Assembly: GCF_000817735.3 (NCBI RefSeq)
Contig: NZ_JTJC03000001.1
Coordinates: 1,544,632 to 1,608,631, forward strand
Origin: Scytonema millei VB511283
Lineage (GTDB): Bacteria; Cyanobacteriota; Cyanobacteriia; Cyanobacteriales; Chroococcidiopsidaceae
DNA: 64,000 bases
Direction: 5' to 3'
This document shows, in pieces, positions 1 to 64,000 of the stretch. The translations under genes were made by a program, and so were the position numbers. Within the stretch, counting starts at the first letter, position 1. Every line of letters begins with the position of its first letter. The notes under the pieces are model-generated. The model ran no database searches and was not told the origin of the DNA. It saw nothing but the letters and a program-made list of their open reading frames with translations.

Positions 1-29
1 CTCCGAGACTTTTATCTACCTTGCCATGA

Positions 30-389
30 TCCGTATCATGGTTAGGCGGCTGGCATAAAATCTCACCCTTCAAAACTTTTCAAACATCCTCTAAAGGTGG
101 TACTGTCAATTTCGAGCTAATTTGTCAATTAGAACATCTCGTTTTTCAAGTTCAAGACCAAGGGATCGGTATTCCGCAAACAGAACTATCCCAATTATTT
201 GATACGTTTCATCGGGCTAGTAATGTCGGTACAATTCCAGGCACGGGATTAGGACTTGCTATTGTCAAAAAGTCTGTAGAAGCCCATCAGGGACAAATTA
301 CGGTAGAAAGTGAAATTGGCGTAGGTACGACATTTCAAGTTACCCTACCACTTTACGAGGTTTGCCCAACTAAGGACAGTTATCAGTGA
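30..389 (+). pseudogene. C-terminal remnant of a sensor histidine kinase
   Basis: The frame ending at TGA 387-389 encodes the ATP-binding end of a histidine kinase: a G1-like stretch DQGIGIP, a spacer with LFDTFHRAS (F box), GTGLGLAIVKK (G2 box) and a closing GVGTTFQVTLP. The part from GGTVNFEL onward aligns well in concept with HATPase_c domains. Upstream the frame has a stop at 27-29, and the sequence that should encode the N box (NAIKYSP-like) is unrecognisable in this frame. I see no start codon. It therefore looks like a decayed or frameshifted kinase whose 5' part lies outside the window. The in-frame stop is seen directly; loss of function is inferred. Confidence 0.7.
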
Positions 390-540
390 AGAGAGGGAGC
401 AGGGAGCAGGGAGTAGGGAGCAGAGGAAGAGAGAGTCGCCAGCTGAGGGAGCAACAACCTTTAACTGTCTTCACGCAGTGTAGCGCAGCGTTTACCGTTA
501 ACCGTCAACTACCAACTACCAACTATCAATTACCACTATA
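390..540. repeat. low-complexity intergenic repeats
   Basis: Contains GGGAGCAGGGAGCAG-type purine runs, a TTCACGCAGTGTAGCGCAGCG element at about 473-493 (seen in reverse complement near 15913-15940), and CCAACTACCAACTACC tracts. No coding potential is visible. Confidence 0.75.
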
Positions 541-635
541 AAGAATTATGTTTATTAAAGACTGTGAACTCCGTAGCTTCATATACTGAACTTAATTCCT
601 ACCTTTTGCATCTCGAACGAGGAGGTTCTCAAACG

Positions 636-833
636 ATGCACACTTATGAAGTATTGGTAGATATCAAAGAATGCTTAGAAATGACAAGTGCTAGTTGCAG
701 AAGCGAAACAGCACGCTACGAAATCGATGCAGAATCAAAAGATAAAGTCGATCGCCTCGCTAGAGCGCAGGCTAGAAGCGACCATCCACAAGGCATTGAA
801 TACGATATTAGGGTAACGAGACTATTGAGATAG
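636..833 (+). CDS. small conserved-type hypothetical protein (65 aa)
   Basis: Starts at ATG 636, chosen because GAGGAGG (619-625) lies 10 nt upstream. A longer reading from GTG 564 has no such signal and would run through repeat-like sequence. The product (MHTYEVLVDIKECLEM...) is a small soluble alpha/beta-looking protein. A stretch LARAQARSD is encoded by a nearly palindromic segment around 759-781, suggesting a short repeat has been captured in frame. No family recognised. The repeats upstream and the DoxX gene convergent downstream give no functional clue. Confidence 0.55.
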   Translation: MHTYEVLVDIKECLEMTSASCRSETARYEIDAESKDKVDRLARAQARSDHPQGIEYDIRVTRLLR

Positions 834-1019
834 AGCGCCCTCATCTGTTGTCATCGGTCATTTGTCAATAACTAATGATGACTGTAGTACCAGCTCTTCA
901 TAAATGACTGAGGGTTGCTGTAAAAATAGAAAAACTAGGGAAGGAAGCGATCGCTTCTTTCCCTAGATCGTAAGTGAGTGGCGATCGCAAGTTGCCAATC
1001 TTTCATCACGACTCACGAC

Positions 1020-1556
1020 TTACGACTTACTTACCATCTCCGCCACACTCTGAGCCTGATAAGCTTTTTCTAACCGCATAATCCGCTTCGCTTGCATAGA
1101 GAAAGCACTAGCATCGAGCCAGTTAGCAATCAACGCATCCGTGGAGAATAGTCCACCACCATTGACGGTGAAGAAAAGAAAGCAAACTGCATAAACAGCA
1201 GAGAGTTCTAGATAAGACAGATTTAAGCCAGCAACCAAGATGTGATGGTACATTGCTACACACATGGTTCCGAATAGACCAAAAGCAGCCGGACGGGTCA
1301 AAAAGCCAATTGCGACCAGTGGCGCGCCGATTGTTTCGGTTAATGCGGCTAAGTAGCTGAAAAAGATCGGGAAGGGTAAACCAATATACTCGACGTAAGC
1401 TTGAGAAAAGCTTTCGATATTACCCAGTTTGTCTAAGCCATTATGTATCATGACAATCCCTACGACAGCACGCAGGACAGCCCAAGCAGTCTGCGACCAG
1501 AAGTTAGGGCTAGTGTTGGGTTTGAGAATGGTAGCTAAAAAGGTGGTTGTAGACAT
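1020..1556 (-). CDS. DoxX-family membrane protein
   Basis: A 178-aa integral membrane protein with four predicted hydrophobic segments, at about residues 25-42, 62-83, 88-108 and 117-133. The first helix carries the DoxX-like pattern RAVVGIVMIHNGLDKL, and GAPLVAIGFLTRPAA matches the second-third helix junction of the family. DoxX proteins are small membrane proteins linked to redox or thiol homeostasis; the exact reaction is unknown. The gene stands alone and is divergent from the glycosyltransferase at 1763. Family assignment is fairly secure; function is inferred only at the family level. Confidence 0.75.
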   Translation of the reverse strand: MSTTTFLATILKPNTSPNFWSQTAWAVLRAVVGIVMIHNGLDKLGNIESFSQAYVEYIGLPFPIFFSYLAALTETIGAPLVAIGFLTRPAAFGLFGTMCVAMYHHILVAGLNLSYLELSAVYAVCFLFFTVNGGGLFSTDALIANWLDASAFSMQAKRIMRLEKAYQAQSVAEMVSKS

Positions 1557-1762
1557 GATGCAGATGTTGCGCTGAGTTTGTCAAAGATTTCAAAAAGTTA
1601 ACAGAGGTATTAAGTAATGTAAATACTTACTTATTAATGTATCGCTTTTTTTCAGAATCGGGAACGCCATAGGGTATGCAGAATAGGTGTTCGAGACAAA
1701 ATAAAGTCGTTATGAGTTCAATAAACTTTCTGTAATATGCAAAACAGCCTGCGCGATCGCGA

Positions 1763-2815
1763 ATGCGTATAATATCCGGCAATCGATATAAAGCTATACA
1801 ACTAATTTTTAACCAACATAAAGTTGAGATGACACCAGAAACTAGTAAAAGACCCATCTGGTCGATAATGATCCCAACTTATGAGCGATCGAGATATTTA
1901 TCAGAAGCAATAGAGAGCGTATTAGCTCAAACATCCGAACGAGAATTAGATCGATTTCAAATAGAAGTAGTAGATAACTGTTCGACTAATAAAGCGATCG
2001 AAAGCATAGTTTCTCAATACAAAGGGAAAGTTAGTTTTTATCGCCAGCCAAAAACAGTAGATATTTATACAAATTGGAACACTTGTATAGAAAGGGCGCT
2101 AGGAATATACATACATATTTTGCATGACGACGATCTTGTTGGTGCTGGATTTTATCATCGGCTGGAAATCGCTTTTAAGACTAACCCTGAAATTGGAGCA
2201 GCTTGCTGTCGCCACCAACATATAGACGAGACAGGTCGCCGTCTAAAATATATCTCCCGCTTACATAGAAAAAAGGCAGGCATCATCCCCAACTTTATTG
2301 AAAAAATTGCCATTAGTTCTCTTTTCGATCCTCCAGCCGTGACCGTCAAAAAAGAAGTTTACGAGCATCTGGGAAAATTTAATGCTCAAATGGAGAGTTC
2401 TGCGGATCATGAAATGTGGATTAGGATAGCAGTTAATTATAAAGTTTGGTTTGAGCCACAAGTGTTGGCTTTTTATAGAGTACATAACAATACGATTACA
2501 TCTACTGTTCTCTCGTCAGGATATAACTTAGTCTGTGCTAGACGTGTCATCCAAACATTCGATCGCCTGCTTCCCTCCCACCTCTGCTGGAGGCTAACCA
2601 AACAAGCATTAGAAGAATGTGGCAAGTATGGAATTAAACTTGCGTTTCGAGCGCTGAGTAAAGGAGATTTGAGAACTACGTGCAATCAAATTAGAGAAGT
2701 CTTGAGGAGTACTCATTCGCTCAAAGTTCTGAGCATCATATTATTAGTGCCGTGGCTAGCAATGCTTGCCTTTTTGTGGAGAGCGTTTAGAAAAATATTT
2801 GTCACGATCGCATAA
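1763..2815 (+). CDS. family 2 glycosyltransferase
   Basis: The GT-A domain begins with WSIMIPTYERSRYLSEAIES at about residues 33-52 and has the DXD-type motif HDDD at residues 121-124, used for metal and nucleotide-sugar binding. A later ADHEMWIRIA stretch is typical of GT2. A hydrophobic segment near the C terminus (about residues 322-342) may anchor it in the membrane. The first 22 residues are outside the family core, so ATG 1829 (MTPETSKRP) is an alternative start; neither has a clear ribosome binding site. It probably transfers a sugar to an envelope polysaccharide or lipid; the substrate cannot be read from the sequence. It is followed 60 bp later by an exported protease. Confidence 0.85.
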   Translation: MRIISGNRYKAIQLIFNQHKVEMTPETSKRPIWSIMIPTYERSRYLSEAIESVLAQTSERELDRFQIEVVDNCSTNKAIESIVSQYKGKVSFYRQPKTVDIYTNWNTCIERALGIYIHILHDDDLVGAGFYHRLEIAFKTNPEIGAACCRHQHIDETGRRLKYISRLHRKKAGIIPNFIEKIAISSLFDPPAVTVKKEVYEHLGKFNAQMESSADHEMWIRIAVNYKVWFEPQVLAFYRVHNNTITSTVLSSGYNLVCARRVIQTFDRLLPSHLCWRLTKQALEECGKYGIKLAFRALSKGDLRTTCNQIREVLRSTHSLKVLSIILLVPWLAMLAFLWRAFRKIFVTIA

Positions 2816-2875
2816 AGTCTTGCAACAACTATAGACTAAAAATTATCTACACTCCCACACTCGGACATATTCCCT

Positions 2876-4402
2876 ATGAAACCCGCCTGGACTCGACTGG
2901 CGATCGCTTTAAATGCAGCTTTGCTTGTCTCTGGAACGCCAGTGATGGCGATACCCCCTGCGCCAACAGAAAATAACCCCACCCAACAACCAGCGGAACC
3001 ACCCACATTTGAACTAGAAACCAGTGCTTCCCGCATAACAACAATTGTCGAGCAGAGAAAAAAACTAATTGAAGCGGATCGTCTGCATCAAGCCGGACAG
3101 CACGCAGAAGCAGAAAAACTCTATCGAGAAGTCAAAGAGCCTTTTACTACCCCTATAGAAGTTAAACAGCGTCCAGAACCGATTGTTGATGCAACTCAGC
3201 TATCGCCAGCAGGAAAGGTTTATTGGCGGGAAGCAGAAGCAGGTATCGCTCAAAATCTACAAACGAGAACCTTGGTTCCCTTGCGATTATTAGTAGAAGA
3301 GTATCCCCAATTCATCCCCGGACATCTGCAACTAGCAGCAGCACTGAATCAACAAGGTCATCCTAAAGAAGCGATCGATGTTTTGGAACGCGCAACATCT
3401 CTTTATCCCAATCGACCGGAGTTAGTCAAAGCCAAAATAGAAGCTTTTGTGGCTGAAAAAAAATGGATGGAAGCCTCGATCGCCGCGCGAAGATTTGCAA
3501 TTCTCAATTCCAACCAACCCAGTGCTACAGAATTTACTCAACTAGCCGACCTGCATTTAGACAACTATACGCGACATCTGCGTCGCAAGTTGCGGGGAAA
3601 TGCGATCGCCAATGTGATTACTGGGGTAGCGGGATATGCCCTTACAGGTAGTCTATTGGGTCCGCTGTCGGCTTTGCAAACAGGCTCGATGCTGTTGCGG
3701 GGTGAATCATCCATCGGTAAATCGATCGCCAAAGATGCGCGAGAACAATTACCAATGGTAGAAGACAAAATAGTCATTGATTATGTGAATGAAATTGGAC
3801 AAAAACTCGCTAAAGTTACAGGTCGTGACGATTTTCAATATGAGTTTTACGTCGTTTTAGATAATAATTTAAACGCTTTTGCCTTACCAGGTGGCAAGGT
3901 ATTTGTGAATGCAGGAGCGATCGCCAAAACTGAATCTGAGGCAGAGTTGGCTGGATTACTGGCACACGAATTATCTCACGCCGTCCTTTCCCACGGGTTT
4001 CAGTTAGCGGCTGAAGGCAATTTACTGGCGAATGTGACTCAATATATTCCCTATGGTGGAACTGTGACAAACATTTTTGCCATGAGATACAGTCGCGATA
4101 TGGAACGCCAAGCAGATGCTTTAGGGACGAGATTAATTGCAGCTAGCGGCTATGCAGCTGATGGTTTACGCGATCTGTTAGTGACGCTGAAAGAACAAGA
4201 CAAAAGGGGAGAACCGCCAGCATGGTTATCTTCTCACCCCCCAACAGGCGATCGCATTCGCTATGTCGAAGAACTGATTCAACGCAATGGCTACAACCGT
4301 TATACCTACGAAGGAGTAGCGCGTCATGCCGAAATGAAAGCAAGGGTGGAAAAAATTTTAATTCAGAAGGAACTGATAACTAAGAAAAAGCATCATCGAT
4401 AA
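2876..4402 (+). CDS. exported M48-family metalloprotease with TPR-like repeats
   Basis: A 508-aa protein with a signal peptide at residues 1-25 (charged start, hydrophobic core, MAI). A TPR-like segment (ADRLHQAGQHAEAEKLYRE) lies near residue 60 and a second (AALNQQGHPKEAIDVLERA) near 160-180. The peptidase domain has the zinc motif HELSH at residues 364-368 and the third ligand in RDMERQADALG about 40 residues later. This is the BepA/YfgC-type layout with the TPR part placed N-terminally. It likely performs periplasmic or outer-membrane protein quality control. It is the first of four same-strand genes for exported or membrane-anchored products (2876-6608). Confidence 0.88.
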   Translation: MKPAWTRLAIALNAALLVSGTPVMAIPPAPTENNPTQQPAEPPTFELETSASRITTIVEQRKKLIEADRLHQAGQHAEAEKLYREVKEPFTTPIEVKQRPEPIVDATQLSPAGKVYWREAEAGIAQNLQTRTLVPLRLLVEEYPQFIPGHLQLAAALNQQGHPKEAIDVLERATSLYPNRPELVKAKIEAFVAEKKWMEASIAARRFAILNSNQPSATEFTQLADLHLDNYTRHLRRKLRGNAIANVITGVAGYALTGSLLGPLSALQTGSMLLRGESSIGKSIAKDAREQLPMVEDKIVIDYVNEIGQKLAKVTGRDDFQYEFYVVLDNNLNAFALPGGKVFVNAGAIAKTESEAELAGLLAHELSHAVLSHGFQLAAEGNLLANVTQYIPYGGTVTNIFAMRYSRDMERQADALGTRLIAASGYAADGLRDLLVTLKEQDKRGEPPAWLSSHPPTGDRIRYVEELIQRNGYNRYTYEGVARHAEMKARVEKILIQKELITKKKHHR

Positions 4403-4491
4403 ATGTAAACAATCTTTCCTGCACTAGATACATCACTGACTTAAGGTAGATAGCTTAGAGGCAGCAGGGTTAAACTTGAGGATTATTTTTC

Positions 4492-5313
4492 ATGTCTGCA
4501 AAAACTTTTAAATTGCAATTGTTAAGAGGTTTGAGTTTATCAATGGGGTTAGCCTTGCTGTTAGCACATGAAACTGCAATGGCTTTTCCCCGTCAAGGGA
4601 TGATAATAGCTCAAGATAATTCTCGTTCCAGCGATCGCAATAATCGCTCGACCAACCGCGATCGCGATGTTGTCGTAGATACAGAAGGCGATACCGCGCC
4701 TACTTCTCGTCGCAATCCTGGCAGTTCAGATCCCGTTACCAGAGCGACGCGATTTAGCTGTCAGACCTTAAATGGCGAGTACACTGTAGTTTACCAGCCA
4801 GAAAGCCAGCCAGGAGAATTTTTTCAGTGGGCAAGACCATCAAATATGGGTGGTGGTTGGAATTCTCAAAGACGTTGTAACGAAATTGCTCGTCGTTTAG
4901 AATCTTACCGTCCCGATGGTTTATTAGAGATGACCACAGGGGTTGAAAATAGTTACAACACTGTTTGCGTCACGACTGAAAAAGATCCGTCCTGTCGGAT
5001 TGTTTTTACCGTACCACCAGGACAAGACCCCATATCAACTCGCGATCGCGTCTTTGAAAACCTTACCGTAGCTGATAGCGGACAGCAAACTGATGCAGTC
5101 AGTACCTATCAGGGAAGACAGAGCGAAATTAGCGATCTCATTAACATGGGTCGTGAAGTTTTGGGTGGAAAAAAACGCAATAGTGCTAAGAATATTAACC
5201 TCAAACCCTTCTTAGATGCCAAGGATGGTGGTACTGGAGCAGAACTTGACGATGCCGTACAAGTCAAGCAAAATAGCTCTCATTCGCGGTTAAATCCTGG
5301 TAATTTTCGTTAG
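4492..5313 (+). CDS. COP23-domain exported protein
   Basis: A 273-aa protein with a signal peptide (hydrophobic core LSMGLALLLAHETAMA). An R/D/N-rich linker (about residues 40-80) is followed by a COP23-like domain: RFSCQTLNGEYTVVY, then NSQRRCNEIARRLESY and DPSCRIVFTVPPGQDP. The conserved cysteines match the family (circadian oscillating protein of 23 kDa), a cyanobacterial envelope-associated protein of unknown biochemistry. The 89-bp gap after the protease gene and the shared orientation suggest possible cotranscription. Confidence 0.82.
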   Translation: MSAKTFKLQLLRGLSLSMGLALLLAHETAMAFPRQGMIIAQDNSRSSDRNNRSTNRDRDVVVDTEGDTAPTSRRNPGSSDPVTRATRFSCQTLNGEYTVVYQPESQPGEFFQWARPSNMGGGWNSQRRCNEIARRLESYRPDGLLEMTTGVENSYNTVCVTTEKDPSCRIVFTVPPGQDPISTRDRVFENLTVADSGQQTDAVSTYQGRQSEISDLINMGREVLGGKKRNSAKNINLKPFLDAKDGGTGAELDDAVQVKQNSSHSRLNPGNFR

Positions 5314-5408
5314 ACTGTAATCAGCAATTGGTAATTGGTAATTGGTCATCGGTCATAAGTCAATAGACAAATGACTGATGACACTTTTTTGTTCATTTTA
5401 TATCATCT

Positions 5409-5774
5409 ATGTTGCACAATAATCGTATTTTTAGACAAATATTATTGCCGATCTTAGTTGGTTTGATTAGTATATTTTTGACGATTGGTTTTATCCCTAA
5501 AATTGCTTTGTCTCAACAATCAGACTCGCGCTTCAACTCATTAGAATTTGACTTGAGAAACTTAGAGGCAAGGCTCGATCGCCTAGAAAGTCAAATCGAT
5601 CGCACGTCTCGCCCCAATCTTCCCAGAACGCCAAATACAGATGATCGCAGACGCGATCGCAATACCTTAACTCAGTTACAATCTTTTGATAATCTAGCAA
5701 CATTAGCGATCGAAACAAAACAGCAAGTCAATCAGTTAGAAGCAAGGGTCAAAAAATTAGAAGCACGGAGATAG
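5409..5774 (+). CDS. small membrane-anchored coiled-coil protein
   Basis: A 121-aa protein with a signal or anchor segment at residues 10-34 (ILLPILVGLISIFLTIGFIP). Two leucine-heptad stretches follow: SLEFDLRNLEARLDRLESQI at about 45-64 and VNQLEARVKKLEARR at the C terminus. They are separated by a P/R/D/T/N-rich hinge. The layout suggests a periplasmic coiled-coil oligomer. No named family was recognised. It sits between COP23 and an exported methyltransferase on the same strand. Confidence 0.7.
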   Translation: MLHNNRIFRQILLPILVGLISIFLTIGFIPKIALSQQSDSRFNSLEFDLRNLEARLDRLESQIDRTSRPNLPRTPNTDDRRRDRNTLTQLQSFDNLATLAIETKQQVNQLEARVKKLEARR

Positions 5775-5828
5775 TGACTAGTGGCTAGTGACTAGTCACT
5801 TCCCATTTACCAATTACTACTCATAAAA

Positions 5829-6608
5829 ATGCACTTGAAAACACGTATTCCATTATTTCTACGCATCATTTGCGGACTGTGCTTAATTGTCTTTTGTTTA
5901 GGATTTAATGTTGGTAGCGCCGCCGCAGATGTAGAAACACAATCTAACCCAATAAATACAAAAGTTTATGAATACCGTTCTCCAAGTGCAGATGGGATAG
6001 GTAAGTTTTACCTGGGTAGAGAAATTGCTAAAGTGATGGGACATACGGGAGCTTTATGGCTAGAACGTCCGAGCCGAGAACGGGAAGAACGACCAACAAA
6101 AGCGATCGCAGCTCTCGATTTAAAGCCTACGGATGTAGTGGCAGATATTGGCGCTGGTACGGGATATTTTAGTTTTCGGCTAGCGAAAGTCGTACCTCAA
6201 GGTAAAGTATTTGCTGTTGACGTTCAACCAGAAATGTTAGACATAATTGAGTTTCTCAAACAAGAAAACAAAATCACAAATGTAGAACCTGTTTTAGGTG
6301 CGATCGCTAATCCTAACTTACCTACAAATAGTATCGATTTAGCTTTGATGGTAGATGCATATCATGAATTTTCTCATCCCAACGAAATGATGAAAGAATT
6401 AGTAAAAGCTCTCAAGCCAGCCGGAAGAGTGGTACTAGTTGAATATCGACGAGAAAATCCTTTTATTCAGATCAAAACCTTACATAAAATGACCCAAAAA
6501 CAAGCCCGCAAAGAAATGCAAGCGATCGGTTTACAATGGCAGACAACAAAAGATGTTTTACCATCACAACATATTATGATATTTACTAAAAGTGATGTTA
6601 ATGGTTGA
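5829..6608 (+). CDS. SAM-dependent methyltransferase with N-terminal signal or anchor
   Basis: A class I methyltransferase fold with motif I DIGAGTG at residues 106-112, FAVDV acidic loop at about 128-132 and a post-motif IALMVDAYHEFSHP. The first 34 residues form a convincing signal peptide or membrane anchor (RIICGLCLIVFCLGFNVGSAAA), which is unusual for an enzyme needing cytosolic SAM. The same cyanobacterial family contains short methyltransferases after a YRSPSADGIGKFYLGREIA-type linker, as here. The substrate is unknown. The 3' end runs into the repeat tract at 6605. Confidence 0.78.
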   Translation: MHLKTRIPLFLRIICGLCLIVFCLGFNVGSAAADVETQSNPINTKVYEYRSPSADGIGKFYLGREIAKVMGHTGALWLERPSREREERPTKAIAALDLKPTDVVADIGAGTGYFSFRLAKVVPQGKVFAVDVQPEMLDIIEFLKQENKITNVEPVLGAIANPNLPTNSIDLALMVDAYHEFSHPNEMMKELVKALKPAGRVVLVEYRRENPFIQIKTLHKMTQKQARKEMQAIGLQWQTTKDVLPSQHIMIFTKSDVNG

Positions 6609-6756
6609 CGGTTGACGGTTGACAGTTAACGGTTGACAGTTGACCGATTGCTGATAACTGCTAACCGATAACTGTTAACTGATAACTGATAACTGCTAAC
6701 TGATAACTGCTAACCGATAACTGCTAACTGATAACTGCTAACTGATAACTGTTACT
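6605..6756. repeat. GATAACTG/TTAACGGTTGAC tandem repeats
   Basis: About 150 bp of short degenerate direct repeats (GTTGACG, CTGATAACTG, CTAACCGATAA). They touch the stop codon of the methyltransferase and supply the end of the convergent GNAT gene. No promoter or terminator can be read in it. Confidence 0.85.
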
Positions 6757-7174
6757 GTAAACTCCGCTTAAAACGAAAAGAACTAATTGTCATTCCTTTT
6801 CTAAAGTAAAATCGGTGAGCATCGGCACGTTGTACGCCGCTATCAAGTTGCAGCGAAACGCACCCTTGCGACTTAGCATAGTCTATTAACCAATCAATTA
6901 ATGCACTACCATAACCCTGAGAACGCTCGGATGTATCGGTGATGAGATCGTCAATATAAAGTAGCTGCCCATCAATTAATGTTTCCATCAATCTGCATCC
7001 AGCTACGGCTTGAATTGAATCGTCTTTCTCGACGTAGACTAGAAAGTAACCAGATTGCTGTTGGCGTTGCACGCGATTAAGAAACTCTGATTGTGTCAAA
7101 TGCGATCGCAACTGCACCATAATCGGAAAGCATCGCGATATATCGAGAGCTGAGGTAGCCAGTTTAATCTGCAT
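6752..7174 (-). CDS. GNAT-family N-acetyltransferase
   Basis: A 140-aa single-domain acetyltransferase. The acetyl-CoA motif A is SERSQGYGSALIDWLIDYA at residues 82-100, preceded by the beta strand LLYIDDLITD and followed by LQLDSGVQRADAHRFYFRKG (motif B). Short family members modify amines of small molecules or proteins; the substrate cannot be predicted. The C terminus ends at the border of the repeat tract, so the last residues may be repeat-derived. Confidence 0.82.
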   Translation of the reverse strand: MQIKLATSALDISRCFPIMVQLRSHLTQSEFLNRVQRQQQSGYFLVYVEKDDSIQAVAGCRLMETLIDGQLLYIDDLITDTSERSQGYGSALIDWLIDYAKSQGCVSLQLDSGVQRADAHRFYFRKGMTISSFRFKRSLQ

Positions 7175-7354
7175 AGATATTCTTTTGACTTCTGACTTGT
7201 GTACGGGCGGGTTTAATCGCAGAATTTATTGTTTCGCTGTAAGTCATGACAAAAAAACTACCCCTCAAACTTTTGTCTTCTTGACTGACTCTGCTACAGA
7301 TGGTGAGAAATTTGGGAAAGATAAGTGAGAAGCAATTCCTATGTAAACAATAGT

Positions 7355-8233
7355 ATGACTGAAAAGCAGCCTAGTTCCGTACAGCCCTCTGCTGTAACGC
7401 TGCAATCCATTGCCCAAGATATCTTAACTTTATTAGATCGTAAAGCACTACTAGAGCTACGGGCAAAGATTGACAGTTTGTTGGGGCTGTCAGTCGAACT
7501 ATCTACGTCCAAGCCAACGCCGCACCCCTCAGAAGATGCGATCGCAGAGTCTCCAGAACCAGAACATTTGGCATGGCTGCAAAAAGGAGTTGTAACCTGG
7601 AACGATTGGCGCGAACAAAATCGAGAACTCGTCCCAGATTTACAAGGAGCAAATTTAAGTGGATTCAATCTCGCTTTCGTCAATTTCGCTGGCGTAAATT
7701 TGGAATATGCCAACCTTAGTGGCGCTGATATGAGAGGAGCGTTTCTCAAAGAAGCAAACATGAAGGGGGCAAATCTCTACATGGCAGACCTCATAGGGGT
7801 AAACTGTCAGCAAGCCTGTTTAGAAGCAGCTAACCTCCAGGGAGCCGACATTTACAAAGCTAATTTGAGTCATGCAAATCTACAAGAGGCAAACCTGATT
7901 CAAGCTAGCATTCGCCGCGCTACATTAGTTGGGGCAAACTTGCATCGAGCCAAACTCAAACAGGCAGACTTATTGCAAGCAAACTTAGTTCAAACGAACT
8001 TGAGTCAAGCTGACTTGCAAAAGGCAAACATGGAAGGGACAAACCTAATTGAAGCCAATCTAGAAGAAGCAAATTTGCTAGGTGCTAACCTCAACCGTGC
8101 TAATCTCTGTCGAGCGAAGTTATACAAAGCAAACATACTTCACGCCAAAATCAATGGTGTCACCCTCAAGGGCGCTGTAATGCCAGATGGTACAGTTCAT
8201 GGTGGCGGGGCAGCAGTTATCAGTGACCAGTGA
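7355..8233 (+). CDS. pentapeptide-repeat protein
   Basis: After an N-terminal region of about 90 residues with a possible helical segment (SIAQDILTLLDRKALLELRA), the protein has some 35 consecutive A(D/N)LXX repeats from about nt 7636 to 8190 (e.g. ANLSGADMRGAFLKEANMKG), which fold as a right-handed quadrilateral beta helix. ATG 7355 is preferred; GTG 7325 is an alternative adding 10 residues. The last residues (AVISDQ) are encoded by the CAGTTATCAGTGACCAG repeat, so the C terminus is repeat-derived. Function is unknown; such proteins are abundant in cyanobacteria. Confidence 0.85.
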   Translation: MTEKQPSSVQPSAVTLQSIAQDILTLLDRKALLELRAKIDSLLGLSVELSTSKPTPHPSEDAIAESPEPEHLAWLQKGVVTWNDWREQNRELVPDLQGANLSGFNLAFVNFAGVNLEYANLSGADMRGAFLKEANMKGANLYMADLIGVNCQQACLEAANLQGADIYKANLSHANLQEANLIQASIRRATLVGANLHRAKLKQADLLQANLVQTNLSQADLQKANMEGTNLIEANLEEANLLGANLNRANLCRAKLYKANILHAKINGVTLKGAVMPDGTVHGGGAAVISDQ

Positions 8234-8385
8234 CCAGTGACCAGTGACCAGCGATGGCGATCGATTAATTCCGAATTCCGTTCACGAAGTGTAGCGGAGC
8301 GCGTCTATTCCGCACTTCCGAATTCTCCCCACACCCTACACCCCACACCCCACACCCTTTCTTCACTGTCAACCGTCAACCGTCA
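8215..8385. repeat. intergenic repeats between convergent genes
   Basis: GTGACCAGTGACCAG runs, a TTCACGAAGTGTAGCGGAGCG element at about 8281-8301, and CACCCCACACC and GTCAACCGTCAACC tracts. They provide the stop codon of the pentapeptide gene. Confidence 0.8.
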
Positions 8386-8391
8386 ACTATC

Positions 8392-10590
8392 TCATAGCAA
8401 CCTAATCAGTTCGGCAACAGCACTAGCTTTGGCGATCGCCCCTCGGGGAGTGTGTGGTAGATCGCCGTCGAAAAGTTCGGAAATGGAACCGAGGCAAGCT
8501 TGGTGTTGTAAGTGAAATAGCAGGTGTTGCCAGTCAATCGGTAGCGGTTGCGCGGGATAAAAACGCTGCCAAGCACGCACGTAAGCACCAATTAACCAAC
8601 TCCAAACCGTGCCTTGATGAGCTGCGCGATCGCGTTGATGTGGCGATCCGGCATAGTTGCCAATGTATTCAGGATCGTTAGGAGCAAGACTACGCAAGCC
8701 ATAGGGAGTTAGTAGGCTGCGGGTTGCTAGTTGCAGTATTCTCTGTCCTTGAGTTTCGCTAAAAGCACAGTGGCGTAAAGATAGAGCTAAAATGGCATTA
8801 GGACGGATTTGATTGTTGAGGCGATCGTCTAGAGCAATCGCATCGTACAGATAACCAAGGGTAGGATTCCAAAACTTTTGTAGCGAGGTTTTGACCTTGT
8901 GTGCTTGCTGGGTATATCGTCGTGCCTGGTTGCTCAAACGCTCCACATTCTCCCCAGGAGTACGACTGAGTCGTTCTGCCCACAGACTTGCCCAACACAA
9001 AGCAGAGTACCACAGGGCATTGACTTCTATCGGTTTACCTTGACGCGGCGTGACCGGCTGACCGTCAATTTTTACATCCATCCAAGTCAGCGCCGCATCA
9101 GCCGCATTCCAAATGACTAACTCGTCAGCCGCATCAACTTGAATATTGTGATTCGTGCCAGTCGTAAACGCTTTATAGATTTGCTGCACGATCGGATATT
9201 GAGTTGCCAAAAAATCCCAGTCCTGACTAGCCTCTAGATAAAGACCCAAAGTTTCAATCCACCACAGCGAAACATCAACATTGTGGTATGCGGGTTCGCG
9301 ATCGCCATCTGGCAAATAATTTGGCATTAAACCGCAACAGCAATATTTACCTAACGTCTCCAACAACTCTTTCGCTAAGTCATACCGTCCCGTCGAGAGT
9401 GTCAACCCTGGCAAAGCAATTAATGCATCTCTACTGAAGTCCTCCAGCCAAGGATAACCAGCAATTATCGTTGCTCCGGCTACTGACTGACGATAGACGA
9501 TAAATTGTTCTCCGGCTTTGAGGAGTAATTGCGAGAGCCGGGAAGCAGGAGGCGGCGAAGCGTCGAGCCGACTGCCTTCTGCGCAGTCGGGAGTCGGGAG
9601 TTGGGAGTCGGGAGTCGTAGGGACGGGTTTAGCAAAAGATTCACGGCTTACGTCAACAAATCTTTGCTCAAAACCCGCTCGTACAGGGGAGAAAGATTCA
9701 CGGCTTACGTCAATCAATCTTTGCTCAAAATCCGCCCGTACAAGGGAGTCAGAAAATTTTGACTTTTGACTTTTGATTTTTGACTTTTGACTTTCTCTTG
9801 CTTTTTCAAAATCATCGTCGCTTAACGGAGATTCTGGGAGTCCGACTTTTGCTTCTAGGGTGACGGTTGTACCTGGTTTGAGTTTAACTGTCAAATAGCC
9901 AGGACTGTACAAATCTTCGCGATCGCTCAATCCTCGTTGTGTCTCTTCTGGCAGTAAATAGTTCCAGTACCATACGCCATTTGGTTGATAGTCCCCGTGC
10001 GTCCAGTGTAAGTGCCATAACGTGCCTACACGTCCCGATTTTATCGCTTGCAAACAAACAGAACTTTTTGCAACTAATTGAGAAAATTGTAAATCTTCAT
10101 CTTCCCGTTGCGAGTCGTGAAAGTTGCGATCGGCGATCGCCGGACGCAATCGCAAAATAGCTGCTTTTTGTCCCTGATATTGGTACTGAATTAAAATTCG
10201 GTGGTTGAACGATTGGTAATTGGTAACTGGTTGCTGCTCCCTGCTCCCTGCTCCCTCATCTGGCATTATCAACTGCCTCGACAGTTGCCAGTTATCCGCA
10301 CCCCATACCCAGGTTGGTACTGGTTCGATCTCAAAACTTTGTAGTAGCTCGTAGCCAGTTGGTTCGACTGTGCCACCACCCCAAAAATTTGTCGATAGGG
10401 CAAAGACTTGAGCAGCAACTTCTAAACTGGCATCTAGATGTGACAGTAAAAGGGTACGCTGACTAGGAGGAGTGAGGGCAGCAATCAACCAGCCGTGATA
10501 AATTCGAGTCCGAGCATCCGCTACCGTACCGCAGGCAAAACTACCCAACCCATTTGTCAACAGCCATTCTCTTGTATCTAGATTGCCCAT
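8392..10590 (-). CDS. amylo-alpha-1,6-glucosidase / glycogen debranching enzyme-type protein
   Basis: A 732-aa protein. The N-terminal GDE_N domain has WLLTNGLGSFACGTVADART near residue 9. The C-terminal (alpha/alpha)6 GDE_C domain has PWLEDFSRDALIALPGLTL, then WMDVKIDG starting at W503, PVTPRQGKPIEVNALWY, IRPNAILALSL and GTVWSWLIGAYVRAW. It should hydrolyse alpha-1,6 branches left during glycogen breakdown in the cytoplasm. About 85 residues (268-350, nt 9540-9790) between the two domains are encoded by intergenic-type repeats, read through without a stop. It is divergent from the peroxiredoxin gene. Confidence 0.87.
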   Translation of the reverse strand: MGNLDTREWLLTNGLGSFACGTVADARTRIYHGWLIAALTPPSQRTLLLSHLDASLEVAAQVFALSTNFWGGGTVEPTGYELLQSFEIEPVPTWVWGADNWQLSRQLIMPDEGAGSREQQPVTNYQSFNHRILIQYQYQGQKAAILRLRPAIADRNFHDSQREDEDLQFSQLVAKSSVCLQAIKSGRVGTLWHLHWTHGDYQPNGVWYWNYLLPEETQRGLSDREDLYSPGYLTVKLKPGTTVTLEAKVGLPESPLSDDDFEKARESQKSKIKSQKSKFSDSLVRADFEQRLIDVSRESFSPVRAGFEQRFVDVSRESFAKPVPTTPDSQLPTPDCAEGSRLDASPPPASRLSQLLLKAGEQFIVYRQSVAGATIIAGYPWLEDFSRDALIALPGLTLSTGRYDLAKELLETLGKYCCCGLMPNYLPDGDREPAYHNVDVSLWWIETLGLYLEASQDWDFLATQYPIVQQIYKAFTTGTNHNIQVDAADELVIWNAADAALTWMDVKIDGQPVTPRQGKPIEVNALWYSALCWASLWAERLSRTPGENVERLSNQARRYTQQAHKVKTSLQKFWNPTLGYLYDAIALDDRLNNQIRPNAILALSLRHCAFSETQGQRILQLATRSLLTPYGLRSLAPNDPEYIGNYAGSPHQRDRAAHQGTVWSWLIGAYVRAWQRFYPAQPLPIDWQHLLFHLQHQACLGSISELFDGDLPHTPRGAIAKASAVAELIRLL
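9540..9790. repeat. in-frame repeat insertion inside the debranching-enzyme gene
   Basis: Comprises AGTCAAAA-type runs (about 9745-9790), two copies of a unit containing AAAGATTCACGGCTTACGTC (copies near 9635 and 9692) flanked by GTAGGGACGGGTTT- and CCCGCTCGTACA-type ends, and GGAGTCGGGAGTTGGGAG runs (about 9587-9615). These are the same words found between genes elsewhere in the window. Confidence 0.8.
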
Positions 10591-10766
10591 TGCTACTCAA
10601 AATCGTTATGACTATGATATATTTGTTACGTAACGTAAAAATCAACTGTATAGGCATTTTCTGTTGCCTCAAAAAGCTGAGAACTTGCCTATAAGCGTAA
10701 GGGTGAGTCTCAACTAGCTTTCCCTGAATTTGCCAAATAGTAGACACAACAAAGGAGAATTAGTTA

Positions 10767-11378
10767 ATGCCACTAAGTTACGCAAGTGAAGGATGCCTCC
10801 GTGTTGGACAACTTGCTCCAGACTTCACTGCCACAGCAGTAGTAGATCAGGAATTTAAGACTATCAAACTATCTGACTATCGTGGCAAGTATGTCGTACT
10901 ATTTTTCTACCCTCTAGACTTTACATTCGTTTGTCCCACTGAGATTACTGCCTTCAGCGATCGCTTCGAGGAATTCAAGGCAGTTAATACCGAAGTTCTC
11001 GGCGTTTCTGTAGATAGCGAATTCTCCCACTTAGCGTGGATTCAAACAGATCGCAAGTCAGGTGGCGTTGGCGACCTCAACTATCCTCTTGTTTCTGACA
11101 TCAAGAAAGAGATTAGTGCTGCTTACAATGTCTTAGATCCAGAAGCAGGTGTTGCCCTTCGCGGTCTGTTTCTAATTGACAAGGAAGGAGTTATCCAACA
11201 CGCGACAATCAATAACCTTTCCTTCGGTCGTAGTGTTGAAGAAACTCTACGGACGTTGAAAGCAATTCAGTACGTTCAAAGCCATCCAGATGAAGTTTGC
11301 CCTGCTGGTTGGCAGCCTGGGGATAAAACAATGACTCCTGACCCCACAAAATCCAAAGTTTACTTCGCTTCCGTGTAG
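10767..11378 (+). CDS. 2-Cys peroxiredoxin (AhpC/Prx1 type)
   Basis: A 203-aa thiol peroxidase. The peroxidatic Cys56 lies in [10 protein letters not shown] and the resolving Cys178 in [10 protein letters not shown], with a C-terminal tail matching the typical dimeric 2-Cys class. It reduces H2O2 and organic hydroperoxides using thioredoxin and protects photosynthetic cells from photo-oxidative stress. AAAGGAGAA (10750-10758) lies 8 nt before ATG 10767. The upstream gap shared with the divergent debranching gene contains the palindrome TTACGTAA near 10627. A strong inverted repeat follows the gene. Confidence 0.95.
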
Positions 11379-11389
11379 TCATAACGATG

Positions 11390-11415
11390 TAGAGACGTTC
11401 CGTGGAACGTCTCTA
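11390..11415. terminator. perfect inverted repeat between convergent genes
   Basis: Arms TAGAGACGTTCC (11390-11401) and GGAACGTCTCTA (11404-11415) around a 2-nt loop, in the 62-bp gap between peroxiredoxin (+) and metacaspase (-). It lacks a T-run directly after the stem, so bidirectional termination is an inference. A diverged relative lies at about 53932-53957. Confidence 0.55.
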
Positions 11416-11440
11416 TAGTTGTCATATCCCTTTTTCATCA

Positions 11441-13603
11441 CTACAATAATCGACGGCGAAAGGCTGCTGCTTGCAGTGGATCGTGAATTGCGGTAGCTAA
11501 TATTTCGATTAATTCCGATCGCGAAATTTGCGGTTGAGATTTAATTGTATTTTCGATCAAGAAAGTCGCAATAGGACCGATCGCCGCAGATAGAGCTTGC
11601 TCGCATTGATGGATAAAATCTTCTGACAAAGTTTCGTGTTGCCAATTTGTAGCACAAGATGACGATCGCGTTTGCGGTTGCGATCCTGGGATTTGTTGTA
11701 ATAAGGAGATCGATTGTTGACGCAATTGATTTTGTTGCTGCGGTGATAATATCGGCAGCAAATTTTCTACCCAGTTCTGCGGTTGAGAATTTGGAGTTGC
11801 CACCTGAGATAGTAAGGTAGGAGCAATTGGTCCTACCAGTTCCCGCAAGATTTTTTCTAACTGAGCGTATTGCTGTGAAAAATATTCTTTCACAGGTATT
11901 GGTGATGGTGCGGGTGCAGGAGGTGGAGGACTGACAGCTGCAAGCGGCTGCACTTTGGGTACAACTGAGTGGCTGACAGCAGGTTTTTCAATCTGTGGCG
12001 GTTTTAGTGGCGATGGTGGGACGAATTTTGTCGCTGTCAACGTCGTTGGAGGAAAAATGTCGATCTCCCCAGCAGTGTCTGACAACCATAGCTGTAATGG
12101 CATTCCCATCCGTTCTAACTTTTGCTGTAATTCATCCATCCATGCTGTGACTGACAAAGGTGAGGATGGTTCCTTTGCTGCCAACGTTTCCAACAAAGTA
12201 TGAGTGAATTGTTCTGGTGTGCGCTCCGAGGGTGCAGCAGCGATAATACACTGTTTTCCACCACTGAGCTGTAATTCTTCGATCCATTCTTGCAGTGTTG
12301 CTGGCGATCGCTCCGTACCCAGAAAATCGAGAAGAATAATTTGTCGTGCTGTCGCACTACGGCGTAACTCTTGTTGCAACCAAGAACGACTTAACCGCAG
12401 GCTGTCACCCATAATGAGCCAAGCTTCCCCATCTTCAATCGCCTCCATTCTCCCGCGCAAGTATAACAGAACTGTTTCTGGTTCTTGAGAGGAAACAGGC
12501 GATCGCAAACAGCCTTGAATCGCATATCTGGCATCCGTCCAGGCTTTACCTGACTGGGGAAAATATTCTAGGGCAAAATTTCCGGCTGTTTGTAAAGCTC
12601 GACTGAAAGCATAAACGGCATTACTATCGGCAAAACCATCGCATACAAGAGCGCGGCGGCTGTGTTTGACTGGTTGTGGGATGCGCTCGTCTACCTTTAA
12701 TCCTAAAACGAGTTCTCCTACCCCTTCCACAATTCGCTTCGGGGTCTGTAAAGGGTATTCTGGGTGTAAATCTAATTCTCCTCGGCTGCGCTTTTGCTGA
12801 TTCATCAGGCGCAGTTGGTGATTTAACCGATCTATATATTGAATAGTTTGGTGATAAACGTATTTATACAGCCCATCCGCATCAATCACACCTTGAGTGT
12901 CGGCGGCTTCCCCCCTCAACCCTTGCATCAGGTAGTAAGTAAATAACCCATGCTTCAGCTCGGGAAATTCCCAAGACCTTTGCTTGCGATCGCAGGATAA
13001 TAAGGCATAAAAGCCCCGACTTTGAGTTGCTCGTTGCCTCAATACCTCCATCAATTGTTGTGCTGGGTTCAGTTCTGGTTGTTCTACCGTCACTTCACCT
13101 TTAGCTCCCCGCAAAGTGAGATCCCCACTATGACAAGCATCGAGCCATATCATTTGGCGATGAACTTGACTCTTCTGCAATAGCTCTAGTACATCTGGCA
13201 ATTTCAAACCTGTTTGCAGTAGGTTATCTTTCGATGTATCTGCCAAACATAAAACGACTTGCCCCGTCTCCCGATCTAAAACTCCATGACCGGAAAAGTA
13301 AAGCAAAATTGTATCTTGAGGTTGAGCCACTGCGACAATTTGTTCTAAACTCTGCCGCACTGCCTCTAGTGTGGGTGGATGAGTAGCGAAATCGTGATGC
13401 GCGATCGGTTCCTTGCGTGGAAATCCTTGAGTTGCTTCTGCCAGCGCTTCTGTCAATCCTTGGCAATCAGAGGCAGAATAACTCAGCGACGGTAGCCGAG
13501 CGTCTTGATATTGATTCACTCCCACCAGCAGACTCCACAGCTTGGCTTCCCCTGTTTCCAAGGCATGAGTAGAGCGGCTAGTACTGACACTTAATGGACA
13601 CAT
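11441..13603 (-). CDS. metacaspase-like caspase-family protease with duplicated C-terminal motif
   Basis: A 720-aa protein. The caspase fold (C14) occupies about residues 20-260, with catalytic His106 in YFSGHGVLD and Cys157 in WLDACHSGD, both intact. Asp155 fits a basic-residue (Arg/Lys) S1 pocket as in metacaspases and orthocaspases. A middle region (about 290-510) looks like a second alpha/beta effector-type domain. A proline-rich linker follows, then two copies of a helical motif with core GPIA: LEKILRELVGPIAPTLLSQV and CEQALSAAIGPIATFLIENT. Similar modules occur at the ends of cyanobacterial signalling proteins. It may be a signalling or cell-death protease; the trigger is unknown. Confidence 0.85.
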   Translation of the reverse strand: MCPLSVSTSRSTHALETGEAKLWSLLVGVNQYQDARLPSLSYSASDCQGLTEALAEATQGFPRKEPIAHHDFATHPPTLEAVRQSLEQIVAVAQPQDTILLYFSGHGVLDRETGQVVLCLADTSKDNLLQTGLKLPDVLELLQKSQVHRQMIWLDACHSGDLTLRGAKGEVTVEQPELNPAQQLMEVLRQRATQSRGFYALLSCDRKQRSWEFPELKHGLFTYYLMQGLRGEAADTQGVIDADGLYKYVYHQTIQYIDRLNHQLRLMNQQKRSRGELDLHPEYPLQTPKRIVEGVGELVLGLKVDERIPQPVKHSRRALVCDGFADSNAVYAFSRALQTAGNFALEYFPQSGKAWTDARYAIQGCLRSPVSSQEPETVLLYLRGRMEAIEDGEAWLIMGDSLRLSRSWLQQELRRSATARQIILLDFLGTERSPATLQEWIEELQLSGGKQCIIAAAPSERTPEQFTHTLLETLAAKEPSSPLSVTAWMDELQQKLERMGMPLQLWLSDTAGEIDIFPPTTLTATKFVPPSPLKPPQIEKPAVSHSVVPKVQPLAAVSPPPPAPAPSPIPVKEYFSQQYAQLEKILRELVGPIAPTLLSQVATPNSQPQNWVENLLPILSPQQQNQLRQQSISLLQQIPGSQPQTRSSSCATNWQHETLSEDFIHQCEQALSAAIGPIATFLIENTIKSQPQISRSELIEILATAIHDPLQAAAFRRRLL

Positions 13604-14031
13604 CTTTGGAGCTAAGCTAAGGATAGGGACTGGAGACTAAGGGAAGAAGTATTTATAAGTCTTCCCACTGACTAAATAATTGATAACTTAATATTGGTAT
13701 AGCTACACCTAAAATGATTCCTTTCTCGGAAATTATTAAGTTGTATTAAGGAATCGAAAATATATCAAATCAGGTTAAGTTAACGCGATCGCGCATAGCT
13801 TGCCTCCTATTTTATCTATCAGCTCTCATGCAAATCTTTATGCTGACGCTCAATGCCCCGATCGCTAATTTTTCTGTAGATGCCATCTCGTAGGAAGCGA
13901 GCTAGATTCGGAGCCATCTAATTCTATGATAGGGCGATCGCGTTTTTTTTGCAGTCCTCCACTTCCGACTTACGACTTAGTTTAACTCTTGGTAAAATTA
14001 AGTGCGGAGATGGCAAGCATAGGGAGCGTGG
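13604..14031. other. 428-bp intergenic region upstream of metacaspase and pdxJ
   Basis: Divergent promoter region. It has AT-rich stretches (about 13680-13770), HIP1 sites (near 13790 and 13935), a partial inverted repeat GATGCCATCTCG / CGGAGCCATC (about 13877-13919), and a T8 run at 13943-13950. I see no ORF with coding character and no promoter that I would assign with confidence. Confidence 0.4.
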
Positions 14032-14763
14032 ATGCTTACACTGGGAGTAAATATCGATCATATTGCGACAATTCGACAAGCTCGACGCACGGTAGAGCCA
14101 GACCCCGTAGCAGCGGCAGTGCTAGCAGAATTAGCGGGAGCTGACGGGATTACCGTTCACCTGCGCGAAGATCGGCGACACATTCAAGAGCGGGATGTGA
14201 GAATATTGCGGCAGACAGTCCGCACGCACCTGAATTTGGAAATGGCAGCGACAGCAGAAATGGTGGCGATCGCTCTAGATGTAAAGCCAGATTACGTTAC
14301 CCTAGTCCCCGAACGGCGAGAAGAGGTGACAACAGAAGGGGGATTAGATATAGCAGGACAACTCGATCGCATGAGCGAGGTAGTAGATAAGCTCCAAACA
14401 GCAAATATTCCCGTGAGTTTGTTTATCGATGCCGAAGATGCACAAATTCAAGCATCTGTCAAGACTAAAGCCGAATTTATCGAACTGCATACGGGACGCT
14501 ATGCTGAGGCAAAATCAGCAGCTAGCCGCCAAGCAGAACTGCAAGTGTTAGCCAAAGGTTGCGAACAAGCGATCGCCTCTGGATTGCGAGTTAACGCCGG
14601 ACACGGTTTAACCTATTGGAATGTTTACCCAATTGCCTGTATTCCTGGCATGGAAGAACTCAACATCGGTCATACAATTATTAGTCGAGCGGCTTTAGTT
14701 GGTATGGAACGAGCCGTGCGCGAGATGAAACAGGCTATTAGGGGAGTCGGGAATCGGGAGTAG
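14032..14763 (+). CDS. pdxJ: pyridoxine 5'-phosphate synthase PdxJ
   Basis: A 243-aa TIM barrel that condenses 1-deoxy-xylulose 5-phosphate with 3-amino-2-oxopropyl phosphate in vitamin B6 biosynthesis. Signatures are [17 protein letters not shown] at the N terminus, [43 protein letters not shown] and [12 protein letters not shown]. Length is normal. The last residues (GVGNRE) come from a GGGAGTCGGGAATCGGGAG repeat, so the native end has been replaced or extended by a few codons. Followed at 107 bp by ycf54. Confidence 0.95.
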
Positions 14764-14868
14764 GGAGTCGGGAAAGTCAAAAGTCACAAAAGTCAAAAAT
14801 TGCCTCTTTTCAACTACCAACTACCAACTACCAATTACCAATTACCAATTACCAATTACCATCAAAAC
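14747..14868. repeat. repeat tract between pdxJ and ycf54
   Basis: GGGAGTCGGGAATCG, AAAGTCACAAAAGTC and CAACTACCAACTACC / CAATTACCAATTACC runs. The first provides the 3' end of pdxJ. Confidence 0.8.
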
Positions 14869-14869
14869 A

Positions 14870-15196
14870 ATGAAAACCTACTACTACGTTTTAGCTAGCC
14901 AACGCTTTTTAATTGAAGAAGAACCAATTGAAGAAGTTTTGAAAGAACGGACTCGCGACTACTTAGAAAAGCAAAAAGAAATTGATTTTTGGTTAGTGAA
15001 ACAACCTGCCTTTTTAGAAGCCCCCGAAATGCAGGAAATTAAAACCAAATGCCCACAACCAGCAGCAGCAATTATTTCTACTAACTCCCAGTTTATTACT
15101 TGGCTGAAACTGCGATTAGAGTTTGTCATCACCGGGCAATTTCAAGCTCCCTCTGAGACTATTCCCGATCCTCTAGCTTCATTAACAACGGTGTAA
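14870..15196 (+). CDS. ycf54: Ycf54 family protein (Mg-protoporphyrin ester cyclase subunit)
   Basis: A 108-aa protein with the characteristic Ycf54 pattern: TYYYVLASQRFLIEEEPIEE at the start, EIDFWLVKQPAFLEAPE in the middle and FITWLKLRLEFVITGQF near the end, closing IPDPLASL. Ycf54 binds the AcsF/CycI component and is needed for the aerobic oxidative cyclase step of chlorophyll synthesis. Length and start (ATG after the repeat tract) fit. Assignment rests on recalled similarity to Synechocystis Ycf54. Confidence 0.9.
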   Translation: MKTYYYVLASQRFLIEEEPIEEVLKERTRDYLEKQKEIDFWLVKQPAFLEAPEMQEIKTKCPQPAAAIISTNSQFITWLKLRLEFVITGQFQAPSETIPDPLASLTTV

Positions 15197-15366
15197 TCAG
15201 TTATCAGTTATCAGTTATCAGTTATCAGTTATCAGTGAGCAATTATCAGTTATCAGTTATCAGTTAGTTAGACAGATAGTGATAACTCTATTAATAACTG
15301 GTTACTGTATGAATAACTGGTTGTTGCCGATTATTAACTGGCTACTGGTCACTGATAACTGACAAC
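15197..15366. repeat. TTATCAG tandem repeats between convergent genes
   Basis: At least eight units of the heptamer TTATCAG in two blocks (about 15199-15235 and 15240-15265), then imperfect AACTGGTTACTG and GATAACTG words up to the end of the convergent DUF212 gene. Confidence 0.85.
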
Positions 15367-15369
15367 TGA

Positions 15370-15861
15370 TTAGCCTCCGGCTGCTAGTACTGGGTAGGTA
15401 GGTGTGAATAACAAAGTATTGGCGAACCAAGCAATGCATACGCCCAACATAGAACCAACAATGACTTGGAAAGGCGTATGTCCCAATAATTCTTTTAAAC
15501 GGTCTTCATTCAGTTCAGGGTGTTCGCTGAATAACTCGTCCATCATTTGATTGAGGATGCGGGCTTGTTTGCCTGCGGCTTGACGTACACCAGCAGCATC
15601 ATACATGACAATGATGGCAAAAATAGTCGCGATCGCAAACTCAGGACTATCCCAACCTGCTGTTTGACCGACACCTGTGGCTAAAGCTGTTACTAATGCA
15701 GAATGGGCGCTAGGCATACCACCAGTAGTTAACAAAACGCGAAAATCTAATTTATGGTTTTTGAGTAATTCAACCGCCAGTTTTGCTGCTTGAGCAATTA
15801 GACAAGCTATGACAGCAACCAGCAGTACGCTGTTATTGAGAATGTCGCCAATGTCCTGCAT
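15370..15861 (-). CDS. divergent PAP2 (DUF212) membrane protein
   Basis: A 163-aa membrane protein with hydrophobic segments at about residues 8-28, 50-70, 76-95 and 134-155. TTGGMPSAHSALVTALATGVG (residues 46-66) carries the reduced PAP2 phosphatase motif GGMPSAH, and YDAAGVRQAAGKQARILNQM is the hallmark second motif of this YuiD-like family. It probably acts on a lipid phosphate or is a structural relative. The gene lies 123 bp downstream of crtE on the same strand, consistent with an isoprenoid or lipid role, but that link is inference. Confidence 0.82.
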   Translation of the reverse strand: MQDIGDILNNSVLLVAVIACLIAQAAKLAVELLKNHKLDFRVLLTTGGMPSAHSALVTALATGVGQTAGWDSPEFAIATIFAIIVMYDAAGVRQAAGKQARILNQMMDELFSEHPELNEDRLKELLGHTPFQVIVGSMLGVCIAWFANTLLFTPTYPVLAAGG

Positions 15862-15884
15862 GAGGTTTGATTAAAAAAATGGGG

Positions 15885-15984
15885 GTGAAGGTTGATAGTT
15901 GTTGGTTGACGGTAAACGCTGCGCTACACTCCGTGAAGACGGTTAACTGGTCCCTGATAACTGATAACTGATAACTGATAACTG
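15885..15984. repeat. repeat tract between crtE and the DUF212 gene
   Basis: GTTGATAGTTGTTGG runs, a reverse-complement copy of the CGCTGCGCTACACTCCGTGAA element (about 15916-15936), and four CTGATAA units just before the crtE stop codon. Confidence 0.8.
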
Positions 15985-16911
15985 TCAGTTTTTGCGGTTG
16001 GTGATGAAGTCGGCTAGAGCAATGAGTGGTTGTGCTTTCTCGCCAAATGGAGTTAGTTCTTCCTTTGCCGTAGCAATTAATTCTTGTGCTTGGCGGCGAG
16101 ATTCTTCTATACCCCAGAGGCTAGGATATGTGACTTTTTGTGCTTGTAAATCTTTGCCAGCAGTCTTACCTAATTCCTCTGCTGTCGCCGTGACATCTAA
16201 AATATCGTCGATGATTTGAAAGGCAAGTCCGATATTTTGAGCATAGCGCGACAGCCGTTGCAAATCCGATTCTTCCAACCCTGCCAAAACACCTCCGCTG
16301 ACGACACAAGCTTCTAGTAGTGCAGCAGTTTTATGGGTATGAATGAAGTGCAAAGTGTCTGCGGTCACGTCTGACTTGCCTTCCGACTCCAAATCTACGA
16401 CTTGACCGCCAACTAACCCCGCCGCGCCAACCGCATGACCCAACTGGGCGATCGCTCGTAGTACGCGCTCTGGTGGTACATTTTTAGTCTGGGTAGCAAT
16501 ATACTCAAAGGCATAAGCCAACAGACCATCTCCAGCCAGAATCGCAATATCATCACCATAAACCTTGTGATTTGTCAGTCGTCCACGTCGGTAATCGTCG
16601 TTATCCATAGCTGGCAAGTCATCATGAATCAATGACATCGTATGGATCATTTCTAAGGCACAAGCCGTAGGCATTGCCATTTCTACCGTGCCTCCTGCCA
16701 TTTCGCAAGTAGCCAAGCAGAGAATCGGACGTAACCGCTTTCCTCCTGCTAGAAGCGAATAGCGCATTGCCTCGTAGATTTTTTCTGGATAAGTGACGGT
16801 AATCGAACTCTCCAGCGCCGCTTCAACTTCTACTTGGCGTTGTTTCAAGTAAGCTGAGAGGTCAAATGGGGCTTCATTATGAGGCATCTGAAGGTTATCC
16901 GCTGTTACCAT
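15985..16911 (-). CDS. crtE: geranylgeranyl diphosphate synthase CrtE
   Basis: A 308-aa trans-prenyltransferase. The first aspartate-rich motif [10 protein letters not shown] is at residues 97-106 and the second is in [10 protein letters not shown] near residue 236. [12 protein letters not shown] (about 57-68) contacts the allylic diphosphate. The layout is that of cyanobacterial/plant type II GGPP synthase feeding carotenoid, phytol and quinone synthesis. Length is normal. A farnesyl or other short-chain specificity cannot be excluded from motifs alone. The DUF212 gene follows on the same strand. Confidence 0.9.
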
Positions 16912-16964
16912 GCCTTGTTTCCTTTAGCTGCTGTCGTCTCCGTAACAATTTTACGAGAAATTGG

Positions 16965-17078
16965 CAGTTGTCAGTTGACAGTTATCAGTTGACAGTTATC
17001 AGTAGGAGTCAGGAGTCAGGAGTCAGAAGAAAAGAAAGTCGTTTTGACTTTTGACTTTTAACTTTTGACTTTTTTGTC
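16965..17078. repeat. repeat tract between folD and crtE
   Basis: GACAGTTATCAGTT, AGTCAGGAGTCAGGAGTCAG and TTTTGACTTTTGACTTTTAAC runs. These three word families recur in many other gaps. Confidence 0.8.
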
Positions 17079-17082
17079 TCCA

Positions 17083-17961
17083 TTACCCATTAACCTTTTG
17101 AGAATAGCTCCAAACTGTATTGTGCAGTAGCATGGCGACTGTCATAGGACCAACACCACCTGGGACTGGGGTTAGTAATTCGGCGACGGCTTGCACCGAT
17201 TCAAAGTCTACGTCTCCAACAAGGCGGCTGTTACCTTCGTAGTCGATAATGCGGTTAATTCCCACGTCTATGACCACAGCATCGGGTTTGACCATTTGAG
17301 CAGTAATCATGTTAGGACGACCCACAGCAGCAATGAGGATATCTGCTGTTTGAGTGATGGCTGCAAGGTTGTGCGACCGCGAGTGGGCGATCGTGACTGT
17401 TGCATCAGCTTCTAGTAACATCAAGGCTAGAGGCTTTCCAACTAAAATACTCCGTCCCACGACTACAGCTTGCTTGCCCTGCAAAGAAATTTGATATTCC
17501 TGTAGCATTCGCATCACTCCTGCTGGGGTGCAACTGCGTAAACCCGATTCTCCCCTGACTAACCGTCCCATATTCACTGGATGTAAGCCATCTGCATCTT
17601 TGTTTGGGTCTATTTGATTCAGTAAAGCGACAGAATCTAAATGGTTGGGTAATGGTAGTTGAACGAGAATCCCATCGACTCTTTCATCTTGGTTTAAATC
17701 TTGAATCGCCTGTGCAACTTCTGCTTGGGTCGCATCGGCAGGAAAATTCTTCCCAAAAGAAGCAATTCCTACTTTAGTACAAGCCCGCTCTTTATTGCGC
17801 ACGTAGGCAGCACTAGCAGGATTATCCCCCACCATAAGTACTGCTAGTCCTGGGGTTCTTCCGATTTGCGGTTGTAGCGCCTGAATCTGTGTTGTTAACT
17901 CCGTCTGAATTTTTTGAGCTAAAGCTTTGCCATCTAGTATCTTCGCTGTTTTTACGTTCAT
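17083..17961 (-). CDS. folD: bifunctional methylenetetrahydrofolate dehydrogenase/cyclohydrolase FolD
   Basis: A 292-aa cytosolic enzyme interconverting 5,10-methylene- and 10-formyl-tetrahydrofolate with NADP. Family signatures are [14 protein letters not shown] with the catalytic Lys near residue 57, [42 protein letters not shown] (nucleotide binding) and [15 protein letters not shown]. The length is normal and both activities appear intact. Confidence 0.96.
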
Positions 17962-18029
17962 CGCCGTTAGGGGAACTTTTTTAAAATGGTTTTGTCAAAA
18001 GGCAGTTATAACTGTTTTTGACTTATATA

Positions 18030-18205
18030 GTTTAAGCAATCAGTTATCAGTTGACAGTTATCAGTTATCAGTGGCTAGTGGCTAGTGACTAGAATTGTTC
18101 CCTTCTCCCCCTTGTCCTCCTTGTCCTCCTTGTCTTCCTTGTCTCCCTTGTCTTTCTCCAGCCACTAGCCACAAGTCACTAGTCACTTTATTGTTTCCCT
18201 TGTCC
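18030..18205. repeat. repeat tract upstream of the lipoprotein gene
   Basis: CAGTTATCAGTTGACAG and GTGGCTAGTGACTAG words, then a CCTTGTCCTCC/CTTGTCTTCC pyrimidine run (about 18108-18155). A spurious upstream reading frame through this tract exists but has no coding character. Confidence 0.8.
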
Positions 18206-18211
18206 CTTTTT

Positions 18212-18598
18212 ATGAATTTCTTTCGCATTGCAATTTACTCATTACTCGTCGTGGGGCTACTTGGTTGTGGTAGATTACCCCAGTATGCAATGAATGGTAT
18301 TGGCTTGATGGGTGCGACTGCTTTTAAGGTTGGCGAACTCAAGCCAGAAACAGGTAATGGAACTACCGTTCACCTCCAAGGTAAAGTCGTACAACAAGTA
18401 CCTTTGGCAGGTTGGCGGATGTATCAACTGCAAGACTCCACAGGGAAAATTTGGGTGCTGACCAAAAGAACGAATGTGCGGCTGCAAACACCTGTCTCCA
18501 TTGAAGGTAAGGTATATTTTCAGAGTATCCCGATCGCGGGACAAGATTTTGGGGAAATCTATGTAGAGGAACAGCAGGTACAAACTCCCACTCGTTAG
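18212..18598 (+). CDS. small lipoprotein, OB-fold-like
   Basis: A 128-aa protein from ATG 18212. The signal (NFFRIAIYSLLVVGLLGC) ends in the lipobox LLGC with Cys19, predicting a lipid-anchored protein. The mature part (TTVHLQGKVVQQVPLAGWRM, DSTGKIWVLTK, VSIEGKVYF) has the alternating beta pattern of a small OB fold (tOB/BOF-like). A longer reading frame from 18095 would run through repeats and is rejected. Function unknown. Confidence 0.72.
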   Translation: MNFFRIAIYSLLVVGLLGCGRLPQYAMNGIGLMGATAFKVGELKPETGNGTTVHLQGKVVQQVPLAGWRMYQLQDSTGKIWVLTKRTNVRLQTPVSIEGKVYFQSIPIAGQDFGEIYVEEQQVQTPTR

Positions 18599-18616
18599 GT
18601 TAATTCTTACAAAATT

Positions 18617-19057
18617 ATGACTCATCAACCCGTTCGCGTGGCGATCGCTATCCTCTACCGCGACGATAAATTTCTCTTTCAACTGCGCGACGACATCCCC
18701 AATATTGTCTATCCCGCACACTGGGGGTTTTTTGGCGGACATATCGACCCAGGCGAAACGCCACATGAGGCTGTAATTCGAGAATTACAGGAAGAAATTA
18801 CTTATTTTCCCCCTTCTATATCTGAAGTCGGCTGTTACTCCGATCCTAAAGTAGAGCGTCATGTTTTCCACGCGCCACTCACAGTAGATTTAGACCAACT
18901 CGTATTAAAGGAAGGTTGGGATATGGCTTTATTAACTCCCGAACAAATTCAACACGGGAGTTGTTATTCAGCCAAAGCCGATCGCATTTTACCTTTAGTC
19001 CCTGCGGCAAGACAAATTATTTTAGACTTTTTAGAAGTGGGGACGCTCGCAAAATAA
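18617..19057 (+). CDS. Nudix hydrolase
   Basis: A 146-aa enzyme whose Nudix box GHIDPGETPHEAVIRELQEE spans residues 41-60; all catalytic Glu and Arg positions of GX5EX7REUXEE are present. It hydrolyses a nucleoside diphosphate linked to another group; the substrate is unknown. The gene begins 18 bp after the lipoprotein stop, so cotranscription is possible without implying shared function. Confidence 0.88.
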   Translation: MTHQPVRVAIAILYRDDKFLFQLRDDIPNIVYPAHWGFFGGHIDPGETPHEAVIRELQEEITYFPPSISEVGCYSDPKVERHVFHAPLTVDLDQLVLKEGWDMALLTPEQIQHGSCYSAKADRILPLVPAARQIILDFLEVGTLAK

Positions 19058-19100
19058 ATGAACCTAGTGTAGAGATGTGGTAACTGCATTTCTCCAATAG

Positions 19101-19973
19101 TTAACTCTTATTTGTAAAAAATACTCCGACGACAACTAGAAGACCACCCAAGACTAAACTAACAGTAATCGGTTCGTGCAATAATAAAGCGGCAAATGCG
19201 ATCGCGGATACGGGAACTAAATTAATAAAAATTGAGGCTTTGGCAGCACCAATTGCCACAACTCCTTCATAATACCAACTAAAACCAATTGCCGAACCCA
19301 AAACCCCTAGATATAGAATTCCTAGCCAAGCAGAAAGAGGAAACTGCATGAAATTTTGAACTATTCCCTCAAATAAGGCTGGAATTAACAGCGCGATCGC
19401 TCCTACTATACAAGCATACGTAGTAGCAGCTAAGGGAGAAAGCGATCGCATAACTGATTTACCAATTAGAGTATAAGCTACCCAACTGATTACGCAGCCA
19501 AAAATAAAAATTTCTCCCCAACCTATACCACCTTTAAATATATTTACAACTTGACCTTTACTAATGACAATTGCTGCACCCGTTAGCGAAGTCGTAATTC
19601 CTATTAATTTGAGACTGTTAAATTTTTCCCTGAAAAATAGAGCAGCACCAAGTGCGATAAAAGTAGGGTTGAGTGCCACAATTAAAGCAGCGCGGCTAGC
19701 AGGGACAATTTGCAATCCTAGAAAAAAGAATGCGTTATAACTAAAAACCCCTGTCAAGCCTAATAAAATTACTGGAATAACTTGATTTCTTGTAAGTTTA
19801 TATAAGTGTCTTTCAATCTTTTGCGTCAAGATTAACAAACAAATTGAAGCAACTGCAAAGCGAAAAAAAGCGGCTGTAAACGGTTCCATAGTTTGCACGA
19901 CTATTCTACCAGCCACAAAAGTGCCACCCCAAATAATTGCGGTTAAAACTAATTTTATGTAAGTTATCATCAA
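19101..19973 (-). CDS. EamA/DMT-family transporter
   Basis: A 290-aa membrane protein with ten hydrophobic segments, arranged as two EamA halves (residues about 5-135 and 150-287). WGGTFVAGRIVVQTMEP at the start and the second-half WVAYTLIGKSVMRSLSP are typical of metabolite exporters in this superfamily. The substrate cannot be predicted. Its start abuts a decayed gene on the other strand. Confidence 0.85.
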   Translation of the reverse strand: MMITYIKLVLTAIIWGGTFVAGRIVVQTMEPFTAAFFRFAVASICLLILTQKIERHLYKLTRNQVIPVILLGLTGVFSYNAFFFLGLQIVPASRAALIVALNPTFIALGAALFFREKFNSLKLIGITTSLTGAAIVISKGQVVNIFKGGIGWGEIFIFGCVISWVAYTLIGKSVMRSLSPLAATTYACIVGAIALLIPALFEGIVQNFMQFPLSAWLGILYLGVLGSAIGFSWYYEGVVAIGAAKASIFINLVPVSAIAFAALLLHEPITVSLVLGGLLVVVGVFFTNKS

Positions 19974-19998
19974 ACAATCTCCTATCGCAGCTAAGGAA

Positions 19999-20327
19999 AT
20001 GCCAATTTTAGTTCATTTGACTTCTCACAAAAATATTTCTAGAGTGTCTCGTTCTGGAATACTCGGACATAAGACAAGCATTTGCTACGAACTAGAAGAA
20101 CAACAAAAATACTAACTAATTGCAAAAGCTGTATATTGTTTACCAGTTTTACAAAACTACTATTTAACTCATCAATGGCTACGAGAACTCAAGTGCAGTG
20201 GACAAAAAATTTTGTTGGTGTTTATTTTCGTCTCGATTCAGAAGAATTAGTTTGGGTAGGTCGTTATAATCAACCCCATATTCAAGTAACTGTAGATCGT
20301 GCGATCGCTTTAATTATGAGTGTCTGA
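19999..20327 (+). pseudogene. decayed hypothetical gene (one stop, one frameshift)
   Basis: From ATG 19999 the frame encodes MPILVHLTSHKNISRVSRSG..., hits TAA at 20113-20115, then continues in the same frame with coding-like AVYCLPVLQNYYLTHQWLRE. At about 20205, near an A6 run, the sense sequence passes to another frame: NFVGVYFRLDSEELVWVGRY then NQPHIQVTV to TGA 20325-20327. Joined, it resembles a cyanobacterial hypothetical protein I recall (HLT..., YC.PVL, HQWLREL, GVYFR, YNQPH). The breaks are seen directly; family identity is from memory. Confidence 0.7.
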
Positions 20328-20419
20328 CTCACTCATAATTATACTAATTATTCCGAATAATGTTGTACTAGAAGAAAAATTTGGGCAATATATGTGCAGA
20401 GAATAATTTTTAGGCACTT

Positions 20420-22192
20420 ATGGCAACTATCGAATCTCAAGATCTTAGTATTGGCAAGCTTTTCAATGATTTTTACGTAATTCCTAGCTACCAACGCGAG
20501 TATGTTTGGGAAGAGAAACACGTTACAGAATTTATTGAAGATATTTATAGAGAGTTTTCCGAGAGTAACTCTACAGGAGATTCTGAGTATTTTATTGGTA
20601 GCATCATTGTCTGTAACCGACACGACGGATTATATGAAGTTATTGACGGACAGCAACGTATCACAACATCTTATTTATTTCTCTGTGCTATCCGAGATTA
20701 TTTACAAAAGGTTAAGCCAGAAGAGTCTATTGAATTATTAAAAAATCAAATTGCATCCACAGATATTGATGAAGAAGGCAATAATGTTTTTCGATATCGC
20801 GTTGCTCTTCAATACGATGATAGCTACGGTGTTTTAGAGACAATTGCTAAACAAGAAGCATTAAATATAGAGACTACGACAACTCACTCAACACAAAACA
20901 TAAAAGATGCTTACTCTGTAATTAGTAAGTGGCTAGTAGAGCAATTGAACGATTCCTCAGTTCAGAGCATCAAAAGATTTTACGCTTATTTTAATAAAAA
21001 TGTCATCTTAGTACGTGTCAAAACAGTAAGTGTAGCAGATGCTTTGAGAGTTTTTGCAACTATTAATGGTCGCGGAGTTAATTTAGGGGCTATAGATCTG
21101 CTGAAAAACTTAATATTTATGAAAACTAATAAGAAAGATTACGACCGTCTCAAGAGAAAGTGGCAAGAAATGGTCGATATTCTTTTTAAAGCTAAAGAAA
21201 ATCATATGAGATTTCTTCGTTATTTTATCTTAGCGCGATATGATGATAGGGAATCTTTAAAAGAAAATGGGATTTATAACTAGTTTTTAAATACAAATAA
21301 CAAAAGATTTTACGAAAATAGACCAATCGAGTTTGTTGAAGAAGTTCTTGAATCTGCAAAAAATTACGTTAGATTTCTAGAAGGTAAAAATGTAGAAGGA
21401 AAAAGAAATCGTTATCTAGAAAATATTCGTCAAATTAGTAGTTCTGTGAGAATGCCTTTAATGATACTTTTAGCAGGACAATATTTAGCCACAGACCAGT
21501 TTACAGAACTATGTCGTCAGGTTGAGAATATCTTTTTTGCTTACATGATTACTCGCGAACCTACTAGTAGTTTTGAACGGCGCTTTATTCAATGGTGTTC
21601 GGAATTACGTCAAGTGACAAGCCAAGAAAAATTAGAAAAATTTATTACCACCTATCTAAAAGTAGAAAAACATAAGATATCTGAGCGATTTGAAATAGCG
21701 TTTGCTAATTTAGAAGAGTCTTCTGTACCTAAATCGCAGTTGAAATATATTTTAGCTAAACTAACACAGTACATAGATGAATCTGCATGGGGAACAACCG
21801 ATCCTATTAGCAACATAAAAAATTATATTGATAAAATAGATATCGAACATATTTTACCTCAAAAACCAACTCTGCAAATCATCTCTACTTTCGATGCGCC
21901 TATAGAGATCGATATACAGATTAAGCGATTAGGTAATTTAGTATTAGTTGAAAAAACAATTAATTCTTCATTGAGCAACAAGCCATTCGATGAAAAAAAG
22001 AAAGCCTACAAACAGTCAAAATTTTTGCTGACAAAATCATTAGTAGAGCAAGTTACTGTTGGAACTAATACAGCAGTCGATCGCGCGGTACAAGATTTAG
22101 AAACATTTGATGTATGGACATCTGAATCTATCAAGAAACGCCAAAAAATGCTAACGCTTTTAGCTAAAAAGGTATGGGACATACCAGTTTAA
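20420..22192 (+). pseudogene. DUF262/DUF1524 (GmrSD-like) gene interrupted by one amber codon
   Basis: A single 591-codon frame is broken only by TAG at 21281-21283 (codon 288). The N-terminal DUF262 domain has IPSYQREYVW (residues 21-30) and EVIDGQQRITT (about 73-83), the ParB-like nucleotide motif. The C-terminal DUF1524 HNH-like domain has EHILP at 476-480 and LGNLVLVEKTINSSLSNKPF. Coding character continues unbroken across the stop (NGIYN stop FLNTNNKRFYEN). GmrSD-type proteins restrict modified phage DNA; standalone DUF262 proteins are common in defence islands. One base change (for example TGG to TAG) would explain the break. Ribosomal read-through or two separate polypeptides cannot be excluded. 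Confidence 0.82.
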
Positions 22193-22310
22193 CAGCGATC
22201 GGGCTACAAAATTTTCAAGGAAAGTTAAGAAAAGTAAAGCTAAATGGTTATCAAGCTGTAATTGCCATACCCGCAACCTGTAACTCTCGTCTTAACTACA
22301 TTTGATATGA

Positions 22311-22410
22311 CTGAGTAACAAAAATAGCGATCGCCTATTCACTAACCTGACAGTTACAATAGACAAGTTAACCGATCGCACTGAGTAACAAAAACAGCGA
22401 TCGTCTTTCA
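22311..22410. repeat. 70-bp spaced direct repeat upstream of mutS
   Basis: CTGAGTAACAAAAATAGCGA at 22311-22330 recurs at 22381-22400 with one change, and both copies continue into TCG(C/T)CT..TTCA. The second copy lies about 45-75 bp before the mutS start. Confidence 0.7.
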
Positions 22411-22454
22411 TCTACCTGCGGTAAAGTCGTAAAAGACTGTAGTACGAGCGATTC

Positions 22455-25157
22455 ATGAAAGTTCCTTCTACTCCCACTGCTGCTGAATCTCAAGCACCCA
22501 TACAACCTTGTACTGACTGTCGGCAGATAGACAAAAACAAGCTATCGCCAATGTATAAGCATTATGTAGAAGTAAAAGAGAAGCATCCCCATTCTTTATT
22601 ACTGTATCGGTGTGGAGATTTTTTTGAAACATTCTTTCAGGATGCAGTCATAGTCTCGCGGGAGTTGGAACTCGTTCTCACCAGCAAACACGGTGGCGAA
22701 ATCGGCAGAGTGGCAATGACAGGTGTACCGCATCACGCTTGGGAACGATACACAACACAGTTGATCGAAAAAGGCTATGCTGTCGTTATCTGCGATCAAG
22801 TTGAAGACGCAGCGGTTGCACAAGGGTTAGTCAAGCGTGAAGTGACGCGCATCCTGACTCCAGGGACTCTGTTGCAAGATGGGATGCTGAAAGCTAGCCG
22901 TAATAATTATCTCGCAGCAGTAGCGATCGCCAAAAATCATTGGGGTTTAGCTTATGCAGATATCTCGACAGGAGAATTTTTAGCAACGCAAGGTAGCAAT
23001 TTAGAACAATTAACCCAAGAAATACTGCGACTGCAACCATCTGAAGTTCTCGTTCCTACCAAAGCGCCAGATGTAGGAACATTATTTCGTCCTGGGGAAA
23101 CATCAGAACACATTCCCGAATGCTTACCACCATCATTTTGTTACTGTTTGCGATCGCAATCTAGTTTTAACACGAGCGAAGCTAGACAAAAGTTAATTCA
23201 AAAGTTTAAAGTGCGATCGCTTGAAGGTTTTGGCTGTGAAGATTTGCCCCTAGCCGTGAGTGCAGCGGGTGGATTATTAGAATATATCGAAGATACGCAA
23301 AAAGAAAGTGACGTTCCCCTACAACAACTACGCACTTATGCAATTACCGACTACTTAATTCTCGATCATCAAACTCGTCGCAACTTGGAAATTACCCAAA
23401 CCGTGAGAGATGGAACTTTTATCGGTTCACTATTATGGGCTTTGGATAAAACAACTACGGCGATGGGTAGTCGTGCTTTAAAACGATGGTTTTTGCAACC
23501 ACTATTAGATATTAAAGGCATTCGAGCGCGGCAAGATACAATTCAAGAACTAGTAGAAAATAGTTCCTTGCGGCACGACTTGCGGCAGCTTTTACGACAA
23601 ATTTATGACTTAGAAAGACTTAGTGGTAGGGCTGGTTCGGGAACGGCAAATGCCAGAGACTTAGTAGCATTAGCAGAGTCAATGTTGCGTTTACCAGAAT
23701 TAGCCAGGTTAGTCACAGAAACGCGATCGCCCTATCTTCGTACTTTACAAAAATTCCCTTCAGAATTGGAACAACTAGGGCATAAACTGCGCGCGCAGTT
23801 AGTTGAATCTCCCCCTATCCACCTCACAGAAGGAAATTTAATTCGTCCTGGGATCAGTTCCCAACTTGACGAAAGGCGACGATTATTAGAAGAAGATTTG
23901 CAGTGGGTGGCTAACTTTGAAATTGATGAAAAAGCTAGAACGGGAATTCCGACATTAAAAGTCGGTCACAACGACACCTTTGGATACTATATCAGCATTT
24001 CTCGTGCCAAAGCCGACCAAGTTCCCGCTAACTACATTCGCAAGCAAACTCTAAAAAACGAAGAACGCTACTACACGCCAGAATTAAAAGAAAGAGAAGC
24101 GCGTATACTTACGGCTGAAAAAGATTTGTACCAGCTAGAGTACGATATTTTTACCGAACTGCGGACAGAAGTAGGAGAACAAGCCGACGCAATTCGTAAC
24201 GTCTCCCGTGCCATAGCAGCAGCCGATGTCTTGTGTGGCTTTGCCGAAGTTGCAGTCTATCAAGGTTATTGCCGTCCAGAAATCGTCTCAGGACGAGAGA
24301 TTCATATTATAGACGGGCGACATCCAGTTGTCGAAAAATCTATACCCGCAGGATTTTTCGTACCTAATTCAACTGAAATAGGGAGCAGGGAGCAGGGAGC
24401 AGAGAGCAGAGATAAGAGAGCTGAGGGAGCTGAGGGAACTGAGGGAGAAAGAGCAACTGTCAACCGTCAACCGTCAACTGTCAACCAACAACTACCAACT
24501 ACCAACTACCAACTACCAACTACCAACTACCAACTACCAGATTTAATCATCCTAACTGGTCCCAACGCTAGTGGTAAAAGCTGCTACCTGCGTCAAGTTG
24601 GTTTGATTCAATTAATGGCACAAGTAGGGAGTTTTGTGCCTGCTAAATCGGCAAAATTGGGCGTATGCGATCGCATTTTCACCCGCGTCGGTGCAGTAGA
24701 CGACTTAGCAACTGGGCAATCTACTTTTATGGTAGAAATGAACGAGACAGCAAATATTCTCAACCACGCTTCACCAAGATCTTTAGTATTATTAGACGAA
24801 ATTGGTAGAGGTACGGCAACATTTGACGGACTATCAATTGCTTGGGCAGTAGCAGAGTATTTAGCAACAGAAATTCGCGCTCGTACAATTTTTGCGACTC
24901 ACTACCACGAATTGAACGAACTCGCTTCAATTTTATCCAACGTAGCTAACTACCAAGTCACAGTCAAAGAATTACCCGATCGCATCATATTCTTACACCA
25001 AGTTCAACCAGGCGGCGCAGACAAATCATACGGAATTGAAGCCGGAAGACTAGCAGGTTTACCCCCCGTCGTCATTCAACGAGCAAAACAAGTCATGACG
25101 CAAATCGAACAACACAGTAAAATTGCGATCGGTTTGCGCAAAAGTACACAGTCATAG
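22455..25157 (+). CDS. mutS: DNA mismatch repair protein MutS
   Basis: A 900-aa MutS1. The mismatch-reading FFE motif (CGDFFETFF) lies near residues 54-62, with the connector, lever and clamp domains following. In the ATPase domain, Walker A GPNASGKS is at residues 702-709, followed by [24 protein letters not shown] (Walker B) and [10 protein letters not shown]. It binds mispaired bases and starts repair with MutL. Residues of about 642-695, immediately before Walker A, are encoded by intergenic-type repeats ([27 protein letters not shown]). Bacterial MutS is usually shorter by about this amount. The reading frame is intact; whether the insertion affects activity is unknown. Confidence 0.95.
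24376..24540. repeat. in-frame repeat insertion inside mutS
   Basis: GGGAGCAGGGAGCAGGGAGC, GAGCTGAGGGAGCTGAGGG, CAACCGTCAACCGTCAAC and then five CAACTAC(C) units: exactly the order and words seen in intergenic tracts (for example 400-540 and 28750-28930). About 165 bp (55 codons). Confidence 0.88.
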
Positions 25158-25302
25158 GGGCGGGTTCACCAACAAACCTTGCTACGAACAGATATTCTAC
25201 GTAAACCCGCCCGTACAGACGCGGTTTACAAGAGGATAGTGTGGTATGGGAGAAAAAGCAGGTAGGGGCGCACAGCCGTGCGCCCTCTTAAAATGAGAGA
25301 AT

Positions 25303-25464
25303 ATGCATTGTCTGTCGTTTTTTTCAGTTGAAACAACGCATTATTGGAATACAATTACCCAAACTGGCTCTATTACAAACTCTGGAGGGCAAGTTAACGT
25401 TCTCTATCAAGGCGAAGAAACTTTCCTAGCACTGGAAAAAGATAAAAGCATGTTAAAAATTTAA
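25303..25464 (+). CDS. possible small protein or gene remnant (53 aa)
   Basis: ATG 25303 to TAA 25462-25464. The stretch HYWNTITQTGSITNSGGQVN, then VLYQGEETFLALEKDKS, looks protein-like and lies downstream of a GTAGGGGCGCAC-type palindrome at 25262-25290. It has no clear ribosome binding site and no recognised family. It may be the 3' remnant of a longer gene cut by the palindrome, or a chance frame. Confidence 0.3.
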   Translation: MHCLSFFSVETTHYWNTITQTGSITNSGGQVNVLYQGEETFLALEKDKSMLKI

Positions 25465-25518
25465 TCTTGCTTCCTCTTACTCGTTCTCCTTGTCCCCCTT
25501 GTCCCCAGTCCCTAGCCC

Positions 25519-26190
25519 CTACTTCCCCACAATCAAAACTCGCCCCTCATGATCCACTACCCCCGCCGCCCCTACGCCATGCACAATGATGCCGTTACCA
25601 ATTGTGGCGCTATAGTGTTCGTGATGATGCCCGTGAAAAATAGATTTTACGCCCATTGCCGTAGCTAGTTCGTCCAACGCTCTAAAACCAAAGCGATGAG
25701 AAGATGGGGCTTCGTGCGTCACTAAAATATCAGCCCGTTGAGCGCGTAAAGCTTGATATTGTTGCCAAAATATGCTTACGTGATGTTTGCGGGGAATTCG
25801 ATCGCGCCAGCGTTCGCCGCGACTGCAAGTTGATAGTAGATCTTGTTGAGTCGGAAATTTAGGTGCGGCTGGAGGCATCCAAATTTTGCCTCGAAACACT
25901 CCTCCCAACCCAGCAACGCGCTTCCCGGCAATTTCTACAACTCGTCCATGAAGATTGCGATCGCCTAACCTGGAATTAAACAAGTTATCATACCATTCGT
26001 CGCGATCGGCATCGTGATTGCCAGGAATAAACCAGATCTCAGTTTTTGCCGCGATCGCCTCTAGTTCTTCGTAAAGCGATCTCTCCAAGTCAAAATCCCC
26101 CAGCAAAATTGCTGCTGCGGGAGAGTAGGTTTCAACTGCCTGAATAATCGGTCGAAAATCCCCGTGTGGATCGCCACTGAACAACAGCAT
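25519..26190 (-). CDS. calcineurin-type metallophosphoesterase
   Basis: A 223-aa enzyme. The metal-binding motifs are in order: FSGDPHGD (residues 4-11), LLGDFDLE (about 34-41), FIPGNHDADRDEW (about 53-65), VTHEAPSSH and FHGHHHEHY. All canonical dinuclear-metal ligands are present. It is a cytosolic phosphoesterase of unknown substrate. Single-gene unit; the downstream gap contains pyrimidine-rich repeats. Confidence 0.87.
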   Translation of the reverse strand: MLLFSGDPHGDFRPIIQAVETYSPAAAILLGDFDLERSLYEELEAIAAKTEIWFIPGNHDADRDEWYDNLFNSRLGDRNLHGRVVEIAGKRVAGLGGVFRGKIWMPPAAPKFPTQQDLLSTCSRGERWRDRIPRKHHVSIFWQQYQALRAQRADILVTHEAPSSHRFGFRALDELATAMGVKSIFHGHHHEHYSATIGNGIIVHGVGAAGVVDHEGRVLIVGK

Positions 26191-26390
26191 GACTTGATGG
26201 GGGTTAGGGGGTTAAGAAATTGGCGGTTAGGGATGGTCGGGCGCAAGTCAGAGAACTTTACATTTCTCCATCCTTATAGCTGTTAAGGATTACACTTTAT
26301 TGCAAAGTGCAAAAGATGGCAAACATATAATGATAATTTCTATTCTGGATATACAGCTTGCCAGCTGAAATAAGGAGAACACAGTAAGCT

Positions 26391-26588
26391 ATGCAATCAG
26401 AGGGACTCACAAGCGATTGGGTGCGGGAAGATCTAAGCGAGTACGTTGCCCATCTCCAACTGCATATGGCGCTACAAGCTCGCAATCTCGTGCCTTCTTT
26501 AACCCAAACAGTGGTTGATAGTCGCGAACAATTACTCCAGCAAACTCAAGCGACTATTGAAAAATTAGCTTCTCGCCAAATTCTCTGA
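26391..26588 (+). CDS. small helical hypothetical protein (65 aa)
   Basis: AAGGAGAA (26371-26378) precedes ATG 26391 by 12 nt. The product (EGLTSDWVREDLSEYVAHLQ...) is polar and predicted to be mostly helical with no membrane segment. No family recognised. An inverted repeat at 26662-26712 may end its transcript. Confidence 0.6.
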   Translation: MQSEGLTSDWVREDLSEYVAHLQLHMALQARNLVPSLTQTVVDSREQLLQQTQATIEKLASRQIL

Positions 26589-26661
26589 CTCAACTCTCAG
26601 TAAGAGAATTTCTCGCGCAAGACATAGCTATACAATCTGCAATTCATTAACACATAAAGTT

Positions 26662-26712
26662 AACAATCGGTAATTGAGATGCTCAGTTGGGCGATCGCAG
26701 TTACCGATTGTT
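26662..26712. terminator. 12-bp inverted repeat, possible terminator stem
   Basis: Arms AACAATCGGTAA (26662-26673) and TTACCGATTGTT (26701-26712) are perfect, with a 27-nt loop containing a HIP1 site. No long T-run follows, so a terminator role is tentative. The 433-bp gap 26589-27021 also holds a palindrome (26765-26792) and an ACCGCTAT/ATAGCGGT inverted repeat at about 26819-26852; no further gene is seen. Confidence 0.45.
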
Positions 26713-26764
26713 GTTTGGAACTGAAAATACTTCATAGCAATTCTCGATTGCGTGCGTGACACTT

Positions 26765-26792
26765 GTAGGGGCGCACGGCTGTGCGCCCCTAC
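26765..26792. repeat. 28-bp palindromic element, intergenic copy
   Basis: Perfect arms GTAGGGGCGCAC and GTGCGCCCCTAC around GGCT. Other copies are at 25262-25290 (one arm degraded), 31990-32020, 48889-48934 (doubled), and inside genes at 45391-45480, 51244-51271 and 51702-51729. Confidence 0.88.
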
Positions 26793-27021
26793 AGATCGCG
26801 TGTTTTACCCAATTGAAAACCGCTATCAAACCAAACGTTGGATAATAGCGGTGCTGAAACAGCTTAAATAATAGTGAAATTTTTTGAGATATTCGGTGAG
26901 TCCACGCTGAACTAAAGCGCAAATTTCCAGCTATGCTCGACGGCGATCGCCAGAAAACCGTTAAGATAATGGCAGCACTTCCATTTTCGTTACTCAAGGC
27001 TACCTAGTAGCACACCCAACC

Positions 27022-28296
27022 ATGCCTTCAGTGCTTCCCCAAGACTCTAACGTTGTCATTCGTCCCTTCCAATACCGAGATTTGGAAGCAATAGAGCGGC
27101 TTTACCAAGAGTCGGTTGAAACGGATAATCCAGATGCTGTCGCCGAGCTGCAAAAGCAATTGCACTGGCTGCACAGTTGGTATTGGTTGCTGAAGTTCTT
27201 TCGCCTGTTTCCTAACCCCCTTCAATACCGATTCTGCCTTCATGTCGCGGAGCAACATCGCCAAGTTCAAGGCATGATTCAAGTCTGTCCCTTCAACCGC
27301 ACTCGCAGTACGTGGAGAGTAGAGCGAGTCGCCGTCACTCCCCAAGTCCGCGCTCAAGGAATAGGCTCTCAGCTGCTACGCCACTGTTTCGAGTCAATTC
27401 GAGAAGCTAGAACATGGCTGTTAGAAGTCAACGTCAATGACAAGGAAGCATTAGCACTCTATCGCCAAAATGGGTTTCAAACTCTAGCACAGCTCACCTA
27501 CTGGGAGATTGCTCCCGCTTTGTTGCAAGAGCTGGCGTTAGGCGAACCAGATTTACCTAACTTATTACCGATCGGTAATGCCGATGCCCAACTGCTCTAT
27601 CAACTCGATACAGCCTCCATGCCTCCTTTGGTGCGGCAAGTCTTCGATCGCAACGCCGACGACTTCAAAACGAGTTTGTTCGGCGGGTTAATCGAAGGCA
27701 TTAAACAATGGTTAAGCAAAACGGAAGTTGTCAGTGGCTACGTATTTGAACCGCAGCGCAAAGCCGCGATCGGCTATTTTCAAGTCCATTTGTGCCGTCG
27801 CGGTTGCCAGCCGCACGAAGCAACGCTGACCGTTCATCCCGCTTATACTTGGCTTTATCCCGAACTACTAACTCAACTTGCCCGCATCGCTCAAGATTTT
27901 CCTCCCCAAGCCTTGCGTCTGGCTTCAGCAGATTATCAACCAGAACGAGAAGAGTATTTACAGCAAATTGGTGCAGACCGCATCGAACACACGCTGATGA
28001 TGTCTCGTTCCGTCTGGCACAAGCTACGAGAATCAAAACTTGTTTCTTTGGAAGGGATGCAGTGGCACGAAGTGCTGCAAGGACTGCAACCAGCTCGTAA
28101 ACCCGTCCCTGGGGGGATGTCATGGGCAGGACAAGGCAAGCCAGCACCAGAAACCATCCAGCCTAGCAAGCCACCGTCAAAGACGGGACAGCAAAATTCA
28201 CCTACAGAACAAATTAAATACGCCAGCCAACGGGCTGACGAGATCGTCCAACCAACTGAATCCACTTCACCCAAAACAGAACGAGAGCGTGACTGA
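27022..28296 (+). CDS. GNAT-family N-acetyltransferase, long cyanobacterial type
   Basis: A 424-aa protein. The N-terminal half is a GNAT domain: VERVAVTPQVRAQGIGSQLL is motif A (about residues 95-114) and ALALYRQNGFQTLAQ is motif B. A second GNAT-like half follows (AAIGYFQVHLCRRGC), and the last 60 residues are a P/Q/S/T-rich tail. The substrate is unknown. The stop codon overlaps the ruvX start by 8 nt, indicating translational coupling; this GNAT-ruvX pairing is, as I recall, common in cyanobacteria. Confidence 0.82.
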   Translation: MPSVLPQDSNVVIRPFQYRDLEAIERLYQESVETDNPDAVAELQKQLHWLHSWYWLLKFFRLFPNPLQYRFCLHVAEQHRQVQGMIQVCPFNRTRSTWRVERVAVTPQVRAQGIGSQLLRHCFESIREARTWLLEVNVNDKEALALYRQNGFQTLAQLTYWEIAPALLQELALGEPDLPNLLPIGNADAQLLYQLDTASMPPLVRQVFDRNADDFKTSLFGGLIEGIKQWLSKTEVVSGYVFEPQRKAAIGYFQVHLCRRGCQPHEATLTVHPAYTWLYPELLTQLARIAQDFPPQALRLASADYQPEREEYLQQIGADRIEHTLMMSRSVWHKLRESKLVSLEGMQWHEVLQGLQPARKPVPGGMSWAGQGKPAPETIQPSKPPSKTGQQNSPTEQIKYASQRADEIVQPTESTSPKTERERD

Positions 28297-28801
28297 ACAG
28301 ATGCGATCGCCGTCCACTGGTGTGGTTAAAACGCCTAAAGCGTTTGTTTCCGCTTTGGGGCTAGATATCGGTCGCAAGCGGATTGGAGTAGCTGGTTGCG
28401 ACGGTACGGGTCTGATTGCGACAGGTCTGATGACGATCGAGCGTAAATCTTTTGCTGAGGACGTAGCCCAATTACAGTCCCTCGTCCAATTGCGCCGCGT
28501 GCAAACAATAGTAGCCGGACTACCGTACTCTATGGACGGTAGTTTGGGTTTTCAAGCGCGACAAGTCCAAAAAGTAGCGAAAAGAATTACCAAAGCGCTC
28601 GACCTACCCTTAGTATTTGTAGACGAGCGACTAACATCTTTTCAAGCGGAACAATTCATGCACGCCGAAAATATCTCCCCCTCGCGACACAAAGCTCTGA
28701 TCGATCGCAAAGCAGCTGCCATAATTCTGCAACAATGGTTAGATACAAGAAGAAGGGAGCAGGGAGCAGGGAGCGCACGAGCAGTTATCAGTGACCAGTA
28801 A
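28289..28801 (+). CDS. ruvX: Holliday-junction resolvase-like protein RuvX/YqgF
   Basis: An RNase H-fold nuclease: LGLDIGRKRIGVAGCD (first catalytic Asp), TIVAGLPYSMDGS, VFVDERLTSFQAEQ and the final DRKAAAIILQQWL (third acidic residue). The family processes 16S pre-rRNA ends and branched DNA. The start is taken at GTG 28289, which overlaps the upstream stop; ATG 28301 is an alternative. A much longer frame reaching back to 28040 runs out of phase through the GNAT gene and is rejected. The C-terminal residues from about REQGAGSARAVISDQ are repeat-encoded. Confidence 0.9.
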   Translation: MTEQMRSPSTGVVKTPKAFVSALGLDIGRKRIGVAGCDGTGLIATGLMTIERKSFAEDVAQLQSLVQLRRVQTIVAGLPYSMDGSLGFQARQVQKVAKRITKALDLPLVFVDERLTSFQAEQFMHAENISPSRHKALIDRKAAAIILQQWLDTRRREQGAGSARAVISDQ

Positions 28802-28960
28802 CCAGTTATCAGTGAAGACAGTAGTTATGACTAACCACTCACTACACCCCACACTTCCCGCACCCCACACCCCACACCCTGACAACTGTTAACTGTCAAC
28901 TGTCAACTACCAACTACCAACTACCCATTACCAACAACCAACAACTAACAACTGATGACT
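28755..28960. repeat. repeat tract providing the 3' end of ruvX
   Basis: GGGAGCAGGGAGCAGGGAGC, CAGTTATCAGTGACCAG, CACCCCACACCC, GTCAACTGTCAAC and CAACTACCAACTACC words. The first about 45 bp are translated as the tail of RuvX. Confidence 0.85.
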
Positions 28961-29010
28961 CTTCCCATGTCCTCAGCTTTAAGCTAATCTAAAGTTTTCC
29001 GTCAGCTATT

Positions 29011-29595
29011 ATGGCTATGTTTTCATCGGCATTTGAAGAAAATAACGAATATTCCAATTCGAGTTCCGTCACGCTCAAAGACGAAGCAGGGCGAAGCTTA
29101 GAATGTTACGTAGAGCGATCGCTGTTGGTCGAAGACAAAGAATATCTCTTACTCCTACCCGCAGATGCAGCAGTAGAAATTTTTGCTTGGCAAAGTCATG
29201 ATAGCGACGAGGAAGAAGCAGTTCCCGTAGAAGATGACGAAACCATCAATAGTATTTTTCCTACTGCTGAAGCCGTTCTCGCCGAGCAAAATCTAGTCCT
29301 CAAGCGGACAGCCTATGCTTTAACCGTAGCAGGAGAGCTACCTCCAGTGGAAGAATCAGAATTGTTTACGCTGGAGATTGAAGATGATACCAGCGATATA
29401 GAACCAGAGCAACTGCAACTGCTAGCTAGTTTCTACCACGAAGACCAAGAGTACTCAGTTTATACGCCCCTCGACCCCTTGTTATTCTTTGCGCGATTGA
29501 ATAGCTCCGGTAATCCAGAGCTACTGTCTCCAGAAGAGTTTCAAAAGTTACAACCGCTACTAGCAGAGCAGCTGATTGACGAAATGGAAGAATAG
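29011..29595 (+). CDS. DUF3727 (DUF1292-like) acidic protein
   Basis: A 194-aa, strongly acidic soluble protein. VTLKDEAGRSLECYVERSLL at the start matches DUF1292-like modules, and YHEDQEYSVYTPLDPLLFFA is the repeated C-terminal module of cyanobacterial DUF3727 proteins. Function unknown. It sits between ruvX and mltG, an arrangement I recall as conserved in cyanobacteria. Confidence 0.8.
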   Translation: MAMFSSAFEENNEYSNSSSVTLKDEAGRSLECYVERSLLVEDKEYLLLLPADAAVEIFAWQSHDSDEEEAVPVEDDETINSIFPTAEAVLAEQNLVLKRTAYALTVAGELPPVEESELFTLEIEDDTSDIEPEQLQLLASFYHEDQEYSVYTPLDPLLFFARLNSSGNPELLSPEEFQKLQPLLAEQLIDEMEE

Positions 29596-29647
29596 CGTAA
29601 ACTACTGCCTTTAGATAGTAGTTGTCGATACCTATGGGCATATAGTA

Positions 29648-30706
29648 GTGCAAAAACTATTTAAGTGGCGCATAATTTGGGCTTTAATCCCCTTAACTAT
29701 AGGGATAGGCGCTTGGTCGAGCTGGAATTGGTGGCAGCGCTCCAGCGCCCCGTCTCAACCTTTAGAAACAGCAAATGCTACGCAAGTGCAGTTTCGCGTT
29801 CCTCCAGGCACGGCTAGCCAGCAAATCGGTAAGCAGCTAGAGGCAGAAGGACTCATTCGCTCTAGTCAAGCATGGAATTTATGGGCGAAGTGGCTGCACT
29901 GGCGAAATCCCAATGGAGGATTTCAAGCAGGGACATATCAAATCTCTCCCAGTCAGTCTTTAGAAGAAGTGGCAAATAAGATCTGGCACGGTCAGGTAGT
30001 GCAGCAGAGCTTCACGATTCCTGAAGGCTGGTCTTTGCGGCAAATGGCGGCTTACTTTGAACAACAGGGATATTTCCCTGCCAGCGAGTTTCTCAATGCT
30101 GCCAGTCAAATTAAGCGCGATCGCTTTTCCTGGCTACCTGCTGATATTCCCCATCTCGAAGGTTATTTATACCCCGACACATACAAGATTGGTATTGGTT
30201 CCATTACGCCAACTCAGGTGGTGAACCAAATGCTGCAACGCTTCGAGCAAGTCGCCCTACCTTTATACGAACAAGGTAAAGATCGGACTGATTTCGACCT
30301 GAAGCAGTGGGTGACATTAGCTAGCATTGTCGAAAAAGAAGCCGTCATCCCCGAAGAGCGATCGCAAATTGCAGGCGTATTTGTCAAGCGATTGCAAAAA
30401 GGTTATACACTAGGCTCCGATCCTACGGTAGAGTATGCCCTCAACCTGCGCCAAACAGCAGACCAGCCCCTTACTTACGCCCAAGTTAATACCCCTTCGC
30501 CCTACAATACCTATCGCAATCCAGGACTACCACCTACACCCATCGCTAGCCCTGGCATAGCCAGTCTTAAAGCTGCACTCGATCCCGAATCAACTCCCTA
30601 TCTCTACTTTGTTGCCCGTTACGACGGTTCGCATGTTTTCAGCCGCACCCTAGCAGAACACAACGCCGCTCAAGCCGCCATCCGCAAGCAACGGCAAAAA
30701 GGCTAG
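29648..30706 (+). CDS. mltG: endolytic murein transglycosylase MltG
   Basis: A 352-aa inner-membrane protein starting at GTG 29648. A transmembrane anchor covers residues 7-25, followed by a LysM-like segment (VQFRVPPGTASQQIGKQLEA, SFTIPEGWSLRQMA) and the YceG domain with ASIVEKEAVIPEERSQIAGV containing the catalytic Glu. It closes with SDPTVEYAL and YNTYRNPGLPPTPIASPG. It cleaves nascent peptidoglycan strands and limits glycan length. Normal length; 52 bp after the DUF3727 gene. Confidence 0.93.
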   Translation: MQKLFKWRIIWALIPLTIGIGAWSSWNWWQRSSAPSQPLETANATQVQFRVPPGTASQQIGKQLEAEGLIRSSQAWNLWAKWLHWRNPNGGFQAGTYQISPSQSLEEVANKIWHGQVVQQSFTIPEGWSLRQMAAYFEQQGYFPASEFLNAASQIKRDRFSWLPADIPHLEGYLYPDTYKIGIGSITPTQVVNQMLQRFEQVALPLYEQGKDRTDFDLKQWVTLASIVEKEAVIPEERSQIAGVFVKRLQKGYTLGSDPTVEYALNLRQTADQPLTYAQVNTPSPYNTYRNPGLPPTPIASPGIASLKAALDPESTPYLYFVARYDGSHVFSRTLAEHNAAQAAIRKQRQKG

Positions 30707-31132
30707 ACAGTTATCAGTTAACAGTTATCAGTTAACAGTTGTCAGCGAGCGGCGAAGAAAGGGTGTGGGGTATAGTGAGTGGCTAGTGGCTGGTGGCTGG
30801 CGGTCACTGCTCCCTTGTCTCCCCCCTCTCCCTTGTCCCCCTTGTCCCCTCACTCCTCACCCCCTATATAAAGGTCACATCCCCGTGTAAAATTCTGTAA
30901 TGGGAGCGAGGTTGAATCATCATTCAATGAGCTAAACCCCAAGAGTGAAAAAGTGTTTGAAATGAGTGGGGATCTCACCTGACGAAAAACGCATTATAAG
31001 CAATTGTTCGCATTTGTTGCCCGCACAAACAAATGTACTCTTGGTAATGAAAGCTAATATTCGCCCGATTGTCACTTGTCTTCACTAGCATTTTTATTGG
31101 TTAGATACAGACTTAAAAATTGAGGTTGATCG
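30707..31132. other. 426-bp region: repeats plus psbO leader
   Basis: 30707-30870 contains TTATCAGTTAACAG, GTGGCTAGTGGCTGGTGG and CTTGTCCCCC runs. From about 30890 the sequence becomes unique and must hold the psbO promoter. TTGTTG (31014-31019) and TACTCT (31036-31041), 16 nt apart, are weak candidates only. Confidence 0.5.
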
Positions 31133-31957
31133 ATGAAGTATCGCGCGCTAATTGTTGCCTTCCTAGCTTTGTGTCTAGGATTTCTTACTGCCTGTAGCGA
31201 ACCCTCAGAAGTAGCAAGCAGAGAACTACTCACATACGAGCAAATTAGAGGCACTGGTCTAGCTAATAAGTGTCCTCAACTGTCGGAAACATCTCGCGGA
31301 TCGATCGCGATCGATCCGAATCAATCGTACAGAATGGTAGAACTGTGCTTAGAGCCAACATCATTCTTTATCAAAGAAGAACCAGTTAATAAGCGTCAAG
31401 AAGCAGAATATATTGCTGGAAAACTGTTGACTCGCTACACTTCGACCATCGACCAGGTACAGGGCGATCTTAAAGTCAATCCTGACAAAAGCTTGACTTT
31501 CGTTGAAAAAGATGGTCTTGATTTCCAAGCGATTACCGTACAATTACCAGGTGGTGAAAGAGTACCTTTCTTGTTCACGATTAAAAACTTGGTTGCACAA
31601 ACTCAGCCTGGTTTGACCAGCATTAACACTTCTACTGACTTTGAAGGTAAATTTAACGTCCCCTCTTACCGTACTGCTAACTTCCTCGACCCTAAAGGAC
31701 GGGGTGTCACCACAGGATATGACAACGCGGTAGCTCTACCTGCATCGGCAGATAAGCAAGGGTATGCCAATGTCAAGAGTGCGGGGATTGAAAACGGATC
31801 GATTTCTCTTCAAGTTGCCAAAGTTGACAACGCCACAGGAGAGGTAGCTGGTACTTTCGAGAGCATCCAACCCTCCGATACGGATATGGGTGCGAAGGAA
31901 GCCTTAGATGTAAAGGTTCGCGGTCTATTCTACGCTCGGATCGAACCACAAGCGTAA
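31133..31957 (+). CDS. psbO: photosystem II manganese-stabilizing protein PsbO
   Basis: A 274-aa extrinsic lumenal protein of photosystem II. The signal peptide ends at the lipobox-like LTAC (Cys21). Hallmarks are LTYEQIRGTGLANKCPQL, ELCLEPTSFFIKEEP, GGERVPFLFTIKNLVAQTQP, FLDPKGRGVTTGYDNAVALP and the C-terminal VKVRGLFYARIEP. The disulphide cysteines (NKCP and ELCL) are both present. It stabilises the oxygen-evolving Mn4Ca cluster. Monocistronic; followed by a palindromic element and a clear terminator. Confidence 0.97.
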   Translation: MKYRALIVAFLALCLGFLTACSEPSEVASRELLTYEQIRGTGLANKCPQLSETSRGSIAIDPNQSYRMVELCLEPTSFFIKEEPVNKRQEAEYIAGKLLTRYTSTIDQVQGDLKVNPDKSLTFVEKDGLDFQAITVQLPGGERVPFLFTIKNLVAQTQPGLTSINTSTDFEGKFNVPSYRTANFLDPKGRGVTTGYDNAVALPASADKQGYANVKSAGIENGSISLQVAKVDNATGEVAGTFESIQPSDTDMGAKEALDVKVRGLFYARIEPQA

Positions 31958-31989
31958 ATTGTTAGACAATTGAATCGGATGCAAGATCT

Positions 31990-32020
31990 GTAGGGGCGTA
32001 CAGCTATTGTGCGCCCCTAC
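31990..32020. repeat. 28-bp-type palindromic element downstream of psbO
   Basis: GTAGGGGCGTAC ... GTGCGCCCCTAC, a slightly diverged copy of the family described at 26765. Confidence 0.75.
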
Positions 32021-32148
32021 AAGCATATTGTGCCGAGCGAGAAGCGCCATGACAAGCAACAAGCAGATACGTTACAGTTACTGAACTTATCGGTAACTTA
32101 TAAGTGTCGATAAAAACTGCATGTTAAAAACTGGTTAAAAAGCGTATA

Positions 32149-32170
32149 GGGGCATTCAGCCCCTTTTTTT
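32149..32170 (+). terminator. rho-independent terminator
   Basis: Stem GGGGC (32149-32153) / GCCCC (32159-32163) with a 5-nt loop ATTCA followed by T7 (32164-32170). It lies about 190 bp after psbO and is the best terminator in the window; most likely it ends the psbO transcript. Confidence 0.8.
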
Positions 32171-32515
32171 GCATATATTGCTAGCTACTTTATGTAGTTT
32201 TTTTTAGGAGGTTATCAGTAGAGCAAAAGTTACGTTAAACAAAGATCAGTGGAATTTCGGTAGCTGCGATTATGCAAAAGTTAATACCCTGGATTGTTGT
32301 CAACCCCTTATTCGTAATCTATCTAGCGACCTAAAATCAAGCTTTTTTTCGACCGCACAAACAATTTTTCCCTTAATCTCCATTTATGAGTCATTCCAGT
32401 TTTTTCTAGCCTTTTCTACAACTTTGCTCCCTTGAGTATTTGTGGCAAAATGCGATGCCGAGCCATAAAACTTACAGCAGTAGCTTCCGTAATATCGCTT
32501 AACAATAAATAAATT
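32171..32515. other. 345-bp leader upstream of sigF
   Basis: AT-rich and unique. GGAGG at 32206-32210 is not followed by a useful ORF. TTTTTTTCG at 32342-32350 and other T-runs occur. No gene or promoter can be assigned with confidence. Confidence 0.35.
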
Positions 32516-33298
32516 ATGGTTCTTACTTATACTTTAACGAGTCCCGAACTCAAACGCGAGAGCGCTCAACTGCTACGAGAGTATCAACAATCTCGCTCCG
32601 CAGCGATCCGCAATCAACTGGTGACACTGAATCTAGGATTGGTGAGAAAAGAAGCCCACTTTTGGAGCAATCAATGCACGGAAAGTTATGAAGACTTACT
32701 GCAAGTCGGTTGTATGGGATTAATTAGGGCAATTGAAAGATTTGACTTATCTAAAGGTCACGCCTTCAGTTCATTTGCCATCCCCTACATTCGAGGTGAA
32801 ATTCAACATTATCTGCGCGATAAAGGGGTATTAGTGCGGATGCCAAGACGCTGGCTGGCGCTTCAGCAACAGGCAATGACATTTTCTCAAGAGTGGCGCA
32901 CGCAACACAATCGCCAACCCACGGATGCTGAAATCGCCGCCGAGCTGGAAATTTCGATTACGGAATGGCAAGAGATTAAACTAGCATGGACAAATCGTTC
33001 CCCTTTAAGCTTGGATACTCCGGTGCAGGATGAAGAAGGAGCAATGTCTCTTGGTGAAATGGTTCCCGATCAACAATATCGTAGCTTTCAACTAGCTCAG
33101 GAAGACCAACTGCGACTACAACAAGCTTTAGTAGAGTTAGAGCAGCGCACTCACGAAGTCTTAAAATTTGTTTTTTTCTATGACTTAACTCAAAAAGAAG
33201 TGGCAGAACGGTTAGGTATCAGTGTTGTCACCGTTTCCCGTTGTGTTAAAAAAGGACTTGCTACCTTGAAAAGATCGATGGCAGGCAACGATGAATAA
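32516..33298 (+). CDS. sigF: group 3 sigma factor, SigF type
   Basis: A 260-aa SigB/SigF/FliA-like sigma factor without region 1. Region 2 has LGLVRKEAHFW, YEDLLQVGCMGLIRAIERFD and FSSFAIPYIRGEIQHYLRDK (-10 recognition). Region 3 is RQPTDAEIAAELEIS. Region 4 has VFFYDLTQKEVAERLGISVV (HTH for the -35). Cyanobacterial SigF controls type IV pilus and surface genes, by established work in Synechocystis. It is followed 200 bp later by a proline-rich lipoprotein gene on the same strand. Confidence 0.9.
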   Translation: MVLTYTLTSPELKRESAQLLREYQQSRSAAIRNQLVTLNLGLVRKEAHFWSNQCTESYEDLLQVGCMGLIRAIERFDLSKGHAFSSFAIPYIRGEIQHYLRDKGVLVRMPRRWLALQQQAMTFSQEWRTQHNRQPTDAEIAAELEISITEWQEIKLAWTNRSPLSLDTPVQDEEGAMSLGEMVPDQQYRSFQLAQEDQLRLQQALVELEQRTHEVLKFVFFYDLTQKEVAERLGISVVTVSRCVKKGLATLKRSMAGNDE

Positions 33299-33497
33299 TT
33301 AGTCTTGATAATCAGCTGGTAGGTACTGACAGTAAATTGTCTCGCGATCGCCGAGAATAATTCTGAAAAATTTTTAGTTAAATTAAAAACCTGGCTCGAA
33401 TTTGCTGCCATTGAAACTGAGGCAAATCAGCAATGAAGACGTGTTTGGTGTCATTCAACGCACTATCTAAATCATAAATAAAGGGTAAGGAAGGGGT

Positions 33498-34829
33498 ATG
33501 CATCGACTTTCAACGACCGCTGTAGCAGGAATGCTAGCTTTGACAATAGCCGGGTGTGGTTCGGGAGGTGAGGAAACCAGTAGTACCAACGTCCAACCAA
33601 CAGCTGCTACTCAAGCCTCTGATTCTAGCTCAGAGCCGTCTCAGACACAGAGCCAGCCTATTATCGTGGCACAAAAACTAGATAACGCCCAAAAACTAGA
33701 GAAAAAACCAGACCAATCGCCGCAGCCAGACCCAAAAGCTAGCCAAAAAACGCCGCCAATAGCTACACCAACAGCTGGATTGATTCAGCCAACCAATTCA
33801 GACCGGCGCACTCAACAAGTCCAAAAAGGTCGTCCAGATCCGTTTGCCGAACTGTACGATTCGCAGCCAAAAGTAGCAGCAGCACCAAAACCCCCGAAAC
33901 CGCCATCTATTCCTGCTACACCAGTTCTAAAGCCAGCTCCATTACCTCCCCCGATGCCAGTCGCACCGCCACAACCAGATTTAGCTAGGGGTACGACCGT
34001 TTTAGGTGTCATTGAAGTCGGCAATCAGTTTCAAGCAATCGTTCAAGTGCCAAATGAGGCAACCAGCCGTTATGTCAGCGAAGGGCAACGGCTAGCTGAC
34101 GGACAAGTGACCGTGAAAAGAATTGAAATGTACCCAGGCTCCGAGCCAGTGGTAGTTTTAGAACAATTCGGTCAAGAGGTGTCAAGAGTAGTCGGACAAG
34201 AACCAGCTCAAGCAAATACTGGTACAACTCCAGGCTCACCCGGGAAAACCTCGTCTTCTATTTCCGTACCATCACTACCATCTAGCGGTGCTATTCCTAG
34301 TGCAGGCGGACAGAATGCATTACCTCCATCTCCGCCAGTGATGGATAACTCTACACCAAATCAGCCGTTACCAGAAACTCCATCTCCAGAAGAACTGAAA
34401 AATCGGTTGAGAACCTCTCCGTTACCAACTGACGACCCAAACGCGCAATCGTCGAGTGAGTCAGTGCCAGCAGTGCAGACAAAAACCTTTTTGCCAACCG
34501 TTCAACCTTCGACAGCATTTCCAGAGGAAGCACAGCCTACAGAGTCAAAGATCGGGGTAAATAGCGAAAAAGTATCCCCACAGCCGGATAATACCCCAAA
34601 TATCCCAGAAGCAAAACCGGCTAATGACTCGCTGCCAGGAGTGGAAGGTGACAATATTAGTCAATTGCAATCTTCTACCAAACTGCCATCAGCCCAACAA
34701 TCCAAGCAGCGCTTGGTAGCTATATTGACGCGATCGCAAGCTAATAGCACCACAACAGCGGTACAATCAAACAGCAAGGCGAGAATGTATCGCCAAGAAT
34801 TGATTAACCGATTGCTGAAAAGCAAATAG
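33498..34829 (+). CDS. proline-rich lipoprotein with PilP-like core
   Basis: A 443-aa protein. The signal ends in the lipobox TIAGC (Cys20). Most of the chain is low-complexity P/S/Q/T. A short ordered core (about residues 112-235) begins GRPDPFAELYDSQP and continues VLGVIEVGNQFQAIVQVP and RYVSEGQRLADGQVTVKRIE, resembling PilP/GspC-type domains of pilus or type II secretion machines. The stop is followed after 29 bp by another short gene. Its position beside sigF is compatible with a pilus or surface role, which is inference. Confidence 0.7.
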   Translation: MHRLSTTAVAGMLALTIAGCGSGGEETSSTNVQPTAATQASDSSSEPSQTQSQPIIVAQKLDNAQKLEKKPDQSPQPDPKASQKTPPIATPTAGLIQPTNSDRRTQQVQKGRPDPFAELYDSQPKVAAAPKPPKPPSIPATPVLKPAPLPPPMPVAPPQPDLARGTTVLGVIEVGNQFQAIVQVPNEATSRYVSEGQRLADGQVTVKRIEMYPGSEPVVVLEQFGQEVSRVVGQEPAQANTGTTPGSPGKTSSSISVPSLPSSGAIPSAGGQNALPPSPPVMDNSTPNQPLPETPSPEELKNRLRTSPLPTDDPNAQSSSESVPAVQTKTFLPTVQPSTAFPEEAQPTESKIGVNSEKVSPQPDNTPNIPEAKPANDSLPGVEGDNISQLQSSTKLPSAQQSKQRLVAILTRSQANSTTTAVQSNSKARMYRQELINRLLKSK

Positions 34830-34858
34830 CGGCGTGTCTCTCATAGCTCAATCTCAAG

Positions 34859-35161
34859 ATGCAAACACAGCAGGATGGTAAGTTAAGATATGAAATCTGT
34901 TTTCCTGGCTTGCCTTTAGCAGTTTACAGAGAAGTTGCTGCCCATCTCCGTCAAGTGGAAGGGGTAGAAACAGGTTTGTATCCGGCAACAAACCAGCAGT
35001 TTGATTACAATCAAAGTCAAGTGGGTGGATTGTGGATTCACTACGCTCCCACGGCTAGCTCGGCAAGTCGAGAATTGGTAGACCGGATTTTGGCTTACTA
35101 TCAACAGCTTTTCCAGCAGGGAGCAAAGAGCAGGGAGCAGGGAGCAGTGAAGAATGATTAG
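34859..35161 (+). CDS. small conserved-type cyanobacterial hypothetical protein
   Basis: A 100-aa protein with the start at ATG 34859. It is amphipathic and soluble (YEICFPGLPLAVYREVAAHL; QVGGLWIHYAPTASSASREL). The final residues (GAKSREQGAVKND) are encoded by a GGGAGCAAAGAGCAGGGAG repeat, so the native protein probably ended near Gln90. No family recognised. Likely cotranscribed with the lipoprotein gene. Confidence 0.65.
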   Translation: MQTQQDGKLRYEICFPGLPLAVYREVAAHLRQVEGVETGLYPATNQQFDYNQSQVGGLWIHYAPTASSASRELVDRILAYYQQLFQQGAKSREQGAVKND

Positions 35162-35260
35162 TGATTAGCAATTGGTGAAATACTTCCGATTTGCGACTTC
35201 CAACTTCTGACTTCTATCTTCATCCCTTATCCCTTACCCCTTACCCCTTACCCCTTAATT

Positions 35261-36547
35261 ATGGGAGAAATTCAGGCACTACGCGGGACGCGAGACATTC
35301 TGCCCGATGAGGTTGTCTTTTGGCAACGGGTAGAAGCAACGGCACGAGATATTTTAAGCAAAGCCGCCTACCGAGAAATTCGCACGCCAATTTTCGAGCA
35401 AACGACGCTGTTTGAACGGGGAATTGGTGAAGCTACGGATGTGGTGGGCAAAGAAATGTATACTTTTGTGGATCGGGGCGATCGCTCGATTACCCTGCGT
35501 CCAGAAGGTACGGCTGGAGTTGTCCGCGCTTCGATCGAACATGGGCTATACGCTCAAGGCGGCGTGCAGCGTTTGTGGTATACGGGTTCTATGTTTCGCT
35601 ACGAGCGCCCCCAAGCTGGTAGACAGCGGCAATTTCACCAATTAGGCGTAGAGGTTATCGGTAGTGCCGATCCGAGGGCAGATGCAGAAGTCATTGCGAT
35701 CGCTACAGAGATTTTACAAAATCTAGGGCTGAAAAACCTGCATCTCGATCTTAATTCAGTAGGAAACAAAGTAGATCGGCAAAATTATCGTCAAGCACTA
35801 GTAGACTATTTCACGCCCTACAAAGGCGAATTAGATCCAGATTCTCAAGATCGCTTGACCCGTAACCCCTTACGAATTTTGGATAGTAAGGACGAGCGCA
35901 CTAAAGAGATCGCTCAAAACGCTCCTAGTATCTTAGATTACCTCGGCTCTGAGTCGCAGCAACACTTCGAGCAGGTACAGCAATTACTAAGTGATTTAGG
36001 CATTAAATACCAACTCAATCCCAGGTTAGTCAGAGGATTGGACTACTACACCCACACGGCTTTTGAAGTGATTTCCGATGACTTGGGAGCGCAAGCAACA
36101 GTTTGTGGTGGCGGGCGTTATGATGGGTTAGTCGCTGAGTTAGGTGGACCAGATACGCCTGCGGTAGGATGGGCAATTGGTCTAGAACGACTAATTATTT
36201 TATTACAAAAATTGCAAACGCGCCCAGTTTCGGAATTAGATTTCTACGTAGTTTCACGGGGCGAACGCGCTGAGGCGCAAGCACTGATATTAGCACAGAA
36301 ATTACGCCAAGCAGGGTTTAGCATCGAATTAGATCTCAGTGGTAGTGCCTTTAAAAAGCAATTTGCCCGTGCTGATAAAAGCGGCACGGTGGCTTGTCTA
36401 ATTTTGGGCGATGAGGAGGCAGCAAACCAAACTGTCAAACTCAAGTGGATGGCAACTAAAGAGCAAACTGCGATCGCCCAAACTGAGCTACTGGCGACAA
36501 CGGATAGACTACGAGCAGAAATTCAATCTTTAAGAACCGACCGCTAA
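35261..36547 (+). CDS. hisS: histidyl-tRNA synthetase
   Basis: A 428-aa class II aminoacyl-tRNA synthetase charging tRNA-His. Motif 1 lies in YREIRTPIFEQTTLFERGIG. Motif 2 is MFRYERPQAGRQRQFHQLG. The histidine-specific patches are LVRGLDYYTHTAFE and CGGGRYDGL, and motif 3 is GWAIGLERL. A C-terminal anticodon-binding domain is present. Length is standard. Preceded by repeats (CCCTTACCCCTTACCCC). Confidence 0.97.
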   Translation: MGEIQALRGTRDILPDEVVFWQRVEATARDILSKAAYREIRTPIFEQTTLFERGIGEATDVVGKEMYTFVDRGDRSITLRPEGTAGVVRASIEHGLYAQGGVQRLWYTGSMFRYERPQAGRQRQFHQLGVEVIGSADPRADAEVIAIATEILQNLGLKNLHLDLNSVGNKVDRQNYRQALVDYFTPYKGELDPDSQDRLTRNPLRILDSKDERTKEIAQNAPSILDYLGSESQQHFEQVQQLLSDLGIKYQLNPRLVRGLDYYTHTAFEVISDDLGAQATVCGGGRYDGLVAELGGPDTPAVGWAIGLERLIILLQKLQTRPVSELDFYVVSRGERAEAQALILAQKLRQAGFSIELDLSGSAFKKQFARADKSGTVACLILGDEEAANQTVKLKWMATKEQTAIAQTELLATTDRLRAEIQSLRTDR

Positions 36548-36670
36548 CCGTCAACGTAACGACTTATCCAGCTCGCTACCGATTGCCCAACTCCAACTAC
36601 AGCAGAAAGGTTGTATCAGTTGATGCTGTATAACTTTACACTCTTTTCACTGAATTTTCAAATAACCTTC

Positions 36671-36698
36671 ACATAATCTTAGGTTAAATCTAGGTTAA
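36671..36698. promoter_or_regulatory. Pho-box-like direct repeats upstream of membrane gene 1
   Basis: ACATAA (36671-36676), GGTTAA (36682-36687) and GGTTAA (36693-36698) recur at exactly 11-bp period. On the minus strand they read TTAACC, TTAACC and TTATGT. The cyanobacterial Pho box is a set of direct repeats of PyTTAAPyPy(T/A) with the same period. They end 112 bp before the start codon at 36810. A matching set precedes the paralogue (37834-37861). Confidence 0.5.
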
Positions 36699-36718
36699 CA
36701 TTTTTAGAATATTTAATT

Positions 36719-36751
36719 ATGAGGTTTCATAGCTAATTTATGAAACCTCAT
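36719..36751. promoter_or_regulatory. perfect 13-bp inverted repeat in the leader of membrane gene 1
   Basis: Arms ATGAGGTTTCATA (36719-36731) and TATGAAACCTCAT (36739-36751) around a 7-nt loop. It is not followed by a T-run. It lies between the TTAA direct repeats and the start codon, so a 5'-UTR or operator role is possible; it could instead be the hisS terminator. Confidence 0.5.
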
Positions 36752-36809
36752 TGCGTAGTAACAAGCATCTTACTATTTAAAACATAGAAAATAGTTTGGA
36801 GAATTTAAC

Positions 36810-37580
36810 GTGATAAAACGCAGTCCAGTGCGGGAAGATTTGCCGCAAACTCTATTATTTGAGCTAACACCACAGCACGCTTTAAATTTTTTTTTAGGAG
36901 CAATTGTCATACTTGCTATTGCTAGCTTAGGTGTACAATTTGGGCTTTATTATTTACCGGAATATCCCTCAAAAACTATTTTATCAGGTTTGCTTTTTGT
37001 AGATTGTGAATCTAATATTCCGACAATGTATTCGGTTTTGACCTTAATTCTCTGCTCGGTTATTTTAGGTTTTATTGCTAATGCCAAGAGAGCCATGCGA
37101 GGAGCATATATTAATTATTGGATGACTTTATCAGTAATATTTCTATTTTTAGCTATTGATGAATTTGCTAGTTTACATGAAAAATTAATTGAGCCGATAC
37201 ACTTAAAATTAAATACAAGTGGTTTTTTGTACTTTGCATGGGTCATTCCTGGCGCTGCTTTTACCTTCGTTTGCTTGCTTATTTTTACACGATTTCTCGG
37301 TCATCTTCCTACCCAAACTCGCCGCTTATTTCTCTTAGCTGGTAGCTTATACGTTGGCGGTACATTGGGAATGGAGATGATTGGAGGTTACTATTCTAGT
37401 CTAATTACCGATCGGAACAATATTATTTATTCTGTTATTGTCACAATCGAAGAAAGCTTAGAAATGTTAGGCGTAGCAGTATTTATTTACTCGCTACTCC
37501 ACTATATAAGTTACTATATGAAAGGGACAGGCTTACGTATAAATATTGTGGCATCTAAGAAAAAACGTCGTAGTGCTTAG
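36810..37580 (+). CDS. multi-pass membrane protein of unknown family (paralogue 1)
   Basis: A 256-aa protein from GTG 36810, with GGAG at 36798-36801. Five or six hydrophobic segments occur, at about residues 27-52, 73-92, 104-120, 142-165, 174-193 and 208-230. Polar residues fall in or beside helices: LAIDEFASLHEKL, GFLYFAWVIPGAAF, FLLAGSLYVGGTLGMEMIGG and VTIEESLEMLG. These are shared, position by position, with the protein at 37951. The repeated D/E/H pattern could form a metal or substrate site, but no named family was recognised. A terminator follows at 37630. Confidence 0.75.
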   Translation: MIKRSPVREDLPQTLLFELTPQHALNFFLGAIVILAIASLGVQFGLYYLPEYPSKTILSGLLFVDCESNIPTMYSVLTLILCSVILGFIANAKRAMRGAYINYWMTLSVIFLFLAIDEFASLHEKLIEPIHLKLNTSGFLYFAWVIPGAAFTFVCLLIFTRFLGHLPTQTRRLFLLAGSLYVGGTLGMEMIGGYYSSLITDRNNIIYSVIVTIEESLEMLGVAVFIYSLLHYISYYMKGTGLRINIVASKKKRRSA

Positions 37581-37629
37581 CTTTTGACTACGTTCAGGTA
37601 TCGAACAATTTAATTCAAAACGATTCTCT

Positions 37630-37665
37630 GGCTCAACTTAGTGAATTATAAAGTTGGGCTTTTTT
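37630..37665 (+). terminator. rho-independent terminator
   Basis: Stem GGCTCAACTT (37630-37639) / AAGTTGGGCT (37651-37660), ten pairs including G-U, 11-nt loop, followed by T6. It ends the transcript of the 36810 gene and so separates it from its paralogue. Confidence 0.75.
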
Positions 37666-37833
37666 CATACTGTATTATTGTCTAATTGCGATTGAATCAG
37701 TTTATTTGTACTACTTGCGGATCTTGCGAGCGATCGCATTCAAGTTTTAAAACTAATAATGAATTATTTCTTGCCTTTTCTAAGTATATTTCCTTAAAAA
37801 AATATAAATTTGTGGTTTATTGACTTTACTTTT

Positions 37834-37861
37834 GGTTAACTATCTGTTAACTATAAATTAA
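37834..37861. promoter_or_regulatory. Pho-box-like direct repeats upstream of membrane gene 2
   Basis: GGTTAA (37834-37839), TGTTAA (37845-37850) and AATTAA (37856-37861) recur at 11-bp period, in the same orientation as those at 36671-36698. They end 90 bp before the ATG at 37951. The rest of the 370-bp gap is AT-rich and otherwise featureless. Confidence 0.5.
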
Positions 37862-37950
37862 TTAAAAAATAGATTTTTAATAAATGATGACATTAGGCAG
37901 AGCTAGCAGTCTTTTGCCTTAGAGATTGACCTGGATGTGGGGAAGAATCA

Positions 37951-38943
37951 ATGACTAGAGATTTAGAGCTAAAACCATCGCTGGCAAAGCCTTTGGGACA
38001 GTATTTAGTGGAAGCTGGAATTATTACCTCAGCTCAATTAGAAACAGCGTTGGAAGAGCAGCAACAGACAGAAAAATGTATAGGAGAAATTTTATCAGCC
38101 CGAGGTTGGGTAAAACAGGAAACTATTGAATATGTGATGAAAAAAATTGTTTTACCTGAGCGCGAGATAGGCGAGCAGAAATTTCTGGACGAAACGTTAT
38201 TCCAACCGAACAATCGATTCGCTACCAGTCAGAACATTTATCTTTCCCCACAAAAGATCGTTCGATTTTTACTCGTCTCGGCATTTAGTGTAATTTTCCT
38301 CTGTGTTTTAGTTCAAGTTAGTACTTACCTTCTACCTGGTTATCCATTACAAGATACTTTAGTCTCTCTATTTAATATAGATGGCGAACAAACCATACCC
38401 GCATTCTTTTCGTGGTCGCTCTTGCTATTTTGTGCTCTACTGTTAGGGGCGATATCGTATAGTAAAAAAATCAATCGAGAACCCTACGCCACTCACTGGA
38501 CAGCACTAGCAATTATTTTTTTCTATTTGTATTTAGATGAGGCAATTGGAATTCACGAAAGAATCGGTTGGATTGTTACGGATAAATTCAAGCCGAGCGG
38601 TTTTTTCTATTTTGCCTGGACAATACCTGGTAGCATTCTTACGATTATCTGCTTTCTAGCATTTCTGCGCTTCATTAATTCTCTTCCTCCCAAGATTAAA
38701 AATCTATTTTTGTTGTCTGGAGGTATTTACGTTGGCGGAGCCTTATTGGTAGAAATGTTCAACGGATACTATAAGTCTTTGTATGGCGATCGCTCGATGT
38801 ATTACGCTCTGACTGCTGTAGAAGAAGGCATGGAAATGCTAGGAATTGTAACTTTTATCTATGGACTAATGACATATATTAGTTCGTCTATGAAAGGCAT
38901 ACATCTTTTAGTTAGTATTCCTGCTAAGAAAGTCAAAAGTTAA
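37951..38943 (+). CDS. membrane protein of unknown family with N-terminal PilB/MshEN-like domain (paralogue 2)
   Basis: A 330-aa protein with GGGGAAG just before ATG 37951. Residues of about 10-70 (LGQYLVEAGIITSAQLETAL, CIGEILSARGWVKQETIEYV) resemble the N-terminal GspE/PilB (MshEN-type) helical module, which in some proteins binds cyclic di-GMP. Residues of about 90-325 are homologous to the 36810 product: YLDEAIGIHERI, GFFYFAWTIPGSIL, FLLSGGIYVGGALLVEMFNGYY and VEEGMEMLG. It is thus a fusion of a signalling-type module to an unknown membrane core. It ends in an AAAGTTAAAAGTCAAAA repeat. Confidence 0.75.
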   Translation: MTRDLELKPSLAKPLGQYLVEAGIITSAQLETALEEQQQTEKCIGEILSARGWVKQETIEYVMKKIVLPEREIGEQKFLDETLFQPNNRFATSQNIYLSPQKIVRFLLVSAFSVIFLCVLVQVSTYLLPGYPLQDTLVSLFNIDGEQTIPAFFSWSLLLFCALLLGAISYSKKINREPYATHWTALAIIFFYLYLDEAIGIHERIGWIVTDKFKPSGFFYFAWTIPGSILTIICFLAFLRFINSLPPKIKNLFLLSGGIYVGGALLVEMFNGYYKSLYGDRSMYYALTAVEEGMEMLGIVTFIYGLMTYISSSMKGIHLLVSIPAKKVKS

Positions 38944-39051
38944 AAGTTAAAAGTCAAAACAAGAGTTTTTGAGTTGAGTTCGTGTTTTGGTATGTAGCAA
39001 ATTCGCTTTAGGTAGAAAACAAATTCCTTGTGCCTTTTTCAATTCCTCAGA

Positions 39052-40167
39052 TTAAAGCAAAACTAAATTATCCCGGTGAATTACGTTTGCCGCACCAGCA
39101 TAGCCTAAAATTGTGGCAATTTCTTTTGAGTGTCGTCCGCGAATCTTTTGCAGTTCGCTAGTGCTATAGTTGGCAATGCCTCTAGCAACTTCTTTGCCAA
39201 AGCGATCGCAAATTTGAACTGCATCTTGACTGTCAAATTCGCCTTCGATGGTAGTAATACCAGCTGCTAGTAAAGATTTTCCTTGCTGGCAAATCGCCTT
39301 GACCGCACCATCATCTAAGTAAAGCTTGCCCGTAGGAATCAAACCATAAGCAATCCAGCGTTTACGAGCGTTACTCGGTTGAAGTTGAGGCGCAAACTGA
39401 GTTCCTAAAGGTTCTCCCTGGATAATTTTTTCAATATTATGTGGGAACCGCCCTTCAGTAATGACAGTACGGACACCTGCCGCAGTAGCAATTCGTGCCG
39501 CTGCAATCTTCGTTACCATGCCACCCGTTCCCCATTGGGAACCAGGAGAACCTACTTGTACTTGTAATTGGGCTAGTTGTTCCATGTGCGTTACCAACGC
39601 AATTGGCTGAGCATCGGGAAACGATCGCGGATCGGCTGAGTAAAGACGGTCTACATCTGTGAGTAAAAACAGCCAATCTGCCTCTACTAAACTGGCAACC
39701 AGGGCAGAGAGAGTATCGTTATCGCCAAATTTCAGTTCTTGGACTGCTACCGTGTCGTTCTCATTCACAATCGGAATCACGCCAATGTCTAGCAAGGCTT
39801 GAAACGTGTTGTATGCATTGACATAGCGACTGCGTTCTCCAACATCGCTACGGGTCAGCAGCACTTGAGCGATAGGCTGTTGCAAAGTCGTAAAAAAATC
39901 GTCGTATACGCGCATCAACCGTCCTTGTCCGACAGCCGCTACTGCCTGTTTCATTGCCATTGTGCGGGGGCGCTCCGTCAGCCCCAATCGAGCGCAACCA
40001 ACTCCTACAGCCCCAGAAGATACTAAAATCACGCGATGCCCCTGACGACGGAGATGAGATAGAGTTTCTACTAAAGTCGCGATCGTGGAAAGAGCTAGTA
40101 AACCTGTCTGCGATTGCGTCAGACTAGAAGTGCCAATTTTGACAACAATGGTTTGAGTTTGCAACAT
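39052..40167 (-). CDS. proB: glutamate 5-kinase ProB
   Basis: A 371-aa enzyme phosphorylating glutamate as the first step of proline synthesis. The kinase domain opens [18 protein letters not shown] and has [38 protein letters not shown] and [22 protein letters not shown]-terminal PUA domain ([20 protein letters not shown]) is present. The start is placed at ATG 40167, where homology begins. The frame stays open upstream to 40311 only because it runs through repeats ([10 protein letters not shown]), which I treat as non-native. Confidence 0.95.
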
Positions 40168-40345
40168 CTTTAAGGGGCTTAGGGGAGAAGAGAGCTGAGG
40201 GAGCTGGGGGAGCTGGGGGAGCGCAAGCTTGCTGAGGGAGCGCAAGCTTGCTGAGGGAGCGCCACGGAGCTGAGGAGAAATTACTGCTCCCTGCTCCCTG
40301 CTCCCTAACAACTAAACAATCATAAAGCACCAGTCCTTCTAGAGA
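40168..40345. repeat. repeat tract at the 5' side of proB
   Basis: GAGCTGGGGGAGCTGGGGG, a tandem pair of GGGAGCGCAAGCTTGCTGA (40217-40255 region) and GCTCCCTGCTCCCTG. The tract is open in the proB frame for 48 codons. A related GAGCGCAAGGTTGCTGAGG copy is at about 62787-62805. Confidence 0.8.
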
Positions 40346-40501
40346 AGAAGGCTGGCGCTTCATGGGGTTATGACTGATGATTTATGGCTGGGGTCTTTAT
40401 AAGCGCGACCCCTTATTAACTCTTAGTATAATCTCAGACATTTTGCTCAGCTCCACTCTCTTTAATAATTTCTTAATGTTTGTTTTTTCAAAGATTTATT
40501 A

Positions 40502-41038
40502 TCATTGGTTAATTTTTGTTTGCTTGGGGATGAGAGAGGCTCCAAGAGCTTGAGAGACTAGGACTTCCAAGCTGCGGATGGGATAAGCACGGACGGCTTC
40601 ACCAGGATCGACATACGGTTCGACCAAAATGGTGAACATACCCAAGCGATTGCCAGCGATGACATCAGTAAAGAGGCGATCGCCTACCATTGCTACCTGT
40701 TCCGCTGGCAAATTCATTGCCTCTACCGCCAGCCTTAGCTTTCGTCGAGAGGGTTTGACAGCGCCGAGAATGTAGGGCAGATCCAAAGACCTAGCAATAC
40801 CACCAATGCGAGTATCGCTGAGGTTATTACTAACTAACCATAGCTTGACAAATTGTCTTGTTTGTGAAACCCAGGTTTGTAGAGCAGCTGACGCTGTTGT
40901 AGCTTTGATTGGTACTAAGGTTTCATCCACATCTAACACTAAGCCTTTGAGGTGGTATTGCTGAATCATTTCTGGTGTCAGATTCAGCACAGATCCTTCT
41001 AGGATTAAATCGGGTTGTAGTAGTTCGTTCCAAGACAT
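40502..41038 (-). CDS. YqeG-family HAD IIIA phosphatase
   Basis: A 178-aa HAD phosphatase. Motif I is LVLDVDETLVP (about residues 34-44), motif II WLVSNNLSD, the Lys of motif III in KPSRRKL, and motif IV VAMVGDRLFTDVIAGNR. Bacterial YqeG dephosphorylates phosphatidylglycerol phosphate or related phosphoesters; the plant/cyanobacterial branch includes PGP phosphatase. Assignment of the lipid substrate here is inference. Confidence 0.85.
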   Translation of the reverse strand: MSWNELLQPDLILEGSVLNLTPEMIQQYHLKGLVLDVDETLVPIKATTASAALQTWVSQTRQFVKLWLVSNNLSDTRIGGIARSLDLPYILGAVKPSRRKLRLAVEAMNLPAEQVAMVGDRLFTDVIAGNRLGMFTILVEPYVDPGEAVRAYPIRSLEVLVSQALGASLIPKQTKINQ

Positions 41039-41202
41039 GAAGATGAGCTAGGGGTGAAAAGGGTTAGGGGTGAAAGACGTTAATTGTCAGTAGCTAATTG
41101 TCAACTGGAGAACCGAACTATCAACGATCGACTATTAACACTCCCATCATTTTCTCATCAGCTATTAACTAATAACAGCTGAGAGCAAAATCTAAATGGT
41201 AG

Positions 41203-41841
41203 TCAATTAGCGATCGCTAAGCGCAGTTGCTCGAACAATCGGGCAACCTTATCTAAATCTTTATCTCCTGGGGAATGTTCTACTCCGCTGGACAAGTCGA
41301 TGCCATGAGGACGAAGTTGAGTTAAAGCAGCCAGAATATTATCTGGTGTGAGTCCGGCAGAGAGAAACCAAGGACAACTGGGTTGAAATTTTTGTAAGGC
41401 ATTCCAGTCTAGCGTTTTTCCCGTACCACCTAAGTGTTGAGGATGGTAAGCATCGAGTAGGAGAGCATCTACATACGTGATGTAATTGGCTGCTTGCTCT
41501 AGTGCTTCTGGATTTTTGACTCTTAATGCTTTGACAATCTCTACATCGGGCAGCAAAGATCTTAACTGATGGCAAAAGGCGGGTGATTCGTCTCCGTGTA
41601 ACTGTACTCCTGTCAATTTCGTGGCTGCAACGATTTGGCTAATGTCTTTTAGGGTGGTGTTGGCAAAAACACCGATCCGGTCTACCGTAGCTGGTAGCTG
41701 CGCGATCGCGGCTCGAATTTGAGTGGGGTTGACATAGCGAGGCGTGTTGGGAACGCAGATAAACCCTAGAGCAGTTGCGCCAAGAGAGGCGATCTCTTTT
41801 CCCTGTTCCGGTTTCGTAATGCCGCAAATTTTGATTCGCAT
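41203..41841 (-). CDS. trpF: phosphoribosylanthranilate isomerase TrpF
   Basis: A 212-aa TIM barrel that carries out the Amadori step of tryptophan synthesis. [13 protein letters not shown] has the catalytic Cys. [28 protein letters not shown] with the catalytic Asp, and [10 protein letters not shown] with [15 protein letters not shown] (phosphate binding) complete the family pattern. The start is set at ATG 41841; an upstream in-frame TTG at 41850 is less likely. Divergent from psaK. Confidence 0.95.
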
Positions 41842-41965
41842 ACAAGCCAAATTTGTGTAGAAAAATAAAGCTAATGTTAACTATTAAAACAAATACTATC
41901 TCCTGGCAAAGCAATTTTGATAATCCTGAAATTGCGCTCCATAGTTCGATGTAGGAGAAAAAACC

Positions 41966-42244
41966 TTGATTAATACAATTTTACTAGCTGCAACACAACC
42001 AACAGTTCCCAACACTATCAGCTGGAGTCCGCAAGTAGCATTGATTATCAGTGCTAGCTCCTTACTAATACTGCTCATCGCTAGCCGCAGTATCAAATAT
42101 CCTCAAGTCGGTGCTAAGTTGCCCGTAAACTTACCAGTATTGGGCAGTCCCAGCGTTGGTACATTTGTAGCATCAATGGCATTTGGTCACGTCGTCGGAG
42201 CAGGAATCGTCCTCGGACTGTCCAACCTCGGTTGGCTGAGCTAG
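41966..42244 (+). CDS. psaK: photosystem I subunit PsaK (copy 1)
   Basis: A 92-aa thylakoid membrane protein with two transmembrane helices (about residues 24-43 and 66-88). SIKYPQVGAKLPVNLP, the inter-helix loop, and SVGTFVASMAFGHVVGAG, with GIVLGLSNLG at the end, match PsaK. The start is TTG 41966: AGGAG (41953-41957) lies 8 nt upstream and the N-terminal residues MINTILLAATQPTVP align with copy 2. PsaK sits at the edge of PSI and helps antenna coupling. Copies 1 and 2 may be the constitutive and high-light-induced forms; which is which cannot be told here. Confidence 0.92.
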   Translation: MINTILLAATQPTVPNTISWSPQVALIISASSLLILLIASRSIKYPQVGAKLPVNLPVLGSPSVGTFVASMAFGHVVGAGIVLGLSNLGWLS

Positions 42245-42249
42245 ATCTT

Positions 42250-42465
42250 TGCGGGAGTCGGGAGTCGGAAGTCAGGAGTCGGGGAGAAGAGGACAAAGGA
42301 GACAAGGGAGAGCTGAGGGAGTAGGAGAGCAGGGGAGCTGAGGAGCAGAGAAGTAGAGGAGACTTCACCAACTACCAACTACCAACTACCGCACTCCACA
42401 CCCCACACCCCATTCTTCACTGATAACTGACAACTGATAACTGACAACTGACATTAACTCCTAAG
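42250..42465. repeat. repeat tract between the two psaK genes
   Basis: GGGAGTCGGGAGTCGGAAG, GAGAGCTGAGGGAGTAGGAG, CAACTACCAACTACC, CACCCCACACCCC and GATAACTGACAACTG words, about 215 bp. Confidence 0.85.
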
Positions 42466-42538
42466 ACAGATAAAATTTCTTGGTGAAGTGACTTTGATGG
42501 AGTGTAGCCAAGAGCTGTTAATTTTAGGAGTTAAAGCT

Positions 42539-42829
42539 TTGTTGAATTCACTCTTACTGACACTAGCCGAAGTCCAACCAACTGTTCCCGACACACTCAA
42601 GTGGAGTTGGACGGGATCGGCGGTAATTATTGGTAGTTGTTTGATTTGTCTATTCATTATTCCTCGCGCGATCCGCTATCCCCATGTGGGAACTAAGTTT
42701 CCCTTGGGACCGTTCGCCGGAATTTTTAATAATCCCAGTATTGGTTCCTTCCTTGCTGCTATGAGTGCAGGGCATTTGATTGCGATTCCGGCAGTGCTAG
42801 GGTTGAATAATTTGGGTATTCTCAAGTAA
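42539..42829 (+). CDS. psaK: photosystem I subunit PsaK (copy 2)
   Basis: A 96-aa second PsaK. Residues [35 protein letters not shown] and [20 protein letters not shown] parallel copy 1 throughout. The start is placed at TTG 42539: AGGAG (42526-42530) is 8 nt upstream, exactly as in copy 1, and MLNSLLL then aligns with MINTILL. A longer frame from GTG 42488 lacks a Shine-Dalgarno. The stop codon lies inside the left arm of an inverted repeat. Confidence 0.9.
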
Positions 42830-42888
42830 CTCGATTGATACGGTTATCCGTAACGAGAAGCAATATAACCGTTTTTAATCGAGTTACT
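42825..42888 (+). terminator. two-tier inverted repeat overlapping the psaK copy 2 stop codon
   Basis: Outer arms AGTAACTCGATT (42825-42836) and AATCGAGTTACT (42877-42888), inner arms CGGTTAT (42841-42847) and ATAACCG (42865-42871), both perfect. A T5 run (42872-42876) sits between the inner and outer right arms, so the inner stem plus T-run could act as terminator. Confidence 0.6.
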
Positions 42889-43218
42889 GCACGTCGATTC
42901 TGTAGGAGCGCACAATTTCGCGCTCCCCTAGCGTGTATCCGAAATAGAACTGCCATAGTGAATAAACTTTGCAATGTCGTCTGCACAAAGGCACAAAAAA
43001 CCTCGCAGCTTGTAGTTTTGTAGAGCGATCGCAATTTGCTGGTACGGTTAGCGCTAATTAAATTAAACCTAGTGCGATCGCTAAATCTTTTATCCTAGAA
43101 ATTATAGAGGCTAGTAAGATTTGTAATTTTTTAGATGGGATCGCGATCCGGCAATCGAATCTTATTTCAGCCATAGCCTATAGTTCAAACGGATAGAAAT
43201 TTGGTTTAGGAAAATCCC
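42889..43218. other. 330-bp intergenic region upstream of the site-2 protease gene
   Basis: Contains a diverged palindrome TGTAGGAGCGCAC...GCGCTCCCCT (about 42900-42930), two HIP1-type sites and AT-rich sequence. Short frames here have no coding character. No promoter assigned. Confidence 0.4.
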
Positions 43219-44415
43219 ATGCAAACAGGTTGGCGAATTGGAGCTTTATGGGGCATTCCACTATTTTTAGACCCCTTGTGGTTTGTCATTTTAACTTTTG
43301 TTGCCCTCAATTTTGGGTTGAGTTACTTACCTTGGGGAAATATTTTAGCTGGAAGTGCGGGTTTTACAATCGCACTGCTGTTGTTTGGTTCGGTCTTGCT
43401 ACACGAACTCGGTCATAGCTTAGTGGCGCGATCGCAAGGAATTAAGGTTAATTCTATTACTTTGTTCCTTTTTGGCGGAATTGCTTCGATTGAAGAAGAA
43501 TCAAAAACTCCAGGCGAAGCATTACAAGTGGCGATCGCCGGACCTTTAGTGAGTATTGGTTTGTTTGGTATTCTTGCTCTTGTCAGCTTGGTTTTGCCTG
43601 CATCGAGTTTGGCTAATGTCATGGTGACAGACTTAGCCAGAGTGAATTTAATTCTGGCATTGTTTAATTTAATTCCTGGCTTACCTTTAGATGGAGGACA
43701 GGTATTAAAAGCAGCAGTGTGGAAAGTCACGGGGAATCGTTTTCAAGCTGTGCGTTGGGCGGCGAGAACCGGACAATTTTTGGGTTGGTCGGCGATCGCA
43801 ACTGGTGCGGCGATAGAATTTTTTACAGGTGAATTGGTCAGCGGTCTATGGTTGGTACTGCTGGGATGGTTTGGGATTCGCCATGCTAGTGCATACGAGC
43901 GCATCACGAAATTACAAGAAGTCTTGCTGCAACTACACGCCACCGATGCTATGTCCCGCGATTTTCGCGTCGTAGATGCCGATATGACTTTGCGGGCTTT
44001 TTCCGACCTTTATCTGCTCGAAACATCCGCCCCACAAACCTATTTTGCTGCATCCGATGGGCGTTATCGGGGGATGGTATCGATTGACGATTTGCGCCTT
44101 GTCGAACGCAGTCAGTGGGAAACGCAAACTCTGCACAGCATTGTTCATCCCCTCACTGAAATCCCCCACGTTGAGGAATCGACATCTTTAGTCGAAGTCA
44201 TCAACCAAATGGAAAGCCAGCAATTACCACGTCTAACCGTGCTTTCTCCAGCTGGAGCTATATCGGGAACGATAGACCGAGGCGATATTATCAGAGCGAT
44301 CGCACCTAAACTTAACCTACGGATTTCCGAAGTAGAAATCAAGCGGATTAAGGAAGAAGGTAGCTATCCATCGGGGTTGCAATTGGGGTTGGTGGCAAAG
44401 TCTACTAAAGTGTAG
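43219..44415 (+). CDS. site-2 protease family (M50) membrane metalloprotease with CBS pair
   Basis: A 398-aa intramembrane protease. Zinc motif HELGH is at residues 62-66 and the third ligand Asp158 is in LIPGLPLDGG. About five to six helices lie in residues 1-215. A C-terminal pair of CBS domains (about 245-375) includes TYFAASDGRYRGMVSIDDLR and GAISGTIDRGDIIRAI, likely an adenine-nucleotide sensor. Family members cleave membrane-bound regulators; the target is unknown. The aspartyl-protease-like gene starts 27 bp downstream. Confidence 0.9.
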   Translation: MQTGWRIGALWGIPLFLDPLWFVILTFVALNFGLSYLPWGNILAGSAGFTIALLLFGSVLLHELGHSLVARSQGIKVNSITLFLFGGIASIEEESKTPGEALQVAIAGPLVSIGLFGILALVSLVLPASSLANVMVTDLARVNLILALFNLIPGLPLDGGQVLKAAVWKVTGNRFQAVRWAARTGQFLGWSAIATGAAIEFFTGELVSGLWLVLLGWFGIRHASAYERITKLQEVLLQLHATDAMSRDFRVVDADMTLRAFSDLYLLETSAPQTYFAASDGRYRGMVSIDDLRLVERSQWETQTLHSIVHPLTEIPHVEESTSLVEVINQMESQQLPRLTVLSPAGAISGTIDRGDIIRAIAPKLNLRISEVEIKRIKEEGSYPSGLQLGLVAKSTKV

Positions 44416-44442
44416 CGATCGCGTATTCTAAGAGAGGTGAAT

Positions 44443-44889
44443 ATGGCAGCAACCGCTACTGATGACAGAATGGGCAAAGTTACAACTACAATTACCGTCA
44501 CTAATCGTATCGATCAAATCTTAGCTGAAAGAGGATTTATTCCCCTCGAACAAGTCCGTTCGGTAACGTTAAAAGATGTTTTGGTCGATACGGGCGCAAA
44601 TAGACTCTGCCTGCCTGCAAATATTATTAACGATTTGGGTTTAGTGCTTCAGGGAGAAGTAGACGTAAAAATTGCTACGAGAGTGCAAAAACTGCGTATT
44701 TTTAGAGAAATTAACCTCACTGTTGAAGGCAGAGAAGGTACGTACAATTGCATGGAATTACCAGATGGTGCAGATCCTCTATTAGGTTTGTTGCCTTTAG
44801 AAGACTTGGGTTTAGAACCAGATTTACAAAATCAAAGATTGCGAGTTTTACCTGTTGAGGGAAAGGATACATATTTAACGGTTTTGTAA
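44443..44889 (+). CDS. retropepsin-like aspartyl protease-domain protein
   Basis: A 148-aa soluble protein. VLVDTGANRLCLP (D49-T-G-A) is the active-site-like motif of the single-domain aspartyl protease family, followed by a hydrophobic GLLPLEDLGLEPD near the end. The start is ATG 44443 with AGAGAGG five nt upstream; GTG 44437 is also in frame. It may be cotranscribed with the site-2 protease. Whether it is an active protease is unproven. Confidence 0.75.
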   Translation: MAATATDDRMGKVTTTITVTNRIDQILAERGFIPLEQVRSVTLKDVLVDTGANRLCLPANIINDLGLVLQGEVDVKIATRVQKLRIFREINLTVEGREGTYNCMELPDGADPLLGLLPLEDLGLEPDLQNQRLRVLPVEGKDTYLTVL

Positions 44890-44890
44890 G

Positions 44891-45016
44891 TCATGTATCC
44901 TTGCCTAAGTAGACTGGTTCTGAAATGTAGTTATTCAGCAGAAGATTTTCAGGTTCCATAGAAAATCCGCCGCCACCCATAGCAAAGATTTGTCTAGAGA
45001 CTAAATTAAGAGCCAT
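44891..45016 (-). pseudogene. N-terminal fragment of a peptidase E (S51)-like gene
   Basis: A 41-codon frame from ATG 45014-45016 to TGA 44891-44893 encodes RQIFAMGGGGFSMEPENLLL, which looks like the first strand and glycine loop of S51-family peptidases (FAMGGGGFSMEPEN is the telling part). The catalytic Ser and His regions are missing; the normal length is over 200 residues. Family call is from memory, truncation is seen. Confidence 0.6.
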
Positions 45017-45062
45017 GTTTCAATTATCAGTTCATTCCAACTTACGATTTACGACTTACGAC

Positions 45063-45863
45063 TTACGACTTATTTCCAAGTCTTTGGTGTAATATAAATT
45101 CGGCGATCGCCAAATCCATTGGTGTGGTCAATTTTAAATTTGTCTCTTCGCCCTCAACAATTTGTACGGGTAAGCCACACTTTTCAAACAAAGCGGCATC
45201 GTCTGTAACTTCCCAACCTTGCTCCAAACCTTTTGCGTGACACTGCTTCAATAATTGCACGTCAAAAGCCTGTGGAGTTTGCGCCGCCCAAAGCTGGCTG
45301 CGGTCTGGTGTATCTTGAATGAATCCAGCATCATCTACAATTTTAATCGTGTCCTTAACTGGGATAGCAGCAATTAAACCTTTAATTGGGGAGTCGGGAG
45401 TCGGTAGGGGCGCACTGCTGTGCGCCCGTACAAGGGAGTCGGGAGTCGGTAGGGGCGCACTGCTGTGCGCCCGTACAAGGGAGTCGGGAGTCGAGGGGCG
45501 AATTGCTACCGCACAGCGATCGAATAATTCTGGTGTAGCGAGACACCTCGCGCCGTCGTGAATCAGGACTTGTTTAGCGTCCGCTGGCAAAGCCTGCAAG
45601 CCGTTGTAAACAGACTCTTGGCGGGTAGTCCCCCCTTGAATGAATTCCACAGGTTTAGTTAGGCATAAACCCTCCAGGATCTCCTTCAAATCTGTCCAAT
45701 CGGCAGGTTGGGAAATAATGCCAATCCAACTAATTTCATGAGATGCTTCGGCTGCGCGTAGCGTCCAAGCAATTAGAGGTTGCGATCGCAGCGTCAACAG
45801 CAGCTTATTGCGATCGCTACCCATTCTTCGTCCCATTCCGGCGGCTGGAATTAATAAATACAC
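45063..45863 (-). CDS. ispD: 2-C-methyl-D-erythritol 4-phosphate cytidylyltransferase IspD
   Basis: A 266-aa MEP-pathway enzyme transferring CMP from CTP. LIPAAGMGRRMGSDRNKLLL (residues 3-22) is the nucleotide-binding loop. VLIHDGARCLATPELF, AAIPVKDTIKIVD, RSQLWAAQTPQAFD and GWEVTDDAALFEKCG complete the signature. Residues of about 122-159 are two full and one partial copy of a 15-residue unit (TPDSLVRAHSSAPLP) encoded by a 45-bp repeat; ordinary IspD is about 230 residues. The frame is intact and the insertion sits between conserved blocks. Confidence 0.94.
   Translation of the reverse strand: MYLLIPAAGMGRRMGSDRNKLLLTLRSQPLIAWTLRAAEASHEISWIGIISQPADWTDLKEILEGLCLTKPVEFIQGGTTRQESVYNGLQALPADAKQVLIHDGARCLATPELFDRCAVAIRPSTPDSLVRAHSSAPLPTPDSLVRAHSSAPLPTPDSPIKGLIAAIPVKDTIKIVDDAGFIQDTPDRSQLWAAQTPQAFDVQLLKQCHAKGLEQGWEVTDDAALFEKCGLPVQIVEGEETNLKLTTPMDLAIAEFILHQRLGNKS
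45391..45495. repeat. 45-bp tandem repeat inside ispD carrying the 28-bp palindrome
   Basis: Units begin at 45391, 45436 and 45481 (third partial). Each has GAGTCGGGAGTCGGTAGGGG followed by CGCACTGCTGTGCGCCCGTA, that is, a shortened copy of the GTAGGGGCGCAC palindrome plus a GGGAGTC linker. 45 is a multiple of three, so frame is kept. Confidence 0.9.
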
Positions 45864-46035
45864 GGTTTTCTAGAGGGGTAAGGGATGAGGAGTGAGGAGT
45901 GAGGGGACAAGGGAGACAAGGGAGAGGGGGGAGACAAGGAAGCAGAGGAGAAATCCAAAATTCAGAATTTTTCTACACCCTACACCCCATTCTTCACTGA
46001 TAACTGACAACTGATAACTGATAACTGAAAAAATG
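45864..46035. repeat. repeat tract between ispD and the family 9 glycosyltransferase gene
   Basis: GAGTGAGGAGTGAGGGGAC, GACAAGGGAGACAAGGGAG, CACCCTACACCCC and CTGATAACTGACAACTG words. Confidence 0.8.
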
Positions 46036-46105
46036 TACATTTTTATCGTTTCGCATAAGTATATGTTCCCCTAAAATAAGAGCGAGTAAGCGTAAAACAG
46101 TAAAT

Positions 46106-47068
46106 ATGCGAATAGTAGCCCTAGTCCCTGGCGGGATTGGCGACCAAATTCTATTCTTTCCCACCCTGGACGATCTGAAGCGGAATTATCCCGACGCTGA
46201 AATCGATGTGGTGGCAGAGCCTGGCTCTTTGGGAGCATACCGAATCTGTAAGTCGGTGTCCAACGTGCTAAAGTTCGACTTCAAAGACCGTAACAGTTTG
46301 ACAGAATGGGTCGATCTAATCGGTAATATCCGCGATCGCGAATACGATATCGCGATTTGTGCCGGACAGCGCCCTTTTGTAGGTATGGCGCTCTGGTTGA
46401 GCGGCGTTGCAGTGCGAGTCAGCTACCAGGGGGGAGGAAATCTGTTTCTGACGAACTCCGTCCCCCTAAAAACAGAGCAGTATGTCGCGGCAATGTATCA
46501 CGATCTGCTCAAAGGATTAGGAATTTCCACCCCTTGTCCCGATTTAACGATTAACGTCCCTAAATCAGACCTAGAATGGGCGGACAAAGAGCAGCAACGA
46601 CTGGGAATCAAAGATAGCGGTTACATATTAATTCACGGCGGCTCTAGCCAACTTGCGGCTGCGAAAACCAGCATCCAAACCTACCCCGCCCAAAGTTGGC
46701 GACAAGTGATTCAAAATTTGCAACAGCGTCAGCCAGATCTACCAATTGCGCTCCTAGTGCAAACAGCAGAGGACGAGCAGTTGGTGCGATCGCTACGGGA
46801 AGCATTTCCCGATCTGAAGGTGACAACTCCCCCAGATATTGGGAAAACAGCAGCGATTGTTGCTGCTGCCAATTTATTGCTATGTACTGACAGTGCGCCT
46901 ATGCATCTAGCAATAGCAGTGCAAACCTATACGATCGCGTTGTTTGGCGCGACAGATCCCAAGAAGTTAGTCCCACAGAGCGATCGCGTTATCGCCATCA
47001 AATCTCCTACAGGCAAACTCTCAGACATCGCACCGCAAACTGTTTTAGAACGAGTTTGGAGCGGCTGA
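46106..47068 (+). CDS. family 9 glycosyltransferase (heptosyltransferase-like)
   Basis: A 320-aa GT-B enzyme. The N-terminal domain opens RIVALVPGGIGDQILFFPTL, typical of ADP-heptose:LPS heptosyltransferase relatives. The C-terminal domain has YILIHGGSSQLAAAKTSIQ, LLVQTAEDEQLV, LLLCTDSAPMHLAIAV and TIALFGATDPKKLVP, the nucleotide-sugar site. It likely adds a sugar to lipopolysaccharide core or another surface glycan. The sugar donor cannot be read. Confidence 0.88.
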   Translation: MRIVALVPGGIGDQILFFPTLDDLKRNYPDAEIDVVAEPGSLGAYRICKSVSNVLKFDFKDRNSLTEWVDLIGNIRDREYDIAICAGQRPFVGMALWLSGVAVRVSYQGGGNLFLTNSVPLKTEQYVAAMYHDLLKGLGISTPCPDLTINVPKSDLEWADKEQQRLGIKDSGYILIHGGSSQLAAAKTSIQTYPAQSWRQVIQNLQQRQPDLPIALLVQTAEDEQLVRSLREAFPDLKVTTPPDIGKTAAIVAAANLLLCTDSAPMHLAIAVQTYTIALFGATDPKKLVPQSDRVIAIKSPTGKLSDIAPQTVLERVWSG

Positions 47069-47071
47069 TTT

Positions 47072-47280
47072 AGGTAGGGAGGGCACGAGCAGAGAGACAA
47101 GGGGGACAAGGGGGATTAGGGAGACAAGGGAGACAAGTAGCAAGTCGCAATTCAAAATTTCCTGACTCCTGTACGGGCGGGTTCACCTATACTCTCTGTT
47201 TAGTACGGAGTTTTTTGGTAAACCCACCCCTACGACTTCTGACTCCTTACAAATGACCAATGACCAATGACAAATGACGA
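47072..47280. repeat. repeat tract between convergent genes
   Basis: GACAAGGGGGACAAGGGGG runs, GTACGGGCGGGTTCACC (47171-47187) with its partial inverse GGTAAACCCACCCCTACG (47218-47235), and ATGACCAATGACAAATGAC words. Confidence 0.8.
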
Positions 47281-47281
47281 T

Positions 47282-47758
47282 TCATAACATTCCAAACAAG
47301 TCATCTTCTAAGTCGTAGCCAAGCATTTGACCCATAGACTTCAGCCGTGCCGTGCTGGGAATACCCATTTGTTGCAGCCAGTCATGCAGAACGAAAACCT
47401 TTTGCATGAGGAAAATTTCTAGAGCTTCGGGATTGAACTGAATTCCTTCTTGGCGATGGAATTGATGGGGAACCAGCATGGCAGTGTAACGAGATAGTTC
47501 TCCTGCTTTCCAATCTAAGAGAAAAGGTAGCCAGGGATAGCGACTGTCAAGGCGAATAAACCACATCCGCACTTCGGGGATTTCGGACAGTTCCCGTGGA
47601 TCGTCTGAGGGACGAGGATAATCGATCTCGAAGCGAAGTTGCTGCTCGTAAGTGGCGATCGCCGATTTTTCTTGTGAGATATTTTCGATCGTCTTGGCAG
47701 CTGGCAATACATCTAAGCTGCTGAAGTTGTCAGCCTTGAGAGAAATAGTGATAGTCAT
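47282..47758 (-). CDS. CRR6-family NdhI maturation factor
   Basis: A 158-aa soluble protein. DDPRELSEIPEVRMWFIRLD and YPWLPFLLDWKAGELSRYTA are the hallmark of the CRR6 (chlororespiratory reduction 6) family, with MLVPHQFHRQEGIQFNPEAL following. CRR6 is needed to assemble the NdhI-containing subcomplex of the photosynthetic NDH-1. Length is normal. Assignment is by recalled family pattern. Confidence 0.88.
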   Translation of the reverse strand: MTITISLKADNFSSLDVLPAAKTIENISQEKSAIATYEQQLRFEIDYPRPSDDPRELSEIPEVRMWFIRLDSRYPWLPFLLDWKAGELSRYTAMLVPHQFHRQEGIQFNPEALEIFLMQKVFVLHDWLQQMGIPSTARLKSMGQMLGYDLEDDLFGML

Positions 47759-47768
47759 GGCGAAGTCA

Positions 47769-47910
47769 GAAGGAAGGATGTGTCGGGGCGGGTTTTGAGG
47801 GCAGATCGATTGCCAAAGTCGCGAATCTCGGGCTAAACTCGCCCGTACAGGGATCGGAAGGAAGGATGTGTCGGGGCGGGTTTTGAGGGCAGATCGATTG
47901 CCAAAGTCGC
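47769..47910. repeat. 54-bp direct duplication
   Basis: 47769-47822 and 47857-47910 are near-identical 54-bp copies (GAAGGAAGGATGTGTCGGGG ... TTGCCAAAGTCGC), offset 88 bp. The intervening piece ends CTCGCCCGTACAGG, a GTACGGGCGGGTTT-type word, suggesting duplication of a composite repeat. The rest of the gap to 48135 shows nothing assignable. Confidence 0.85.
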
Positions 47911-48135
47911 AAATCTTGGGAAAGATGCTTTACAACGTTTGCGAATGACATTCGCGCTATTTATAATTTGTGCCTTGTACCAGCAGTTTACGACCTTCAT
48001 TTTCTCAAAATAGCGATCGCCTGCTGTAACAATTTTGGTGAATGCTAGATATACCTACAAAATTGTTAATTTATGCAGGAAGTTTGGCGAATCCAATCGC
48101 TGGCAACTGTATAGGTAGATGGGAGTTTCACTCTT

Positions 48136-48660
48136 GTGCTAGTACTAGCAGATAGTTTATATGGAGAAAGTGGGGATGTAATTCGCGAATTGTCACGCCT
48201 AAAGCTCCCCTTCATTGTTGCTATTTGCAGCAATCATAGCGTGCTGGTAGCACTCCTGCAAAAAGTGCGCTATAACCGTTGGCTGGCTTACACTCAAGCG
48301 TTGTCTCGCCGCCCACCAGAAACCTGCTAGAGAGCGTGAAATTATCTTTGGCAAAGCCCGTTCAAAACGCTCAGAGCGAAATTAGCAAAACCGACAGCCC
48401 AAAAACTAATCCGCTTGAAACATGGTTTATTATGACTAATTTGCCTAAGTCCTGGCAATTAGAATTAGGCAAACGCGCTTATCCTTCGAGGTTGGATTGA
48501 GTATAGCTTTAAGCAAGTAAAAAATGAACTGAGTTGGGCAGATTTTCGCGTGACTGACTACGCCAGTATTGAACGATGGTGAGAAATAGTCTTGAGTGCT
48601 TATTTGCTAATCAGTTGGCACGCCAATGACTTCCGCGCACCAAAGCCGAACTCATACTAA
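48136..48660 (+). pseudogene. IS701-like transposase remnant, multiply broken
   Basis: Frame 1 begins VLADSLYGESGDVIRELSRL (the central Asp region of DDE transposases) and ends at TAG 48328. Sense then passes to frame 3 (NPLETWFIMTNLPKS, up to 48500). It returns to frame 1 at TGG 48493: WIEYSFKQVKNELSWADFRV, TDYASIERW, then TGA at 48580-48582 where a second Trp is expected, and EIVLSAYLLIS to TAA 48658-48660. Two frameshifts and one nonsense codon; the N-terminal part and terminal inverted repeats are absent. The IS701/IS4-type call rests on remembered cyanobacterial transposases. Confidence 0.82.
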
Positions 48661-48690
48661 TTACAAAAGATACGCAACAGTTAATCGGGT

Positions 48691-48846
48691 ATGGTAATGA
48701 AAAATTATCAAGAATTCTCGCTCTTTGCTCCCTATAACAACGCAGTAAATTTGATTGGAGCTTTCTCTAACTGGCAAGAGATTCCCATGAATAAGGGCGA
48801 GGACGGATATTTTCGCACCCAAGTAGAACTAGAAGATGGAATTCGC
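48691..48846 (+). pseudogene. truncated glycosyl hydrolase 5' end (CBM48/alpha-amylase N domain)
   Basis: About 50 codons encode MKNYQEFSLFAPYNNAVNLI, GAFSNWQEIPMNKGEDGYF and RTQVELEDGI, the start of the early-set sugar-binding domain (NLIGxFSNW, GYF) of amylase-type enzymes. After about 48846 the frame enters a palindrome (AACCCGCCGGCGCGGGTT) and the 28-bp-type elements and loses all homology. The rest of the enzyme (several hundred residues) is missing. Confidence 0.7.
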
Positions 48847-48888
48847 GGCTATACAGACAAAACCCGCCGGCGCGGGTTAATAGCACTA

Positions 48889-48934
48889 GTAGGGGCGCAC
48901 AGCTGTGCGCCCCCCTACAGCTGTGCGCCCCTAC
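48889..48934. repeat. doubled 28-bp-type palindrome at the gene scar
   Basis: GTAGGGGCGCAC, AGCT, GTGCGCCCCC followed at once by a second TACAGCTGTGCGCCCCTAC arm. It lies exactly where the amylase fragment ends and 33 bp before the baeRF stop codon. Confidence 0.85.
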
Positions 48935-48966
48935 TAGCTGCGTCTTTCACGGTAAATTCTATTTGC

Positions 48967-50139
48967 TCAGAAGCGGAAAATAGCTGCTGCTGGGGCAGAG
49001 GTAGGTAAATCCTCTGGTGTAAGAGCATAAACCGTACCACCATTCAAGAGAGTGTAGACGGCAGCAAAATCGAGCAGATCTTCATCGTCTGGTTCCGGTT
49101 CTGAGTGTAAATTCACTGCCATTGTCTCTGTATTGAAATCACCCCAAAGCTGGCGATCGCTAGCGACAAAGAGAGAATCTACCCGTTGGTAGTATGCAGC
49201 AGGAACAATTTCTTTTAAATCGTCAGAAGCCTTGCCCGTACTAGCTCCTGCCAATTCTTGATATCGCTCCATTGCCTGCTGCTGTGCCTGGAGAAACTGG
49301 GGTTCTACCAACGACCAAGCGCGATCGCGGAGTTCTTCTGGTTTAACAATATCTACATTGACGTTGATGCCTTCTTCTACCAAATGTTGGTAGCTATTAG
49401 CTTGGCGATAAATGGCAAACAGGTATTCTACACCTGCTAGTACTAGAGGGGCTGATGCAGTTTTCAGTTTTGGGTGTAAAGCGCCATCAATTAAATGAAA
49501 GAATTGTAAAATATCCTTCTGGTGTTCGTCGCGATCGGGACTGCCTTGACCGTGAAACGATCCTGGTTGAGTAAACGGATTACTAGTCCCCCCTCTCCCT
49601 GTAGCGATCCGTTGCTGTCCTTCTTGAGCAGTCTCGTCATATTGAAGTGCTTCTTCGATATTCTTTGGTAAATTTTCCACCTCAATTTCCTTGATGCTGT
49701 AGCGCGTTCCTTGAAAAAATCTAACGTTATCCTGACTCAGCGCCAGCACGTAGAACCGCCCGTTATTTTGAATCAGGGGTAGTAGCGGTTTGAGGTGAAA
49801 TTGACTATCGACTACTACAATTTCTGGAACTTCGTCAGGCAGTAGATAGTAACGGAAGACATCTGGAGAGATAAAGATAACCAGTCCCCGCTCTTGATGT
49901 TCTTCCCAAAATTCAGGTGTATCTAGTTCATGAGCAGCTTTGAGAAAGTCTACTGCTTCTGTATGGCGGATTCCTATTGCATCTAAGCGTTCCTCAGCTT
50001 GACGAATGAGATTTTTAAACCGAATTGGATTTTGTCTAACCTCTGTGCTTCCTTTTTGCATTGGCATATACAGGGAGACACAGGGAGGTTTAGCGTTTGT
50101 AACTAAATTTTTGAGTTCATCTACAGTTAATAAAGGCAT
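48967..50139 (-). CDS. baeRF-family protein (archaeo-eukaryotic release-factor fold)
   Basis: A 390-aa protein from ATG 50139. LLTVDELKNLV and PPCVSLYMPMQKGSTEVRQN open the domain. GRFYVLALSQDNVRFFQGTR is the beta-rich core shared with eRF1 domain 2-like proteins, and LVLAGVEYLFAIYRQANSYQ plus VDSLFVASDRQLWG follow. The family is linked in genomics to ribosome rescue and stress; activity is unproven. The frame extends 10 codons upstream (to 50169), but these are encoded by ATGACAAATGAC repeats and I leave them out. Confidence 0.8.
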   Translation of the reverse strand: MPLLTVDELKNLVTNAKPPCVSLYMPMQKGSTEVRQNPIRFKNLIRQAEERLDAIGIRHTEAVDFLKAAHELDTPEFWEEHQERGLVIFISPDVFRYYLLPDEVPEIVVVDSQFHLKPLLPLIQNNGRFYVLALSQDNVRFFQGTRYSIKEIEVENLPKNIEEALQYDETAQEGQQRIATGRGGTSNPFTQPGSFHGQGSPDRDEHQKDILQFFHLIDGALHPKLKTASAPLVLAGVEYLFAIYRQANSYQHLVEEGINVNVDIVKPEELRDRAWSLVEPQFLQAQQQAMERYQELAGASTGKASDDLKEIVPAAYYQRVDSLFVASDRQLWGDFNTETMAVNLHSEPEPDDEDLLDFAAVYTLLNGGTVYALTPEDLPTSAPAAAIFRF

Positions 50140-50399
50140 ATGCAAAAATTGTCCTTGGTCATTTGTCATTTGTCATTTGTCATTTGTAGTTGGGAATTAC
50201 AAATGACGGTTGAAACAGCGATCGCAATTTCAGTACTGATTGTTATAGTTCTATTTCAATGCTGGACTCGTCAGCCTTCATCACTCTCTAGTGGGGAGAT
50301 CTGCTTTTGCATCTTCCTTTCTTTTGAAGCAGGCTGGAGTGTGGGGTGTGGGAAGGCAAGTCACAAGTCAACTGATAACTGTCAACTGTCAACAAATAA

Positions 50400-50984
50400 C
50401 TAATTACCAACTTTCTCAAATAAATCGAGGCGATATTGTTCTTCTCTCTGTGCTTTGAGATGACGCAGTTGAGTAGGGACTAGTTCTAAAAATGCTTCGT
50501 GAACTTCATCGCCGCTGAGTGGATAATCTTTGGCGTAAAGCGTCCAGTGAACTAAGAGTAAATGTCCGCCTGGTTCTAGGTGAGAAAGGAGCAGTTGTTG
50601 TGCTTTGCGTAAGTCTTCCCAACACCAATAATATCCGACTTCGGAAACTAGAGTTAAATCGAAGGTTTCATCGGGGTATGCTTGCGGTACTCCCATCAGT
50701 TGCAAGCGGACGTGTGGGAGAGATTCGCAACGTTTTATAGCACGGTTTAAGGCTGGTTCCGATAAGTCTACAGATAATAGGCGATCGCAACGATTAGCTA
50801 ATTTTGCGGTTAAGACTCCAATCGAACAGCCAATTTCAAATGCAGAACGATAGCGCGATCTGGATAAAGCGGCGATCGTGGCAGCATATTTATTTGCTTC
50901 GTATTCGCTGGTTTCAAATTTCCACGGATCGGGATCGGCGTTGTAAAGATTGTCGAAGTAACTGGCTGGTAAGGATTGTTTCAT
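50400..50984 (-). CDS. NodS-like SAM-dependent methyltransferase
   Basis: A 194-aa class I methyltransferase. SYFDNLYNADPDPWKFETSE at the N terminus is typical of NodS-like proteins. Motif I is AFEIGCSIGVLTAKLA, the acidic loop LLSVDLSEPAL, then LTLVSEVGYYW. Its ATG (50982-50984) overlaps the TGA of the PIG-L gene as ATGA, so it is translationally coupled to it. NodS N-methylates a de-acetylated chitooligosaccharide, which fits the neighbouring PIG-L N-deacetylase, but the actual substrate is unknown. Confidence 0.85.
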   Translation of the reverse strand: MKQSLPASYFDNLYNADPDPWKFETSEYEANKYAATIAALSRSRYRSAFEIGCSIGVLTAKLANRCDRLLSVDLSEPALNRAIKRCESLPHVRLQLMGVPQAYPDETFDLTLVSEVGYYWCWEDLRKAQQLLLSHLEPGGHLLLVHWTLYAKDYPLSGDEVHEAFLELVPTQLRHLKAQREEQYRLDLFEKVGN

Positions 50985-51817
50985 AGTTCTTCTATATACA
51001 CTTCCCAATTACGGGTAAAATTTGCCAGCATCTCTGGCGTGAGACGAAAGCCTTCTGGATCGTCGTCAATTAAATTCGTTGTCTGAGAACGATACGCCGC
51101 GATCGCCTGTTTTTTTACTTCGACAACATCGCTAATATCTAACCGCCATGCTGTAATGCGATCGTTTGTGGGTAAGTCGCTTCTTTGTGTTTCATCCCAG
51201 TCCCAAATTGGATATTCAATGAATCGAGGCGAATGTTTGGCGTGTAGGGGCGCACGGTTGTGCGCCCCTACGATGGCACAATAGACGATCTGCCAGGTAG
51301 CGCGGTGATCGGGGTGAGGATCGAATCGCCAGGGCAGAAACACTATATCGGGTTTTATGGCTGTGATACGATCGCGACACATTTCGACTGCTGCTGCAAA
51401 ATCGGGCATTTCTGGAGTGGGAATTGCCCCATCCGGTAATCTGAGAAAATCTACCGCAGATGCCTCTATGCCTAAAGTCGCTGTAGCAGTTTGGGTTTCG
51501 GCTTCTCGTAGCGATCGCAATTTCGCGGCGGGATACTGGCGCGATCGCGGGTGAGACATCGTACCATCGCTGACAACTAATACGTTTATCCGACACCCTA
51601 AAGACTGTAATAGGGCGATCGCACCCCCACAACCTAAAGTTTCGTCATCGGGATGCGGTGCGACTACCAGTACAGATTTCGCGCTTGTCCGTTGTGCCTC
51701 TGTAGAGGCGCACGGCTGTGCGCCCCTACACCCAGATTTGCTGGCAATCTCAGCTACACTACGCCAAGGTAATATAGTCGGATCGCTAAACAGCGACTTA
51801 TTAGTTACCGGACTCAT
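50981..51817 (-). CDS. PIG-L family N-deacetylase (LmbE-like)
   Basis: A 278-aa zinc deacetylase. SVLVVAPHPDDETLGCGGA holds the PHPDD zinc motif; a second metal region is PWRFDPHPDHRATW. These enzymes remove N-acetyl from GlcNAc-containing metabolites. The start is taken at ATG 51817 (MSPVTNKS), overlapping the dehydrogenase stop by 17 nt; the frame is open further to 51889. Two in-frame insertions of the 28-bp palindrome (nt 51702-51729 and 51244-51271) encode GCRGAQPCAS and VGAHNRAPLH. The first lies just before the active site. Confidence 0.86.
   Translation of the reverse strand: MSPVTNKSLFSDPTILPWRSVAEIASKSGCRGAQPCASTEAQRTSAKSVLVVAPHPDDETLGCGGAIALLQSLGCRINVLVVSDGTMSHPRSRQYPAAKLRSLREAETQTATATLGIEASAVDFLRLPDGAIPTPEMPDFAAAVEMCRDRITAIKPDIVFLPWRFDPHPDHRATWQIVYCAIVGAHNRAPLHAKHSPRFIEYPIWDWDETQRSDLPTNDRITAWRLDISDVVEVKKQAIAAYRSQTTNLIDDDPEGFRLTPEMLANFTRNWEVYIEEL
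51244..51271. repeat. 28-bp palindrome inside the PIG-L gene (second copy)
   Basis: GTAGGGGCGCAC / GTGCGCCCCTAC around GGTT, encoding roughly residues 183-192. Confidence 0.88.
51702..51729. repeat. 28-bp palindrome inside the PIG-L gene (first copy)
   Basis: GTAGAGGCGCAC / GTGCGCCCCTAC around GGCT, one mismatch, encoding roughly residues 30-39. Confidence 0.88.
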
Positions 51818-53042
51818 AACACCAAAGAGAATTTGCAGGCGCGGATTCAGATAGAGCATACTGTCCGACATTGGCGATCGCCGCATCAAATGCGGGTTGA
51901 CGCAGATATAATGTCAGATCTCGAATAATCCGTTCCATCGGGTTTGGTGGTAGTAAACCCCGCGTCCCCACACAGCGTTCGCACAGTTGAATTGCATCCA
52001 TGCAGATTTGCTCGATCGCCGTGCGTACCATGTTGGCGTATGCTACTAACTTATCTGCTTGTTCGTTGGAGGTATTGGCATCACCAGCAAAAGTAGGGGC
52101 GTATGCTTTGACTAAATCTGCTGCGCCACGCAACCATAGATTACCGCTTTCAATGGCGCTCGCCATTTGCCCCACCCGCATCTGTTGATACGGATCGAGA
52201 GTTCTGCTTAATTTATCGAGATACTTGCGGGTTTCGTTGAATAGTGCCTCTGCCCCACCTAATTGTACGGCAGCAAACCGAATGACTCCTGTTGTCAGCC
52301 AAGGTTGTCTGTAATAGTCTCCTGGTTTGCCAATCAGCGCCCCAGCATCCAGTTCTACACCGCTAAAATCTACCTTAAAACTTGCCGTTGCCCGCATTCC
52401 TGAAGGTTGCCACCAAGCCGGATCGCTGACTGTAGCGACTTCTTCCATCGGGACGATGCACATTTGCCAGCTGCCATCTGGTAAAGCACCGCTAGCAAAA
52501 GGACGTTCTACGTATCCAGACCCAGAAGCAAAGGTTTTCGAGCCTTGCAACTGATATTTGCCATCTTCAATTGGGAAGATTTTTACGCCATCGCTAGCTT
52601 CGGCATTCCATACACCGAATATTTTATGGCGATCGCGGGCATCGCTAGCATATGCTTCGATTTGTGCTTTCGTCCCAAATGTTTGAATTAATTGTAAGGC
52701 GTTGACGTGTCCCTCATAGATTCGCCCCACGGCAAGATTCCCGCGTCCGATCTGTTTGAGCAATTGCAACGTTTCCCAAGTGCGGCTAGAGTCAATTCCT
52801 AACCCCAGTCCGCCTAATTCTGGTGGTAAAGGTGCTGCTAGTAAACCAGCTTGAGCGATCGACTCAAATTCTTTGACTGGAAAGGCTCCATTGACATCAA
52901 TTGCCGCTGCATTGCTGGCACAGAAATCGGCAATTTCCTCAGCTTTGACTAATACTTCAACCAGAGATAACTTTTGTTGACCGATCTCATTGGTTGATAG
53001 TGGCGCGATCGTATCTACTTTCCTCACTGGTTTTATCTGCAA
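51801..53042 (-). CDS. acyl-CoA dehydrogenase-like flavoprotein
   Basis: A 413-aa protein with the acyl-CoA dehydrogenase layout: helical N domain (LLAAPLPPELGGLGLGIDSS), middle beta domain (KIFGVWNAEASDGV, YQLQGSKTFASGSGYVERPF) and C-terminal four-helix domain (VGQMASAIESGNLWLRGAAD). It is closest to branches that act as monooxygenases or on unusual substrates; the usual catalytic Glu could not be located with confidence. It begins a three-gene overlapping unit with the PIG-L and methyltransferase genes. Confidence 0.82.
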   Translation of the reverse strand: MQIKPVRKVDTIAPLSTNEIGQQKLSLVEVLVKAEEIADFCASNAAAIDVNGAFPVKEFESIAQAGLLAAPLPPELGGLGLGIDSSRTWETLQLLKQIGRGNLAVGRIYEGHVNALQLIQTFGTKAQIEAYASDARDRHKIFGVWNAEASDGVKIFPIEDGKYQLQGSKTFASGSGYVERPFASGALPDGSWQMCIVPMEEVATVSDPAWWQPSGMRATASFKVDFSGVELDAGALIGKPGDYYRQPWLTTGVIRFAAVQLGGAEALFNETRKYLDKLSRTLDPYQQMRVGQMASAIESGNLWLRGAADLVKAYAPTFAGDANTSNEQADKLVAYANMVRTAIEQICMDAIQLCERCVGTRGLLPPNPMERIIRDLTLYLRQPAFDAAIANVGQYALSESAPANSLWCYESGN

Positions 53043-53239
53043 ACATCTATAAATGATGATGTATTCAGATTAACTAGAAAACATCTATCTTCTGACTCGA
53101 TCCCTCCGCTACTAAAGAAATATTGCTTAACGGTTAGCACTACTAAAAACTCGTAAAACCCGCTCTATAGGTACAGTCCAGTCACATCTTACCTTTGTCA
53201 TAATAGACATATCACATCAGACAGCTTTAGATCCACTAC

Positions 53240-53596
53240 ATGAAAATACAGTCATCGGTGTTAGTACACCTCGGCTATGGCAAGTACGTCCGTTCCGACA
53301 AGGTGACATCGATTGTACCTATCGAGGAAGATCGGGGACCAGGACGACGGACATACATCCACCTTGAAGGGCAAGTCGATCCGGTTGTGGCTTCGCGTGC
53401 AGAAGACTCAATTGTCAGGGATTTAGTTCAAGAGCCACGCGACATTACCCAGTCTCGCCAGCAACAAGAGATATTACAAGATTTACTCATCGATCTGCAA
53501 AATATCAATGCGACTATTCGCCGGATTGTCCGCGATGAAGGTGAGTTAGATCTCGATCGCCTAGAACGACGGATTAAGGGAGCGATCGAAGAATAG
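53240..53596 (+). CDS. RemA/DUF370-like small regulatory protein with C-terminal extension
   Basis: A 118-aa protein. VLVHLGYGKYVRSDKVTSIV matches the start of the DUF370 (extracellular matrix regulator RemA/RemB) fold, and GRRTYIHLEGQVDPVVASRA continues it. Residues of about 65-118 form a charged helical tail (ILQDLLIDLQNINATIRRIV). Bacillus RemA is a DNA-binding matrix regulator; the role here is inferred. The stop codon TAG (53594-53596) overlaps the first base pairs of a 68-bp repeat array. Confidence 0.68.
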   Translation: MKIQSSVLVHLGYGKYVRSDKVTSIVPIEEDRGPGRRTYIHLEGQVDPVVASRAEDSIVRDLVQEPRDITQSRQQQEILQDLLIDLQNINATIRRIVRDEGELDLDRLERRIKGAIEE

Positions 53597-53866
53597 ATCT
53601 TTCCTTGTAATTCCATGTGCAACTTATCTATAGCCCCCTTTTTAAGGGGGTTGGGGGATCGTAGATCTTTCCTTGTAATTCCATGTGTGACTTATCTATA
53701 GCCCCCTTTTTAAGGGGGTTGGGGGATCGTAGATCTTTCCTTGTAATTCCATGTGCAACTTATCTATAGCCCCCTTTTTAAGGGGGTTGGGGGACCGTAG
53801 ATCTTTCCTTGTAATTCCATGTGCGACTTATCTATAGCCCCCTTTTTAAGGGGGTTGGGGGATCGC
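53595..53866. repeat. four tandem copies of a 68-bp repeat
   Basis: Units start at 53595, 53663, 53731 and 53799 (exact 68-bp period). Each has AGATCTTTCCTTGTAATTCC, ACTTATCTATAGCC and the palindrome CCCCCTTTTTAAGGGGG followed by TTGGGGGATCG. Variation is confined to two or three positions (GTGC-AA, GTGT-GA, GTGC-GA). An inverted, diverged partial copy (CCCCTTTCTAAAGGGG) follows at about 53906-53922. The 394-bp gap holds no gene. Confidence 0.93.
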
Positions 53867-53990
53867 AGGACTACGCCACTCACCCATAGATCCCCCCTAG
53901 CCCCCCTTTCTAAAGGGGGGAACCAAAGAAAGTAGAGACGTTACATCTAGCGACTCTACGTCGGGCAAATAATATCAAACTTTTTCCAGC

Positions 53991-55082
53991 ATGACGATCG
54001 CACAAGACAAATTAAATCAACCGTCTGCGCAAATGCAAGTCCGTTCGGCGCGGTTGTGGATGCCAGAACGAGTCATATTTACTCCCGCAGCTTTAGCAGA
54101 ACCATACGCTCAGCAAATCTTAGCACGGGTACAGGCGCTCAACCTACCAGTAGAAGAATTACCGCGCAACCGTTTGACAGGTTTGAGAGGAGAGAGCGAT
54201 CGCGAAACCTACGATATTGCCAAGCGCACCCTCGCCGTTGTCACCGCGCCACCAAGTGCTTTGAAACTCAGTCCTATTCCTCCTTCGGCAGACTGGCAGT
54301 TTCATCTAGCTGAAGGCTGTCCGGCACATTGTCAATATTGTTATTTAGCCGGAAGCTTGCAAGGACCACCAGTCATTCGCGTTTTTGCCAACTTACCGCA
54401 GATTTTAGCTAATACTGCATCCTACGAGCAGCCAGGTAAAGCAACTAGTTTTGAGGTGAGTTGCTACACAGATCCTTTAGGAATAGAGCATCTCACGGGT
54501 AGCTTAGCTGAATGTATCCGCCACTTCGGAACGCGCCAAGATGGATATCTCCGTTGGGTATCGAAATTTGATAACGTAGATAGCCTATTAGCGTTGCCTC
54601 ACAACGGTCATACGCGCTGTCGCGTTAGCGTTAACGCCGCACCTATATCGGGAAGATTTGAGGGTGGTACGGCTTCAGTAGGCGCGAGATTGCAGGCTTT
54701 AAGAAAGTTAGCATTACCGCGATCGCAAGGTGGTGGCGGTTATCCTGTTGGGTTAGTCATTGCACCCATCATGGATATGGAAGACTGGGAATCGCATTAC
54801 ACTCAGTTATTTGACGCGATTAGCGCAGCATTAGATTTCGAGTGCGACTTGACTTTTGAGTTAATCTCCCACCGCTTTACCCCTGGTTCCAAAGAAGTTT
54901 TGCTTTCTTGGTATCCTCAGACAAAGTTAGACATGGACGAGTCAAAGCGCAGCGTCAAGCGCAATAAGTTTGGTGGCACGAAATACGTATACGATTCTGA
55001 CACGATGAGAGAGTTACGCAGATTTTTCGAGCGCCAAATTCAACAGCGTTTTCCTCAAGCAAAAGTTTTGTATTGGACTTAA
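53991..55082 (+). CDS. spore-photoproduct-lyase-family radical SAM protein
   Basis: A 363-aa radical SAM enzyme. The cluster motif is in EGCPAHCQYCYLAGSLQGPP, with Cys110, Cys114 and Cys117 (CX3CX2C). VRIMPERV-like LWMPERVIFTPAALAEPYAQ opens the protein and LTFELISHRFTPGSKEVLL marks the C-terminal part, as in the lyase_spl family. Bacillus SplB repairs the spore photoproduct; cyanobacteria make no spores, so this branch has another, unknown substrate. Length is normal. Confidence 0.88.
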   Translation: MTIAQDKLNQPSAQMQVRSARLWMPERVIFTPAALAEPYAQQILARVQALNLPVEELPRNRLTGLRGESDRETYDIAKRTLAVVTAPPSALKLSPIPPSADWQFHLAEGCPAHCQYCYLAGSLQGPPVIRVFANLPQILANTASYEQPGKATSFEVSCYTDPLGIEHLTGSLAECIRHFGTRQDGYLRWVSKFDNVDSLLALPHNGHTRCRVSVNAAPISGRFEGGTASVGARLQALRKLALPRSQGGGGYPVGLVIAPIMDMEDWESHYTQLFDAISAALDFECDLTFELISHRFTPGSKEVLLSWYPQTKLDMDESKRSVKRNKFGGTKYVYDSDTMRELRRFFERQIQQRFPQAKVLYWT

Positions 55083-55161
55083 TTTGTCAGTTATCAGTTA
55101 TCAGTCTATTTTGACTTTTGACTTTTGACTTTTGACTTTTCATAAACTTTCTTTAGCCTTT

Positions 55162-55611
55162 TCATAGGCTATTGTTTGTTCTGGGGTTGCTGAGCTTAGA
55201 CATTCTGCATGAATGCGTTCTAAAACCAATGCGGGGAGACGGACAAAGAACGTTGGAATCAACTTTGGAAATACCTTGAATCTCATGCGATCTACCCGTT
55301 GTTTTAACCCAGAAGCAACCGAAATCTTCCCCTTCTTTGTAGGGGCAAAAGTAAATAGTTGACATTTCGGGTACGAGTTCTAACGTTATCTGTTGTTCTT
55401 TGACGGCATCTTGAAAAGTTTTGAAACCAAAAGCCACACTAGCTTGATTGGTGATTCCCACAATTGCCCATCCAAGACTTGAGTAACGAGCGATCGCGTT
55501 TTGTGCTTCGGGAATAATTTGCTGGTCGCAGGGATCGTTGATGAATGTCGCACCGCTTTTTGTAGCGCGAACTGTACCATCTAGATCCAGTAGCAATAAA
55601 CGATTACTCAT
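55162..55611 (-). CDS. HAD-family hydrolase, probably truncated or fused at the 3' end
   Basis: A 149-aa frame. Motif I is LLLLDLDGTVRAT (D9, D11) and motif II is WAIVGITNQASVAFG, typical of HAD-IIIA or polynucleotide-kinase-type phosphatases; FCPYKEGEDFGCFW follows. After about residue 105 the expected motif III Lys and motif IV Asp are absent. A second frame covering the same DNA (55140-55286) encodes a more protein-like string, PKLIPTFFVRLPALVLERIH. A frameshift or fusion with another gene's tail is likely. It overlaps the upstream gene by 8 nt (ATGAGTAA). Confidence 0.6.
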   Translation of the reverse strand: MSNRLLLLDLDGTVRATKSGATFINDPCDQQIIPEAQNAIARYSSLGWAIVGITNQASVAFGFKTFQDAVKEQQITLELVPEMSTIYFCPYKEGEDFGCFWVKTTGRSHEIQGISKVDSNVLCPSPRIGFRTHSCRMSKLSNPRTNNSL

Positions 55612-55795
55612 GTCCTTCGATCCCCTGTGGTACTAACTGAATCAAGCCATCGGCGATCGCATCTAACAACTGCCCCGTCGCACCCTCACCGTCATAGATA
55701 TAGCCAAGGTCTGCCGCTATGGTCTTGAGTTTATTGGCGGTATCGGGCGCAGTTCTGACATTGACAACAGAACGGTTTAGCTTCTTTCTACCCAT
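55604..55795 (-). CDS. small basic hypothetical protein (63 aa)
   Basis: MGRKKLNRSVVNVRTAPDTA, then NKLKTIAADLGYIYDGEGAT: a basic N terminus with a beta strand and two helices, compatible with a ribbon-helix-helix-like DNA-binding protein as found on plasmids. GGAG lies 7 nt before the ATG. It overlaps both neighbours by 8 nt (ATGGGTAG and ATGAGTAA), so this is a tightly coupled operon. Family not recognised with certainty. Confidence 0.6.
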   Translation of the reverse strand: MGRKKLNRSVVNVRTAPDTANKLKTIAADLGYIYDGEGATGQLLDAIADGLIQLVPQGIEGHE

Positions 55796-56114
55796 TGCTA
55801 TTCTCCATCGGGTCTGGTCGTCCTATTCCCATCTGTTGGAGAATTGTTTTGACATCCTCCAAGGTTAAACCACAGTAGTAGTATGAACGATCTTTGAGAT
55901 TAACTAAGTAGTACCCTGCACGTCCGCCGTTAATTCGGAATAACTCGATTACTATCTTTGACTTAGTTAGACCATACTCTAGTTCTCGATTTGCCGTATC
56001 AATAGCTCGATCGCTAGATCTATAAAATATTTTTCCATGACGAAACTCCCAAGCATTCTCAATCCGTCGAACAATTTGATAGTAGGCAGGATGAATAAGT
56101 TTTGTTTTTAACAT
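55788..56114 (-). CDS. hypothetical protein of the small coupled operon (108 aa)
   Basis: MLKTKLIHPAYYQIVRRIEN, then AWEFRHGKIFYRSSD: a soluble, aromatic-rich protein. GRAGYYLVNLKDRSYYYCGL includes a possible strand pair. The ending GRPDPMENSNG overlaps the next start. No family recognised. Gene order (acidic ORF, this gene, basic 63-aa gene, HAD gene) on one strand suggests a mobile-element or plasmid origin. Confidence 0.6.
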   Translation of the reverse strand: MLKTKLIHPAYYQIVRRIENAWEFRHGKIFYRSSDRAIDTANRELEYGLTKSKIVIELFRINGGRAGYYLVNLKDRSYYYCGLTLEDVKTILQQMGIGRPDPMENSNG

Positions 56115-56180
56115 TTGAGTATAATTGGTGTGTTAGGGAAAGCAGCCCTTAAGTGCTAGTTAAAGGCTGCTAGGAACGGG

Positions 56181-56363
56181 TTACTGATCTTCGCCCAGAT
56201 CGTCGATTCCTAATTCGTCTTTGACGGCATCAGAATCAACTATTCTGGTTCGACCTGGCTCCTCCTCATCCTCTTCCAACCAATCATCTGCGTGCAGATG
56301 CTCGTAGGTTTTTGAGGGCTGATAGTCACCCTGACCGTTACCGTTTTTGTTTGAGTTGGTTAT
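56181..56363 (-). CDS. small acidic ORF without a standard start codon (about 60 aa)
   Basis: On the minus strand the frame ending at TAA 56181-56183 reads NSNKNGNGQGDYQPSKTYEH, LHADDWLEEDEEEPGRTRI, VDSDAVKDELGIDDLGEDQ. It is open back to a TGA just upstream of the Shine-Dalgarno but has no ATG, GTG or TTG before residue Leu30. The first codon at a suitable distance from AGGAGGTGAT (56370-56379) is ATA (56361-56363). An ATG at 56369-56371 is out of frame and meets TAA after three codons. The protein-like composition argues for a real gene with an unusual start, or one base lost. Confidence 0.45.
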   Translation of the reverse strand: MTNSNKNGNGQGDYQPSKTYEHLHADDWLEEDEEEPGRTRIVDSDAVKDELGIDDLGEDQ

Positions 56364-56369
56364 CTGTAC

Positions 56370-56379
56370 ATCACCTCCT
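56370..56379 (-). promoter_or_regulatory. full-length Shine-Dalgarno sequence
   Basis: The minus strand reads AGGAGGTGAT, complementary to ten bases of the 16S rRNA 3' end. Far stronger than other sites in this window, and placed upstream of the acidic ORF with no in-frame standard start. Confidence 0.65.
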
Positions 56380-56417
56380 TGTTTTCAGGGGAGATATTTT
56401 TTATCTTCCCTGAAATA

Positions 56418-56446
56418 ATTATTGTAGATTTTCCTTTAAGTGTCAA
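56418..56446 (-). promoter_or_regulatory. near-consensus sigma-70-type promoter
   Basis: On the minus strand TTGACA (56441-56446) is followed after exactly 17 bp by AATAAT (56418-56423), five of six matches to TATAAT. It points to the small operon at 55162-56363. Confidence 0.65.
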
Positions 56447-56566
56447 GCACTTTTAAAAGGGTTGGTTGTCCTTCATTCAGTCTTCAAGAAAATTCAGCGA
56501 TCGCACTCATATGTTTAAGGCTAACTGCACGTCAGGCTAGGAGATATTAGTTTTGACGACAAAAAT

Positions 56567-56944
56567 ATGGTTAAGCAATTGGTTTGGGGCGTGGCAGCGT
56601 TAGCCTTATTTAGCGGTGGTGGAAGCACATCGGCGATCGCACAAATAGAACAGCATTATGTCGAAGTGGGAGAGGGTGCGAGGGGGATGCCCGTATATCT
56701 CGATTTAAGGAGTGTCCGAGGAACGAATTTTAGATTAATTCAGCAATTTGGAGATGGGGTAGGTATAACTGACATTGCAGCATACTGTCCCCAGAAAAGA
56801 CTGTTTGTAGAACGTGTAGGTGTCTATAGTTCCACTGGAGAAGTCGTAGCAGAGCATACAGAGCGTACAGAAGGAGAATTTATTCCAGGTTCACCTGCTG
56901 TCAACGCTTTTAATGTCGTCTGCAATGGGGGTGGGTTACGCTAA
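56567..56944 (+). CDS. small exported hypothetical protein
   Basis: A 125-aa protein with a signal peptide (VKQLVWGVAALALFSGGGST then SAIAQ, cleavage after about residue 25). The mature domain (YVEVGEGARGMPVYLDLRSV; FVERVGVYSSTGEVVAEHTE) has two cysteines (YCPQ and VVCN) that could form a disulphide. Resembles cyanobacterial surface or periplasmic proteins with a VRG...F.Y pattern but no family is named with confidence. Its end overlaps a small convergent ORF. Confidence 0.72.
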   Translation: MVKQLVWGVAALALFSGGGSTSAIAQIEQHYVEVGEGARGMPVYLDLRSVRGTNFRLIQQFGDGVGITDIAAYCPQKRLFVERVGVYSSTGEVVAEHTERTEGEFIPGSPAVNAFNVVCNGGGLR

Positions 56945-57058
56945 ATTTTCTATATATTCTCGATTTTGGCTCAATACTGAATTGTCGCGGGTTGAGTTAA
57001 TTAGAGCTAGTTGCGCTCTTAATGGCAATTTACGAAAGGCTGCTAAACGGTTTTCCAT
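56936..57058 (-). CDS. possible small protein (40 aa)
   Basis: AAGGA precedes ATG 57058 by 5-6 nt. The frame encodes MENRLAAFRKLPLRAQLALI, NSTRDNSVLSQNREYIENLA, an amphipathic helical peptide, ending at TAA 56936-56938, which overlaps the exported protein's 3' end by 9 bp in convergent orientation. The composition is protein-like, but it could be a remnant. Confidence 0.4.
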   Translation of the reverse strand: MENRLAAFRKLPLRAQLALINSTRDNSVLSQNREYIENLA

Positions 57059-57094
57059 ATTCATTCCTTAAGCGGTTTTACGATCTGACAATAA

Positions 57095-57445
57095 TTATTT
57101 TTCTGGCTTTGCTGATTCTAATGGAGAACTCATAGGGCGATCGTATATGCGTGACATCCAAGCCCGAACTAAGAGTAGTAAACCCAACACGGTTAAGAAA
57201 CTACAAACTCCTATCATCTGGCTACTATAAATTTCTAGTACGCCCCGTAGAATTATTTCTCGCAATGCAGAAACAATTGATACTTCAACTGCTACACCAA
57301 TCGAAATTCGCTGCTGCTGCAAATAGATAATTAACAAACGGAATAATTCTACGAGAATTAAAATAAAAAGAATGTCAGAAGTGACGCGCTGAAACTCTAA
57401 AGGATGCAGCAGGGAGACAAACATATCTCCTAGCCGAATTATCAT
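57095..57445 (-). CDS. PsiE-family membrane protein
   Basis: A 116-aa protein with three hydrophobic segments (about residues 22-42, 48-66 and 77-95). LHPLEFQRVTSDILFILILV, ELFRLLIIYLQQQRISI and VEVSIVSALREIILRGVLEI match the phosphate-starvation-inducible PsiE family. Function is unknown. N- and C-terminal tails are short. Single-gene unit. Confidence 0.8.
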   Translation of the reverse strand: MIIRLGDMFVSLLHPLEFQRVTSDILFILILVELFRLLIIYLQQQRISIGVAVEVSIVSALREIILRGVLEIYSSQMIGVCSFLTVLGLLLLVRAWMSRIYDRPMSSPLESAKPEK

Positions 57446-57612
57446 GACACAGAATAAACCAAAACATAAAGAGACTACAATAAAATTTTGAATTGCTTCT
57501 AATAACGAATAATTTTTTCTATGTGAAACCAGTTACCAAGCTGCATTTTGAATCGATACTCCATCTCTCCTAAGTTTTAGTGGTAAATAGTTGTCATTGC
57601 AGAATCTAGAAA

Positions 57613-58284
57613 CTACGATAGCAAAAGAGCGAATAAACCACATAAGGCAATGCCATCAAATACGCCTGCACCGCCAATACTGAGAACTCCTGGTGTCATG
57701 CGCTGAATTTCTTTTAGGTGTAGTATATCCGCACCGATTAAGGTTCCCAACACCCCGCCTGCAAAGGCAACGGGTGCGGCGTGGATTCCTCTTGTGATGA
57801 AAGCAGATGCGATCGCGGCTGTTAAAGGAGCCAGTAACGGATTCATCTGAATTCCGATTCCTGGTACGACACGAGCAGCGTAGTAACTCACAATTGTGAC
57901 GATCGCAGTGACTAAAACAATTGCTAGTGGATTAGCATGACGAAATTGATATAAAGCTAAAAGAACAGGAATTAACCCACCACCGACATTTAAGGCGACA
58001 ATGGTTTTTTGATGGATGCGTGGTAAGGGGATTCCGAAAAATTGTCTTACCCACAGATCGCTGAAACTGTCAATAACTTCAACTTGTGATTCTACCTTGT
58101 ATAAAGGAATATTGATTGTGCCACCAATAATTATTGCTGCTAATAAAAATAGAGCAGCATTGGCAGAAAACCCTAATTTTTCTACTGCTATTTGGACAAC
58201 ATCGAGCGTCAAGGCAAACCAAACAAAAGGAAAAACTAACAAAAGTAAAATAAACAGCAAAATAGAAACAGGAAGGTAGAACAT
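57613..58284 (-). CDS. DUF1614 membrane protein
   Basis: A 223-aa protein with seven or so hydrophobic segments. IIGGTINIPLYKVE, VALNVGGGLIPVLLALYQF and PVAFAGGVLGTLIGADILHL, with PGVLSIGGAGVFDGIALCGL at the end, fit the DUF1614 family of uncharacterised membrane proteins. Conserved Gly/Asp patches (GADIL, GAGVFDG) may line a pore or active site. No substrate known. Confidence 0.8.
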   Translation of the reverse strand: MFYLPVSILLFILLLLVFPFVWFALTLDVVQIAVEKLGFSANAALFLLAAIIIGGTINIPLYKVESQVEVIDSFSDLWVRQFFGIPLPRIHQKTIVALNVGGGLIPVLLALYQFRHANPLAIVLVTAIVTIVSYYAARVVPGIGIQMNPLLAPLTAAIASAFITRGIHAAPVAFAGGVLGTLIGADILHLKEIQRMTPGVLSIGGAGVFDGIALCGLFALLLS

Positions 58285-58586
58285 ATCAGTTGTCAGTTAT
58301 CAGTTATTAGTTATCAGTTGTCAGTGACTAGTGAGTAGAACAAAACTCCGAAGCTAGTCACCAGTCACTAACCATTAACTACTCACTGCTCGTTACTCGC
58401 CTCTTCTGCCAGAAGTGTATCGTAGTGAGGGGGATTGTGTGTAAGGTGAGATCGCCTTAGATTAGCAAATCGCCACAGCTACAAGAGTATTAAAATAAAA
58501 CAGTTATCAGTGAAGAGTAATGCGTGAGAAGAAGCAAGAAGTTGTTTACTTACGACTTACGACTTACGACTTATGACTTACGGCGT
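58285..58586. repeat. repeat-rich leader upstream of P450
   Basis: CAGTTGTCAGTTATCAG, GTGACTAGTGAGTAG and finally ACTTACGACTTACGACTTACG (58550-58580) words. The last are in frame with the P450 gene and account for its apparent N-terminal extension. Confidence 0.75.
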
Positions 58587-59993
58587 ATGCGATTACCTGA
58601 TGGTCCGAGTGGTCCGCCTTGGCTGCGGAGATTGAGATTTATTAATTGGATCTTACGCCCGTTTGAGGTGATGGAAGCACGGGCGAAGAAGTATGGCGAT
58701 ATTTTTGCGATCGCCAAAAATGCCTCGCCGTCGATGGTATATTTAAGCAATCCAGCGGCGATCGAACAAGTTTTAGGTGCAAATCCAGAGTTTTTTGATA
58801 CTAATAGCGGTAATGATATTTTACTACCGTTATTAGGAGCTAATTCGCTGATTTTACTCGGCGGGATGAAACATCAGCGTCAGCGTAAGTTATTAATGCC
58901 ACCCTTTCACGGCGATCGCTTGCGGACTTACGGACAAACTATTTGGGATATTACGGCACAAGTTACCAGTCAGTGGCAAGTAGGGCAATCGATAACCGTT
59001 CGTGCTGCGACACAAGAAATCTCGATGCGCGTCATCCTCAGCGCTGTTTTTGGTTTGGATGGTGGAGAACGTTACGATCGCCTGCGAAAACTGCTAACCT
59101 CCCTGTTAGAAACCGTCAGTTCCCCTGTAAGTTCGATGGTGCTATTCTTTCCATCCCTACAAAAAGATTGGGGTAAGTGGAGTCCTTGGGGACAGTTTTT
59201 GCAAAGGAAACAGCAAATCGACGATCTGTTAGTTGCAGAAATTCAACAAAGACGTGTAGAGATGTTACAGGCAACGTCTTTACAGCGCGATGATATTCTT
59301 TCCTTACTGCTAGCCGCGCGAGATGAAACGGGTCAACCCATGACCGACGAGGAATTGCGCGACGAACTGCTAACTTTATTATTTGCCGGACACGAAACAA
59401 CTGCTTCAGCACTTGCCTGGGCATTATATTGGCTCGATCGCCTGCCGGAAGTCAAAGAAAAGTTACAAGCGGAAATAGACTCCTTGGGAACTAATCCCGA
59501 TCTGAGTGCGATCGCTAAATTACCTTACTTGAATGCTGTTTGTTGCGAAACCCTCCGCATTTACCCAATCGCGATCAGTCCCTTCCCGCGTATTCTGAAA
59601 GTTCCAATGGAAATTGGCGGCTATCAGTTGGAGTCAGGTGCGATCGTGGTGATTTCTATTTATCTCACCCACCAGCGCGAGGATCTGTATCCTTATCCCA
59701 AACAATTCATTCCAGAACGCTTTTTAGAACGACAATTTTCTCCTTACGAGTATTTACCCTTTGGTGGTAGCAATCGCCGCTGTATCGGTGCAGCTTTTGC
59801 CTTATTTGAAATGAAATTAGTATTAGCAAATATCCTGTCGAATTACGATCTCAAATTAGCTAGTAATCGTCCTGTCAAACCAACTCGTCGCGGTTTAACA
59901 GTAGCTCCGCCAGCCAATATGAAAATGGTCGTCCAGCAAAAGTCAAACGTGAAAAGTCAAAATTCAAAAGTATTGCTGACGAGCGATCGCTAA
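58587..59993 (+). CDS. cytochrome P450 (CYP110-like)
   Basis: A 468-aa P450 from ATG 58587 (MRLPDGPSGPPWLRRL). The I-helix oxygen-binding motif is LLFAGHETTASAL, the K-helix ETLR, the PERF region PERFLERQFSPY, and the heme-ligand loop FGGSNRRCIGAAFA with Cys399. CYP110 members hydroxylate fatty acids and alkanes in cyanobacteria; this is the likely class. ATGs further upstream lie in ACTTACG repeats. The last residues (VKSQNSKVLLTSDR) are encoded by an AAAAGTCAAAATTC-type repeat. Confidence 0.92.
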   Translation: MRLPDGPSGPPWLRRLRFINWILRPFEVMEARAKKYGDIFAIAKNASPSMVYLSNPAAIEQVLGANPEFFDTNSGNDILLPLLGANSLILLGGMKHQRQRKLLMPPFHGDRLRTYGQTIWDITAQVTSQWQVGQSITVRAATQEISMRVILSAVFGLDGGERYDRLRKLLTSLLETVSSPVSSMVLFFPSLQKDWGKWSPWGQFLQRKQQIDDLLVAEIQQRRVEMLQATSLQRDDILSLLLAARDETGQPMTDEELRDELLTLLFAGHETTASALAWALYWLDRLPEVKEKLQAEIDSLGTNPDLSAIAKLPYLNAVCCETLRIYPIAISPFPRILKVPMEIGGYQLESGAIVVISIYLTHQREDLYPYPKQFIPERFLERQFSPYEYLPFGGSNRRCIGAAFALFEMKLVLANILSNYDLKLASNRPVKPTRRGLTVAPPANMKMVVQQKSNVKSQNSKVLLTSDR

Positions 59994-60009
59994 GCTACCA
60001 AGATGACAG

Positions 60010-60525
60010 TCAAAAACTTAAATAATGCATTAACTGGGCAATAATTTGACCTGGAAGGGACAATCGTTTTTGAAAATCAACTAAATTTCGATAAGCACCA
60101 GCCATCTGACGATTTTCTACAACTGCTTGCGCTAATGCCAGATCCATAGTGGGAATTTGGATTAAATCTTCTACTGTCGCTGTATTAGGATTGAGGCGAA
60201 GAAGAGGAGAAGTCTCTGCATCGTAGTAACAGAATTTGAGGATTGGTGTCAAGGGTGCGAGGCGTTGTACGGGAACGCTCAAAGCAGCGGCAATATCTTC
60301 AATACAATAAAACTGTACCCCAGCATGGCTGAGTTGAACGAGCGATCGCGCTTGATGTATGGAAAGTCCCGGTAGCCTCAACCAGTCATCTACCGTTGCT
60401 TGGTTGACATCAATCTGAATTCCTAAAGACACCGCCACAGCAATTTCTTCTAACGATTGCAAGCGATAGTAAGGATCGTTCAGCAATCGATTGCGGATCG
60501 TTTGAATTTGCAGCCAGCTTAACAT
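60010..60525 (-). CDS. helix-hairpin-helix domain protein (ComEA-like)
   Basis: A 171-aa protein with two or three HhH modules: DVNQATVDDWLRLPGLSIHQ, FYCIEDIAAALSVPVQRLAP and LNPNTATVEDLIQIPTMDLA. The spacing is that of ComEA/ComE operon protein 1-type DNA-binding repeats, but no signal peptide is seen, so a cytosolic role is likely. Convergent with the P450 gene, with a 16-bp gap. Confidence 0.78.
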   Translation of the reverse strand: MLSWLQIQTIRNRLLNDPYYRLQSLEEIAVAVSLGIQIDVNQATVDDWLRLPGLSIHQARSLVQLSHAGVQFYCIEDIAAALSVPVQRLAPLTPILKFCYYDAETSPLLRLNPNTATVEDLIQIPTMDLALAQAVVENRQMAGAYRNLVDFQKRLSLPGQIIAQLMHYLSF

Positions 60526-60608
60526 TGGGGAGTCGGTTATCAGTTATCAGTTGTCAGTTATCAGTTATCAGTTACTTCCGACTTCCGAGGTCCGACTTCC
60601 GATTTATT

Positions 60609-61052
60609 TCAAATACTATCTAACAACTGGCGACGTTTTTGCTCGAATTCGTATTCCGAGATTAACCCCTCTTGGCGGAGATTGTCTAATTCTCTCATGG
60701 CATCTGCGATCGCGCTGACTCGGTCTGGTATGACTGTAGTTGAGGGACGCTTCGATAAAATGGAAAAATTGGCAAGATTAGTCACGTTCGTTCCAGACAT
60801 GCCTAATTCACCGAATTCAGAATTAAAGTTGAGGTCAAACTCCTCACTGTCTTGTACTAAATACCAAAACCCTTCAATGGCACTAGCTACGCGGGGTATA
60901 GGTGTCCATGAGAGCAATAGATACAGCAATCCCCACAAAGGCTGTCCTAAATAAAACTTGTGCAATCCAGCAATTGGCATCGGCAACACCGTACAGGCAA
61001 AAGCCAGAGTAGCAGCAACTTTACGATTTTTTTGTTGGCTGACGATGCTCAT
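60609..61052 (-). CDS. TM2-domain protein with SHOCT-like tail
   Basis: A 147-aa protein. A TM2 hairpin of two helices (about residues 10-60) contains the GLHKFYLGQPLWGLLYLLLS motif. A polar linker follows and then an amphipathic C-terminal helix LRQEGLISEYEFEQKRRQLL typical of SHOCT domains. Probably a membrane adaptor; the role is unknown. Confidence 0.82.
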   Translation of the reverse strand: MSIVSQQKNRKVAATLAFACTVLPMPIAGLHKFYLGQPLWGLLYLLLSWTPIPRVASAIEGFWYLVQDSEEFDLNFNSEFGELGMSGTNVTNLANFSILSKRPSTTVIPDRVSAIADAMRELDNLRQEGLISEYEFEQKRRQLLDSI

Positions 61053-61339
61053 GAGGACAACTCCAGAGGAAAAGAGGGGATTAAAAGTATTTTGTCAAGG
61101 CAGCGATCGCTTTTTTAACTACCTTACCTTCTACCTTCTATATTATTCATTCCCTTATCAGTAGAGAGTGACTAGTAACTAGTGGCTGGCGACTAGAAAA
61201 GATTCTAGCTACTAGCCACTCACCACCAGCCACTCACAAATGACCAATGACTGCTGTATTAAATTGTCGTCTAAACTAGAATGATATTAGACGTATCTAT
61301 AAAAACTCTGAGTGCCTCACTCAAATAATTACAAGTGCT

Positions 61340-61663
61340 ATGGGATTTTTTGATTCTGATATAGTTCAACAGGAAGCCAAACAGCTGTTTGAGGATTATC
61401 AAGCGCTGATCAAGCTGGGGAACAGCTACGGCAAATTTGACCGCGAAGGAAAAAAGCTATACATCGATCAAATGGAAGCCATGATGGAGCGCTATCGGAT
61501 TTTTATGAAGCGCTTTGAACTTTCAGAAGATTTCATGGCACAAATGACGGTAGAACAACTTAAGACTCAGCTCAATCAGTTTGGGATCACGCCGCAGCAA
61601 ATGTTCGAGCAAATGCATAATACTTTGGAGCGGATGAAAGCAGAGCTAGAGAATCAGTCCTAA
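61340..61663 (+). CDS. DUF1825 family protein
   Basis: A 107-aa soluble, mostly helical protein (FFDSDIVQQEAKQLFEDYQA; YRIFMKRFELSEDFMAQMTV; LEQ-type end QLNQFGITPQQMFEQM). The pattern is that of the cyanobacteria-specific DUF1825 family. Function is unknown. Single gene, no strong Shine-Dalgarno. Confidence 0.85.
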   Translation: MGFFDSDIVQQEAKQLFEDYQALIKLGNSYGKFDREGKKLYIDQMEAMMERYRIFMKRFELSEDFMAQMTVEQLKTQLNQFGITPQQMFEQMHNTLERMKAELENQS

Positions 61664-61788
61664 CTAGGGGTAAGTCGTAAGTCAGAAACCTTTTGCCTTT
61701 CTCGCTGACAACTGACAACTGATAACTGATAACTGATAACTGGTCGCTGTTCTAGCCCCTTTGTGGTAGTTTTAAGCACGAGGATGAA

Positions 61789-62763
61789 ATGGAGTTAGAC
61801 GTGCAACCAAAAGTAATTATTCACGGTGGTGCAGGCAGTTCGTTACACGGTAAAGGAGGAGTGGAAGCAGTCAGGCGATCGCTCTACCCGGTTATTGAAG
61901 AGGTTTATGCTTTATTGCTAGAAGGAAAGAGTGCTTGCGAGGCAGTGGTACGCGGTTGTCAGATGCTAGAAGACGATCCCTTGTTTAATGCTGGAACAGG
62001 ATCGGTGTTGCAATCGGACGGACAAATTCGCATGAGTGCGGCGCTGATGGATGGCATTGCTCAAAGATTTAGCGGTACGATCAATGTCTCGCGAGTCCAG
62101 CATCCAATCGAACTAGCATTGTATTTACAAAGCTCCCCCGATCGCGTGTTGTCAGACTTTGGGGCAGCAGAACTATTGCGAGAACTGCAACTGCCTAGCT
62201 ACGATCCGATTACAGAGCGCCGTCTCAATGAATGGCTGCAAGAAAGGCAGGAAAATTTCACAAAGACGATGGCGGCGGTAGTGGCAGAAGTCGGGGTAGG
62301 AGATGATGCAGATACCACAGTTGTCGATACGAGTGCTAGACGGGGGACAATCGGCGTAGTGGTGCTAGATAGCCAAGGAAAGCTAGCATCTGGTACGTCT
62401 ACAGGTGGTAAGGGGTTTGAACGCATCGGACGTGTCAGCGATTCTGCCATGCCTGCGGGAAATTATGCTACAGCACACGCCGCCGTAAGCTGTACGGGAA
62501 TTGGCGAAGACATTATCGATGAGTGTTTGGCAGCGCGGATCGTCGTCCGCGTCACGGATGGTATGTCTTTGATAGATGCGATGCAACGCACGTTTACTGA
62601 AGCCAGCGATCGCCAGCGAGATTTAGGGGCGATCGCCCTTGATGCTTCTGGTGCGATCGCTTGGGGAAAAACCAGCGATGTGATTTTAGCTGCTTTCCAC
62701 GATGGCAACAAGATTGCTGACACTTTAGAGTTGCCCGTGGGGACGCAGGTTGGTTGTATTTGA
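61789..62763 (+). CDS. iaaA: isoaspartyl peptidase / plant-type L-asparaginase
   Basis: A 324-aa Ntn hydrolase. The N terminus IIHGGAGSSL and ACEAVVRGCQMLEDDPLFNA are family marks. The autoproteolysis site and nucleophile is Thr187 in ARRGTIGVVVLDSQG, followed by KLASGTSTGGKGFERIGRVS and GNYATAHAAVSCTGIGE. It cleaves itself into two subunits and hydrolyses beta-aspartyl peptides and asparagine. Length is normal for the family. Confidence 0.94.
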   Translation: MELDVQPKVIIHGGAGSSLHGKGGVEAVRRSLYPVIEEVYALLLEGKSACEAVVRGCQMLEDDPLFNAGTGSVLQSDGQIRMSAALMDGIAQRFSGTINVSRVQHPIELALYLQSSPDRVLSDFGAAELLRELQLPSYDPITERRLNEWLQERQENFTKTMAAVVAEVGVGDDADTTVVDTSARRGTIGVVVLDSQGKLASGTSTGGKGFERIGRVSDSAMPAGNYATAHAAVSCTGIGEDIIDECLAARIVVRVTDGMSLIDAMQRTFTEASDRQRDLGAIALDASGAIAWGKTSDVILAAFHDGNKIADTLELPVGTQVGCI

Positions 62764-62917
62764 GGGAGCAGGGAGCAGGGAGCAGGGAGCGCAAGGTTGC
62801 TGAGGAAGCTGAGGGAGCAAGACAATTCACGCATTCACGCATTAATTCCGAATTCCGAATTCCGAATTCTCTCCACTACACCCCACACCCTATTTACTAC
62901 TAGTCACCAGCCACTAG
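62764..62917. repeat. repeat tract between convergent genes
   Basis: GGGAGCAGGGAGCAGGGAGC, GAGCGCAAGGTTGCTGAGG, TCACGCATTCACGCATT, CCGAATTCCGAATTCCG and CACCAGCCACTAGTCACC words, all repeated elsewhere in the window. Confidence 0.85.
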
Positions 62918-64000
62918 TCACCGATCGCTCCCTCGATTCAGCCTCCAGCCAGGTTTGACGACCTGACGCGATCTGGCAATAACCAAACAATCGTCGGGTA
63001 CGTCTTCGGTAATAGTCGAGCCTGCGGCAATGTTGACATCCTGTCCGATCTCGATTGGAGCGACGAGGACGCTATCAGCACCTGTTTTGCTGCGATCGCC
63101 AATTTTAGTCGGATGCTTTTTTACGCCATCGTAGTTAGCTGTAATTGTACCGCAACCGATATTAACTTTTTCTCCAATGGTGGCATCACCTAGATATGAT
63201 AAATGGGCGGCTTTGGTTTCTGCCCCTAATTTCGTATTTTTCAATTCCACAAAATTACCAATCCGACAACCCGCACCAACTTCAACCTGACCTCGTAGGT
63301 GAGCGTAGGGACCGATTTGAGTTTCAGCACCGACGATACTGTTGCTGACGACAGAATACATCGCCGTGACGTTTTCGCCAATTTGACTATTTTCTATGAG
63401 ACTACCTGGTCCAATCCGACAGCCAGAGGCGATCGCGGTTTGACCCCGGAGGTGGGTTTGTGGCTCAATGACAACATCTGGTTGAATCTTTACCGTGTCG
63501 TCAATTGTGACACTAGCTGGATCGATTAGAGTGACTCCTGCTGACATCCAATAGGACTTGATGCGTCTTTGTAAAATCTCGTAGGCAGTTGCTAATTGTT
63601 CGCGATCGTTGACTCCCAAAATTTCTTGTTCGTCTTCGATATCAACTGCCATCGCGGGTTGGAGTAAATTTACAGCGTCTGTCAAATAGTATTCTTTTTG
63701 GTCGTTGTTTGCTTGTAGTTGCGGTAATACCTTCGCTAAATCTTGCCAGCGAAAACAGTATACCCCAGCGTTAACGCGACGATTTTGCTTTTGAGCTGCG
63801 CTACAATCGCGATCTTCAATAATTTGTTGGACGATGTTTTGACCGTTACAAAATACCCGTCCGTAACCTTGAGGATCGGAGAGTTGAGCTGTGAGAATGG
63901 TAGCAGCATGTTGGTGCTGTTTGTGGGTCTGAATCAACCGCTCTAGAGTTTGGGGTCGTAACAGGGGAACGTCGCCATTCAACACCAATAAATCCCCTTC
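62918..64000 (-). CDS. glmU: bifunctional UDP-GlcNAc pyrophosphorylase / GlcN-1-P acetyltransferase GlmU (5' end outside the window)
   Basis: At least 360 C-terminal codons of GlmU. The uridylyltransferase domain survives from [20 protein letters not shown] to the [16 protein letters not shown] region. Then comes the left-handed beta-helix acetyltransferase domain with [57 protein letters not shown] and [19 protein letters not shown]. It makes UDP-GlcNAc for peptidoglycan and LPS. The first about 95 residues lie beyond position 64000. The final residues GSDR are near a CACCGATCGC repeat. Confidence 0.95.

Follow-up and report, generated by a model that had tools for sequence, protein, structure and literature searches.

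The mutS gene of Scytonema millei VB511283 raises the question of how repeat DNA of the type that fills gaps between genes came to be read as protein next to the Walker A motif of a mismatch-repair ATPase, and what it does there. The gene lies in a stretch of 64,000 nucleotides (the window) from a genome of 5.97 Mb and encodes a complete MutS1 of 900 residues, which contains all five Pfam domains from MutS_I to MutS_V, the Walker A motif and the MutS fold. The modelled protein is well formed (mean pLDDT 86.9, pTM 0.84), with E. coli MutS as its top Foldseek match. The repeat segment is placed between MutS_III, whose Pfam match runs to residue 597, and MutS_V, which starts at 698, in agreement with the initial annotation, which had put it between the lever/clamp region and Walker A. 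In the alignment with E. coli MutS (residue numbers of 7ai5), the matched blocks leave a gap between query residues 635 (E. coli 597) and 697 (E. coli 609), the last and first matched positions on either side. N638 is invariant and F635 nearly invariant in a 55-row MutS alignment. In the model, residues 647–690 have a pLDDT below 50 and are flanked by strands 638–642 and 697–701. The insertion site is the turn joining the FVPN strand and the Walker A β-strand, and it probably tolerates length change. As modelled, the loop would most naturally be a disordered, exposed linker.

The DNA for residues 642–695 is a polar composite of GGGAGCA, GAGCTGAGG, GTCAACC and CCAACTA words, heptamers and nonamers being arranged in four blocks (Table 1). 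The lag-7 periodicity of the loop is significant (p = 0.002), none of about 400 random MutS windows of equal length scoring as high. The reading frame is open throughout, and the loop length is divisible by three in all three congeners, the source genome included. Two earlier claims are borne out here: that intergenic-type words encode the segment in their usual order, as seen in the TRF blocks and the arm order described below, and that the frame stays open. RNA folding of the window insert is no better than that of shuffled sequences (z +1.09 and +2.23) and lacks a hairpin signal, which rules out a palindromic element for this insert. The comparison with Rickettsia palindromic elements made in the initial annotation holds for behaviour, as in-frame copies are found in unrelated genes, and fails for anatomy, as the palindrome or strong hairpin is missing.

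Table 1 Features of the mutS locus and sibling repeat cassettes in the window.
Feature	Position	Strand	Basis or remark
mutS (MutS1)	22455..25157	+	Pfam MutS_I–MutS_V; top fold match E. coli MutS, TM 0.82/0.93
FVPN, residues 635–638, conserved strand start immediately 5' of the loop	24357..24368	+	55-row alignment
Repeat-encoded loop, residues 642–695	24378..24539	+	Tandem repeats; pLDDT <50 at 647–690
Purine arm, GGGAGCA/GAGCAGA heptamers	24380..24425	+	TRF rows 24380–24409 (AGGGAGC ×4.3) and 24383–24425
GAGCTGAGG nonamers, ×3.3	24418..24447	+	TRF
GTCAACC heptamers, ×4.7	24454..24486	+	TRF (unit CAACCGT)
CCAACTA heptamers, ×7.3, perfect	24489..24539	+	TRF (unit CAACTAC, 100% match)
Walker A GPNASGKS, residues 702–709	24558..24581	+	Invariant columns, 55-row alignment
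Sibling cassette, same arm order, outside any predicted ORF ≥100 aa, one sense frame open	394..525	+	400394–400525 of the 464-kb stretch; repeat families D8 and D4
Sibling cassette, same arm order, stops in all frames	28754..28925	+	Frame check
Sibling cassette, same arm order, stops in all frames	42252..42412	+	Frame check

The same arrays are dispersed through the source genome. Three consecutive CCAACTA units have 190 match positions (98 + 92) and the reversed word has 8 (4 + 4), counted as positions that overlap inside one array. In 464 kb of this genome there are 11 cases of a purine-arm array with a CAAC- or ACACCCC-arm array in the next 250 nt of the same strand and 0 of the opposite order; for opposite-strand neighbours the figure is 1 of 38. 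Together with the lag-7 periodicity, this multiplicity and arm order indicate that the MutS insert is one copy of the genome's polar composite. With genes called by the longest-ORF rule, 35 of the 177 heptamer arrays in the 464 kb lie inside ORFs of at least 100 aa (143 under random placement) and 25 inside ORFs of at least 250 aa; 100 are fully outside and the rest cross an ORF end. The 166 array clusters, placed by the same rule, divide into 36 inside ORFs, some of them ordinary low-complexity coding repeats, 45 at edges and 85 outside. Genes are depleted of heptamer arrays, yet far from array-free; the shortage could also stem from insertion bias. Tandem heptanucleotide arrays with many dispersed copies, mostly outside genes, are the features of the cyanobacterial STRR type, to which we take the MutS insert to belong. 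Under the same gene calls, the sense strand is open in 3 of the 8 cassette copies outside ORFs and closed in 5, with no clear excess over shuffles; an inherently coding-compatible cassette is unsupported.

MutS is not the only enzyme of this genome that contains the composite, contrary to the impression that the insert is special to MutS. Of 19 stretches chosen for long open frames that match the peptide of the MutS loop, 17 have the array within an ORF, a proportion that is not a rate because of that choice. Many of the genic copies are a near-complete composite, in which a 19-residue part is followed by TVNRQPST and a 10-residue part. A 20-residue peptide recurs among them and the unit numbers differ. 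Ten proteins were scanned with Pfam, namely eight from the 17 in-ORF stretches together with PPC and QueA. The array falls inside one continuous match in five of them (PEP carboxylase, QueA, CobN, CbiA and NurA) and between or before domains in three (CheA, ThiO-ThiG and an epimerase). In the other two, an RND transporter and a histidine kinase (HATPase), it lies beside a split match and is presumably inside the domain.

Three of these proteins were compared between species. The QueA loop measures 41–94 residues between fixed anchors at 16 usable loci of 19 (18 of 24 loci plus the source gene, with one misanchored and two unmatched). The PPC stretch before GYSDS is variable among the 21 loci listed, and repeat-like text is present in G000, G009, G008, G170 and G099; the identical PPC insert in G000 and G009 means that turnover is not always fast. 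CobN, aligned from the 12 of 17 frames longer than 1180 aa, has six variable sites with a longest row of 21–51 residues each (12 rows), the repeat filling of the sites being judged by eye. In these alignments, the loops of QueA, PPC and CobN turn over as the MutS loop does. The CobN/magnesium-chelatase-like protein L210 has repeat-like text at several variable sites in several of the 12 species.

Inserts of 132 and 141 nt occupy the same point of MutS in the two congeners, G008 and G009, respectively, as compared with 165 nt in the window, ruling out the strain-specific insertion that had been envisaged earlier. The G008 loop shares its 12-residue start and TTNYQLP near the end with that of the window, and the nonamers between them differ; the purine arm in the window is 21 nt (three heptamers) longer, an in-frame step. 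The G009 loop contains a palindromic GGGGCGGGTTT/AAACCCGCCC piece plus different nonamers. The MutS flanks are 92–96% identical in DNA among the congeners with dN/dS of 0.007–0.075, which points to strong purifying selection outside the loop and indicates loop turnover within a preserved MutS protein. Other genera of the same family include some with short loops and others with loops built from other words. The C-terminus of G008 MutS (L010), ..IGLRESGSRE, continues into GGGAGTAGGGAGTAGGG repeat DNA, so that this end has acquired heptamers too.

Across the order, the loop, counted from the phenylalanine in FVPN to the glycine in GPN, ranges from 21 to 166 aa in 112 of 113 loci (L098 yielded no loop). 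The non-cyanobacterial loop measures 18–19 aa (33 of 38 rows with the anchored motif) and that of Prochlorococcus 18 aa (anchored rows). The segment is thus not ordinary conserved MutS sequence, and its absence from the non-cyanobacterial rows, like its very low confidence in the model, fits the tolerated loop proposed by the initial annotation. Relatives share the insertion site and not most of the residues, so that a single insert with conserved residues in all of them, which would have counted against the initial annotation, is not what is seen; among the 112 loops, no residues are common to all between the LG and PDL ends. The loop is the most variable site of MutS in 53 near-full-length cyanobacterial proteins, with a spread of 51 aa and 23 lengths; the corresponding values in the same set are 16 aa and 4 lengths for the next internal site, and 13 aa and 9 lengths for the N-terminal tail. 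Lag-7 periodicity reaches p ≤ 0.01 in 30 of the 112 loops. Repeats are recognisable in 48 loops and none were recognised in 64, a post hoc division because the repeat-class words were written after the loops had been inspected. The classes overlap (heptamers 22, the ACCACAGAGGCACAGAGG kind 22, CCCCCCTTAAAAAGGGGGG 3, GCGAAGCG-type palindromes 7); class-A member L032 is doubtful, and related rows among the 112 are not independent. On a flank-only tree, parsimony requires at least 18 changes between the repeat and no-repeat states, with gains indistinguishable from losses. Among 19 loops that were folded, L045, L081 and L105–L107 far surpass shuffled sequences (z −3.6 to −8.4), which the window insert does not.

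Of the five loop words tested, four have multiple copies in the genomes with that word in the loop. Match positions of three CCAACTA units number 190, 33 and 115 in the three congeners and 0 in six other genomes. CTAACCTTCAACCT has 277, 119 and 143 match positions in the three genomes whose loops are longest (0 in six others), and GGCCAAAAGGCCACGCTACGCG has 119, 123 and 88 in those three (0 in five others). The fourth, the ACCACAGAGG word, has 2–23 match positions (as AACCACAGAGGCACAGAG) in 6 of 9 genomes; the other three multicopy words are absent from the further genomes checked (0/6, 0/6 and 0/5). The MutS loop of G017 (L013) is a GGAGACA array, and all five matches to GGAGACA ×3 in that genome (84% complete) fall in the loop, so that this loop may have grown in place. 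GGAGACA ×3 also occurs in 5 of 8 other genomes (1–6 matches each), and the word is therefore not lineage-specific.

Very probably, dispersed short tandem repeats enter genes and purifying selection keeps the stop-free, in-frame copies in tolerant loops. A dispersed composite of the STRR type would have entered mutS at the length-tolerant turn between FVPN and Walker A. Arrays may spread by copying between existing arrays, through ectopic recombination, gene conversion or template switching, and slippage would change their length. Most gene-borne copies would be lost; the survivors would be free of stops, a multiple of three in length, located in a flexible loop and structurally silent. On this view the loop peptide would be passive and disordered, a linker with a sequence turnover close to that of intergenic DNA.

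Other readings account for part of the data. An RPE- or MITE-like mobile element that had a target preference of its own and carried an element-level open frame would explain the fixed arm order (11:0) and the many in-frame genic copies; it is nevertheless unlikely, because shuffles of the insert fold at least as well as it does, the non-genic copies are open on the sense strand in no clear excess over shuffles, and copies vary in units and length. The loop could instead have a selected function, for example as a flexible tether or by docking MutL, the clamp or some other partner, with the repeats as raw material. Its lengthening at one place in many lineages and its peptides, which appear hydrophilic by eye, speak for this idea, yet it is highly improbable for a loop that keeps no common residue between its LG and PDL ends, spans 21–166 aa and differs in content between congeners with flanks 92–96% identical in DNA. 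Nearness to Walker A is what recommends a hypomutator or broken allele, with damage to this strain's MutS by the insert. This is hardly credible with all Pfam domains and Walker A intact and inserts in both congeners too; the flank dN/dS of 0.007–0.075 rules out a broken gene and leaves the standing hypomutator or mutator allele suggested earlier unsupported.

A reversible mutator switch would place the frame under the control of the CCAACTA tract, whose slippage by units not divisible by three would shift the frame before Walker A and turn MutS off and on. There is a precedent in the copy-number change of a 6-bp repeat in mutL, described in PMC2955026. The mutS tract has 7.3 perfect CAACTAC copies, and by reading-frame computation only, with one genome per species, a change of ±7 or ±14 nt abolishes the frame with a stop 1 or 9 codons past the tract, whereas ±21 nt keeps it. 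A change of one or two heptamers would thus leave the ATPase unmade, and by analogy with mutL a reversible switch is possible; the 21-nt difference between the purine arms of G000 and G008 is in frame. Against the switch, all three congeners are in frame, 64 of the 112 loops have no recognisable repeat, and like arrays occur in CobN, PPC and QueA, enzymes without mutator benefit, which favours tolerance over selection. On balance it is distinctly unlikely. MutS normally restrains recombination between diverged copies. It is very unlikely that the tract acts as a genome-wide switch of recombination and mutation, driving repeat turnover in enzyme loops proteome-wide until it slips back; if true, one slipped heptamer would turn mismatch repair off and release recombination among diverged repeat copies. 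Entry of dispersed repeats, followed by purifying selection for tolerated copies, is the reading retained here.

Several known systems resemble parts of this picture. STRR heptamer repeats reportedly occur inside rnpB of heterocystous cyanobacteria, a case that is alike in having dispersed 7-nt tandem repeats also within an essential gene. It differs in that mutS is a protein gene, its insert must stay in frame and it adjoins an ATPase motif. Repeats of the heptamer TAACTGA that lie within ORFs of Beggiatoaceae and cyanobacteria (PMC4679880) are likewise heptamer arrays read as protein and free of stops on one strand only. That paper places most of them at the ends of proteins or in hypothetical ones, whereas arrays of the MutS type are internal, in conserved enzyme domains, with one loop used order-wide. 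Rickettsia palindromic elements (PMC10969869) are also dispersed repeats of about 150 bp read in frame in unrelated metabolic genes, whereas the MutS insert is non-palindromic, consists of tandem units and changes its vocabulary by lineage. The mutL 6-bp switch (PMC2955026) is alike as a tandem repeat within a mismatch-repair gene; the mutS unit is 7 nt, so that a single-unit change shifts the frame, and the mutS switch is a prediction from sequence. GGGNATC-type heptamers of Xanthomonas and Nostoc (PMC4692102) share the under-representation of G-rich heptamers in coding DNA, but that work is mainly on intergenic quadruplexes.

Dispersed repeats read in frame are already known from Rickettsia, as are ORF-borne heptamer arrays, located for the most part at the ends of proteins, from Beggiatoaceae and cyanobacteria. 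The distribution of mutS across cyanobacteria has been described in PMC5101192, the part consulted leaving the loop unmentioned. No title among the literature matches listed concerns repeats in the MutS loop, which does not imply absence from print; nor do those matches include one MutS loop being used again and again, or a genome that reads a polar heptamer composite in frame within many conserved enzyme domains. Our analysis points to noncoding repeat DNA becoming protein sequence repeatedly, in the same loops of core enzymes, within one bacterial order. This would amount to a natural, many-times-replicated experiment on where folds tolerate insertions and how disordered sequence arises. In addition, the perfect 7-nt tract just 5' of Walker A is a testable weak point in mismatch repair, with a unit size outside the repeat survey of mutL and mutS, which covered units of 1–6 nt only (PMC2955026).

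The window also contains other repeats. Four tandem 68-bp units at 53594–53865 each include a CCCCCTTTTTAAGGGGG palindrome, and the dispersed palindrome family D13, GGGGCGCAC..GTGCGCCC, is found at 25247, 26750, 45389, 45434, 48874, 51229 and 51687. Upstream of mutS, a gene on the + strand (20420–22192), which is presumably DUF262/GmrSD-like, is split by a single TAG at 21281–21283 into two listed ORFs in one frame, and is either nonsense-broken or read through.
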